20,368 bases of DNA. Source: a virus. Under the pieces are notes generated by a model. That model saw only the letters and a program-made list of their open reading frames with translations. It had not been told where the DNA came from and did no database searches. This document shows, piece after piece, positions 1 through 20,368 of this stretch. How positions within the stretch are numbered: the first letter of the stretch is position 1; each line of letters starts with the position of its first letter. The translations under genes and the position numbers were made by a program. The DNA lies in the IMG/VR virus record IMGVR_UViG_3300034198_023511, positions 1 through 20,368 of that record; one strand, given 5' to 3'.

Positions 1-45
1 AATGTAAATTGGTTCCACTGTTTCGTTGTCTGGATCTTCAGCCAT
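1..45 (-). CDS. 5' end of a gene downstream of portal, cut by the window edge
   Basis: An ATG at 45-43 on the minus strand opens a frame that overlaps the end of the portal gene (ATGGCTGA arrangement) and stays open to the window edge. The visible N-terminus reads MAEDPDNETVEPIYI. A purine stretch (GTGGAAAAG) lies about 10 nt upstream, inside the portal gene. After a portal gene one usually finds a head maturation protease, scaffold or capsid gene, so one of these is likely. Fifteen codons are too few to identify it; both the start and the function are inferred from position. Confidence 0.5.
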   Translation of the reverse strand, partial: MAEDPDNETVEPIYI

Positions 46-1618
46 TGTTGTCAAGCTTTTCCACTAGGCGGTTAATAACTTGAGACATTTGACGAATTTC
101 TTCGCGAAGTTCTTCTACTGATTCAGTACCACTAGGGGCACCCAATGTATCAATCTTTTTTGGTGCTTGCTTTGGTTTGCCTTTAGGCTTGTCAGCACCA
201 TCACCAACGGAAACGTCTTTGCCACCTGGATTGGTTTTACCCATAACTGGCATGTTTGCGGTCTTGACTTGAGCCTGAACAAGCTCAAGGTTGGCCTTGG
301 AAAGATCGTGAATATCTTGCCATAGAACCATGTTCTGACGGTCAACAAGAACTGCTTCGTCTCCACCATCAATTGGTGGTTCGCCAATGTCACCACGAGC
401 GCGGTTAATTGTCCATGAACCGTTACGAATACGTTGATCGCGAATCATTTCAATGACTTCGTCATCTCGCCAGTCAACCACACCAAACTTAAGAGTCCAG
501 TCTGTTACTCCGTAGCATTCGTGAATAAGGTGAAAAGCAAATTTTTCAAGAACAATTTCTTGAATTGGACCAACCGTATTAACACGGAAAGTTTTGTCTT
601 GCTGGGTGCCTGTTCCTCCACCAATGTTCCCGGCTTCGATGACTCCAACCTTTGAAGGTGGTACACCATACCCAGACAAGATTTCGTCGCGGCGTTGTTG
701 AAGGGTGTTGAGCCAGTTATTAATCTGGTTGGTTCCCATTTCACGAACAACGGCTCCACCCTTTGTTTCAAAAAGATTACCGATGTTACGTGCGCCAAGA
801 TTTCGAACAGCATATTGTTGCTGTAGACGCTTCATTTCTGATTCAGGAAGCGCCATTGGCCAGTCAACGTGAGCACGAAGAGGGTCACCCTTCTTCATTG
901 TCTCCTTGATTAGCGCGGCTGTAAAAAGCCAAGAAGTAATAGGCAGAATGTTTTTCTGCGTTGGTGATACACCGTAAAGGGTGTCACCAGGTGAGTCAAA
1001 CTTAACGTGAATAACTTCGTTACGCTTAAACTTTGCCTTGCGGTTAGTTTTAGTAGTTTGAGTGTATCCACTTACATTTCCGTGTTCGTCAGAAAGAACG
1101 GTCATGGTTGTTGGGTCAAGAGGATAAAGCGCAGCTGGCTTACCCATTACCCACACAACTTCTGTGAATGAGTCACCGAAAATGAGAAGGTCAGTAATAA
1201 CCTTGCGCATTAATTGGCGAATGTCTTCGTATGGATTTACATACTTAAGAAGTTCTTGAACTTCTTTTACTTCTGCTGGTGCTTCTGGTGCTCTTTCGGG
1301 ACCAGCAACACTGTTCATATGAGCAATTTCAAGGCCACCGGCAGTTGCGGTGCGAGCAATTGTGTCAATTGCAGCGGACGCCCATGGACAAGCAAGGTAT
1401 GCTTGGAGCAATTGCTCCATAAACGTGTTGCGGTCCATTGTACCGGCAGTTACGTTTACGCCTGGGTTGGTTTCTGTTGATCCTCCAATTGGGATTCCAG
1501 TACCAAAACCAGCACGCTTTGGGCTCGCCTTTGGGCGGCCTTCTGCGATGTCAAACATGTCATCAAACATGTTACTAGCGGCCTCTTCAATGCCCCTTCT
1601 AAAAGATGTAATAGCCAT
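38..1618 (-). CDS. phage portal protein
   Basis: A 526-aa protein, the usual size for a siphovirus portal. Portals form the dodecameric ring at one capsid vertex through which DNA is packaged and ejected, and where terminase and the head-tail connector dock. The sequence has the portal pattern: a variable N-terminus, a region near residues 75-90 resembling the entry to the helical core, a GYGVPPSKVG segment near residue 320, a Gly-rich GNIGGGTGTQQDK loop, then an EIVLEKFAFHLI helix. The C-terminal 80 residues are low-complexity, Lys/Pro/Gly-rich, then a short coiled coil, as is common for the portal crown. It starts 15 nt after the terminase stop with AAAGAAAG ahead of the ATG, and its end overlaps the next gene. 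Family assignment is by pattern and position. Confidence 0.88.
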   Translation of the reverse strand: MAITSFRRGIEEAASNMFDDMFDIAEGRPKASPKRAGFGTGIPIGGSTETNPGVNVTAGTMDRNTFMEQLLQAYLACPWASAAIDTIARTATAGGLEIAHMNSVAGPERAPEAPAEVKEVQELLKYVNPYEDIRQLMRKVITDLLIFGDSFTEVVWVMGKPAALYPLDPTTMTVLSDEHGNVSGYTQTTKTNRKAKFKRNEVIHVKFDSPGDTLYGVSPTQKNILPITSWLFTAALIKETMKKGDPLRAHVDWPMALPESEMKRLQQQYAVRNLGARNIGNLFETKGGAVVREMGTNQINNWLNTLQQRRDEILSGYGVPPSKVGVIEAGNIGGGTGTQQDKTFRVNTVGPIQEIVLEKFAFHLIHECYGVTDWTLKFGVVDWRDDEVIEMIRDQRIRNGSWTINRARGDIGEPPIDGGDEAVLVDRQNMVLWQDIHDLSKANLELVQAQVKTANMPVMGKTNPGGKDVSVGDGADKPKGKPKQAPKKIDTLGAPSGTESVEELREEIRQMSQVINRLVEKLDNNG

Positions 1619-1633
1619 TCTGGTTATCTTTCT

Positions 1634-3166
1634 TTAAAAGGGACTCGTTGAATTAAAGTCCCCGACAAATTTTCCACCGCCGTACATGGGTAGGGCCATG
1701 CCTTCGTTTTCGTGATCAGGTCCTTGAGCCATTGTATTAGGAAAACCGATTTGTTTAAACCGTGGTTCTTCATCATACAGGATTGGTCGTGCATATGTTC
1801 CGACAGCCATAATTACATAACGCAGTGCGTCTGCAATGTGGTCATCAACATTTTTTGTTTCCGCGTCATCTGGTTTAGCAGAACTACGTGGAAGTGCAGG
1901 AATCGTTTCAATGAACATTGGACATTTGTCTTCAAAGACGTGAATCATTGGACATTTGTCTAATCCAGCTTGGCGGTGAATTTCGCAAGCAGGTCCATCA
2001 TTTAAATAGTGATGTACTCGCGACCAACCGTTAATACGATCATTGTCAGCGGGCATAATTCCACAACCTTCTTGCCCGTAAATATCGGCAATAGAAAGTG
2101 GAGTTCCACGACTACCCCACATTGAGGGGTCAGCTACGCGGATAACTTCAAATTCCCCAGCAGATTTTTCTGTTTCAAGAATAATCTTTGCTTGATAATC
2201 AGCGTTTACTTTTGTGGAGTACGCTTCGCGATACACCCAAATGCGTCCGTCATTATCATGCGCTAACCAAACAACGGCCCACGGAGCTGCATAACCATAG
2301 TCAATGCCAGCGTAACGAGGCCATTCTTTTGGAATGGGAAATGATTGAACAACGTGTTTTGAAAACTGCCATTGTTCAAAGAACTGCCCAACCATTGCGT
2401 CCCAGTCACCGTCACGCATTGCGGCTCGACGCTGGGGGTCGGGAATTGAGTTAAGAACAACATCGTAACTCTCGTTAATGTGAGGGTTGTCTGATGCTTT
2501 TGCCGGAATAAAGGCAACTGTTCTTGAAAGACTTGTTCCTTCAACCATTTCTGAGTGTCGTATTTTACCGCGCTTAGTCGGATTTACAAAACGATCTTTC
2601 AGATATTTGTGACCAACCCCACCAGGGTTGGTTGCAAGTCGAAGACCAATAACTGGAACCAATCGGTTACCAGAACGAAGACGCTCTTCAATGTGTTGAA
2701 TAACAACAGGAAGCATTAGCGAAGCTTCGTCAATGTAGAAAGCCTGATATTCACCACCGAGAATACGGGATGCGTCAACAAGGTTTTCTGCGTATGAGAA
2801 GTTAATAACAGATCCGTTAGGAAATTTAAGAACTCTGTTTGTTGCATTCCATTTTGCACCAACCGCACGAGCGTAATTACGTTTTGCAAGTTCAGCTAAG
2901 AATGATTCTTCAAGCTCATTGTATGTGCGTCGAAAACAACCAATTTTCATACCAGGAAAGTTTGTGGCATTCCAAATTGCATCCATAACAAATGCACAGG
3001 ATTTTCCGCCACCTGCAGCACCACCATAAAGAATTGCATCAAGACGTTCTCTTGAAGCTTCGTGAAATGCTTTTTGCCGAGGTGTTGGAATGTATCCAAG
3101 CAATTCAAAAGCATCTACCGCTGGCGGAACAACCGCATTGGAAATAAATTCACCAAAATTAGGCAT
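1634..3166 (-). CDS. terL: terminase large subunit
   Basis: A 510-aa packaging motor that translocates DNA into the prohead with ATP and cuts the concatemer. A deviant Walker A, GGAAGGGKS, lies at residues 48-56 and a Walker B, FYIDEAS, at 143-149. An ATPase coupling motif, LATNPGG, lies at about 177-183. The C-terminal RNase H-like nuclease begins at AGIDYGYAAPWAVVW, whose Asp at 289 is the expected first metal ligand. Further acidic candidates are VADPSMW and DDHIADALRY near the C-terminus. Both domains are complete and the length is normal. The start codon overlaps the previous stop by one base (TAATG), so translation is probably coupled. No recognisable small terminase subunit lies next to it; the 189-aa protein at 3676-4245 is the positional candidate. 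Confidence 0.96.
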   Translation of the reverse strand: MPNFGEFISNAVVPPAVDAFELLGYIPTPRQKAFHEASRERLDAILYGGAAGGGKSCAFVMDAIWNATNFPGMKIGCFRRTYNELEESFLAELAKRNYARAVGAKWNATNRVLKFPNGSVINFSYAENLVDASRILGGEYQAFYIDEASLMLPVVIQHIEERLRSGNRLVPVIGLRLATNPGGVGHKYLKDRFVNPTKRGKIRHSEMVEGTSLSRTVAFIPAKASDNPHINESYDVVLNSIPDPQRRAAMRDGDWDAMVGQFFEQWQFSKHVVQSFPIPKEWPRYAGIDYGYAAPWAVVWLAHDNDGRIWVYREAYSTKVNADYQAKIILETEKSAGEFEVIRVADPSMWGSRGTPLSIADIYGQEGCGIMPADNDRINGWSRVHHYLNDGPACEIHRQAGLDKCPMIHVFEDKCPMFIETIPALPRSSAKPDDAETKNVDDHIADALRYVIMAVGTYARPILYDEEPRFKQIGFPNTMAQGPDHENEGMALPMYGGGKFVGDFNSTSPF

Positions 3167-3453
3167 TATTTAAACCAAAAATAAAATGACCAGGCAATAC
3201 TTAAAGTAGAAAGAGTTAGTATGCCAATAATAAAAGAAGAATGAAGTGCAGAAATGACTTGAAGATATTTAATTTGATTCTCTTCTTTGTCAAGCATAAG
3301 GCTATTGCTACGCTCAATAAAAGCAATTGCTTTTTCGTAATTTGCGTTGCCTAGCATTTCTCTTGCCTGGATTTCATTTTCTCCAACAAGTCCTGTTAGT
3401 TCTGCAGCGATGTAAGAAAATTCATCGTCAAATTCGTTTTGTTCGTGTGACAT
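3166..3453 (-). CDS. small protein with C-terminal transmembrane helix
   Basis: A 95-aa protein of unknown function. The first 70 residues are acidic and mostly helical. Residues from about 72 form one hydrophobic segment, SFIIGILTLSTLSIAWSFYF, ending in WFK, consistent with a single tail anchor. A good Shine-Dalgarno (AAAGGA, 5 nt from the ATG) supports the start, and the stop overlaps the terminase start. A holin or other membrane role is possible, but one membrane segment and this position do not decide it. Confidence 0.75.
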   Translation of the reverse strand: MSHEQNEFDDEFSYIAAELTGLVGENEIQAREMLGNANYEKAIAFIERSNSLMLDKEENQIKYLQVISALHSSFIIGILTLSTLSIAWSFYFWFK

Positions 3454-3461
3454 AGTTTCCT

Positions 3462-3638
3462 TTAAAAATAGAAATTGTCTATGTCTTCATCAGACATTAA
3501 ACGACGAATAAACTCATCATGGGCAACCCATTGAAGGTCTGTGGGCAGTTTTCGCATCATAGCGATTTGCCATTGCTCGAAACCAAGGAGAATAAGTTCC
3601 TCGGTTGTGGGGGCACTATTCTCCCGATCGTATGTCAT
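3462..3638 (-). CDS. 58-aa acidic protein, unknown function
   Basis: The minus-strand frame from ATG 3638 to TAA 3462 encodes 58 residues beginning MTYDRENSAPTTEEL and ending SDEDIDNFYF. It sits snugly between the zinc-knuckle gene (37 nt upstream) and the membrane protein (8 nt downstream), on the same strand, filling what would otherwise be a 220-bp hole in a tight operon. It has a mixed, protein-like composition with Trp, Met and Arg clusters rather than noise. No Shine-Dalgarno precedes the ATG; promoter-like hexamers lie just upstream. I do not recognise the family. The same region on the plus strand also has an open frame (3519-3908), but that runs antisense through two genes. Confidence 0.65.
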   Translation of the reverse strand: MTYDRENSAPTTEELILLGFEQWQIAMMRKLPTDLQWVAHDEFIRRLMSDEDIDNFYF

Positions 3639-3667
3639 AAGAATACATCAACATTTCTAAAAGTCAA
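3636..3667 (-). promoter_or_regulatory. sigma70-like promoter ahead of the 58-aa gene
   Basis: On the minus strand TTGACT (3667-3662) is followed after 16 nt by TATTCT (3645-3640). The stretch from CAATTGA to TATTCTTA closely resembles the one ahead of the gene starting at 5601. Here the -10 ends only one base before the annotated ATG, so transcription may start inside the first codons. Either the spacing is misjudged or a later start is used. Confidence 0.4.
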
Positions 3668-3675
3668 TTGTTTGA

Positions 3676-4245
3676 TTATTGACGCCGCGGTGGAGGTGGT
3701 GATTCGACAAGTGGAATTCCTTCGGCGGAGGTCAGCATACGCTTGTAAGCCTTCCAACGAAAACGATCTGGTGCGCCGTTCTCAACCCACTCGCCATAAC
3801 AACCAATGCACATCGCCGTCTTTACGGCTGGCAAAATCATGCAGATTTCGCATGGTTCTGATGTTTGTCGCGAACGTTTCTTTTCAACGCCGTCTTTCAT
3901 GGCGTTGATACTTTCGTGAATTTGACGAAGATTTTCTTCAGTGTCAATAATACGACGCTCAATCTTCTTTACCTGTTCACGTACAGGGTCGTAGACCTTT
4001 CGGCCTTCCATTTTAGCAATAACAGCTCGTTCTACAGAGGAGCCACTTGGCTTTCCACCATTGCGGGCAACGGCAAAACTACCGCCACCACCAGAATTTG
4101 CTCCAGTAACAGGGATTTCGTCTCGGCGAATCAGTTCTTCAATATCGGCTAAATTAAGTCTATTCACCAATTTGTTGATGGAATCAATACTGTCCGACAT
4201 ACGCTTGAGGCGTTGCTGTGACCGACGACTTAATTTTTTTGACAT
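3676..4245 (-). CDS. coiled-coil protein with C-terminal zinc knuckle; possible small terminase or regulator
   Basis: A 189-aa protein. The N-terminus is very basic (SKKLSRRSQQRLKRM), then helical. A Gly/Ser linker near residues 48-70 leads into SSVERAVIAKMEG and a charged helix to about residue 115. This resembles the N-terminal half of RinA/ArpU-type phage late regulators, but where those have a helix-turn-helix this protein has C132-x2-C135 and C146-x2-C149, a likely zinc ribbon or knuckle. The tail is Pro/Arg-rich. An AGGAG Shine-Dalgarno lies 11 nt ahead of the ATG. It is two small genes upstream of terminase, so a small terminase subunit is the other reasonable guess. The RinA/ArpU resemblance is from memory and weak. 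Confidence 0.7.
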   Translation of the reverse strand: MSKKLSRRSQQRLKRMSDSIDSINKLVNRLNLADIEELIRRDEIPVTGANSGGGGSFAVARNGGKPSGSSVERAVIAKMEGRKVYDPVREQVKKIERRIIDTEENLRQIHESINAMKDGVEKKRSRQTSEPCEICMILPAVKTAMCIGCYGEWVENGAPDRFRWKAYKRMLTSAEGIPLVESPPPPRRQ

Positions 4246-4269
4246 TATTGTGTTTCGCTCCTAAGTAAA

Positions 4270-4297
4270 AATGTACTGTCCTACATCTTACTGACAA
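4270..4297 (-). promoter_or_regulatory. promoter of the 4245 gene, overlapped by an operator-like palindrome
   Basis: On the minus strand TTGTCA (4297-4292), 16 nt, TACATT (4275-4270), then an untranslated leader with AGGAG and the ATG at 4245. The -35 lies inside the TTACT-N4-AGTAA palindrome at 4288-4301, so a protein bound there would block it. Confidence 0.5.
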
Positions 4298-4301
4298 GTA
4301 A
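4288..4301. promoter_or_regulatory. TTACT-N4-AGTAA operator-like palindrome (site 1)
   Basis: TTACT-GACA-AGTAA is a perfect 5+5 inverted repeat over the -35 of the promoter at 4270-4297. The same arms and spacing recur at 12380-12393, 19925-19938 and 19965-19978, all in intergenic control regions. Confidence 0.5.
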
Positions 4302-4316
4302 ATCACAAGAATGTAA

Positions 4317-4649
4317 TTAAGTCAAAGGTTTAGATTCAAAAGCCTTAAGAAGTTCTGTGAATTGATCTAACTCCATTGTTACATAGGCTTTTGAGACATT
4401 CTTGCCTCGGCGCTTGTGAACAATGGCGTGTAGCTTCCCAGCTTTTTTCCCTGAGTTTTCTGCCTGTTGCATCCACTCGGAAAGCGTCATAGTTTTCTGG
4501 TTCTTGCATTCAAGAACCATTGGAACGTTCTTAATATCTCCAAGGGGTGAGTTGAGTATGTTTCTCTCAGCTTCATTAAAACCTTGGGACTTAAGAAAGT
4601 TGACAACCTCGGACTCAAATGCAGTGCCCTTAGCTCTCGTCTTACTCAT
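4317..4649 (-). CDS. PD-(D/E)XK nuclease, Holliday-junction-resolvase-like
   Basis: Predicted 110-aa nuclease. The catalytic pattern of small archaeal-type resolvases and VRR/RecB-like phage nucleases is visible: GTAFESEVV (Glu12) near the N-terminus, then GDI with Asp38 and VLECKNQ with Glu47 and Lys49. A role in resolving branched replication or recombination DNA before packaging is the usual assignment in phages. The open frame extends upstream to 4751, but the ATG at 4649 is preferred: AAGGA lies 5 nt upstream and it overlaps the dNMP kinase stop by 8 nt. The extension would run through kinase-coding sequence. The exact substrate is inferred. Confidence 0.78.
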   Translation of the reverse strand: MSKTRAKGTAFESEVVNFLKSQGFNEAERNILNSPLGDIKNVPMVLECKNQKTMTLSEWMQQAENSGKKAGKLHAIVHKRRGKNVSKAYVTMELDQFTELLKAFESKPLT

Positions 4650-5193
4650 AAAAATCCTTTTCAAACCTGCGGAACTCATCCAACATATCCTGTGGGGTTC
4701 CCTGGTTATAGATAATAATATCCTGCCCCTTAAAGGCAGTTTCTGAAACATGGCCGTTTACTGGGCCAAATCCCTCACGAACAATGCGTACAATGGCTCC
4801 GCCACGATTGCGAATTTCTTCGGCTTCGTTTGGAAACCTTACATCAGAGATAGCAAGTTTTTCACCCATAAAAGTTTCAAAAACTGCGTTTACCCACACG
4901 TTTTCCCCAAGAATGTCACGACCTGCTTCGGTGCCAAGGCGTTGAAGCATTTGACGGACATTTGAATACTTCTTTGCTTCTTCCCATCCAAGAACATTAA
5001 CTAGTTCCTCAACGGTAATGTATTGAGAAACGCCATAGTCATTGGCATAACGGACATAGGGATTTATACGAAGGAGCATTTCCTTCATTAAGTCCGCAAA
5101 AGCCCGACGTTCAAAACCTTCTTTTTCCACAAGCATCTTGGCAAGAGTGTCTTTGCCGGACTGTGCGTATCCGCAAAGTCCTACGATTTTCAC
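4642..5193 (-). CDS. deoxynucleoside monophosphate kinase
   Basis: A 183-aa P-loop kinase. GYAQSGKDT at residues 8-16 is the Walker A loop of phage dNMP kinases (T4 gp1-like), followed by a LID/NMP-binding region with RINPYVRYAND and VNVLGWEEAKK. ISDVRFPNEAEEI at about 117-129 is the conserved DVRFPNE motif. It would phosphorylate dNMPs in the cytoplasm to raise dNTP supply during phage replication. The start is GTG at 5193, overlapping the previous stop (GTGA), which implies translational coupling. Length is normal for the family. Confidence 0.9.
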   Translation of the reverse strand: MKIVGLCGYAQSGKDTLAKMLVEKEGFERRAFADLMKEMLLRINPYVRYANDYGVSQYITVEELVNVLGWEEAKKYSNVRQMLQRLGTEAGRDILGENVWVNAVFETFMGEKLAISDVRFPNEAEEIRNRGGAIVRIVREGFGPVNGHVSETAFKGQDIIIYNQGTPQDMLDEFRRFEKDFYE

Positions 5194-5405
5194 TTCAGAT
5201 CATCCAAGAATGACTTTAGGCCAAACCAGATAACGAAGTAAAGCCAGCGAATTGAGTCAAAAACCATAGATGATAGGAAATCTCCCATCTGAAGGGGAAC
5301 GCCTACCTGCTTAGCGATTCTACGGCCAATAAAGAACATTCGACAAAACACAAAAAGGGCAATTACCAAGTAAATGCCTATAATTTGCTCAATAATTGTC
5401 GTCAT
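5190..5405 (-). CDS. small membrane protein, unknown function
   Basis: A 71-aa protein with two hydrophobic segments, IIGIYLVIALFVFCRMFFIG near the N-terminus and SIRWLYFVIWFGLKSF near the C-terminus, separated by a short basic, polar stretch (RRIAKQ). This is consistent with a two-pass or hairpin membrane protein, the general shape of a holin, but without an adjacent endolysin that name would be a guess. The ATG at 5405 has GAGGGA upstream and overlaps the end of the previous gene by 17 nt; its stop overlaps the kinase GTG start. Confidence 0.7.
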   Translation of the reverse strand: MTTIIEQIIGIYLVIALFVFCRMFFIGRRIAKQVGVPLQMGDFLSSMVFDSIRWLYFVIWFGLKSFLDDLK

Positions 5406-5601
5406 ATAATTCCCTCAGTTCTTGTTGATAAGCCTCTACTGTAGCCCAAGCTGACCAGAGTCTATCACATAGAAACTGAACGTCAAGAGTTATTTGGTCA
5501 AGGATATCAGAAATGATGGGATTGACGTTATCTAGGGCGTAGATCAACGAGGCGCGGTCCATTATTGCCCGAGCTCTTTCTATTTCAGTTTCACTAGCCA
5601 T
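5389..5601 (-). CDS. 70-aa helical protein, unknown function
   Basis: First gene of the minus-strand packaging operon. The protein is 70 aa, helical and acidic, starting MASETEIERARAIMDRASL and ending ELYDDNY, with no recognisable domain. There is no Shine-Dalgarno ahead of ATG 5601. Instead a TTGATT-N16-TATTCT promoter places the expected transcription start at or very near the A of the ATG, so the message may be leaderless. Confidence 0.68.
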   Translation of the reverse strand: MASETEIERARAIMDRASLIYALDNVNPIISDILDQITLDVQFLCDRLWSAWATVEAYQQELRELYDDNY

Positions 5602-5635
5602 ACACTAAGAATACACCACAACTTTTTAAAATCAA
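5602..5635 (-). promoter_or_regulatory. promoter of the packaging operon, possibly leaderless
   Basis: On the minus strand TTGATT (5635-5630), 16 nt, TATTCT (5613-5608), then 6 nt to ATG 5601. The stretch is nearly the same as that at 3636-3667 (CAATTGA, A/T-rich spacer, GTATTCTTA), suggesting a repeated promoter type for this strand. Confidence 0.55.
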
Positions 5636-5643
5636 TTGTTAGT

Positions 5644-5681
5644 AGGGTGGGTCTATACGCCCAGGGTGGGTCTATACGCCC
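5644..5681. repeat. two tandem 19-bp direct repeats
   Basis: AGGGTGGGTCTATACGCCC occurs twice head to tail (5644-5662 and 5663-5681). A partial copy of its first half, GGGGTGGGTCT, lies at 5725-5735. They sit between the divergent promoters at about 5602-5635 (minus) and 5818-5846 (plus), a typical place for operator or iteron-like sites. Confidence 0.85.
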
Positions 5682-5817
5682 AACCTCACCATCAGGTATT
5701 ATATACTAACTTCCTTGAAACTTTGGGGTGGGTCTCTGTGCTCAGGCGTATATAAGTATATTTATATATTATTATAATATAAGGATCATCGCAATGCGAT
5801 GCTCCCTGGGGAAAGAG
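5682..5817. other. AT-rich divergent intergenic region
   Basis: No gene seen. It holds a TATTATATACTAAC stretch near 5697, a long TATA-rich run at 5746-5782, and a near-perfect inverted repeat with arms CATCGCA and TGCGATG around 5790-5806. The AT-rich run next to direct repeats could be a DNA-unwinding or promoter region; this is not established. Confidence 0.4.
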
Positions 5818-5846
5818 TTGACTTATATAAAATAAGATGGTACCTT
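5818..5846 (+). promoter_or_regulatory. sigma70-like promoter for the plus-strand methylase operon
   Basis: TTGACT at 5818, a 17-nt spacer and TACCTT at about 5841. A leader of about 45 nt follows, ending in GGAGG before ATG 5893. Confidence 0.55.
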
Positions 5847-5892
5847 GTACAGACCTGTACGTGCACGTTGCAGTTATTTTGGAGGAAACAAA

Positions 5893-6207
5893 ATGTCATC
5901 ATCATCAACCATCGTTGCGGTTTTAGCTGGATTCCTAGGAACCGGCGGAACAACAATCGGAGCTTTTCTTAAGAAAGCAGAAAAGGACGCGGCAAACATT
6001 CAGGCCCTAGTCGTTCGTTACGAAGCAATGGCTAATTCAGTTCTGAAAGAAATCACCAAGCTTGAGGCTCAAGTTGCGGCGTTAACGCCAAAGCCAGCGG
6101 CACAAACAAGCGTTGCCGATTACGTTAACAAGCGATCAGAAGCCAAGAAGCAAATGGCCAAGAAGCAACAAACTAAAAAAACAGAGCCTAAGAAAAAGCT
6201 TCGCTAG
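5893..6207 (+). CDS. small membrane-anchored, Lys-rich protein
   Basis: A 104-aa protein of unknown function. The N-terminal 25 residues are a hydrophobic segment rich in Gly and Thr (TIVAVLAGFLGTGGTTIGAF). A helical, coiled-coil-like stretch follows to about residue 65, then a strongly basic tail (KKQMAKKQQTKKTEPKKKLR). The ATG at 5893 is chosen over the upstream in-frame start because GGAGG lies 7 nt before it. The combination of one membrane segment, a coiled coil and a polybasic tail resembles some phage membrane or structural accessory proteins. I do not recognise the family. It is directly followed by tRNA-Asn. Confidence 0.75.
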   Translation: MSSSSTIVAVLAGFLGTGGTTIGAFLKKAEKDAANIQALVVRYEAMANSVLKEITKLEAQVAALTPKPAAQTSVADYVNKRSEAKKQMAKKQQTKKTEPKKKLR

Positions 6208-6213
6208 AAGTTT

Positions 6214-6285
6214 TGGTCAGTAGCTCAATGGCAGAGCAAACGACTGTTAATCGTTAGGTTATAGGTTCGAGTCCTATCTGACCAG
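6214..6285 (+). tRNA. tRNA-Asn (GTT)
   Basis: Full cloverleaf: acceptor TGGTCAG/CTGACCA (7 bp), D stem GCTC/GAGC, anticodon stem AACGA/TCGTT with loop CTGTTAA (anticodon GTT), T stem ATAGG/CCTAT with loop TTCGAGT, discriminator G. CCA is not encoded. It lies between two plus-strand genes. Confidence 0.95.
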
Positions 6286-6311
6286 CAAAAATTCAAAGAG
6301 GACATTTGTTA

Positions 6312-7268
6312 ATGTTATTAAAAGGTAATTGTTTGACGTTGCTGGCTGAAATGCCTGACAATAGCGTTGAATCGGTTGTTACTGACCCACCATATGAATT
6401 AGCTTTTATGAACAAAGGTTGGGACTCTACTGGCATTGCTTACAATGTTGAACTTTGGTCGCAGGTTTTACGCGTTTTAAAACCAGGCGGTTATTTGCTT
6501 GCATTCGGTGGTAGCAGAACATACCATCGCCTTGCTAGCGCAGTAGAAGATGCTGGATTTGAAATTCGTGACCAGATTATGTGGATTTATAGTTCTGGGT
6601 TTCCTAAATCTTTAAATCTTAAAGGTGAATTTGAGGGTTGGGGGACAGCTTTAAAACCAGCTCACGAACCCATTGTTGTTGCCAGAAAACCTTTAAATGG
6701 AACAGTATTAAAAAATGTATCAGAACATGGTACAGGTGCAATAAATATAGGTGAGTCAAGGATTGGCGAACGTTGGCCAGCTAATGTAATACACGATGGC
6801 ATAAATGAAGATTGGTCTAAGTATTTTTATTGCGCTAAGGCAAGTCAATCTGAAAGAAATGCAGGCTTAAAAAATCTGCCAATGATTGAGATTGCTGGAA
6901 AGGGAAACGGTCTTGAGAGAACCTGCGATCTTTGTGGGAAGAAAACTATAGGCGGTGGTGCAAAAAAAATGGGCGGTTGCGAATGTCCAGAAAGAACCTA
7001 TTCAAACCCCAAGCACCAAAACTTTCATCCAACAATTAAACCCTTGTCTTTGATGCGTTATTTAGTTAAACTTGTAACGCCAAAGAATGGAACCGTTCTT
7101 GATTTATTCTTGGGTAGTGGAACAACAGCCGTTGCAGCAATACTTGAAGGTTTTAATTGGATTGGTTGTGAGATGACTGAAGACTATTGGCCTATTATCG
7201 AGGCACGAGTTGCATGGGCTGAAAGTGATTATGCTAAAAAAATTAACGAACAGAAAAGTTTATTTTAA
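6312..7268 (+). CDS. beta-class DNA methyltransferase (N6-adenine or N4-cytosine) with an inserted Cys cluster
   Basis: A SAM-dependent amino-methyltransferase of 318 aa. The catalytic DPPY is at residues 25-28 and the SAM-binding FLGSGTT motif lies near the C-terminus after HPTIKPLSLMRYLV. This motif order (IV before I) defines the beta class. DPPY is more typical of N6-adenine enzymes, but amino-acid motif alone does not settle the base. About residues 200-225 carry CDLCGKK and CECPE, a likely zinc ribbon in the target-recognition region. ATG 6312 is preferred over TTG 6306 because AGAGGA is then about 9 nt away. No restriction endonuclease is nearby, so it is an orphan enzyme that may protect phage DNA from host restriction. 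Confidence 0.92.
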   Translation: MLLKGNCLTLLAEMPDNSVESVVTDPPYELAFMNKGWDSTGIAYNVELWSQVLRVLKPGGYLLAFGGSRTYHRLASAVEDAGFEIRDQIMWIYSSGFPKSLNLKGEFEGWGTALKPAHEPIVVARKPLNGTVLKNVSEHGTGAINIGESRIGERWPANVIHDGINEDWSKYFYCAKASQSERNAGLKNLPMIEIAGKGNGLERTCDLCGKKTIGGGAKKMGGCECPERTYSNPKHQNFHPTIKPLSLMRYLVKLVTPKNGTVLDLFLGSGTTAVAAILEGFNWIGCEMTEDYWPIIEARVAWAESDYAKKINEQKSLF

Positions 7269-7278
7269 ATAACAACAA

Positions 7279-7352
7279 TCTGGGATCGTCCAATGGCAGG
7301 ACATCAGACTTTGAATCTGAGAATCTAGGTTCGACCCCTAGTCCCAGAACCA
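7279..7352 (+). tRNA. tRNA-Gln (TTG)
   Basis: Acceptor TCTGGGA/TCCCAGA (7 bp), D stem GTCC/GGAC, anticodon stem TCAGA/TCTGA with loop CTTTGAA (anticodon TTG), T stem CTAGG/CCTAG with loop TTCGACC, discriminator A, and CCA encoded at 7350-7352. It begins 11 nt after the methyltransferase stop and is probably processed from the same transcript. Confidence 0.94.
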
Positions 7353-7369
7353 AGTAGTATGAGGAGCAT

Positions 7370-7576
7370 ATGAAAAAATGGTGTGAATGTAATCCGCGTT
7401 GCATGGTAAAAAATCCACGCAAAGAAATCGTGCACGGAAGTTATTCCATGTATGAAAGCAGACACAACTGTCGCTGCACTCTTTGCTCTGAAGCTTACAA
7501 GCAACATGTTTTGGATTGTGAACTTGTTTTAATCTCTAAATACCTAGAAAGAAGTTTTTGTGAAACAAATTCTTAA
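7370..7576 (+). CDS. small Cys/His-rich protein of an actinophage-like zinc-binding type
   Basis: A 68-aa protein with many Cys and His residues: CECNPRC near the N-terminus, then HGSYSMYESRHNCRCTLCSEA. The HG-x-x-x-x-Y followed by CRC-x2-C pattern is one I recall from many short actinophage proteins with no assigned role, probably metal-binding. GAGGAG lies 4 nt before the ATG. The 3' end overlaps the next gene by 17 nt. Confidence 0.7.
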   Translation: MKKWCECNPRCMVKNPRKEIVHGSYSMYESRHNCRCTLCSEAYKQHVLDCELVLISKYLERSFCETNS

Positions 7577-8228
7577 ATGGGATAGTCTTTTTAATTTTAA
7601 GGGCGAAGTTGTTCCAACAAGAACTGTTGTTCCTGAATGGTATAAAAAAATTCCTAAGAACGTAATTATTCCTGGTGACAGTAATACAAAATCAGCCAAA
7701 CACTGCGTACCTTTTTTGGATTCTTTAACTGTTGGTTATTCAATTTGTCTTATGACAGACCTTTATGTTGAAAGAGATCAACAAGGTGCACCCTTGCTTC
7801 GTTTTTCAGAACCCGAAGCAGGACCAAATGCTCGACACAGCATTCAAACAGATCCAATGCCCGTTCCCCATGGTTACGAACCGTATTACTGGACATGGCT
7901 TACTCGTCATTGCATTGAGCTACCCGAAGGATACAGCGCCGTTTACTGTCACCCGTTGAACAGATTTGATCTTCCTTTTATTACGGTTTCTGCAATCATT
8001 GACAACGATTCAAAATTGATGGGTGGCAATTACCCGTTTTTTCTTAGAGAAGGTTTTGAAGGATTGATTCCAAAGGGAACGCCGATTGTTCAGGTTATTC
8101 CATTTTTGCGTGAAGATTGGAAACAAGAACACGTTCCCGGAATGGCACAAATTGGAAGAGATTACGAAATGAATGCATCAGAAGGATGGTATAAAAATAT
8201 CTTCTGGAGAAAGAAGTCGTACAAATGA
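7560..8228 (+). CDS. DUF6065-like protein, unknown function
   Basis: A 222-aa protein. Conserved pieces I recall from a family common in marine and freshwater phages are visible: VVPEWYKKIPKN near residue 25, KHCVPFLDSLTVGYSICL near 48, YCHPLNRFDLPF near 130 and GTPIVQVIPFLREDWKQ near 180. The fold is probably a beta barrel; no catalytic function is established. The start is GTG at 7560 with AGAAAGAAG upstream, inside the end of the previous gene. Its stop overlaps the oxygenase start by 4 nt (ATGA), so the two are likely translated together and may act in one pathway. Confidence 0.75.
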   Translation: MKQILKWDSLFNFKGEVVPTRTVVPEWYKKIPKNVIIPGDSNTKSAKHCVPFLDSLTVGYSICLMTDLYVERDQQGAPLLRFSEPEAGPNARHSIQTDPMPVPHGYEPYYWTWLTRHCIELPEGYSAVYCHPLNRFDLPFITVSAIIDNDSKLMGGNYPFFLREGFEGLIPKGTPIVQVIPFLREDWKQEHVPGMAQIGRDYEMNASEGWYKNIFWRKKSYK

Positions 8229-8776
8229 GCAACGGAGTTTATTTACTTGAAGACGCTTTGTCAGCAGAAGAATGTGATTACTTTTCAAATAAGTTAATAA
8301 CAATGTGGGAACAAAAAAAACTTCACCCATTTTTTGATGAACCTCAAATTTTAATTATTAGAGACCCTGACGAAGAAGACCTTTTGTTTAAACAGAAGTG
8401 TTACGAAATCTTGTGCAAACAAATTAAAGATGTCTTTGACGATGGACCATATGTTTACATGGATGGTGATTTAAGTCTTTGGCGTCCTGGTCTTTCTGGA
8501 ACACGACATGTTGACAATGTTGATCCCAAGATTAAAGGTTATGGTGCAAGATATTCTTCAATTTTCTACCTTAACGACGACTACGATGGTGGGGAAATTG
8601 AATTCCCTAATCTAAACTTGACCTATAAGCCAGTAAAGGGAAGTATGGTTTGGTTTCCTGATGACCCAGTTGGCGATATGCGCATAGGCATGGATTGGGA
8701 CCACCTTGATCACCTTCATCAAGTTAAAAAAATTACCGGAAATTATAGATGTACCCTGCCTATATGGCTAGGTTAG
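8225..8776 (+). CDS. 2-oxoglutarate/Fe(II)-dependent oxygenase (prolyl 4-hydroxylase-like)
   Basis: A 183-aa dioxygenase. The iron triad is visible as H95-V-D97 (GTRHVDN) and H165 (HLHQVKKITG), with R175 ten residues later to hold 2-oxoglutarate (GNYRCTLPIW). Between them are YSSIFYLNDDYDGGEIEFPN and KGSMVWFP, the typical core strands of P4H-type enzymes. Such enzymes are common in aquatic phages; their substrates, protein or other, are mostly unknown. It is coupled to the DUF6065-like gene upstream. A role in modifying DNA would be speculation: it has the P4H-type pattern, not that of TET/JBP. Confidence 0.88.
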   Translation: MSNGVYLLEDALSAEECDYFSNKLITMWEQKKLHPFFDEPQILIIRDPDEEDLLFKQKCYEILCKQIKDVFDDGPYVYMDGDLSLWRPGLSGTRHVDNVDPKIKGYGARYSSIFYLNDDYDGGEIEFPNLNLTYKPVKGSMVWFPDDPVGDMRIGMDWDHLDHLHQVKKITGNYRCTLPIWLG

Positions 8777-8825
8777 CAATAAAAAAATATTTAAAAATGT
8801 TTTAACCATAAATGAGAGGAATGTA

Positions 8826-9110
8826 ATGTCAGAACAAATTGAAGAAGCACCAGAGGCTCCGGCAACAATTAGCGAAAAGCTTGATGCTGAGATTCTCTAC
8901 GAAAAAGAATTGCCAATGGAAGACGGAAGTTTTAGTTACATCCGCGTCTTTAACAGCCCCGAGGGATTCATCCTTGCCGTGGAGACCGAAGATGGAGCGG
9001 GCGCAATTCTTGACCTAATCCCGGAGTTTGACGAAGCGGTTGATCGCGCTAACGGACTAGTTACTGCGTTTGAAGAAGCTTACGAGAATTCTGAATTAGA
9101 AGAAGATTAA
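8826..9110 (+). CDS. acidic 94-aa protein, unknown function
   Basis: A very acidic protein (many Glu/Asp, ending NSELEED) with an N-terminal Glu/Ala/Pro-rich stretch and a predicted beta section, FSYIRVFNSPEGFILAVETE. GAGAGG is placed 6-7 nt before the ATG. Its stop overlaps the start of the C5 methyltransferase by one base (TAATG). Such acidicity is seen in DNA-mimic anti-restriction proteins, and its place in a methylase cluster would fit, but there is no family match to support that. Confidence 0.7.
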   Translation: MSEQIEEAPEAPATISEKLDAEILYEKELPMEDGSFSYIRVFNSPEGFILAVETEDGAGAILDLIPEFDEAVDRANGLVTAFEEAYENSELEED

Positions 9111-10180
9111 TGAATACCGCCGTATCTTTATTTGCGGGAGTAGGCGGTTTTGATCTAGCTCTTGAAAGAAGTGGATTTAATGTTGTTGCTTCAGTCGAGA
9201 TTGATAAAAATGCACGAGCAGTTCTTGAACAACATTTTCCCAAAGCACAACTTTTTAACGACGTTACGGAGGTAACAGGTGAACAACTCAGATCAGCAGG
9301 CTTTGTTTCAGACGGAGGAATCATTACCGGAGGATTCCCTTGCCAGGATTTATCCGTGGCTGGAAGGCGTCTTGGCTTTAGTGGAAAAAGAAGCAGCCTC
9401 TTCTACCAGTTTGCAAGAATCATCGAAGAAACGCAAACAGAGTGGGTCATCCTCGAAAACGTCCCTGGTCTACTTACCAGTCAGCGAGGAGCAGACATGG
9501 GAGCAGTTATCGGAACGTTGGCCGAACTCGGGTATGGCTGTGCCTGGCGCGTGTTGGATGCAAAAGAGTTTGGAGTACCCCAGCGAAGGCGGAGAGTCTT
9601 CATTGTTGCGAAACGTTTTGGAGACGCCGCCAGTTGCGCCAAAGTATTATTTGAGCGCAAAGGGGTGCGAGGGAATTCTTCGCAGAGCGGAACGTCGCTT
9701 AAAGAAATTACCGGAGAAATTAGACCAAGCGTTAAGACACCAACTTCATTCATTAAAGTAAAAAACGCACAAAGCGATACAGATGATGAACGTTGGGAAG
9801 AGGGTGACATTCACCCAACTCTTAATAGTTTTCATGCCAGCAGTGCTAGAGCAACGGCTGCAATTGTTGAAGAAGAAAGCATTGTTTTTTATGCTAATCA
9901 TGGGCCGGATATTCGTATTCAAGGCGATACTGTAAACACACTTGCAGCTCGTATGGGAACAGGTGGAAATAATATGCCAATGGTTGCAGAGGTTCAAAAC
10001 AATTTTCAAACCAAACAAACCGTTCGTCGTTTAACGCCAACAGAGTGCGAAAGACTTCAAGGTTTTCCAGATCAATGGACGGCAAGTCAAGCTGATAGTC
10101 AACGTTACAAACAAATGGGTAATGCGGTTGCAGTTCCTGTAGTTCAATGGATTATTGACGGGATAGTTGCTAATGGGTGA
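9110..10180 (+). CDS. C5-cytosine DNA methyltransferase
   Basis: A 356-aa enzyme that methylates cytosine at C5 using SAM. The family motifs appear in order: I (SLFAGVGGFDLALE, 6-19), IV with the catalytic Cys78 (GGFPCQDLSVAG), VI (ENVPG, 116-120), VIII (QRRRRVFIVA, about 158), then a variable target-recognition region, IX-like RRLTPTECERLQGFPD and X (YKQMGNAVAVPVVQWI). All are intact, so it is probably active. No partner endonuclease is seen. A long ORF with its own ribosome site is nested in the +1 frame at 9279-9761. The gene overlaps both neighbours. Confidence 0.96.
   Translation: MNTAVSLFAGVGGFDLALERSGFNVVASVEIDKNARAVLEQHFPKAQLFNDVTEVTGEQLRSAGFVSDGGIITGGFPCQDLSVAGRRLGFSGKRSSLFYQFARIIEETQTEWVILENVPGLLTSQRGADMGAVIGTLAELGYGCAWRVLDAKEFGVPQRRRRVFIVAKRFGDAASCAKVLFERKGVRGNSSQSGTSLKEITGEIRPSVKTPTSFIKVKNAQSDTDDERWEEGDIHPTLNSFHASSARATAAIVEEESIVFYANHGPDIRIQGDTVNTLAARMGTGGNNMPMVAEVQNNFQTKQTVRRLTPTECERLQGFPDQWTASQADSQRYKQMGNAVAVPVVQWIIDGIVANG
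9268..9272 (+). promoter_or_regulatory. internal Shine-Dalgarno for the nested gene
   Basis: GGAGG followed by TAACAG and GTG at 9279, located within the methyltransferase codons for VTEVTGE. Extended pairing (GGAGGT) is possible with the 16S tail. Confidence 0.7.
9279..9761 (+). CDS. nested overlapping gene in the +1 frame of the C5 methyltransferase
   Basis: A 160-codon frame lies wholly inside the methyltransferase gene. Its GTG start is preceded by a consensus Shine-Dalgarno, GGAGG at 9268-9272, with 6-nt spacing, far better than chance and stronger than that of many genes here. The product begins NNSDQQALFQTEESLPEDS, includes a WLEGVLALVEKEAAS stretch, and ends with KYYLSAKGCEGILRRAERR followed by KKLPEKLDQALRHQL. 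From memory, closely similar sequences (QTEESLPED, a WLEGVL stretch, YYLSxKACxGILRRAExR) occur in phage and prophage proteins encoded at C5-methylase loci. If so, this is a conserved overlapping gene. Its function is unknown; a role tied to the methyltransferase is inferred from position only. Confidence 0.68.
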   Translation: MNNSDQQALFQTEESLPEDSLARIYPWLEGVLALVEKEAASSTSLQESSKKRKQSGSSSKTSLVYLPVSEEQTWEQLSERWPNSGMAVPGACWMQKSLEYPSEGGESSLLRNVLETPPVAPKYYLSAKGCEGILRRAERRLKKLPEKLDQALRHQLHSLK

Positions 10181-10652
10181 TTTTTACGTAAGCGGTAGCC
10201 CCGCTATGACATCAAAAGACGAAACATGGACAACGCCAAAAAAAACTTTTGATGAGTTAAATAAAGAATTTAATTTTGGCCTTGATGCCGCAGCTCTTCA
10301 ATCATCTGCGCTTTGCGCATTCTGGTATGGTCCGGATAATCTAGAAGAAAAATATCAAGATGCATTTACAAGAGATTGGCATAAAGATTGTACCGAACGT
10401 GGTATTGCTACAGTGTTCTTAAATCCACCATACGGAAGAACGATTAAGCAGTGGATGAAAAAAGCTCACGAAGAGGCTTTAAAAGGTCTTACTATTGTTT
10501 GTCTAGTTCCTGCACGCACCGATACAAGCTGGTGGTGGGATTCTTGCATTATGCACGAAGTTAGGTTTGTTCGCGGTCGTTTAAAATTTGGTGGTGGTAG
10601 TGCAGCGCCTTTTCCTTCAGCAATTATTGTTATGAAACCAAATGGAAACTAA
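10173..10652 (+). CDS. Dam-like phage N6-adenine methyltransferase
   Basis: A 159-aa protein of the short phage Dam family. Visible marks are DETWTTPKKTFDELNKEFNF near residue 17, LDAAAL at about 38, the catalytic NPPYG at 84-88, and the RGRLKFGGGSAAPFPSAIIV C-terminal signature. The family usually methylates adenine, often in GATC, but specificity is not readable from the sequence. ATG 10173 is chosen because GGGAT lies about 9 nt upstream; it overlaps the end of the C5 methyltransferase by 8 nt. No partner nuclease is seen. GATC clusters in the non-coding regions of this window are possible targets. Confidence 0.9.
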   Translation: MGDFYVSGSPAMTSKDETWTTPKKTFDELNKEFNFGLDAAALQSSALCAFWYGPDNLEEKYQDAFTRDWHKDCTERGIATVFLNPPYGRTIKQWMKKAHEEALKGLTIVCLVPARTDTSWWWDSCIMHEVRFVRGRLKFGGGSAAPFPSAIIVMKPNGN

Positions 10653-11484
10653 ACTTTACTTAGGTGACGCTAGGTTTCATTTAAAAAAGATTGAACGAGC
10701 AAGTTTTCAAACTTGCATAACGTCACCACCCTATTTTGGACTTCGTGATTACGGAGAGCGTGGTCAAATAGGTTTAGAAGACTCCGTAGATGAATACGTA
10801 CACGAGCTTGTACAAGTATTTAGAGAAGTACGTCGAACGCTAACCCCAAATGGGACCCTTTGGCTAAATCTGGGCGACTGCTACAACAAAAAACAACTTG
10901 TTGGCGTACCCTGGAAAGTAGCTTTTGCCTTGCAAGAAGATGGGTGGTTTTTACGCTCTGACATTGTATGGAGCAAATCTAACCCCATGCCAGAGAACGT
11001 AACCGATAGACCTACAAGAGGTCACGAATTTCTTTTCCTTTTATCACCATCTGCTAAATATTTCTATGACCACGAAGCTATTAAAGAACCAGCCGTAAAA
11101 GACGTAGGTTCTGAAAAGATTCGTTTTGGCGGCAACAAGTACGGTGACGATAAGAATCAGATTCAAACCACTAGAACTGGCAATGTCTACAAACAAACAG
11201 GTATGCGCAATAAACGCGATGTTTGGACTATTGGCGCACAATCATTTAAAGGCGCACACTTTGCGGTAATGCCCAAGCTACTTGTTGAGCCTTGCGTTTT
11301 GGCGGGGTCGCGCCCGGGGGAAACGGTTCTTGATCCATTCGCAGGCTCTGGCACAGTAGGTGTCGTAGCTTTGAATCATGGTCGTAACTTCACTGGTATT
11401 GAGCTAAGTGAAAGTTATTTAAATATTATGCATAATCGTATTATTAACGACGCCCCTTCTATAAACAAAATAGAATTAATTTAA
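10642..11484 (+). CDS. beta-class DNA methyltransferase with SPPY motif (probable N4-cytosine)
   Basis: A 280-aa SAM-dependent amino-methyltransferase. Catalytic TSPPYFGLRDY is at residues 27-37; SPPY is the form most often seen in N4-cytosine enzymes. The middle region has NPMPENVTDRPTRGHEFLFLL, a standard element of this class, and the SAM-binding motif DPFAGSGTVG is near residue 233. The motif order marks the beta class. The start overlaps the Dam-like gene by 11 nt. It is the last gene of the plus-strand operon and the fourth methyltransferase in it. It is distinct in sequence from the DPPY enzyme at 6312, so the set is not a tandem duplication. Confidence 0.93.
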   Translation: METKLYLGDARFHLKKIERASFQTCITSPPYFGLRDYGERGQIGLEDSVDEYVHELVQVFREVRRTLTPNGTLWLNLGDCYNKKQLVGVPWKVAFALQEDGWFLRSDIVWSKSNPMPENVTDRPTRGHEFLFLLSPSAKYFYDHEAIKEPAVKDVGSEKIRFGGNKYGDDKNQIQTTRTGNVYKQTGMRNKRDVWTIGAQSFKGAHFAVMPKLLVEPCVLAGSRPGETVLDPFAGSGTVGVVALNHGRNFTGIELSESYLNIMHNRIINDAPSINKIELI

Positions 11485-11515
11485 AGGGAGCGAAAGCGTC
11501 AAAAAAATTTTTCTG

Positions 11516-11529
11516 CGGGGGTACCCCCC
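11516..11529. terminator. G/C palindrome between convergent genes
   Basis: GGGGGTACCCCC is a perfect palindrome just after the methyltransferase operon. It is flanked by an A-run and T-run (AAAAAAATTTTT) on the left, giving a U-tract for minus-strand transcripts, and by AACTTTATT on the right. A bidirectional terminator is likely. Confidence 0.5.
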
Positions 11530-11596
11530 AACTTTATTCTTATCTCTATGTACTGACCACGTTATAGAGGTCTACAACACGATTGATAAATAAGTA

Positions 11597-11686
11597 GGTA
11601 GCGACCGGTGCTTTTACATGCATGGGTGCTACCTGTACTACACAAAAGTTGAGGTCGTCCTTAATCGGAGCCTTTTATGTAGTACA
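11597..11686. other. two abutting large hairpins (possible structured RNA or terminator)
   Basis: Hairpin A spans 11597-11633 with arms GGTAGC(g)ACC and GGTGCTACC. Hairpin B spans 11634-11686 with arms TGTACTACA-c-AAAAG and CTTTT-a-TGTAGTACA, 14 pairs and one mismatch around a 23-nt loop. They abut with no gap in a 220-bp gene-free stretch between convergent genes. Neither ends in a clear U-run, which argues against simple terminators. Confidence 0.5.
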
Positions 11687-11706
11687 CATAGTACCTATGT
11701 ATGTAA

Positions 11707-12144
11707 CTATAGCACGTCGTAGCTAGTAGATGTGATGCGTACTATAACATTGCCTACTTTAGCACGTAGAGGCTTTGAATGGGTTTGAATCATCTCAAAA
11801 GAGTAGAATTCCTCGGTTGTTGGCGTAACTATTTTTTGTACGTACAAAATAGCGTTGTGTCCTAGCCAGTTGAAGAAATCTTTTATGTCAAAATCATCTT
11901 TAATTAGATAACCTTCGAAATTGATTATGCTGCCCTCGGTTTCAATTAAATGTATTGGGCTATCCGTTGATTCTGTTTCGAAATAGCGATTGATCGCTCC
12001 GCGTAGGTTAGTACCTTTAAAATGCTCTGAGAGGGTGCTAGAAGGCGTTTTTCGCCCCTCCAATTGCTCTGCTAGGTTCTCCATAGCTTTATTAAGTTCT
12101 TCGCTCATACCGTCAAGAGTACCAGATATGGTACCTACTGTCAA
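11707..12144 (-). CDS. 145-aa protein under an SOS-box-like site, unknown function
   Basis: A single minus-strand gene facing the methylase operon. The N-terminal part is helical and acidic (SEELNKAMENLAEQLEG). The remainder looks like an alpha/beta or beta-rich domain with INFEGYLIKDDFDIKDFFNWLG and a final KVGNVIVRITSTSYDVL. I do not recognise it. The start is taken as TTG 12144 because GGGGAAG lies 7 nt upstream; ATG 12108 (MSEELNK) is an alternative without a good ribosome site. The -10 (TATAAA) lies a few bases from a GAAC-N4-GTTC palindrome, suggesting control by host LexA and induction on DNA damage. Confidence 0.7.
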   Translation of the reverse strand: MTVGTISGTLDGMSEELNKAMENLAEQLEGRKTPSSTLSEHFKGTNLRGAINRYFETESTDSPIHLIETEGSIINFEGYLIKDDFDIKDFFNWLGHNAILYVQKIVTPTTEEFYSFEMIQTHSKPLRAKVGNVIVRITSTSYDVL

Positions 12145-12159
12145 GTTTTAGCTTCCCCA

Positions 12160-12184
12160 CCCTTTATAATGAACATATGTTCGA
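12160..12184. promoter_or_regulatory. SOS-box-like operator and divergent promoter
   Basis: GAACATATGTTC (12171-12182) is a 12-bp perfect palindrome. With flanks it reads TCGAACATATGTTCA on the minus strand, close to the mycobacterial/Bacillus-type LexA box (CGAAC-N4-GTTCG). A -10-like hexamer sits beside it on both strands (TATAAT plus, TATAAA minus, around 12163-12170), so it could repress both directions. Confidence 0.6.
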
Positions 12185-12199
12185 ATATAGAGAAGTAAA

Positions 12200-12292
12200 A
12201 TGACCGTGTGTGTGCACCCAAAAACTAGTGCTGTGTTCTTGCTTTGTGTGGCTGGTGGGGGTGGTCGTATGATAAAAGGGGGTCGAGTTTAG
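12200..12292 (+). CDS. possible 30-aa peptide
   Basis: A short frame with AGAGAAG 4-5 nt before the ATG, divergent from the 12144 gene and next to the SOS-box-like site. It includes a hydrophobic Val/Phe/Leu stretch (SAVFLLCVAGGGG). Its 3' end enters the G-rich repeat region. Short length and biased composition make it uncertain. Confidence 0.25.
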   Translation: MTVCVHPKTSAVFLLCVAGGGGRMIKGGRV

Positions 12293-12350
12293 CTCTCGGG
12301 GCAGGTCGAGGGTCGAGGGTCGAGGGGGCAGGTCGAGGGTCGAGGGGGGC
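12281..12350. repeat. GGTCGAG heptamer repeats
   Basis: GGTCGAG is repeated three times in tandem at 12304-12324 and twice at 12331-12344, with a further copy at 12281. G-runs lie between and after them, then TTTTT. The plus strand is very G-rich here and the minus strand C-rich. No coding sense is apparent. Confidence 0.85.
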
Positions 12351-12550
12351 ATTTTTAGATCTTGATCGCAAAATGCGACTTACTGACCAGTAACCCTAGC
12401 TAAATAAGGGGTTTGGTGCTGTCTAGCTCATTCCGCAAAAAATAAATAAAAAAAAGTCAAAAAAAACGTAAAAAGTGACTTAGTGGGGTTAGTTATCTGA
12501 TACACTTTTTACATCAAGGCAACTAGCCAAGATAAAGGGAAGGTAATAAA
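12351..12550 (+). promoter_or_regulatory. control region of the first small-gene cassette
   Basis: No gene. In order it contains TTAGATCT (about 12355), an inverted repeat TCGCA/TGCGA near 12366-12378, the TTACT-N4-AGTAA site at 12380-12393, the A-tract motif GTCAAAAAAAACGTA at 12456-12470, GTGACT at 12475 and TACACT at 12501 as weak -35/-10. A small GGC/GCC hairpin and the GGGAAGG ribosome site at 12538-12544 follow. Confidence 0.5.
12380..12393. promoter_or_regulatory. TTACT-N4-AGTAA operator-like palindrome (site 2)
   Basis: TTACT-GACC-AGTAA has the same arms as the sites at 4288, 19925 and 19965. It lies about 80 bp upstream of the promoter-like elements of the 12551 gene. Confidence 0.45.
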
Positions 12551-12736
12551 ATGGATTACATCAAGAACCAAGCGCAAGAGATTGCGGACAGTAACGCTGT
12601 TCACGCTCGCTTGTTTAAGACATTGCTAAACGCTGTGGAGATTGACCTTACGGATGGTCTCTGCGTATTTGGTGATGACCACAGCGAGGGCGAATGCGCT
12701 TCTTGCGAGAATGTACGTTTTGGGGGGTCATACTAA
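12551..12736 (+). CDS. 61-aa Cys-containing protein, unknown function
   Basis: First gene of the small-gene array. The N-terminal half is helical (DYIKNQAQEIADSNAVHARLFKTLLNAVE). The C-terminal half is acidic with GECASCENVRFGG, a CxxC that could take part in metal binding, perhaps in a dimer. The leader GGGAAGGTAATAAAATG matches the array's standard ribosome site. Its stop overlaps the next start by one base (TAATG). Confidence 0.75.
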   Translation: MDYIKNQAQEIADSNAVHARLFKTLLNAVEIDLTDGLCVFGDDHSEGECASCENVRFGGSY

Positions 12737-12987
12737 TGCCCCGTTACATCACGCCACAGGGTCGCAAGGTGATGACCTTTAACCGCATCAAGTCCGCAGG
12801 GCTTCAGGTCGGTAAGCCAATGACTACACAAAACAGCGAGACCGAGGGCGTATGCCTTCAGATTGACCGCCGTTATGACCGAGACGGTCGGGTATTGCGT
12901 GGACTGTTCAGCGTTAGGTATCTGACCATTGACCCCGAGACTGGGGAGCAGGTCAAGAGGTGGACTACCTACGACCTGCGCAAGTAG
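12736..12987 (+). CDS. 83-aa basic protein, unknown function
   Basis: Starts at ATG 12736 (MPRYITPQGRKVMTFNRI), coupled to the previous stop, not at the longer upstream ATG, which lies inside the preceding gene. The protein is basic and beta-rich: GVCLQIDRRYDRDGRVLRGLF followed by SVRYLTIDPETGEQVKRW and a short TTYDLRK end. GC content and codon choice look higher than in the neighbouring cassettes. No family is recognised; size and charge would suit a nucleic-acid-binding role, without proof. Confidence 0.7.
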   Translation: MPRYITPQGRKVMTFNRIKSAGLQVGKPMTTQNSETEGVCLQIDRRYDRDGRVLRGLFSVRYLTIDPETGEQVKRWTTYDLRK

Positions 12988-12997
12988 GGCAGGGGCA

Positions 12998-13046
12998 GGG
13001 GGGGGTAGCCCCCCCCTATGCCTACCCAGCCCAGCGTCGAAGCTGG
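12998..13046 (+). terminator. G/C hairpins after the 12551-12987 pair
   Basis: Eight G, loop TAG, eight C at 12998-13016, then a second hairpin CCAGC/GCTGG at about 13031-13046. No U-tract follows the first, so termination efficiency is uncertain. Confidence 0.5.
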
Positions 13047-13075
13047 ACTTGGTAGGGGTAGGAATGCCCAGCAGT

Positions 13076-13094
13076 AAAAATCGTGGCACAAAAA
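13076..13094 (+). repeat. 19-bp direct repeat, copy 1 (copy 2 at 13529-13547)
   Basis: AAAAATCGTGGCACAAAAA occurs identically at 13076-13094 and 13529-13547, each upstream of a cassette leader. The first copy also provides GTGGCA, which can pair with TGTCAC at 13100-13105. Confidence 0.85.
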
Positions 13095-13131
13095 ATTTCT
13101 GTCACAAAAACATAAAAAGGGAAGGTATCAA

Positions 13132-13215
13132 ATGAGGGAATTAGCATTTTTTTTAATCGGAGGTAGCATAGGTTCATGGGTTCAATACTTTATTATGAGA
13201 GGGCACAAGTTCTAA
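13132..13215 (+). CDS. 27-aa membrane peptide
   Basis: A tiny gene with the array's exact ribosome site GGGAAGGTATCAAATG, the same string as ahead of the genes at 13644 and 14132. The product is MRELAFFLIGGSIGSWVQYF followed by IMRGHKF: a single hydrophobic helix with a positive C-terminus, so probably inner-membrane inserted. The stop overlaps the following ATG by one base (TAATG), giving a coupled pair with the zinc-ribbon protein. The conserved leader is the main reason to believe it. Function unknown. Confidence 0.7.
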   Translation: MRELAFFLIGGSIGSWVQYFIMRGHKF

Positions 13216-13445
13216 TGAGATACGAAACAGAAATCGAAACAGGTCAAGACTGGGTTGCTGTTGAATGGGAATGTTTAGACTGTTCAGCATTAAATGAATT
13301 CGACAGCGAAGCTGAATGGTCAGCGGATGGCTTGGGCGAAATGTTTTTTACCTTCAAAGACACTTGTAAAAATTGCGGGAGCATTTTAGAAATTACCGAG
13401 GGTCGAGAAGATACGAGACATGACCCCGACCCTGATTTTGACTAA
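13215..13445 (+). CDS. 76-aa zinc-ribbon-like acidic protein
   Basis: Begins MRYETEIETGQDWVAVEWEC at ATG 13215, coupled to the 27-aa peptide's stop; the upstream in-frame ATG at 13176 lies within that peptide gene and has no leader. Two CxxC pairs (CLDC and CKNC) about 30 residues apart form a plausible zinc ribbon. The C-terminus is very acidic (REDTRHDPDPDFD). A strong terminator hairpin follows within 20 bp. Family unknown. Confidence 0.72.
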   Translation: MRYETEIETGQDWVAVEWECLDCSALNEFDSEAEWSADGLGEMFFTFKDTCKNCGSILEITEGREDTRHDPDPDFD

Positions 13446-13458
13446 ATAGATTTACCTA

Positions 13459-13497
13459 GCTGGGGGGTGGCGTAATGTCACCCCCCAGCCCCTTTTT
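13459..13497 (+). terminator. rho-independent terminator
   Basis: Arms GCTGGGGGGTG (13459-13469) and CACCCCCCAGC (13479-13489) around a loop containing CGTAAT, then CCCTTTTT. The CGTAAT loop recurs in the terminators at 13926 and 14394. Confidence 0.85.
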
Positions 13498-13503
13498 GCG
13501 ATC

Positions 13504-13528
13504 GGAGCTGCTGGGAGCTGCTGGGAGC
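13504..13528. repeat. GGAGCTGCTG tandem repeat
   Basis: Two full copies (13504-13513, 13514-13523) and half a third. It lies between a terminator and the next cassette's control region. Confidence 0.8.
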
Positions 13529-13540
13529 AAAAATCGTGGC

Positions 13541-13605
13541 ACAAAAATTTTAGATCTAAAAAACGTATTCAATGAATTGACTTAGGTTTCATTTTGTGGA
13601 ATAAT
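13541..13605 (+). promoter_or_regulatory. promoter with A-tract motif and AGATCT palindrome
   Basis: TTTTAGATCTAAAA (13548-13561, perfect palindrome) runs into AAAACGTATTC, a variant of the array's A-tract motif. Six nt later TTGACT (13577-13582), 17 nt, AATAAT (13600-13605) forms a good sigma70-like promoter. Confidence 0.6.
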
Positions 13606-13613
13606 TTAGTTAC

Positions 13614-13637
13614 TGGAGAAATGCTCCAATGGGAAGG
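13614..13637 (+). promoter_or_regulatory. 5' stem-loop plus GGGAAGG leader
   Basis: TGGAG-AAATG-CTCCA (13614-13628) is immediately followed by ATGGGAAGGTATCAAATG. The stem differs from the 14101 copy by one base in each arm (A:T for G:C), a compensatory change that supports RNA pairing. The upstream ATG of the leader would encode MGRYQ in frame but is part of the shared leader. Confidence 0.65.
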
Positions 13638-13643
13638 TATCAA

Positions 13644-13907
13644 ATGACAAACTATAAAGACGCAATTATTAAGCTTCAGAATTATGAAGAGTTTAAGGGC
13701 AACACTTTAAGCGCTTGGCGAAACAGTCAGGGAGAGTATCGCATCTATTCTTACAAAACGCCTATCGCAATAGTGGACACTTACACGAACACTTACACTT
13801 ATTTAGATAATCACAAATACAGCGTTACAACGAGCAAGCATCAAAATCTGATTTGTCGGGCTATTGGTTCACTACCACTAGCAAAGAATTGTGAAATTGT
13901 TGATTAG
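13644..13907 (+). CDS. 87-aa protein, unknown function
   Basis: Start set at ATG 13644, since the preceding codons (MGRYQ) come from the conserved leader GGGAAGGTATCAA. The protein begins TNYKDAIIKLQNYEEFKGN and then has a beta-rich section: SAWRNSQGEYRIYSYKTPIAIV and a Thr/Tyr-rich run DTYTNTYTYLD, then NHKYSVTTSKHQNLI. This resembles small phage proteins that carry a short substrate-like domain, but I cannot name it. It is a one-gene cassette with its own promoter, leader hairpin and terminator. Confidence 0.72.
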   Translation: MTNYKDAIIKLQNYEEFKGNTLSAWRNSQGEYRIYSYKTPIAIVDTYTNTYTYLDNHKYSVTTSKHQNLICRAIGSLPLAKNCEIVD

Positions 13908-13925
13908 CTAGGTTTTAACAAATCT

Positions 13926-13953
13926 TGGGGGGCGTAATTGCCCCCCATTTTTT
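13926..13953 (+). terminator. rho-independent terminator
   Basis: TGGGGGGC (13926-13933), loop GTAATT, GCCCCCCA (13940-13947), then TTTTTTG. Confidence 0.88.
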
Positions 13954-13990
13954 GTTTTTACGCCCCCAGCTCTGTTTAGGGGTATTGGTA

Positions 13991-14094
13991 TTTAGATCTA
14001 AAAAAAGTGTCGAGAATGACAAATTAGAAACACAAAGTTTTTACAAAAAAAACACAAAATGAATTTGACATTTCCAAAAAACTATGTTTAAATT
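13991..14094 (+). promoter_or_regulatory. promoter region with AGATCT palindrome
   Basis: TTTAGATCTAAA (13991-14002) is a perfect palindrome. An A-rich variant of the cassette motif follows (TTACAAAAAAAACAC at about 14041), then TTGACA (14065-14070), 18 nt, TAAATT (14089-14094). Confidence 0.55.
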
Positions 14095-14099
14095 GTTGT

Positions 14100-14126
14100 A
14101 TTGGGGAAATGCCCCAATGGGAAGGT
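14100..14126 (+). promoter_or_regulatory. 5' stem-loop plus GGGAAGG leader
   Basis: Arms ATTGGGG (14100-14106) and CCCCAAT (14112-14118), loop AAATG, run directly into GGGAAGGTATCAAATG. The loop and downstream leader equal those at 13614-13643, while the stem carries a compensated base pair. Confidence 0.68.
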
Positions 14127-14131
14127 ATCAA

Positions 14132-14380
14132 ATGAAGCATTCAAGATTTATTACAACGCTAGAGGCGACCGATTACGAGCGCTACTCTACGAACACTAGC
14201 AAGGTTCACGTATTTTTTACCGAGGGCATTGACGGAGAAACTGACGAAACCACTTTTAGCGTAGGGGGCTTAATGGTAACGCTACCTAGTTACAATGAGT
14301 TCCTAAGCTTCGTTAGCGAATTGCTAACGGTGGCGAAAGAGTCTCACGATGAACACATGGCAAAATTAGCTAACGCTTAA
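14132..14380 (+). CDS. 82-aa protein, unknown function
   Basis: Start taken at ATG 14132 after the standard leader; the longer frame from 14084 would translate the promoter and leader hairpin. The protein begins MKHSRFITTLEATDYERYST, has a beta stretch KVHVFFTEGID, a VGGLMVTLPSYNEFLSFVSE segment, and ends in a helix AKESHDEHMAKLANA. It looks like a small alpha/beta protein. No family is recognised. A G/C hairpin follows within 15 bp. Confidence 0.72.
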   Translation: MKHSRFITTLEATDYERYSTNTSKVHVFFTEGIDGETDETTFSVGGLMVTLPSYNEFLSFVSELLTVAKESHDEHMAKLANA

Positions 14381-14393
14381 AAGTACCGCGGGG

Positions 14394-14412
14394 GGGGGGC
14401 GTAATGCCCCCC
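14394..14412 (+). terminator. terminator-like hairpin with CGTAAT loop
   Basis: GGGGGGC (14394-14400), loop GTAAT, GCCCCCC (14406-14412), followed by only TT. Same design as 13926 but a poor U-tract. Confidence 0.6.
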
Positions 14413-14523
14413 TTGCTCGGTTCCAAGATCTAAAACGACCACGCCCAGCGATCAGCAGCTGCTGGGGTCGAGCTGTGCGGGGGCGGCGGGGGGCGGAGCG
14501 CCCGAGATCAGCGCTAAGCGCTG
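14413..14523. other. gene-free G/C-rich stretch
   Basis: Contains AAGATCTAAAAC (about 14425), a CAGCAGCTGCTG palindrome near 14453, and an AGCGCTAAGCGCT inverted repeat near 14510-14522. No coding frame is supported. Confidence 0.4.
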
Positions 14524-14591
14524 GTAGCAAAATTTCTGACAAAAAAATGTATTTTGACTAGTAGCAAAATCTTTGACAAAAAAACGTATTT
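14524..14591 (+). repeat. A-tract cassette motif, two tandem copies
   Basis: Copies at 14524-14554 and 14561-14591 each read GTAGCAAAATYT, a TTGACA or CTGACA core, six more A, YGTATTT. Other copies are at 17380, 17429 and 20071. They lie upstream of the 14659 gene; weak promoter hexamers TTGAAT (14591) and GTTTAA (14614) follow. Confidence 0.8.
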
Positions 14592-14621
14592 TGAATTGTT
14601 GAAGTGTGGTAGTGTTTAAGT

Positions 14622-14651
14622 AATGGCGAAACGTAGTAACCATTGGGAAGG
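14622..14651 (+). promoter_or_regulatory. 5' stem-loop plus GGGAAGG leader
   Basis: AATGG (14622-14626) pairs with CCATT (14640-14644) around a 13-nt loop, followed at once by GGGAAGGCAGTAAAATG. Confidence 0.5.
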
Positions 14652-14658
14652 CAGTAAA

Positions 14659-14916
14659 ATGATTAATCGAAATAAAAAAGGGAAACTTATCGAACGAAGC
14701 TTCGTGTGGTCAGTAGGTGCGCTTGCTTTTATGAGCGTATTCATTTACACGCAGAGCCTTATTCCATTCAACAACTGCGACGTGATGACACAATGGATAG
14801 ATAGCATTATTCCTAGCCTTTTTGCTTTTGTCGCAGGTATCATAGTAGGCTATTACATAGTTTTAGTAGCCAATAGTAATCGCAACTATCGTAGACGCAT
14901 TAGGCGTTATCGGTAG
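14659..14916 (+). CDS. 85-aa two-pass membrane protein
   Basis: Start at ATG 14659 behind GGGAAGG; the in-frame upstream ATG at 14623 lies in the leader hairpin. The N-terminus is basic (INRNKKGKLIER). It has one hydrophobic helix, SFVWSVGALAFMSVFIYTQS, a polar loop with one Cys, a second helix, SLFAFVAGIIVGYYIVLVAN, and an Arg-rich tail (NRNYRRRIRRYR). Both ends are probably cytoplasmic by charge. The shape would suit a holin-like or superinfection-exclusion protein; neither is shown. Expressed as a single-gene cassette. Confidence 0.75.
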   Translation: MINRNKKGKLIERSFVWSVGALAFMSVFIYTQSLIPFNNCDVMTQWIDSIIPSLFAFVAGIIVGYYIVLVANSNRNYRRRIRRYR

Positions 14917-15018
14917 TTCAGTAACGCAGGTAATGGAGGTTACCTGCCCATTGAGGGGTGGGCTAGTCGAGAGATTACCCCACCCCCCTTCCCTCTCAGT
15001 AATGGGAAACCCCCGGAC

Positions 15019-15048
15019 AAACCCCCTAGCAATTAGCTAGGGGGTTTT
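15019..15048. terminator. bidirectional-type terminator
   Basis: AAA, CCCCCTAGC (15022-15030), loop AATTA, GCTAGGGGG (15036-15044), TTTTCT. The stem is identical to the one at 16672-16694, with the loop reverse-complemented. Confidence 0.88.
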
Positions 15049-15112
15049 CTGTTTCTAGCTCTATAACAATTCTGATCAGAGCGAAGCTGGTGTTCCTGAT
15101 CGCAAATGGTGC

Positions 15113-15164
15113 TTGCTTGTGTTACTGACTTAGTGTATTATTTAGTTGTGGTCGCAAGGTGCGA
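15113..15164 (+). promoter_or_regulatory. promoter and 5' stem-loop of the 15181 gene
   Basis: TTGCTT (15113-15118), 17 nt, TATTAT (15136-15141). The leader hairpin TCGCA-AGG-TGCGA (15152-15164) is followed by AGGAAGGTAGTAATG. No A-tract motif is seen here. Confidence 0.6.
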
Positions 15165-15180
15165 TTACAGGAAGGTAGTA

Positions 15181-15570
15181 ATGGGATTAGACCAATACGC
15201 ATACGCAGTAATGCCACACAAGGACAACACAGACCTTGGTCATGTTTGGGGTGATGAAACAGACTTAGAAGGTGCTAGGTCTATTTTGTTTCACCAATGG
15301 CGCAAGCACGCAAACTTACAGGGGTACATGGAAGAGTTGTATCGCAGTAAAGGTGGCGACAAAGAGTTCAATTGTCAGTATGTCCGCTTGACGTTTCACG
15401 ATTTACTTGAATTAAAAGAAGCAGTTGTGAACTCTCGACTACCGCAGACAACTGGTTTCTTTTTTGGTCAGAGTGACGAACAGCATGATGAAGAGACTCT
15501 AGAGTTTGTAGAGAAAGCCATTAAGGCGATTACGCAAGACATGGAAATCTATTACGGAAGCTGGTGGTAA
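15181..15570 (+). CDS. 129-aa conserved phage protein (MGLDQYAYA family)
   Basis: Begins MGLDQYAYAVMPHKDN, followed by QWRKHANLQGYMEELYRSKGG, RLTFHDLLELKEAV, TTGFFFGQSDEQHDEETLEFV and YYGSWW. I recall this pattern (MGLDxY start, W-RKH-LQGWME, GFFFG) from many phages, sometimes labelled phosphoglycerate kinase in annotations, a label with no support from the sequence: it is far too short and lacks that enzyme's motifs. Function unknown, probably a small cytoplasmic alpha/beta protein. The start follows AGGAAGG; upstream in-frame starts lie in the promoter. Confidence 0.82.
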   Translation: MGLDQYAYAVMPHKDNTDLGHVWGDETDLEGARSILFHQWRKHANLQGYMEELYRSKGGDKEFNCQYVRLTFHDLLELKEAVVNSRLPQTTGFFFGQSDEQHDEETLEFVEKAIKAITQDMEIYYGSWW

Positions 15571-15572
15571 TA

Positions 15573-15779
15573 ATGAAAGACCAAATCTGTCACCACGCAA
15601 GTCTCTACTATTCATGTAGCTTGACTTATGCGCAAGCAGTTCACAATTTCGCAGAGGGTGGTCGTATGTGTGTAAAGCAATACGGTGCGCAAGCCTGTGG
15701 TCACGCTATGGAGCTAGCGCAACACGCTATGCGAATTGCTAAGCATGGTATTTTGACTTGGAAACAAGTTGCTAAATAA
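15573..15779 (+). CDS. 68-aa Cys/His-rich protein, unknown function
   Basis: Starts 2 nt after the previous stop (TAATAATG), so probably coupled; a GTG at 15564 is an alternative. It begins KDQICHHASLYYSCSLTYAQ and has several His and Cys residues (CHH, CVKQYG, CGHAMELAQHAM) in mostly helical segments, so metal binding is possible. A strong terminator lies 15 bp downstream. Confidence 0.65.
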   Translation: MKDQICHHASLYYSCSLTYAQAVHNFAEGGRMCVKQYGAQACGHAMELAQHAMRIAKHGILTWKQVAK

Positions 15780-15792
15780 TTAACACAAGTAG

Positions 15793-15823
15793 AAAGCCCC
15801 GAGCTTCATCGCTCGGGGCTTTT
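15793..15823 (+). terminator. rho-independent terminator
   Basis: AAAGCCCCGAGC (15793-15804), loop TTCATC, GCTCGGGGCTTTT (15811-15823). Confidence 0.92.
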
Positions 15824-15932
15824 GTGTTTCTTGATACCATCGTGCTTGATAACTACTCGCTATCACTGTTGCACCAGTTGCACTAGATAAAATTGTATCA
15901 CATAGCTAGGTAGCTTTTCGATCGAAAAAACA

Positions 15933-15965
15933 AAATCCCCCCGAGCAATGAAGCTCGAAGGGATT
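15933..15965 (-). terminator. terminator of the 16172 gene
   Basis: On the minus strand AATCCC-tt-CGAGC, loop TTCATT, GCTCG-gg-GGGATTTTG. It closely resembles the 15793 stem core (CGAGC-TTCATY-GCTCG), suggesting shared origin. Confidence 0.7.
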
Positions 15966-15980
15966 CTGCGTTAAGACGTT

Positions 15981-16172
15981 TTAGTAAACGTCAAAGTACT
16001 GCGCAGTGGTTCGCAACAGGTGGTCGTAATCGCCTGCCATCGCCTCTGCCATGTATTCATCTACTAGCTCTGACTGACCGTTGTCCTTCAGCGCTCGACT
16101 CGCAAGACCAAGAATGTTAAAAGCGTTTCCATCTTGACCTACGATTCCTAGTTTGATGTTTGTAATGCTCAT
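15981..16172 (-). CDS. 63-aa protein, unknown function
   Basis: The ATG at 16172 is preceded by CGGAAGGAATCACA, the array's ribosome site on the opposite strand. The product, MSITNIKLGIVGQDGNAFNI followed by LGLASRALKDNG and helical AEAMAGDYDHLLRTTAQYFD, has the look of a small DUF-type phage protein (GxVGQDGNAF is a recurrent phrase in short phage proteins as I recall). Its own promoter and terminator make it a one-gene cassette convergent with the 15181 operon. Confidence 0.75.
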   Translation of the reverse strand: MSITNIKLGIVGQDGNAFNILGLASRALKDNGQSELVDEYMAEAMAGDYDHLLRTTAQYFDVY

Positions 16173-16191
16173 TGTGATTCCTTCCGTTATC

Positions 16192-16242
16192 TGGCGTTGT
16201 TGCCATTAACAAAAGTATACACTAAGAATGTTTGACACGCAA
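16192..16242 (-). promoter_or_regulatory. promoter and leader stem-loop of the 16172 gene
   Basis: On the minus strand TTGCGT (16242-16237), 17 nt, TATACT (16219-16214), then a TGGC-AACAAC-GCCA hairpin (16205-16192) before CGGAAGG. Confidence 0.62.
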
Positions 16243-16256
16243 GTACCCTAACTAGG

Positions 16257-16299
16257 TGTTATAATAAATACGTGGGGGCAAATCGCCTGCCACAGGAAG
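16257..16299 (+). promoter_or_regulatory. extended -10 promoter and leader stem-loop of the 16311 gene
   Basis: TGT-TATAAT (16257-16265) is an extended -10; TTGACA at 16232 is 22 nt away and probably too far. The leader hairpin has arms GTGG/CCAC and inner GGC/GCC around AAATC (16272-16293), directly followed by AGGAAGG. Confidence 0.62.
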
Positions 16300-16310
16300 G
16301 AATGAAAATT

Positions 16311-16655
16311 ATGGGAGACCGTGGACAAGTTAGATTGGTGAGTGAAGGTTCACCAGACATTTACCTTTACACACATTGGACAGCAACTGAACTACCTGAA
16401 GTAGTTGCCAATGCGATTGCTCGTGGCAAGGGTCGTTGGAGTGATGACGAATACCTAAACCGCATTATCTTTAGCGAGATGATTAAAGATGACGTGATGT
16501 CTGAAACTGGTTTTGGTATCGGTACTGCTGAACACGGAGACGTTTGGCGTGTTGTTACTGTCAATCACGACAGCAAGACAATCGAAGTTAGCGACTTTCA
16601 AAAATCTTGGTCGTTTGATAGTTTCATTACAGCGTTTTTAATCGTGACGGTGTAA
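16311..16655 (+). CDS. conserved 114-aa protein (MGDRGQVRL family), unknown function
   Basis: Start at ATG 16311, ten nt after AGGAAGG; ATG 16302 would sit only one nt from it. The protein reads MGDRGQVRLVSEGSPDIYLY, THWTATELPEVVANAIARG, RWSDDEYLNRIIFSEMI, then TGFGIGTAEHGD. I recall this pattern (MGDRxxV, YTHWxxxELP, ARIIFxEM) from a family common in actinobacteria and their phages, with no assigned function. Length is normal. The final hydrophobic residues SFITAFLIVTV are short for a membrane helix. Confidence 0.82.
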   Translation: MGDRGQVRLVSEGSPDIYLYTHWTATELPEVVANAIARGKGRWSDDEYLNRIIFSEMIKDDVMSETGFGIGTAEHGDVWRVVTVNHDSKTIEVSDFQKSWSFDSFITAFLIVTV

Positions 16656-16668
16656 AAGGAGAAACAAA

Positions 16669-16698
16669 AAACCCCCTAGCTAATTGCTAGGGGGTTTT
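16669..16698. terminator. bidirectional terminator between convergent genes
   Basis: AAA, CCCCCTAGC (16672-16680), loop TAATT, GCTAGGGGG (16686-16694), TTTTCTT. It serves the 16311 gene and, through the A-run on the other strand, the 17064 gene. Confidence 0.9.
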
Positions 16699-16719
16699 CT
16701 TGTTAGTTCAGCTTTTTGA

Positions 16720-17064
16720 TCAGTTTCTGATCAGGTGTATCTTTTTCTCTACAACGTCTACAATCTCATAGATTTTTTCTGACGTGAATGGGGTGTTCTC
16801 ATTTTCATAAAGACAAATGCCTGAAGCGTATTCACCTAGAGAGTTGTAAGTGTTTAGATACACAAGACCTTCTGTGATCTCGATTGCGTGATGATGAATG
16901 TCGCTCCAAATCTGAACGACCATCATTCCGCCACCAGTGTTTTCTATAAAACACTCAATGCCTCTTGCGATCAAAACGTCTTTAATCACTTCTACGTTCT
17001 GATCAATGCGCATTTTTATAACCTGATCCTCTAAGTTAGAAACTTCCTTTGATGATGTTGTCAT
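16720..17064 (-). CDS. 114-aa protein, unknown function
   Basis: Start at ATG 17064 behind TGGAAGGAATAACA; the longer in-frame start at 17085 lies in the leader hairpin. The protein has an N-terminal charged helix (EVSNLEDQVIKMRIDQNVEV), IKDVLIARGIECFIENTGGG, a beta-rich core MMVVQIWSDIHHHAIEITEG, and a C-terminal helix IYEIVDVVEKKIHLIRN. It looks like a compact alpha/beta domain. No family is recognised. Confidence 0.75.
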   Translation of the reverse strand: MTTSSKEVSNLEDQVIKMRIDQNVEVIKDVLIARGIECFIENTGGGMMVVQIWSDIHHHAIEITEGLVYLNTYNSLGEYASGICLYENENTPFTSEKIYEIVDVVEKKIHLIRN

Positions 17065-17077
17065 TGTTATTCCTTCC

Positions 17078-17134
17078 AGACACAATAGGTTTGTGTCTAT
17101 TGATCAGTATAGTGCATTGAGTTAGCTAAATCAA
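17078..17134 (-). promoter_or_regulatory. promoter and strong leader stem-loop of the 17064 gene
   Basis: On the minus strand TTGATT (17134-17129), 17 nt, TATACT (17111-17106). The leader hairpin has 8-bp perfect arms AGACACAA and TTGTGTCT with loop ACCTA (17098-17078), directly abutting GGAAGG. It is the strongest of the leader stems. Confidence 0.75.
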
Positions 17135-17460
17135 GCACAGCTTCGGCTATCCCTTACTACTGATCAGAAATAAAAGTGGCGAGAATCGCAATACAGAGTG
17201 AGCTAGATTCATAGATTTACAAAATAAATCGCCTGCAGCGAGCGATCAGCTTTCACTAGCTCTGGCGATCAGTACTAGCTAAGTTCTCTGATCAAGAACG
17301 CATAGTCCGGGCGATTGGGCGAAGCTCGGCATTACTGATTAATAAAAAAAATACCACCACTCCCCCGACACGCCGACTGGTAGCAAAATTTTTGTCAAAA
17401 AAATGTATTTAAACTTCAGCTCTAACTAGTAACAAAATTTTGTGACAAAAAAATGTATTC
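17135..17460. other. gene-free region with GATC sites and orphan A-tract motifs
   Basis: No supported gene. Four GATC tetramers lie at 17162, 17244, 17267 and 17290 (a fifth at 17102), most as TGATCA or GATCAG. A near match to the operator palindrome, TTACTGATTAATAA, lies at 17333. Two A-tract cassette motifs at 17380-17410 and 17429-17460 point toward no plus-strand gene: only the 3' end of the VWA gene lies beyond. Possibly a remnant of a deleted cassette. Confidence 0.5.
17380..17460 (+). repeat. A-tract cassette motif, two further copies
   Basis: GTAGCAAAATTT...CAAAAAAATGTATTT at 17380-17410 and GTAACAAAATTT...CAAAAAAATGTATTC at 17429-17460, same orientation as at 14524 and 20071. Confidence 0.8.
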
Positions 17461-17473
17461 AAGAAACGACAAA

Positions 17474-17493
17474 CCCCCGGGCGAACCCGGGGG
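17474..17493 (-). terminator. terminator of the AAA+/VWA operon
   Basis: CCCCCGGG (17474-17481), loop CGAA, CCCGGGGG (17486-17493); on the minus strand it is followed by TTTGTCG. It lies 40 bp past the VWA stop. Confidence 0.8.
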
Positions 17494-17534
17494 CGGCAGG
17501 AAGGTGTTGCCTTTAATTGTCTGAACTTGGGTGA

Positions 17535-18950
17535 TTACTTCTTACCACCCTTAGAACGTGGTACGTGCTTACCAACGTTGCCACGAACATCTGAACGTGC
17601 TGACTTGCCAAGTGACAACGCCTTGATACCGGCGTCAACAGTCGGAGCAACAATGATGTTGTGCTTGATAACCATGTTGGCACACGCAACGTCTAGGTCG
17701 CTGTGCCAACTGTCAGTTGCGCTTGTTACTTGACCGTCGCAAATCCAAATTATAGGCTCGCTACCACGTCGCTTGCTGATAGCAAACTCTAACGCCGGGC
17801 CATCTACACCGTTACCAATGTTCTTGGTGCAACGGTCAATGTCAGTAGCACGCTTGCCACGATTAGCAATTATCCAAGCGTTAGGTCGGTTAGCGTGCTT
17901 GCTACTGTGCGAGTACGCAATAACCAACGCACCCGGAGCAAGTTCTAAGAACTTGTCAACGTGGTCAGTTGTTAAACTCATTGAACCTGAACAGTCAATT
18001 AGAACTACACCACCGTTGTTGCGTGGCTTCTGACTAAAGATACGTTTGTGTGGGTCGGTCAACAAACGTGATGGATACAGAACACGCTTGCCAGTTGAAG
18101 CTGAACGCTTGCGACGTGCTAGGTGTCCTTTTACTTGTTGGTCGCATAGCAACGTGTGGTCAAGTCGCAACGGAGCGAAACCATCTGCGCCACCAACCTT
18201 GTAGTCAATACCCGACGAACCCTTAACGGATTCAAATTGGCTATCGTCACCTTCGTATTGTTGATACGAACTGATAACTTCTGCCAACTCTCTCGTGTAA
18301 CGCAGGAAACCACGAGCAAGTTCGATACCTTCACCGTCAGTTGTAATGGTGGTGTTACCAAGATTCTGAACGTGCGTGCGCTTCGTAATCTTTAGTAGTG
18401 CAAGTTCTTGCTGACGCAACGTGTTTGCTATGTCCTTGTCGATCGAACGAACGCCGGTGATGTAATCACGAAACGCCTTAGTACCGACAAGTCCTGCACC
18501 AAACGCCATTAGTTCGTTGTACGCTTGCACCGACTTCTGTGCTTCTTTTGCACCACGCTTGCCAGTTTCCTTCTCACTACCGTCACGCAGTAATGACAAG
18601 TCGTAACCAAGACGACCAACAATTGTGTTAACCCGGTGCTCCTCTGCAACCTTCGCTACTCGGTCGCTGAAACCATAAGTCTCGCACCACTTGGCGTATT
18701 GCTCCATGTTGTTGGGTGATACACGAACGTGGACAGCTTCGTGCGCACGAACCAAACGTGCAACGTCGTCGTTGATAAGTGGGATACGTAGAACTTGGTC
18801 AACAAAATTGGTGTAGGCGTCGCCACGACCAGTTGAACCTTCGTCAACTGTCCAACGTGTAACTTCTGTACCGTCATCACGTAGTGCAGTAATGACTTCG
18901 GGAAACGCAACAACTTGCTCCCGACGTTTCTGTGCGTGTTGGGTCGTCAT
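17535..18950 (-). CDS. VWA-domain protein with N-terminal HExxH metallopeptidase-like region
   Basis: A 471-aa protein. Residues 69-74 read AHEAVH, an HExxH zinc motif, followed by AEEHRVNTIVGRLG at 102-115 as a possible third ligand. This echoes the putative metallopeptidase plus VWA-like proteins (DUF2201 type) that pair with MoxR ATPases. The C-terminal VWA domain has the MIDAS DCSGS at 319-323 (VVLIDCSGSMS), VIAYSHSS near 343 and WICDG near 402. The usual MIDAS Thr appears replaced (GNGVDGPALE), so metal affinity may differ. The start overlaps the ATPase stop by one base (TAATG). Known pairs remodel or activate target proteins; the phage target is unknown. Metallopeptidase activity is inference. 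Confidence 0.83.
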   Translation of the reverse strand: MTTQHAQKRREQVVAFPEVITALRDDGTEVTRWTVDEGSTGRGDAYTNFVDQVLRIPLINDDVARLVRAHEAVHVRVSPNNMEQYAKWCETYGFSDRVAKVAEEHRVNTIVGRLGYDLSLLRDGSEKETGKRGAKEAQKSVQAYNELMAFGAGLVGTKAFRDYITGVRSIDKDIANTLRQQELALLKITKRTHVQNLGNTTITTDGEGIELARGFLRYTRELAEVISSYQQYEGDDSQFESVKGSSGIDYKVGGADGFAPLRLDHTLLCDQQVKGHLARRKRSASTGKRVLYPSRLLTDPHKRIFSQKPRNNGGVVLIDCSGSMSLTTDHVDKFLELAPGALVIAYSHSSKHANRPNAWIIANRGKRATDIDRCTKNIGNGVDGPALEFAISKRRGSEPIIWICDGQVTSATDSWHSDLDVACANMVIKHNIIVAPTVDAGIKALSLGKSARSDVRGNVGKHVPRSKGGKK

Positions 18951-19708
18951 TATGACAACGACCCGACACGTACAGCGTCAATAATTGCTTCTGCCTTCTG
19001 TGCACCAAACGCAAGAACGCTTGCACGCTCCATTGGCATTGACTTAAGCAACGTGTTGTACGCATAGAACGCACGCAACGAAACACGACGCTCCGGTTCG
19101 CTACTGATAACAGCGTTAGCAATAAGTTGCAATTCACTTGGTAGTGACAACAATGCGCTTGGGTGCGGAGCGTTAATTTCAATTGCAACTGGGAAACGGT
19201 CACGCAACGCCATTGGTAGGTCGTCGGGGTGTTCTATGTTGCTAGTCATTACTGCGCTGAAACCTTGAAGTGGTGTAAAGACTTCGTTAGTTTCAGGGTG
19301 GGCGAAGCTTGAACTGTCAGTACTGTCCAAGAAGTTAAGCAACTCACCAAACACGTCACCACTTGCCTTGTCAACTTCGTCAACGACCAAACGACCACCG
19401 ACTTGTCCGTTACCCTTCCACGCACGCAACGCTGAACCTTCCATGAACTTGAAACCGTTAGCGTCGGGCATGAACGCACCCGATACTTGTGCAGTCGTCA
19501 TGTCCTCGGTGCAGATAAGACGGAATGAACCACCGTCACCAACACCAAGTGTTAGTCCACCGTAAGTCTTGCCAGTACCGGGAGCACCAAACAAGATAAC
19601 TCGGTCAACACCTGCGTTGATTACATCTTTAAAGTCCTGCCAACACTTAGGTAGAACTACTGATTCCTGTACTGCAACTACTGGTACTACTGGGCTAATG
19701 CCTTCCAT
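18950..19708 (-). CDS. MoxR/CbbQ-like AAA+ ATPase
   Basis: A 252-aa single-domain AAA+ protein, slightly short for the MoxR class. Walker A is GAPGTGKT (41-48), Walker B RLVVDEVDKA (106-115), sensor 1 MTSN (154-157) and a likely arginine finger ALRDRFP (167-173). SGAFMPD around 76-82 and a helix-2-insert-like stretch fit the MoxR/CobS clade. With ATP such rings remodel proteins together with a VWA partner, here encoded immediately downstream and translationally coupled. The leader carries the shared stem-loop and AAGGAAGG. Expression appears to be from its own promoter near 19761-19789. Confidence 0.9.
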   Translation of the reverse strand: MEGISPVVPVVAVQESVVLPKCWQDFKDVINAGVDRVILFGAPGTGKTYGGLTLGVGDGGSFRLICTEDMTTAQVSGAFMPDANGFKFMEGSALRAWKGNGQVGGRLVVDEVDKASGDVFGELLNFLDSTDSSSFAHPETNEVFTPLQGFSAVMTSNIEHPDDLPMALRDRFPVAIEINAPHPSALLSLPSELQLIANAVISSEPERRVSLRAFYAYNTLLKSMPMERASVLAFGAQKAEAIIDAVRVGSLS

Positions 19709-19731
19709 GATAATGCCTTCCTTTTATCCAC

Positions 19732-19789
19732 TAAGCATTGTTGCTTAACTGGTAACAACAACTATACACTAAATTAGTAGGCACAAGTG
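19732..19789 (-). promoter_or_regulatory. promoter and leader stem-loop of the AAA+/VWA operon
   Basis: On the minus strand a -10 TATAGT (19766-19761) has a poor -35 (CACTTG, 19789-19784) 17 nt upstream. The hairpin TAAGC-AACAAT-GCTTA (19747-19732) precedes AAAAGGAAGGCATTATCATG. Confidence 0.55.
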
Positions 19790-19879
19790 GCATTGTTTTA
19801 GTTTTTTTAGAGATACCCCCGGGAGCGTCAATTGCGATCGCATTCTTGATCAGTAGCGTGTACGTGTAGCTCACTATCT

Positions 19880-20022
19880 AGCTGCTGACTAGCTGCTGAA
19901 GCTGACAAACATAGCTAGTTCTAGTTACTGGTGAGTAACTTTCTCCTATGCAGATAGGGATAAGTTACTGGTGAGTAACTAAAACTCGGGATGTTTTGAC
20001 TTTGAGCTGCTGAAGCTGCTGA
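19880..20022. repeat. AGCTGCTGA repeats
   Basis: Copies at 19880-19888 and 19891-19899, then tandem at 20005-20013 and 20014-20022, each group ending with a partial AGCTGA. They bracket the two palindromes. Confidence 0.75.
19923..19980. promoter_or_regulatory. paired operator-like palindromes (sites 3 and 4)
   Basis: AGTTACTGGTGAGTAACT (7-bp arms, 4-nt centre) occurs identically at 19923-19940 and 19963-19980. Centres are 40 bp apart, about four helical turns, so two bound dimers would lie on one face of the DNA. The core TTACT-N4-AGTAA also occurs at 4288 and 12380. Confidence 0.7.
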
Positions 20023-20070
20023 AGCTGATTGATCAAAAATAATAACTCTCTGGGGAACAAACAAAAACTG

Positions 20071-20135
20071 GTAGCAAAAATTTCGTCAAAAAAACGTATT
20101 TAGTTCTTGACACGGTTAGTGTTATCTGTTAGTGT
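20071..20135 (+). promoter_or_regulatory. A-tract motif and promoter of the 20176 gene
   Basis: A-tract motif at 20071-20101 (GTAGCAAAAATT ... AAAAACGTATTT), 5 nt, TTGACA (20107-20112), 17 nt, TAGTGT (20130-20135). This is the clearest case of the motif set just upstream of a consensus -35. Confidence 0.65.
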
Positions 20136-20175
20136 TCTGGGAGAAGGTAGTAACTAACTAATAAAAGGAGCAGTA

Positions 20176-20349
20176 ATGGAACAAGAGATTTTAACATTTG
20201 GTGCTGATAACACAGAGGTTCTTTGGTTTTCTGAGATTACTCAGGAAATGATTGACCGAGCCTCTCTTAACCAAGAAGCAATAGCAGAACTGTTTGATGA
20301 ATTGAACGAAGCAGTTGCAAGCATTTGCCAAGACTATGGGGTGCAGTAA
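20176..20349 (+). CDS. 57-aa acidic protein, unknown function
   Basis: ATG 20176 to TAA 20347-20349, with AAAGGAG 6 nt before the ATG. The product begins MEQEILTFGADNTEVLWFSE and continues with an acidic helix (LNQEAIAELFDELNEAVASI) ending CQDYGVQ. An inverted repeat GTTAGT/ACTAAC lies in its leader. The stop overlaps the next ATG by one base, the coupling used throughout this region. No family is recognised. Confidence 0.68.
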   Translation: MEQEILTFGADNTEVLWFSEITQEMIDRASLNQEAIAELFDELNEAVASICQDYGVQ

Positions 20350-20368
20350 TGCCAAACTGGGTATTTAA
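20349..20368 (+). CDS. 5' end of a gene cut by the window edge
   Basis: ATG 20349 overlaps the previous stop (TAATG) and opens MPNWVF up to the window end. Too short to identify; the coupling pattern is the reason to call it. Confidence 0.45.

Follow-up and report, generated by a model that had tools for sequence, protein, structure and literature searches.

A MoxR ATPase and a VWA partner with a metallopeptidase-like site, carried by viruses and by Acidimicrobiia chromosomes

Background

In group 2.2 jumbo phages, a MoxR ATPase has been described whose partner joins a metallopeptidase domain, at the N-terminus, to vWA; the authors proposed that this pair takes part in virion assembly and processing (Iyer et al. 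2021, PMC7824862). Viral pairs of such a kind have been named either in this way or as cobaltochelatase CobST, and for viral cobST in general it was proposed that they recruit the CobN of the host, making cobalamin (Liu et al. 2021, PMC8651126). Concerning the MoxR-VWA activase NorQ-NorD, a finger of NorD enters the NorQ pore (PMC13036017), and the MIDAS Thr is required for function in NorD (PMC9976466).

Here we analysed a virus record of 20,368 bases (the window, meaning the whole stretch of DNA), which is a fragment of a tailed phage, as its portal gene, terminase, dNMP kinase and several DNA methyltransferases indicate. On the minus strand, the right end of this lake-phage DNA carries an ATPase/partner gene pair, whose closest named relatives are the viral "CobST" and the jumbo-phage pair. 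With the latter it has in common, as likened by description, the two genes, one for a MoxR ATPase and one for a vWA protein whose N-terminal part is a metallopeptidase domain, so that the architecture is already known from jumbo phages (PMC7824862) and is not new. However, that pair belongs to group 2.2 jumbo phages, whereas the family of the window is found in smaller freshwater-type viral contigs and in Acidimicrobiia chromosomes. What is new is a chromosomal home in an SOS region, a natural loss of the predicted metal site and, for this family, CobN-based evidence against the vitamin B12 annotation; new too is the family itself, which Pfam does not contain and which is assigned only to phrog_33218.

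The gene pair in viral genomes

18950..19708, minus strand: MoxR-class AAA+ ATPase gene, 252 aa (AAA_5, E 7e-11; AF2 model, pLDDT 87; Foldseek)
17535..18950, minus strand: partner gene, 471 aa, with an N-terminal metallopeptidase-like and a C-terminal VWA domain (phrog_33218, E 8e-39)

Both ORFs are intact and overlap by one base, which stop and start have in common (TAATG at 18950), as already noticed in an earlier interpretation of the same letters (the sequence-only reading). That reading had extended the locus over 17535-19747; the pair lies in this place, but coding ends at 19708 and 19709-19747 is upstream sequence. The strand is that of the terminase and portal genes of the window. In a close relative of 43.8 kb (L187-L188) the structural block shares one strand with the terminase-portal genes, genes of the opposite strand come next and the pair is at the far end, while in larger phages it is flanked by small genes, an HTH-like protein and families of unassigned function. 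A conserved neighbouring target had been suggested as a thing to look for, and no gene proved consistently linked to the pair in both phages and cells.

Viral contigs were scanned with each protein and 94 records were compared, from which clustering gave 44 distinct partner proteins. Both genes were present in 94/94 loci and in each of the 44 distinct viral relatives, and the dN/dS of about 0.12-0.27 (the most distant pair being near saturation) indicates that the pair is under purifying selection, far beyond chance. A tblastn search of isolate phages with either window protein gave no match; with the ATPase of a relative, only matches of 25-30% were obtained, to phage ATPases annotated as CobS, MoxR or AAA. 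Searching the PDB by sequence returned nothing useful for the pair.

Elsewhere in the window, four DNA methyltransferase-like genes are clustered (6306-7268, 9110-10180, 10167-10652 and 10642-11484), together with a 2OG-Fe(II) oxygenase gene (8225-8776).

The ATPase

19565..19588, minus strand: Walker A, GAPGTGKT, residues 41-48 (G44, G46, K47 and T48 invariant in 44 relatives)
19373..19390, minus strand: Walker B, LVVDEV, residues 107-112 (D110 and E111 invariant in 44 relatives)
19193..19201, minus strand: likely Arg finger, DRF, residues 170-172 (invariant in 44 relatives; role by analogy to MoxR AAA+ proteins)

The ATPase is a single AAA+ module with a helix-2 insert hairpin. Walker A, Walker B and the likely Arg finger are intact, in agreement with the sequence-only reading, and sensor 1 N157, R171 (of DRF) and R212 are likewise invariant in the 44 relatives. 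When the model was compared with the PDB by Foldseek, the best match was NorQ in the NorQ-NorD complex (9qh8, E 1.8e-13), and CbbQ was also found (6l1q, E about 1e-11). These matches place the modelled fold in the MoxR class independently of annotation names, and the earlier assignment to MoxR-VWA pairs is thereby corroborated.

The partner protein

18729..18743, minus strand: HExxH (HEAVH, residues 70-74), predicted metal-binding helix (conservation; model helix 62-77)
18627..18644, minus strand: EExRVN (EEHRVN, residues 103-108), with E104 as predicted third ligand and N108 in support (co-loss in one clade; helix 96-113)
18036..18068, minus strand: conserved R295-DP-R303-F305 segment, candidate pore finger (conservation; finger role by comparison with NorD)
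17982..17996, minus strand: MIDAS DxSxS (DCSGS, residues 319-323; D319, S321 and S323 in 54/54 sequences)
17802..17813, minus strand: MIDAS loop 2, NGVD, residues 380-383, with V382 in place of the canonical Thr and N380 and D383 invariant (alignment)
17736..17738, minus strand: MIDAS Asp D405 (54/54 sequences)

HEAVH, EEHRVN and DCSGS, the three motifs on which the sequence-only reading had relied, are therefore all in the partner. The AF2 model (mean pLDDT 82) places HExxH and EExRVN, in its confident part, on two successive helices, the later one long, an arrangement which in the model resembles that of a gluzincin; a HExxH helix lacking a third ligand had been named as one argument against the site, and E104 is the predicted third ligand. 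Of the 44 distinct viral partner proteins, 42 retain H70 and H74, 43 retain E71, all 44 retain E103 and R106 and 42 retain E104 and N108, and the complete HExxH-E-N set, with the candidate general base Glu71, is kept in 52/54 sequences.

Homologues without the His/Glu residues, which had been named as the other argument against the site, do exist, but they are confined to one clade, made of L036 (6711-8267) and L082 (4009-5493), while all other relatives keep HExxH, E104 and N108. In this clade RELTK and RKLVE stand in place of HExxH, and VWA domain, MIDAS and ATPase are retained. To evaluate this loss we considered the 55 columns that are at least 94% conserved in the sequences outside L036/L082. 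Both members differ at seven of them (R42, H70, H74, E104, N108, G115 and L445), among which are all four predicted site residues; the chance of this is about 1e-4 by a hypergeometric count, which treats columns as independent, the loss being probably a single event. Since the four residues are lost jointly while MIDAS and ATPase are kept, H70, H74, E104 and N108 behave as a single unit, which the protein can lose while keeping the remodelling part. For the metallopeptidase-like site proposed earlier there are in this way two supports: it is conserved, and where it is lost, in a single clade, the loss is coherent.

The protein has a HExxH, a conserved and co-lost downstream Glu as predicted ligand (E104) and a supporting residue (N108), as gluzincins do, and no match to known peptidase families was found by sequence (Pfam) or by fold (PDB), and for this reason we liken its N-terminal site to a gluzincin without classing it as one. 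No Pfam family was above the cut-off for the partner, and phrog_33218, of unknown function, is its sole family assignment. The DUF2201 metallopeptidase-VWA proteins (PF13203) are similar in that a HExxH is followed by a (D/E)xx[IV]N-like motif and then by a VWA domain, but they keep their own MIDAS Thr. Membership in DUF2201 was rejected: a Pfam scan of 40 members of the present family gave no match, PF13203 included, and the profile of the N-terminal domain reached only E 0.41.

Concerning the VWA domain, D319, S321, S323 and D405 are kept in 44/44 distinct viral partner proteins. DxSxS and the Asp of the canonical MIDAS (DxSxS-T-D) are hence present with the Thr replaced by V382, and the replacement suspected by the sequence-only reading is seen, as V, in 41/44 viral partners. 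On these motifs the pair can be assigned to the MoxR-VWA kind with an atypical MIDAS. R295, D299, P300, R303 and F305, directly before the first VWA strand, are highly conserved, and by analogy with the finger of NorD we infer that this segment is a candidate finger; the confidence of the AF2 model is low at residues 304-309. In the fold search against the PDB VWA proteins lead, only at E about 0.1 and none significant. Among viral predictions, an unnamed protein of 451 aa and several proteins named CobT come closest to the partner in structure.

Comparison with other AAA+/VWA pairs

NorQ-NorD and CbbQ-CbbO are comparable in fold and size of the ATPase and in having a VWA partner with MIDAS. 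No HExxH peptidase-like domain has been described in their partners, however, and their targets (nitric oxide reductase and Rubisco) have no counterpart seen here.

The viral CobS-CobT (cyanophage and actinophage "CobST") also have adjacent AAA+ and VWA genes, and the CobT-like proteins of P-RSM6 and DSL-LC01 show a HExxH followed by EDARIE or EESRIE; neither these relatives nor the jumbo-phage pair had been named in the sequence-only reading. Their similarity to the window pair is nevertheless very low, the sequences of MIDAS loop 2 differ, and viral CobS are 339-383 aa long compared with the 252 aa of our ATPase, a bare AAA+ module. The VWA domain of cellular CobT can be aligned, with DxSGSM and a [GN][VI]DGxAL loop (ENIDGEAL in cellular CobT) that is likewise without Thr; hhalign gave pairwise E-values of 1e-4 to 3e-4 with a probability of 38-53%. 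N-terminal homology to cellular CobT was discarded, as the E-x-x-R-V position matches but with E 0.1. The weak VWA match and the HExxH of the P-RSM6 and DSL-LC01 "CobT" make a distant common origin likely.

Chromosomal copies in Acidimicrobiia

Scanning bacterial genomes, the pair was first found in an Acidimicrobiaceae assembly; a wider search found it in 17/296 genomes of Acidimicrobiia, a class of actinobacteria, and a phylum-wide sample in 6/396, all six already among the 17. In 13 loci (L150-L162) the pair is followed, in the same order, by nrdR, a PIG-L gene and DNA polymerase IV, and 12 of the 13 also have a short gene that we call LysM-like, a label of our own as it has no Pfam match; lexA, nrdR, PIG-L and Pol IV were identified by Pfam. 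Divergent lexA is adjacent to the pair in seven loci (L151, L153, L156, L158, L160, L161 and L163) and lies 5-8 kb from it in three. Twelve chromosomal partner proteins form one clade (support 0.999). The surroundings of L164-L166 are different: L164, with many small genes, resembles a phage; L165-L166 consist of short contigs. Some of the genomes, at least, were assembled from metagenomes, so that single cases may be due to contamination, but the 13 loci have a housekeeping context in common, which speaks against it for them. The pair is therefore a cellular machine too, in the lexA-nrdR-polymerase IV region of Acidimicrobiia.

The LexA consensus of Streptomyces is tCGAAC-N4-GNNCGa (PMC9380542). 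In 13/13 loci (L150-L162) two perfect CGAAC-N4-GTTCG boxes, about 24 bp apart, stand after the VWA gene and before the nrdR-side genes, and where lexA adjoins the ATPase the interval holds further boxes that are perfect or deviate by one base. Boxes beside lexA are expected anyway from the regulation of lexA itself. Where other genes separate the ATPase from lexA no box was found upstream of the ATPase, and a general SOS control of the cellular pair was therefore rejected; for some members of the group, though not for all, control by SOS/DNA damage is plausible.

Function of the pair

Intact motifs, strict pairing, a coherent loss of the metal site, a NorQ-like ATPase fold and the absence of CobN were directly observed, and we consider it reasonably probable that an ATPase ring drives a VWA adaptor with a metallopeptidase-like site, remodelling and probably cutting a bound protein. 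By analogy with NorQ-NorD, a small ATPase hexamer would hold the VWA protein via the pore finger and twist or pull it, and the MIDAS face of the partner may bind the target. The metal site, presumably zinc-binding, would then cut or hold the exposed target, with H70, H74 and E104 as putative ligands, E71 as general base and N108 in support, in a gluzincin-like manner. Against this explanation are the lack of a peptidase-family match, the missing MIDAS Thr, needed in NorD, and the lack of a target gene linked consistently to the pair in phages and cells alike. Cleavage itself is not essential to the job of the pair, as the L036/L082 clade does without the metal site.

That same clade, which retains the pair, would suit a chaperone or metal insertase, in which the HExxH site holds metal or peptide and the pair remodels or metallates its target; NorQD acts so for nitric oxide reductase and is the model here, and the closest solved relatives of the ATPase, NorQ and CbbQ, have non-peptidase partners (PMC13036017). 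We regard this as unlikely, however, because a complete HExxH-E-N set with the general-base Glu71 in 52/54 sequences is seemingly beyond the needs of a passive metal site. Even less probable in our judgement is a factor for virion assembly and processing. It would follow the explicit proposal made for the same architecture (PMC7824862) and would fit the common strand of the pair and the terminase/portal genes in the window, but the chromosomal copies have no virion genes around, the 43.8-kb relative has the pair far from the structural block, past the opposite-strand genes, and the neighbours in large phages are small genes of unassigned function. Virion maturation, one of the roles offered by the sequence-only reading, is also difficult to accept as the basic function when copies stand among chromosomal housekeeping genes; the other two, host takeover and counter-defence, are putative.

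A viral CobST that recruits host CobN and makes cobalamin has behind it the published claim for viral cobST in general (PMC8651126), the weak profile similarity between the VWA domain and cellular CobT (pairwise E 2e-4), whose MIDAS loop likewise has no Thr, and the CobT name of the structural neighbours of the partner. The CobN subunit, which cellular CobS-CobT need, was however over the cut-off (PF02514) in 0/17 cellular genomes and 0/15 viral records with the pair, compared with 5/14 control genomes, a test which is strongest for the cellular copies since viral records may be fragments and a host of these phages might supply CobN. Moreover TIGR01650 (CobS) and TIGR01651 (CobT) had no match in the window, where the NCBIfam scan gave none, and in place of the intact HExxH of this family the cellular CobT compared shows AHHD and EQARVEA. 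With CobN absent, the CobS and CobT models without match and the protease-like site intact, cobaltochelatase is an unlikely reading for this family, and cobalamin synthesis with the CobN of the host seems to us highly improbable.

Viral cobST are widely read as auxiliary vitamin B12 genes, and this family makes the disputed annotation testable, as it combines a cobST-like architecture and an intact protease-like site with cells and viral records without the main subunit of the chelatase. Only tentatively, and as a bold and unlikely idea, the pair might be a DNA-damage-linked AAA+ metalloprotease that belongs to the lexA SOS region of Acidimicrobiia, has a target in damage response or cell division and is carried by phages of such bacteria to steer the same host response. 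If this DNA-damage reading were true, viral "CobT" with an intact HExxH would be misnamed proteases and not vitamin B12 enzymes. The L036/L082 lineages offer natural active-site-dead controls, and the SOS region is a chromosomal home in which to seek the target.

Regulatory signals in viral loci

19923..19940, unstranded: operator-like palindrome AGTTACTGGTGAGTAACT, copy 1, 18 bp (recurs in L003 and L004)
19963..19980, unstranded: operator-like palindrome, copy 2, 18 bp (recurs in L003 and L004)
17473..17494, minus strand: terminator-like hairpin downstream of the partner gene (hairpins of this type are no more numerous in the region than in shuffles)

The sequence-only reading had attributed to the pair a regulated promoter of its own. 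This is supported only in part: no sigma-70-like promoter was recognised upstream of the ATPase, but the palindrome recurs in L003 and L004, in the form GTTACT-N4-AGTAAC and at the same distance, about 265 bp upstream of the ATPase, so dedicated regulation of the viral pair is likely. SOS control of the window pair itself was considered and rejected, with no LexA-type box near the pair.

Perfect LexA-type boxes (CGAAC-N4-GTTCG) occur in 21/44 viral loci, namely L024, L025, L029, L034, L037, L038, L042, L047, L051, L057, L060, L062, L063, L065, L069, L073, L074, L076, L079, L084 and L090, with 23 boxes in 494 kb, compared with a median of 0 over 30 arm permutations (the real one included). A frequent position is beside a leftward HTH-like gene, some 1.3 kb downstream from the partner gene. 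In the window, a LexA-type box with one mismatch (TGAACATATGTTCG on the plus strand, 12170-12183) is found just upstream of the minus-strand ORF 11707-12144, where it adjoins a TATAAT hexamer.
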